NCBI GenBank assembly: GCA_026392815.1
Contig: JAPLBI010000181.1
Coordinates: 1 to 10,267 of the forward strand
Direction: 5' to 3'
Length of the DNA: 10,267 nucleotides
Origin: Actinomycetota bacterium
GTDB taxonomy: Bacteria > Actinomycetota > Actinomycetes > Nanopelagicales > Nanopelagicaceae
Numbering within the stretch: the first letter of the stretch is position 1; each line of letters begins with the position of its first letter. The translations under genes were made by a program, and so were the position numbers. Positions 1 through 10,267 of the stretch are shown piece after piece. The notes under the pieces were generated by a model. The model did no database searches, had not been told where the DNA came from, and worked only from the letters and a program-made list of their open reading frames with translations.

Positions 1-1052
1 AAATCACCAGATTGTGCGCCCTGAATAACGCGGTGATCGTAAGTACTTGTAAGAGTAATTACCTTGCTGATCGCCATGCGGGCCAAGGTCTCTTCACTTG
101 CGCCTTGGAATTCGGCTGGATAATCCATCGCGCCAACGCCAACGATTAAGCCTTGTCCTTGCACCAAACGTGGCACGGAGTGAACGGTGCCGATCGTGCC
201 TGGGTTGGTAAGCGAAACAGTTGTGCCAGCGTAATCTTCAACGGTAAGTGAACCGCCGCGGGCCTTCTTAACGATCTCTTCGTAGGCAACCCAGAACTGA
301 CCGAAATCTAACTCTTCACAACCCTTAATAGATGGAACAAGAAGTTGACGGGTTCCATCGGGCTTTGCCAAGTCGATCGCAATACCGAGGTTGATATGTT
401 CTGGCTTTCCAAGTGCGGGCTTGCCATCTAGCTCGCCGTAGAAAGCGTTCATCTCTGGCATCGCACGAAGCGCTTTGATCATTGCGTAAGCGATGATGTG
501 TGTAAATGAAACTTTTCCACCGCGTGTGCGCTTTAAGTGGTTGGTAATAACGGTGCGGTTATCAATCATCAACTTTGCAGGAATTGCGCGCACACTTGTT
601 GCAGTTGGAACCGATAGCGATGCTTCCATTGATGCAACAACGCGACCTGCGACTCCGCGAAGTGGTTCCATCGTTGCTGCACCCGGTGTAATCAAAACTG
701 GTGCTGGTTTAACTGGTGCTTGTGCGGGAGCTGGAGTTGAAACAATTGGTGCAGCAACTGGCGCTGGAGTTGAAACAATTGGTGCAGCAACTGGCGCTGG
801 CGCAGAAACCGGAGTGGATGTAACGGGCGCTGCCAAAGTTGATGGCGCAGGTGTTAAAACTAGTTGTGTGGCTTTTGGAATTGGTGGAACTGGTGGAGTT
901 CCGGCCTTAGGCGCGCTCGTTGTTGCAGCTGCACCTGGGTTATATGTCTTAAAGAATTCAATCCATGAAGGTTCGACGGAAGTTGGATCGGCTTGGTAAC
1001 GCTCGTACATCTCTTCGACGAGCCAATCATTGGCTCCGAAATCTGCCGACAC
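1..1052 (-). CDS. kgd: Multifunctional 2-oxoglutarate decarboxylase/dehydrogenase, N-terminal part (truncated by window edge)
   Basis: This is the actinobacterial enzyme that decarboxylates 2-oxoglutarate in the TCA cycle and serves as E1o (with a fused E2o-like domain) of the oxoglutarate dehydrogenase complex in the cytosol. The minus strand reads 350 codons without a stop to the window edge. Residues 4-36 ([16 protein letters not shown], then DPTSVEPSW and FF) match the E1o N-terminal segment. Residues 41-125 are a flexible Ala/Pro/Thr linker with a short tandem repeat. From about 128 runs an E2-type acyltransferase domain, ending at [13 protein letters not shown] with the catalytic His at residue 340. 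No lipoyl domain is present, as is normal for this family. The thiamine-dependent E1 part lies beyond the window. The start is GTG at 1052-1050, preceded by GAAGGAG six bases upstream. The plus-strand reading frame at 493-999 is only the antisense of the linker. Confidence 0.95.
730..800 (-). repeat. 33-bp tandem repeat inside the Kgd linker
   Basis: Two identical direct 33-bp copies (730-762 and 763-795) are followed by five matching bases of a third. On the coding strand each unit encodes 11 residues, [11 protein letters not shown] in the frame of Kgd. The unit length is a multiple of three, so copy-number change would lengthen or shorten the Pro/Ala linker without breaking the frame. Perfect identity suggests a recent duplication. 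Confidence 0.9.
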
Positions 1053-1258
1053 TGGCAACTCCTTCTTCGCGATTAACCTTGAGCATTACAGTGGTAATTA
1101 ACGCTTAATACGTGGCTAAGACTATCGGCTGAGCCGAGCCTGAATAAATCCCGTAGCGCCGACCTCGAGCGCGATATTGACCACAATCGCGCCCCGAAAC
1201 TCAGCGCGACAAGGGGCCAGAGGATTGGCAGAGTTGGCGCATGAACTCAGGAGCTCCG
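1053..1258. other. Divergent intergenic region between kgd and the SDR gene
   Basis: About 200 bp separate the two divergent start codons, so promoters for both genes should lie here. The half next to kgd (about 1070-1120) is AT-rich and contains TAATTAACGCTTAATA-like sequence. The half next to the SDR gene is GC-rich. I could not pick a convincing -35/-10 pair for either direction. A short CGGC/GCCG inverted repeat near 1125-1137 is too small to call a site. Confidence 0.4.
1248..1253 (+). promoter_or_regulatory. Ribosome binding site deciding the SDR start
   Basis: CAGGAG sits five bases before the ATG at 1259 and inside the alternative longer reading frame that begins at 1241. It supports the shorter protein. 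Confidence 0.65.
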
Positions 1259-2002
1259 ATGCGACCACTGGCCATTGTCAGCGGTGGAAGCCGTGGGCTG
1301 GGCTTTGAAACTGCGCGGGGGTTGGCAGCGCGTGGCTATGACTTAGCGCTGATCGCGAAAGATCCAGCACGTTTGAATTCAGCGAGAGAAGAACTGATCG
1401 CTGAGTATTCGCCAACCCAATCTGGTTTAAGCATCACAACGCATACGGCAGATTTAGAGAACCAAGAAACTACTCGCAAAGTCGCTGAAGAGATCACCGC
1501 GTCACTTCCAACTCCACAAGTAATGGTTCTGGCACATGGCGTGATGAGCGAGAAGATGTCAAAGACTCTGCGCACAACTGATGCCGAATGGAATCGCGTA
1601 ATGGCGATTAACTTGGATTCAGTTTTCACTTTAGTAAATGTGATTGCACCTGCCATGGCCGATGCACGCAATGGACGATTAGTTGTTTACTCAGCATGTT
1701 TAGGAAGAATGTCCGGACCAGGAAATGCCGGGGGACTTGCACCGTATCGAATTAGCAAAGCTGGCGTTAACGCACTCGTTAGAAACCTGGCACATGAAAC
1801 AGGGTTAGGCGCTCGCGGATTCTATATTGATGCGATCTGTCCAAATCATTCGCGCACAGATATGGGCGGGCCCGATGCGCCACGTAGCGCCGAAGAAGGT
1901 GCAGAGACTGCTATCTGGTTGGCAACTGCAGATATTTCAGAACGTGGAACCGATCAAGTAACTGGACTGCTTTGGGAAGATAGAAAGATCGTACCTTTTT
2001 AA
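1259..2002 (+). CDS. Short-chain dehydrogenase/reductase (SDR), substrate unknown
   Basis: This is a 247-residue classical SDR, a cytosolic NAD(P)-dependent oxidoreductase. It carries the Rossmann glycine motif SGGSRGLG near the N-terminus (residues 8-15, in place of TGxxxGxG). The variant LAHG stands where NNAG is usual, the helix-4 Asn is in INLDSVF (residue 118), the catalytic Ser is in VVYSACLG (residue 145), and YRISK gives catalytic Tyr163 and Lys167. The length is normal for the family. The start at 1259 is chosen because CAGGAG lies five bases upstream. An in-frame ATG at 1241 would add six residues but has no good ribosome site and puts extra residues ahead of the first beta strand. 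Residues after YxxxK (ICPNHSRTDMGGPDAP) follow the usual PGxxxT region with N-H replacing G. Neighbours do not reveal the substrate; FabG-like acyl reductase and sugar or alcohol dehydrogenase roles are both possible. Confidence 0.88.
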   Translation: MRPLAIVSGGSRGLGFETARGLAARGYDLALIAKDPARLNSAREELIAEYSPTQSGLSITTHTADLENQETTRKVAEEITASLPTPQVMVLAHGVMSEKMSKTLRTTDAEWNRVMAINLDSVFTLVNVIAPAMADARNGRLVVYSACLGRMSGPGNAGGLAPYRISKAGVNALVRNLAHETGLGARGFYIDAICPNHSRTDMGGPDAPRSAEEGAETAIWLATADISERGTDQVTGLLWEDRKIVPF

Positions 2003-2019
2003 ATTCACCCGTTTTTAAT

Positions 2020-2400
2020 TTATTTGCGCTCTTCGGGAATTATTGTTACTGCAAAATAGAGCACTGGAATTGCAAGTAATAACAATGGAATTGCACCGAT
2101 TAAGAAGTCACCTTCGAATTGATATTTAACAACGCCCAAAACAATTAAGTTCGCAAAGACTGCCGGCCCGCGGCCCCAATTCTTTCTCTGCGCAAATGCA
2201 CGCCCACATGCCAATAGCCCAATGCCACCTAACAATGAGAAGAGCAGCACTCCAGCCAATGGCGGGATCTCGCGATCTTCATGGGTAATTCCCATGACTC
2301 CGACCCAGATGCCTAGGGATAACACGACTGCACCTTCTATATAGAGAAGGGCTGACGCGATGGAGCGCTTACGCGCTTGCTTGGCAGGATCGGCGCTCAT
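2020..2400 (-). CDS. Small integral membrane protein of unknown function
   Basis: I do not recognise a family. The 126-residue product starts with a polar, basic N-terminus (MSADPAKQARKRS). Four hydrophobic segments follow, at about residues 14-35, 46-67, 78-92 and 96-117, and it ends in a charged tail (PEERK). This is a typical small four-helix inner-membrane protein with no visible catalytic motif. An in-frame ATG at 2433-2431 would add 11 residues but would overlap the divergent gene at 2419. The start at 2400 is preferred because a TACCCT -10-like box lies eight bases before it, fitting a leaderless mRNA. The gene converges with the SDR gene (17-bp gap, no clear terminator) and diverges from the tad cluster, so nothing ties it firmly to either. 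Confidence 0.7.
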   Translation of the reverse strand: MSADPAKQARKRSIASALLYIEGAVVLSLGIWVGVMGITHEDREIPPLAGVLLFSLLGGIGLLACGRAFAQRKNWGRGPAVFANLIVLGVVKYQFEGDFLIGAIPLLLLAIPVLYFAVTIIPEERK

Positions 2401-2404
2401 AGAC

Positions 2405-2412
2405 AGGAAGGG
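2405..2412 (+). promoter_or_regulatory. Ribosome binding site of the degenerate GGDEF gene
   Basis: AGGAAGGG lies six bases before the ATG at 2419 and supports that start. The same bases overlap the candidate -10 box of the opposite-strand gene. Confidence 0.65.
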
Positions 2413-2414
2413 TA
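2409..2414 (-). promoter_or_regulatory. Candidate -10 box for leaderless transcription of the membrane-protein gene
   Basis: On the minus strand TACCCT (matching TANNNT) ends eight bases before the ATG at 2400, and no Shine-Dalgarno sequence precedes that ATG. This spacing would place the transcription start at or next to the start codon. No clear -35 element is visible. Confidence 0.35.
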
Positions 2415-2418
2415 GCGC

Positions 2419-2853
2419 ATGATTTTTTCGCATGATGGATTACGAGATTCATTAACGCGCGTAGCTGCGCCACCTTTCTTCTATGAGAGTTTAAAAAGAG
2501 AGATCTCACTTTCCGAGCGGAGTGAAAGCACAATTACTGCGGTTACGTTCAGATTGATTTCAGAGCAACCGATTTATGACTATCCGCTAGTTGCCTTCTC
2601 CGAAATTGCCGGGAGAGCGCTCCGCTTAGAAGATCACATAGCGCGTATGGGCGTCAACAATTTTGTCATTTTAATTACTGGGGATAATGATGTAGCCGAA
2701 CAAATCTGCGCTCGAATATCTTCACAGTGGACCTTGGAAGGAGTTCCTGGGATCTCCCTACATTACGCATGGATCTCACACGAAGTAGGCGAGAGCGCCC
2801 TAGATTTCTTAAATCGCCTTGATGGGCAAGAGTTGAAAACCACATCTTTCTAA
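2419..2853 (+). CDS. Degenerate GGDEF-domain protein, possible c-di-GMP receptor of the tad pilus locus
   Basis: The 144-residue product is essentially one GGDEF-type fold with no sensor or membrane segment. It opens with DSLTRV...F (residues 10-20; family DxLTGLxNRRxF). The region DHIARMGVNNFVILITGD (residues 72-89) aligns with the D-xxx-RxGGDEFxxxL core. It continues with AEQICARI, the helix after the core, and a SxxxG-like end (HEVGESALDFLNRLDGQ). The catalytic signature is GVNNF (78-82) instead of GGDEF, and the metal-binding Asp and nucleotide-binding motifs of the first half are missing, so diguanylate cyclase activity is not expected. RLED (69-72) ends exactly five residues before the signature, the position of the RxxD inhibitory c-di-GMP site. 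It is followed after 60 bp by tadA. Alternatively it may be a purely structural partner that no longer binds c-di-GMP. Confidence 0.68.
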   Translation: MIFSHDGLRDSLTRVAAPPFFYESLKREISLSERSESTITAVTFRLISEQPIYDYPLVAFSEIAGRALRLEDHIARMGVNNFVILITGDNDVAEQICARISSQWTLEGVPGISLHYAWISHEVGESALDFLNRLDGQELKTTSF

Positions 2854-2901
2854 TTCATCCACAGGTTTCTGCCGGCTCATATTTAGTAATTTGGATAGTT
2901 C

Positions 2902-2907
2902 TATCTT
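2902..2907 (+). promoter_or_regulatory. Candidate -10 box for leaderless tadA transcript
   Basis: TATCTT lies exactly six bases before the ATG at 2914. No Shine-Dalgarno sequence is present in the 20 bases upstream of that ATG. This is the geometry of actinobacterial leaderless promoters and suggests the pilus genes can be transcribed independently of the GGDEF-like gene. No strong -35 hexamer is visible. Confidence 0.5.
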
Positions 2908-2913
2908 CGCGCC

Positions 2914-3954
2914 ATGGAAATGGATATCGCCTTTGGGCCTATTGCAGAGTTCATTTCTGATAAAACCATCGAAGAAATCTGGATAAATTCACCGCAAAGA
3001 ATATTCATCGCCCGAGCAGGAAAGAGCGAGTTAACAAATTTAATTCTCTCGCCTGAAGAAGTCTCTCAACTAGTAGATCGCCTACTTATCTGGAGCGGTA
3101 GACGTCTTGATCTTTCACACCCATTCGTTGATGCACGACTTCCGGATGGAAGTCGCCTCCACGTGGTGATTCCTGAAATCACCGCTGAACACTGGACGGT
3201 TAACATCAGAAAACATCTAATGCGCCATTTGTCGTTACAAGATTTAGCTCAACGCGGCGCCTTAACCGCTTCTATGGCGGTGGCGTTAACCAATTCCGTC
3301 CGCGCTGGGTTGAACATTTTAGTAAGCGGTGGAACCCAATCTGGAAAAACAACAATGCTCAATGCACTTGTATCGGCAACTCCTTTGGGACAGCGAGTTA
3401 TCACAATTGAGGAAGTCTTCGAATTAAAGCCGGTATTACCTGACTTGGTTGCGATGCAGACTCGCAGTGAAAATCTCCAGGGAGAAGGAGCGATTCCACT
3501 TAGAAAACTAATTAAGGAAGCGCTACGCATGCGACCTTCGCGCATAGTTATTGGAGAAGTTCGCGAGGCCGAAGCGTTAGATCTATTAATTGCCCTTAAT
3601 TCCGGGCTCGCCGGAATGGGAACCTTGCATGCAAATTCCGCTAGAGATGCGATTATCAAATTACAAACTCTGCCGTTATTAGCCGGCGAAAACATTTCAC
3701 ACAAATTTATTGCGCCGACAGTGGCATCGGCTATTGATCTAGTTGTACAAGTCGGACTTGCCAGCGACGGTACGCGAAGAATTCAAGAGATCGCCGCAGT
3801 CACAGGTCGCTTTGAAAATGATCGCGCTGAAATAGAAACCCTCTGGAAATGGGATGGCAGTAAATACATCCGCGGCGTTGGCTCTATCGGTAATGAAGAG
3901 AAATTCTCGGCTGCTGGAATTCCACTTGCCGATTGGTGGAGCAAAGATGAGTAG
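2914..3954 (+). CDS. tadA: Tad pilus assembly ATPase TadA/CpaF
   Basis: This is the hexameric secretion ATPase of the type II/IV family that powers Tad/Flp pilus assembly at the cytoplasmic face of the membrane. The 346-residue protein has a short N-terminal domain and then the RecA-like core. Walker A is GGTQSGKTT (139-147). The Asp box is TIEEVFEL (164-171), and Walker B is RIVIGEVR (210-217) with Glu215. The His box ends TLHANS (237-242) and is followed by AIIKLQTL. Two departures from consensus are visible: Gln replaces Gly within Walker A (usual GGTGSGKTT), and the His box reads NSGLAGMGTLHANS, lacking the first His of the usual GHxGS. Catalytic Lys and Glu are intact. It is at the short end for TadA. 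The start at 2914 has no ribosome site but a -10 box six bases upstream. The stop overlaps the tadB start. Confidence 0.93.
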   Translation: MEMDIAFGPIAEFISDKTIEEIWINSPQRIFIARAGKSELTNLILSPEEVSQLVDRLLIWSGRRLDLSHPFVDARLPDGSRLHVVIPEITAEHWTVNIRKHLMRHLSLQDLAQRGALTASMAVALTNSVRAGLNILVSGGTQSGKTTMLNALVSATPLGQRVITIEEVFELKPVLPDLVAMQTRSENLQGEGAIPLRKLIKEALRMRPSRIVIGEVREAEALDLLIALNSGLAGMGTLHANSARDAIIKLQTLPLLAGENISHKFIAPTVASAIDLVVQVGLASDGTRRIQEIAAVTGRFENDRAEIETLWKWDGSKYIRGVGSIGNEEKFSAAGIPLADWWSKDE

Positions 3955-4708
3955 AAAACAGATGAGTCCGCCAAGAAACCTCTCGCTAAATGTTCGCAAA
4001 AATCAATACCTGAAAGTAGCAAGTTCTTTCGTAGCTTCATTCTTTATGGTCTATCTACTCTCTGCATCCATTGTTATCGCTCTAATCTTCGGCTTTTTAC
4101 TCTCCATAATTACCTTGTTAATTTCAAAGAAGAAATCTGATAAAGATGCCGCCGCTATAAGTGCTGCATGGCCGGAAGTGATTGATCACCTGGTAAGCGG
4201 AATCCAGTCAGGTCTTTCGATAACTGAATCTCTAATTGGTTTAACGACGAGAGGTCCGTTAATTCTCCGGCCATACTTTGCAGAATTTGAGCTCAAGATG
4301 CGCACGCACGGTGATTTCAATCTAGCGATTTCGGAGTTGAAGCAGCGATGTGCCCAACACAGCAGCGATCAAATCTTTGAAGCAATTGCAATTTCCAAAA
4401 CCTTAGGCGGATCCGAACTGCTTAACATTTTGCGCACCGTGGGAACCTTCCTGCGTCAAGATTTAGCGCTACGTCGTGAGATTGAAGTTAAACACGGCTG
4501 GATTAAGAACTCCGCTCATCTTTCTGCCGCCGCTCCTTGGCTTCTTCTGCTCTTACTATCGACACAGCCAGCAACATCTCGCGCGTTCTCTACACCTACA
4601 GGCGTGCTAATTCTTCTAATCGGTTTGTCCATGACAGCGATCGCATATGTATGGATGAACCGTTTGGGTCGCCTTCCCGAGCTACCGCGTGTTTTTGGTA
4701 GCGCATGA
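3947..4708 (+). CDS. tadB: Tad pilus platform protein TadB (T2SSF family)
   Basis: This is an inner-membrane platform protein that partners TadC and contacts the TadA motor. The 253-residue product has a basic N-terminus and two adjacent hydrophobic segments (about 22-40 and 41-60). The cytoplasmic T2SSF domain covers about 72-185 (WPEVIDHLVSGIQSGLSI, then SELLNILRTVGTFLRQD). Two C-terminal membrane segments follow (about 190-206 and 217-236). The start is ATG at 3947 inside ATGAGTAG, overlapping the tadA stop by eight bases, with GGAG five bases upstream. A longer in-frame reading from 3854 would run through the end of tadA and is rejected. A second ATG at 3962 is possible. Assignment as TadB rests on order after tadA and the repeated LxxxIxxGxSxxxxL pattern typical of the family. 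Confidence 0.9.
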   Translation: MSRKQMSPPRNLSLNVRKNQYLKVASSFVASFFMVYLLSASIVIALIFGFLLSIITLLISKKKSDKDAAAISAAWPEVIDHLVSGIQSGLSITESLIGLTTRGPLILRPYFAEFELKMRTHGDFNLAISELKQRCAQHSSDQIFEAIAISKTLGGSELLNILRTVGTFLRQDLALRREIEVKHGWIKNSAHLSAAAPWLLLLLLSTQPATSRAFSTPTGVLILLIGLSMTAIAYVWMNRLGRLPELPRVFGSA

Positions 4709-5502
4709 AGTATTCCGTTGGAATTCCAGTTCTCTTTGCCGCCTTGGGTTCGCTAACCCTGATCTTAAGTTCGAGTCCTAGAAGTGCGTTAAATAGCCAC
4801 ATAGCAAATTCCAAGGACCGAGGGTCGATTCAAAATCGCCTCCGTGAAATAGGAAAAGACTCTCCAGAAAGTTTCTTTGAATTTAGAAGTAAGCAACTTG
4901 CAAACTCATCACTTGTTGGTGCAGCTATAACCTTGATTTTGATCTTTTTAGGGAAGTCGCCAATCTCTATATTGCTACTTGGTTTCTTAGCTGCGATATC
5001 AACTTATGTTTTTGTGGATCGCAGCCTGAGCAAAAAAGTAAACCTTCATAAGTTGCGAGTTGAATCAGAGTTTCCCGCAGTTATTGAGATGTATTCGTTA
5101 GCCATGTCAGCAGGCGAAACGCCTTTGGCAGCGATGGAGCGGATAGGAAAAACGGCCACTGGTTCAATGGCTATTGAATTCAACAAGGTAGTAGCACTCG
5201 TTAAATCTGGAAAACCATTCCATGTTGCTCTAGATGCGATGGGAAGAGATTTAGATTCCATTGCAATCAGGCGTTTTGTCGACTCACTAATAATCGCAAC
5301 CCTGCGTGGTGCACCACTAATCGATGTGCTTCAACGCCATGCGCAAGAGGCTCGCGAACTCCAAAGGAACCGAGTTTTGGGAGCAGCCGCTAAGGCTGAG
5401 ATATCGATGATGGTTCCGGTGGTCTTTCTCATTCTTCCAATCTCTATCCTTTTCGCGCTTTGGCCTTCGCTAGCTAACTTAAATCTCTTCAGCAGTGCCT
5501 AG
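4705..5502 (+). CDS. tadC: Tad pilus platform protein TadC (T2SSF family)
   Basis: This is the second inner-membrane platform protein of the pilus machine. The 265-residue product has an N-terminal membrane segment (about 4-22), two central ones (about 68-83 and 86-104) and a T2SSF domain at about 122-235. The domain shows EFPAVIEMYSLAMSAGETP, then VVALVKSGKPFHVALDAMG and RRFVDSLIIATLRGAPLIDVL. A final membrane segment (about 235-254, VPVVFLILPISILFALWPS) is the usual TadC ending. Its ATG overlaps the tadB stop in ATGA (4705-4708), indicating translational coupling; no separate ribosome site is evident. Confidence 0.92.
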   Translation: MKYSVGIPVLFAALGSLTLILSSSPRSALNSHIANSKDRGSIQNRLREIGKDSPESFFEFRSKQLANSSLVGAAITLILIFLGKSPISILLLGFLAAISTYVFVDRSLSKKVNLHKLRVESEFPAVIEMYSLAMSAGETPLAAMERIGKTATGSMAIEFNKVVALVKSGKPFHVALDAMGRDLDSIAIRRFVDSLIIATLRGAPLIDVLQRHAQEARELQRNRVLGAAAKAEISMMVPVVFLILPISILFALWPSLANLNLFSSA

Positions 5503-5589
5503 AAAAGATAAAACTTTAGAAATATTGAAAACAATTAAGACCAACCCGATTCATACCGTATGGATGGGTAAGAGAGAACGGAAAAAGAG
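5503..5589 (+). other. A-rich gap before the pilin gene, possible internal promoter
   Basis: This 87-bp space is the largest gap within the tadA-tadG run, where other junctions overlap or touch. It is A-rich and holds TTGAAA (5525-5530), which could be a -35 element, and downstream AT-containing hexamers (ATTCAT at 5549-5554, 18 bp on; TACCGT at 5554-5559). Extra transcription of an abundant pilin from here would make sense, but the -10 match is poor. No terminator hairpin was found. Confidence 0.25.
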
Positions 5590-5874
5590 ATGGTAAAAGT
5601 TAAATCTAAGGCCCTAGAGCCAGCAGAATCTGCAGAGTTAGTTCAAGTAAGTACTGGTGGATTAAATAAAGTGATAATTGATAGGTACCTATCTCTGCAA
5701 CAGATTCAAAGCCGATACAAATCGGCGCTTGCATCCGAGAGAGGTGATGTTCCTGGTTGGGTGCTTGTAGTTCTAATGACTACCGGTTTAGTCACAGCGA
5801 TATGGACAATTGCCGCACCTCGCTTGACTAGCATCCTTAAGAATTCATTAGATGCGATGAACGGTATCCGTTGA
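5590..5874 (+). CDS. Flp-like small pilin candidate (actinobacterial tad locus)
   Basis: The 94-residue product occupies the position of the small DUF4244/Flp-like pilin between tadC and the TadE-like genes. A long polar N-terminus (about 50 residues) is followed by ERGDVPG and a single hydrophobic helix (about 57-76, WVLVVLMTTGLVTAIWTIAA), then a short amphipathic tail (PRLTSILKNSLDAMNGIR). Cleavage after Gly52 would leave about 42 residues, the size of a mature Flp subunit. The site is not canonical: position +5 is Trp, not Glu. The leader is longer than usual. A GTG at 5671 with GGTGGA nine bases upstream would give a 25-residue leader and is a possible alternative start. The ATG at 5590 has only a weak AAAGAG upstream. 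The stop overlaps the next gene in TGATG. Confidence 0.7.
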   Translation: MVKVKSKALEPAESAELVQVSTGGLNKVIIDRYLSLQQIQSRYKSALASERGDVPGWVLVVLMTTGLVTAIWTIAAPRLTSILKNSLDAMNGIR

Positions 5875-6233
5875 TGTATTCACTGAGGCGATTCATCGCA
5901 TCCGAAAAGGGAAGCGCAGAGAGCGCAATGGTCTTGATTCCGCTGCTCTTTCTATTTCTCTGCGGTGCGCAGTTAACTTCAACGGTCTTCATTAGAAATT
6001 TTGAACTTGCGAAGGTACAGAGCGAGGCATCAACAAGGTCGATATCTAATGAGTTGCAGAGCAGTGACTCAGTAATTGAAATAGATACGCCTGATCGCTT
6101 TCAAAAATTGCGCCTACTTGTTGTTAGAAAGCAAAGAGATCTTCCAATTATTGTTCCAGGCTTGGCCAGTTTCTTGGGCGGTTCACTAAAAAGCGAGGTC
6201 ACGGGTATCTCTGTCATGGAGGTTGTCCCATGA
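5874..6233 (+). CDS. TadE-like minor pseudopilin
   Basis: The 119-residue product has a basic N-terminus (MYSLRRFIASEKGSAES) followed by one hydrophobic helix (about 18-37, MVLIPLLFLFLCGAQL) and a soluble extracellular part with no Cys. This is the layout of TadE/TadF-type pseudopilins that sit at the pilus base or tip. The Glu after the putative cleavage Gly14 falls at +3 rather than +5. The start is taken as ATG 5874, which shares one base with the preceding TGA. The TTG at 5871 would add one residue. The stop overlaps the next ATG in ATGA. Family assignment comes from N-terminal shape and position rather than a strong motif. Confidence 0.72.
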   Translation: MYSLRRFIASEKGSAESAMVLIPLLFLFLCGAQLTSTVFIRNFELAKVQSEASTRSISNELQSSDSVIEIDTPDRFQKLRLLVVRKQRDLPIIVPGLASFLGGSLKSEVTGISVMEVVP

Positions 6234-6634
6234 AAAGTATTATCAGATGCGAAAGAGGCAGCGCTACAGTTGAATTTGTTGCACTTGCCCTTCCGCTATT
6301 TGTGCCGATTATCTTCTTTCTACATCAATTCGCATCAGTAAGTGGCCAGGAAGAAATTGCACGAACATTAGCGCGTGAAGGTGCACGGGCCTTTGTAACT
6401 AGTTCAAATCAATCAAGTGCAGCTGCGGCTATGAACGCAGTAATTTTTAGAGCTGGACGAGAACTTGGCTTAAAGGAAGATGAATTTGAACGAATGGCGA
6501 TAAATCTCGAATGCAGCAGTTCGCCTTGTTATTCGCCAAATGGAAAAATTGTTGTCACTGTTAACTTTGGTGCGTCCAAAGAATTCCGCGCGGTCACCGC
6601 TTCAGCACAGGAATATATATCTCCATGGAGTTAA
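6230..6634 (+). CDS. tadE: TadE-family pseudopilin
   Basis: The 134-residue product shows the clearest TadE signature in the cluster. CERGSATVEFVALALPLF gives Gly10 with Glu at +5 and Phe at +6, the canonical prepilin-peptidase motif, followed by one membrane helix to about residue 30. After it comes a helical stretch (QEEIARTLAREGARAFV) typical of TadE, and a beta-rich end with CSSSPC, two Cys four residues apart that could form a disulfide outside the cell. The ribosome site GGAGG (6218-6222) lies seven bases before the ATG, and the start overlaps the previous stop in ATGA. The end overlaps the next gene by ten bases. Confidence 0.85.
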   Translation: MKSIIRCERGSATVEFVALALPLFVPIIFFLHQFASVSGQEEIARTLAREGARAFVTSSNQSSAAAAMNAVIFRAGRELGLKEDEFERMAINLECSSSPCYSPNGKIVVTVNFGASKEFRAVTASAQEYISPWS

Positions 6635-7179
6635 GGCGCAGCCCCATAAAACTTCTTCTCAGTGAATCGGGATCCATCTCACTGGTGGTGATGGCTCTTT
6701 TTATAGTTTCACTTTCATCGATATTCGTAGTAACGGATGTTGCAGCTGTCGCAATTGCAAAGCGCTCCTTAACCCAAGCAAGTGAAGCAGCAGCACAACG
6801 TGGAGTTCGTAATCTTGATAAAACCTCTTACTACCGTGGTGAATTTGATCTGACTACACAAGCTCAAAATCTATTTGGGGTTGGACCATCGGATCCAGGT
6901 GTTCCGATTGATTGTTCTAAAGCTTTAGGGGATGCGGAAGGCGCACTGGCCGATTGGAGTAGTGGTCCAAATAGCTTGCGAAGAGTTGAGATTACTAATT
7001 TAAAGATAAGTCGAATTGAGTGTGACGGTTTTGGAATTCAACTTGTTACCCAAGCAATCGCACAACTTCCTTTAGTACTTCCATTTTTCAATCTTGACTC
7101 TGTTGAAATATCTTCGAAAGTCTCGGCCACTAACACAAGATCGAAAGGCTTTTCGCCCTTCGGTATAAGGATTTTCTAA
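6625..7179 (+). CDS. TadG/Rv3654c-like pilus-associated protein
   Basis: The 184-residue product begins with a short polar stretch and [19 protein letters not shown] (residues 14-32), a signal-like hydrophobic helix. It then has [21 protein letters not shown] (40-60), the alanine-rich helix seen at the start of TadG-like and Rv3654c-like proteins that close actinobacterial tad loci. The remainder looks extracellular and contains two Cys (97 and 133). No Glu is found at +5 after Gly16, so processing by prepilin peptidase is uncertain. It overlaps tadE by ten bases and its own ribosome site is weak, suggesting coupled translation. It is the last gene of the pilus operon; prfB starts 19 bases later. 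Confidence 0.78.
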
Positions 7180-7186
7180 CACTCGC

Positions 7187-7192
7187 TATCCT
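7187..7192 (+). promoter_or_regulatory. Candidate -10 box for leaderless prfB transcript
   Basis: TATCCT lies six bases before the ATG at 7199, the same spacing as TATCTT before tadA. No Shine-Dalgarno sequence is present at normal distance. This supports a separate, leaderless promoter for prfB just after the tad operon. Confidence 0.5.
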
Positions 7193-7198
7193 TACCCC

Positions 7199-8305
7199 AT
7201 GGCCCGCGAATACGATCTAGAGATAGCTGCAATCGGTGCAACGCTTCTCTCTATCGAAAAGGTCTTGGATCTTCCTAAGTTAGAGGCCGAGGCTGTTGAA
7301 CTTGAAGCAGCTGCCGGTGTTCCGAATCTTTGGGATGACCCGGAAGCGGCGCAGAAGGTAACGAGTAAGTTATCTCGAGTTCAAAGCACAATTGCGCGAT
7401 TGAAAACACTTCGTCGCAGAGTTGAAGATCTGCCGATCTTGTTTGAATTAGCTGGATCGGAGCCAGATGGTTCTGGATTAGCGGATGCGGAAATCGAATT
7501 GGATTCTGCAGTTAAGGCGATTAGCGACTTAGAAGTTACGACTCTGCTTAATGGTGAATATGACGACCGCGATGCTTTGATAACTATTCGCTCTGAAGCC
7601 GGTGGTGTTGAAGCTGCCGACTGGGCGGAAATGTTGATGCGTATGTATCTGCGTTACTGCGAACGCCATGAATTCAAAGTAGATGTACTTGAAACTTCAT
7701 ATGCTGAAGAAGCAGGAATCAAATCAACAACCTTCCGCGTTGGCGCACCTTATGCATATGGAACTTTATCTGTAGAGCAAGGCACTCATCGTTTAGTTCG
7801 CATCTCTCCATTTGATTCACAATCTCGCCGCCATACGTCATTTGCTGGCGTGGAAGTTGTTCCTGTAGTTGAACAGAGCGATCACATTGAAATTGATGAA
7901 AAGGAAATCCGTGTAGATGTTTATCGTTCATCTGGCCCTGGTGGGCAAGGCGTAAATACAACCGACTCAGCGGTTCGCTTAACCCATATCCCAACTGGAA
8001 TTGTTGTCTCCTGTCAGAACGAGCGCTCACAGATTCAGAACAAGGCAACGGCCATGGCCGTGTTGCAATCAAAGTTGTTGGAGCGTCGCCGCCAAGAAGA
8101 ACAAGCCAAGATCAATGCTTTGAAGGGCGATAATTCAGGCTCTTGGGGTAACCAGATGCGCTCTTATGTTTTAGCGCCATATCAAATGGTTAAAGATCTT
8201 CGTAATAACCACGAAACTGGAAATACATCAGCAGTATTAAATGGTGAAATTGATGATTTCATCGAGGCGGGAATTCGCTGGCGCCGTTCTAGTTCCAGTA
8301 ATTAA
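7199..8305 (+). CDS. prfB: Peptide chain release factor 2
   Basis: RF2 recognises UGA and UAA stop codons in the ribosomal A site and triggers release of the finished protein. The 368-residue product has the N-terminal helical domain (about 1-110), the codon-recognition tripeptide SPF (203-205) that marks RF2 rather than RF1, and the catalytic GGQ (248-250) in [16 protein letters not shown]. Length is normal. The gene is read in one uninterrupted frame: the in-frame UGA and +1 programmed frameshift that autoregulates prfB in Escherichia coli is absent. The start at 7199 is supported by the upstream -10 box and the [13 protein letters not shown]-terminus. It sits upstream of ftsE/ftsX/smpB, an order conserved in Actinobacteria. 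Confidence 0.97.
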
Positions 8306-8349
8306 TTTCACAAGTAAGCGTGTAATTTGCCTGAGAATCCACGCAATTT

Positions 8350-8370
8350 GCGCCGATATCAGGCGCTTTT
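8350..8370 (+). terminator. Possible weak intrinsic terminator after prfB
   Basis: GCGCC (8350-8354) and GGCGC (8362-8366) form a five-bp GC stem with a seven-base loop (GATATCA), followed by TTTT. The stem and T-run are short. A second inverted repeat, GCGTG/CACGC (8318-8322 with 8340-8344), lies just upstream. The position between prfB and ftsE is right for a terminator. Confidence 0.45.
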
Positions 8371-8384
8371 CGCAGATCTATACC

Positions 8385-8390
8385 TAAACT
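8385..8390 (+). promoter_or_regulatory. Candidate -10 box upstream of ftsE
   Basis: TAAACT, with the overlapping alternative TATACC just before it (8379-8384), lies between the putative prfB terminator and ftsE. It would give a 5' leader of roughly 60 bases. No good -35 hexamer was found, so this is tentative. Confidence 0.3.
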
Positions 8391-8444
8391 AGGGCTCAGT
8401 ACGGCAGCCAAATTCCCCCATATCCATGGCGCCCAATGAGAACG

Positions 8445-8450
8445 AAGGAG
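8445..8450 (+). promoter_or_regulatory. Ribosome binding site deciding the ftsE start
   Basis: AAGGAG lies five bases before the GTG at 8456. It falls inside the longer reading that begins with ATG at 8426, and so argues for the GTG start. Confidence 0.75.
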
Positions 8451-8455
8451 TTCGT

Positions 8456-9145
8456 GTGATTCGTTTTGAGAATGTGACGAAGCTTTACTCAGGTCAAGAA
8501 CGTCCTGCGCTAGACACAGTGAGCCTAGAAATTGTTAAGGGAGAGTTTGTCTTCCTTGTTGGACTTTCAGGTTCCGGTAAATCGACTTTCCTTCGTTTAA
8601 TCCTGCGCGAGGAGCGACCATCTCAGGGCGTTATCCATGTTGCTGGTAAAGATTTAGGGCAACTTCCAAACCATAAGATTCCTGATCTACGTCGCCAAGT
8701 TGGAACTGTTTTCCAGGATTTCCGTTTGCTACAGAATAAAACTATTTCTGAGAACGTGGCATTCACATTGCACGTACTTGGATATTCAAAGAAAGAGATT
8801 GCCCGCGAAGTTCCTGAAGTTCTTGAACTAGTAGGTTTAGAAGATAAGGCAGATCGCATGCCGACTGAGATTTCAGGTGGAGAACAACAGCGCGTGGCAA
8901 TTGCTCGCGCATATGTAAGCCGCCCGGCGATCATCATCGCCGACGAACCAACCGGAAACCTTGATCCCGCAACATCTGTTGGAATCATGAAGTTGCTAGA
9001 TCGTATTAACCGCGAAGGCACCACTGTTTTGATGGCTACCCACGATGCCGGCATCGTGGATCAGATGCGCAAGCGCGTTATTGAATTAGATGCAGGCCAC
9101 GTTATTCGTGACCAGGTTCGCGGCGTCTACGGATACACGGGCTAG
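8456..9145 (+). CDS. ftsE: Cell division ATP-binding protein FtsE
   Basis: FtsE is the cytoplasmic ABC ATPase that, with FtsX, uses ATP to switch on cell-wall hydrolases at the division site rather than to transport a substrate. The 229-residue protein from GTG 8456 begins [10 protein letters not shown] after the initiator, the usual FtsE N-terminus. It has Walker A GLSGSGKS (36-43), the Q-loop in VFQDFRLL (Gln87), signature SGGEQQR (140-146), Walker B IIIADEP with Asp163/Glu164, D-loop GNLD and the H-loop His196 in ATHD. All catalytic positions are intact. The ATG at 8426 would add ten residues ([10 protein letters not shown]) without family support. The gene precedes ftsX by 26 bases in an apparent operon. 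Confidence 0.96.
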
Positions 9146-9171
9146 TTAGATTCAAGGGATAAGGTAAAGAC

Positions 9172-10074
9172 ATGCGCGCAGGATTCTTATTAAGCGAAGT
9201 CCGTATTGGGCTACGCCGTAACTTAACAATGACCTTTGCGGTAATTGTTACTACTGCGATCTCACTTTCCCTGCTTGGCATTGGTCTTCTTTCAAACGCT
9301 CAAGTTAATGCGATGAAAGATTATTGGTATGACAAGATCGAAGTCTCTGTTTACTTGTGTGGATCTTTATCTGAATCACCAAGCTGTTCTGGCGGAGTAA
9401 TTACTCCAGAACAACGCCTTGCGATTAAATCAGATCTAGATGCACTTCCTGTTGTCCAGAGTACTTTCTACGAGTCACAATCTGAGGCATACACACGTTT
9501 CCAAGAGCGCTTTAAAGATTCTGCAATCGCACAAAATGTAACCGCAGATCAATTGCCAGAGTCATTCCGCGTTAAGTTAAAGGACCCAACTCAGTTTGCA
9601 GTAGTTGTTAGCGCATTCTCAGGGAGACCTGGCGTAGATGTTGTTCAGGATCAGCGCACTATCTTGGAGAAGTTCTTCAAACTTCTAAATGTATTGCGCA
9701 ACGGCGCACTTCTAGTTGGTCTCTTCTCAGTGCTAACTGCCGGTCTATTGATCTCAAACACCTTGCGTATTGCAGCCTTTAACCGCCGCCGCGAAACCGG
9801 TGTAATGAAACTCGTGGGTGCATCTTCTTGGTCTATCCAACTTCCATTCTTACTTGAAGGAATCTTCTCTGCTCTAATCGGCTGGGGATTTGCTACTGGC
9901 CTATTGGCAGGGCTTAAAGCCGTAGTCGATTCCAAAGTTGCTCCACTTCTTACCTTCACCAACTTCTTTGGTTGGAATGAAGTCTGGATCGCATCTGCTT
10001 GGTTATTGCTAGCCGGCTTAGGCGTTTCAACGGTTGCATCTGCTGTAACGCTGCGCCGTTATCTCAAGGTCTAA
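9172..10074 (+). CDS. ftsX: Cell division permease-like protein FtsX
   Basis: FtsX is the membrane partner of FtsE and relays ATP hydrolysis to peptidoglycan hydrolases or their activators outside the membrane. The 300-residue product has one N-terminal membrane helix (about 21-43), a large extracellular domain (about 45-170), and three C-terminal helices (about 178-200, 224-247 and 270-292). The conserved cytoplasmic stretch RRRETGVMKLVGAS (205-218) is the coupling segment typical of FtsX. Two Cys (63 and 72) in the extracellular domain could form a disulfide. AAGG (9161-9164) lies seven bases before the ATG. Length matches actinobacterial FtsX. Confidence 0.96.
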   Translation: MRAGFLLSEVRIGLRRNLTMTFAVIVTTAISLSLLGIGLLSNAQVNAMKDYWYDKIEVSVYLCGSLSESPSCSGGVITPEQRLAIKSDLDALPVVQSTFYESQSEAYTRFQERFKDSAIAQNVTADQLPESFRVKLKDPTQFAVVVSAFSGRPGVDVVQDQRTILEKFFKLLNVLRNGALLVGLFSVLTAGLLISNTLRIAAFNRRRETGVMKLVGASSWSIQLPFLLEGIFSALIGWGFATGLLAGLKAVVDSKVAPLLTFTNFFGWNEVWIASAWLLLAGLGVSTVASAVTLRRYLKV

Positions 10075-10086
10075 GTAGGCGCTGCC

Positions 10087-10267
10087 GTGGTGAAAGAAGT
10101 TGGCCGCAAACTCATCGCGCAGAACAAGAAAGCGCGTCATGACTATTCAATTGAAGATGTCTTTGAATGTGGCATTGTCCTAACTGGCACTGAAGTGAAA
10201 TCACTTCGTGCTGGGCGTGCTTCCCTTATCGATGGCTACGCAACTGTTGAAAATGGCGAACTCTGGT
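10087..10267 (+). CDS. smpB: SsrA-binding protein SmpB, N-terminal part (truncated by window edge)
   Basis: SmpB binds tmRNA and delivers it to stalled ribosomes for trans-translation. The first 60 codons are visible and read [20 protein letters not shown], then [23 protein letters not shown], a near-universal SmpB N-terminus. The start is one of two adjacent in-frame GTG codons (10087 or 10090). The first gives the usual M-V/A-K-E beginning, and GTAGG lies seven bases upstream of it. The gene begins 12 bases after the ftsX stop, so it is probably in the ftsEX operon. The remainder, and perhaps the tmRNA gene, lie beyond the window. Confidence 0.96.

Follow-up and report, generated by a model that had tools for sequence, protein, structure and literature searches.

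The open reading frame at positions 2419..2853 (+ strand) of the window, i.e., the whole stretch of 10,267 nucleotides analysed here, encodes a stand-alone, catalytically dead GGDEF protein of 144 aa (henceforth dGGDEF), a candidate I-site c-di-GMP receptor characterised from the ORF, an AF2 model, and a family alignment (n = 69). Judged from its sequence, dGGDEF is probably a built-in candidate c-di-GMP sensor of the Tad pilus, because its active site is lost, its I-site is kept, and its gene travels with the pilus genes. The more specific reading, a stand-alone I-site receptor derived from a dead GGDEF domain and devoted to the adjacent Tad pilus, is given slightly better than even chances. 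It is the best available one and is supported by the conservation seen across the family, by a control within the lineage, and by the loss of dGGDEF together with the pilus. A receptor had already been proposed in the initial annotation; the GGDEF fold, the presence of a c-di-GMP synthase, and the linkage to Tad speak for it, whereas a strict RxxD motif was not universal among the relatives.

Fold, active site, and I-site of dGGDEF

The reading frame of 144 aa claimed earlier (2419-2853, +) was present. Structure prediction, suggested before as a check, yielded a model with a pLDDT of 94.8, which Foldseek and VIA structure searches assigned to the GGDEF fold (PleD-like); PelD was not among the best 50 structure matches in either search, which is not evidence of absence. 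The sole Pfam match was GGDEF (PF00990) at 21.5 bits, below the curated cut-off of 23.8, and this cut-off was exceeded by orthologs in two genomes (G015, 33.9; G002, 25.4). The NCBIfam cyclase model DgcS matched at 2.6e-10, far under the model cut-off.

Conservation was read from A1, a profile and alignment of 23 orthologs, and from A2, a 69-member family alignment (mean column identity 26%) whose members were chosen by the author for diversity, omitting near-duplicates, some further extracted orthologs, the most divergent g29 members (L086, L151), and profile-search rows that were not fetched. The two hallmarks of an active diguanylate cyclase, GG[D/E]EF and the metal-binding Asp, were both missing from dGGDEF. 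As described initially, GVNNF (residues 78-82; 2650..2664, +) stands in place of the GGDEF signature and the metal-binding Asp region is lost, i.e., the D-x-D-x-F-K...N-D metal/guanine region is absent, and column 45, which aligns to the metal Asp, is variable across the family. GG[DE]EF was found in 0/69 members. The fourth signature position was most often E (40 of the 69 sequences) or G (18) and less often T (5), with N only in the window protein and one other member, and the second Asn of GVNNF was common only to close relatives (L004, L005, L041).

The primary I-site position RxxD is occupied by RLED (residues 69-72; 2623..2634, +), and HIARM lies between RLED and GVNNF, in agreement with the five-residue spacing reported earlier. 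Conservation of RxxD among orthologs held for the Arg, which was invariant (69/69), and not for a strict Asp at the fourth position (D in 55 and E in 14 members of A2; D in 17/23 and RxxE in 6/23 rows of A1). Across the window protein and all 120 database relatives listed, the pattern R..[DE]..xR was found throughout, with D in 81/121. Only five columns of A2 were invariant (D10, T13, R34, R69, R76). R69 and D72 occupy the columns in which active cyclases have RxxD. R99 (2713..2715, +; R in 66/69) aligns with the following-helix Arg of the best profile match, 7e6g; by alignment, R99 would correspond to R390 of PleD and R402 of PelD. Column 31, the expected position of PleD R313, the second cross-linking Arg, was R in 17/69 members and L in the window protein. 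The predicted helix that holds this column also has two conserved arginines, R27 (63/69) and R34 (69/69). PelD is likewise a dead GGDEF domain with RxxD and a third Arg, and excerpts of PMC7112168 describe R363, D366, and R395 of B. cereus PelD (equivalent to R69, D72, and R99) as each required for c-di-GMP binding (ITC) and for biofilm. RxxD alone is no proof of binding, since YfiN, which retains RxxD and is missing two other arginines, fails to bind c-di-GMP; I-site-type binding requires a second Arg from another domain (both from parts of PMC3838380).

As an in-lineage control, 29 canonical GGDEF loci were read. The I-site Arg was missing in 26 of them (PTGS, PSGA, and similar), and the remaining three, with frames of 605-619 aa and of another kind, carried RPVD. 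The I-site Arg is hence unnecessary for the GGDEF fold, and the possibility that RxxD is imposed by the fold was ruled out.

The conserved arginines could also form a protein interface, with dGGDEF acting as a ligand-free scaffold for docking or assembly of the Tad machine. Such a scaffold may perhaps occupy the slot in which TadZ/Ssd is often encoded in actinobacterial tad loci. The D-to-E changes at the I-site, the R in 17/69 members only at the PleD R313 position, the conserved AP of the family at residues 17-18 (N-R in canonical domains), and the location ahead of tadA with joint absence of both would all suit this explanation. We nevertheless consider it unlikely, as the conserved positions correspond to those with which PelD binds c-di-GMP and, to judge by the canonical loci, the Arg is not required by the fold.

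Distribution and linkage to tad genes

Among named records, the best match to dGGDEF (98% identity) was on the chromosome of Candidatus Planktophila lacus MMS-21-148, which is complete, and the sole other record in the same scan was a MAG labelled Streptomycetaceae (88%). A single-protein search of 60 genomes gave matches at an E-value of 0.001 or better in 21. Besides the own genome, these were 19 further genomes of its genus and G039 from a different family, whose two matches fell within long frames taken to be canonical GGDEF proteins. The A1 profile matched in 113 of 151 genomes of the own family; six rows in open frames of >400 aa were dropped as canonical GGDEF, which left 111 rows in 110 genomes. 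In a draw from the order, 101/151 genomes had a dGGDEF profile match at 1e-8 or better, and this draw carries little information on other families because every genome listed belongs to the own family. In a protein database, 1238 proteins matched at 1e-5 or better, and named proteins among the 120 listed were nearly always annotated as GGDEF domain-containing protein. One genome (G006) held two dGGDEF copies on two contigs (L007, L027), which are paralogs or stem from mixed strains.

The proximity to tadA claimed initially was confirmed, with the tadA start 60 bases past the dGGDEF stop, and the link to Tad proved stronger than the earlier evidence had indicated, given that synteny is conserved and that dGGDEF and the motor gene tend to be absent together; two genera provide exceptions. 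A T2SSE match was located 82-892 bases downstream of dGGDEF (measured between match edges) on the same strand in at least 72 of the 111 rows, from at least 10 genera. Among good genomes (≥90% complete, ≤5% contaminated; n = 83), 61 had both dGGDEF and T2SSE, four dGGDEF only, five T2SSE only, and 13 neither (Fisher test, 3e-8, phylogeny uncorrected), a table that is not purely Tad because PF00437 also matches other motors (e.g., matches under E 1e-100 in some genomes), and in which joint loss is partly a single event because dGGDEF and tad are syntenic. Within the own genus, 19 genomes qualified as good, of which 13 had both and six had neither, all six being single-contig. The usual left neighbour of dGGDEF, termed M137, was retained in 6/6 of these tad-less genomes, and in two (G121, G014) of the four read further prfB directly follows M137, so that dGGDEF and tad are missing there as one block. 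The slot between M137 and prfB was variable. It could hold the dGGDEF-tad module, was empty in G121 and G014, and contained genes of cysteine-rich repeat proteins that appeared zinc-ribbon-like by eye in L139 of G132 and L141 of G138; in the stretches covered for G132 and G138, other ORFs follow M137 and prfB was not seen.

In nine loci read from the genera g31 and g40, dGGDEF lies beside M137 and is followed by unrelated genes, those identified being argininosuccinate synthase (L078, L079) as well as an exonuclease and transporter parts (L085); the T2SSE gene was found 18.6-21.3 kb downstream of dGGDEF in four g31 genomes and was on another contig or unseen in the rest. These loci would be accounted for if dGGDEF were a transcription-level or other regulator unrelated to the pilus motor, its adjacency to tad being a chance of the M137-prfB slot. 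This is improbable, since five genera have good genomes from which dGGDEF and T2SSE are both absent, among them the six single-contig ones of the own genus, and Pfam shows no DNA-binding domain in the single-domain dGGDEF.

Eight T2SSE-only genomes were rechecked, a set that included only G195 of the five good ones (not G080, G092, G101, G147). In G104, T2SSE-only by profile and of the same genus as G080 and G092, a divergent dGGDEF was in fact located with M137 upstream of tadA and had been missed by the profile search. In G072, G086, and G109, the T2SSE gene encodes a TadA-like motor of another type (34-35% identical to the window TadA), and no dGGDEF was found in the fetched stretch around it; the same held for the fetched stretch beside tadA of G195, G133, G139, and G172.

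c-di-GMP turnover, candidate mechanism, and known systems

The c-di-GMP synthase on whose presence the initial annotation had made its proposal depend was found in the own genome as one canonical diguanylate cyclase, whose signature is intact and whose N-terminal part is long and hydrophobic. Since most canonical cyclases of the lineage are without the I-site Arg and dGGDEF has RxxD, catalytic site and I-site are on different proteins in these cells. In searches that detect known domains only, EAL was found in 12/151 genomes (none of the 20 genus genomes listed and not the own genome), HD_5 in 0/151, and PilZ above the cut-off in 0/151, with one weak match. The I-site Arg is missing in most canonical loci (among those considered are L001 568-1965 and L118-L137), and neither EAL nor HD_5 was found in the genus. 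Synthesis of c-di-GMP thus seems to be free of product inhibition at an I-site and to have no recognised phosphodiesterase as its counterpart. A canonical GGDEF match was kept in 12 of the 13 good genomes lacking both dGGDEF and T2SSE; dGGDEF thus follows tad and not the cyclase. Among the 65 good genomes with dGGDEF, three were without a strong canonical GGDEF match (none in G120 and G137; 9.4e-8 in G203, where the match is probably dGGDEF itself), all three being assemblies of about 100 contigs.

With RxxD missing in the cyclase and present in dGGDEF, dGGDEF might also pair with the membrane cyclase as an I-site acting in trans and confer product inhibition on it. Two GGDEF domains can be cross-linked by c-di-GMP (parts of PMC3838380), and the lack of EAL in the genus genomes searched and of HD_5 in all 151 would be in keeping with such an arrangement. 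Little credence is given to it, however, as the cyclase persists in nearly all good genomes devoid of dGGDEF and T2SSE, and dGGDEF tracks tad. Purifying selection on dGGDEF was strong (dN/dS of 0.063, 0.098, and 0.067 against three relatives), and a decayed pseudogene with a chance RxxD was ruled out because of these values and the Arg invariant in all 69 members.

For the preferred reading, a c-di-GMP receptor devoted to the Tad pilus, the following mechanism is proposed, in which ligand binding, partner, and sign are predicted. The I-site-less membrane cyclase would supply c-di-GMP, which, probably as an intercalated dimer, would be bound by R69, D72 (E72 in some relatives), and R99, like in PelD and PleD. 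As column 31 is R in a minority of members only, the second Arg would have to be supplied by another dGGDEF copy (its R27 or R34) or by a docking partner. Ligand occupancy would then alter dimerisation of dGGDEF or its docking on the pilus machine; the docking target would most simply be the short TadA motor, and extension or retraction would be set thereby. A switch on TadA would be economical, because no MshEN or other c-di-GMP-binding domain was detected in TadA by Pfam and, in the Tad pilus of Caulobacter, a single motor does both extension and retraction (parts of PMC11656802). In Caulobacter, c-di-GMP drives Tad dynamics, high c-di-GMP promotes retraction, and the authors suggest c-di-GMP-binding effectors, with none named for the Tad pilus in the excerpts of PMC6581867. 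Being small, apparently soluble, and encoded beside the motor, dGGDEF is a candidate for such an effector and, if the reading is true, would be the kind that the Caulobacter work infers.

More tentatively, and with rather less confidence than an even chance, a minimal circuit may be envisaged in which the functions of GGDEF are split between an I-site-less membrane cyclase and an I-site-only dead domain serving as Tad-dedicated receptor. Within the own genus, this circuit would have no recognised phosphodiesterase or PilZ receptor and one recognised output, the Tad pilus. It would be a natural case of cyclase and allosteric site on two separate genes.

Dead-GGDEF I-site receptors are already known, and dGGDEF is a variant for which binding of c-di-GMP is predicted. 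PopA of Caulobacter is a dead GGDEF protein with its I-site used as receptor, as proposed here, but has receiver domains and a role in cell-cycle proteolysis. PelD is also encoded beside the surface machine that it controls (parts of PMC7112168) and differs by its GAF domain, membrane location, pel locus, and function in polysaccharide export, whereas dGGDEF is a bare 144-aa domain in a tad locus. FimX provides c-di-GMP input to a PilB-type motor and has a GGDEF domain (parts of PMC11656802), yet it is a REC-PAS-GGDEF-EAL protein of about 700 aa in which EAL binds c-di-GMP, unlike the single GGDEF-fold domain of dGGDEF. MshEN systems carry the c-di-GMP domain within the motor itself, where the window TadA has none. 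The c-di-GMP-bound GGDEF domains of PleD and DgcB belong to active enzymes with GG[DE]EF, the signature that dGGDEF is without. Among the papers listed on c-di-GMP or pili in Planktophila, Nanopelagicales, or acI, or on a connection between GGDEF and Tad, none dealt with the dGGDEF family, and no description of a Tad-dedicated dead-GGDEF c-di-GMP receptor was found. The lineage with dGGDEF is a family of common freshwater bacteria including members of acI, which according to PMC5301498 are more abundant than any other bacteria in most lakes. The residue set R69, D72, and R99 makes the receptor question testable with one purified protein.

Gene order in the window

Downstream of dGGDEF, TadA, a T2SSF platform protein, and TadE/pilin-like genes occur in the order of an actinobacterial Tad locus, all on the + strand. 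The CpaF-like motor ATPase TadA (2914..3954, 346 aa; T2SSE PF00437, 1.6e-37; weak FtsK_SpoIIIE) is followed by a tadB-like platform protein (3944..4708), which was named by position and conservation in other loci, had no Pfam match at an E-value of 0.01, and has an uncertain start codon (ORF listed from 3854). Next are the platform protein tadC (4705..5502; PF00482, 4.6e-15), a small Flp-pilin-like protein (5590..5874; by position, no Pfam match, matched in other tad loci), a TadE-like protein (5871..6233; by position, no Pfam match), tadE (6230..6634; PF07811, 7.3e-7), and a tadG-like gene (6625..7179; PF13400, 0.0037, below the cut-off). The tad genes are followed by prfB (7199-8305).

On the other side, M137 (2020..2433, - strand), a small hydrophobic and presumably membrane protein, is divergent to dGGDEF; it was matched in 17/18 loci read and had no Pfam match. 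The listed starts of both genes overlap by 15 bases (2419-2433), an overlap that an inner ATG of M137 would abolish, and M137 is encoded just upstream of dGGDEF on the same strand in those loci that were read from g29 and g33. A promoter and terminator scan gave nothing exceeding shuffles. Between the dGGDEF stop and tadA, many relatives carry a DnaA-box-like 9-mer, TTATCCACA (TCATCCACA in the window, 2855-2863), which was found with at most one mismatch, within a stretch of 150 bases, in 19/47 loci versus 2.6 expected from mononucleotide shuffles, counted over loci with a strong A1 score only and uncorrected for relatedness.
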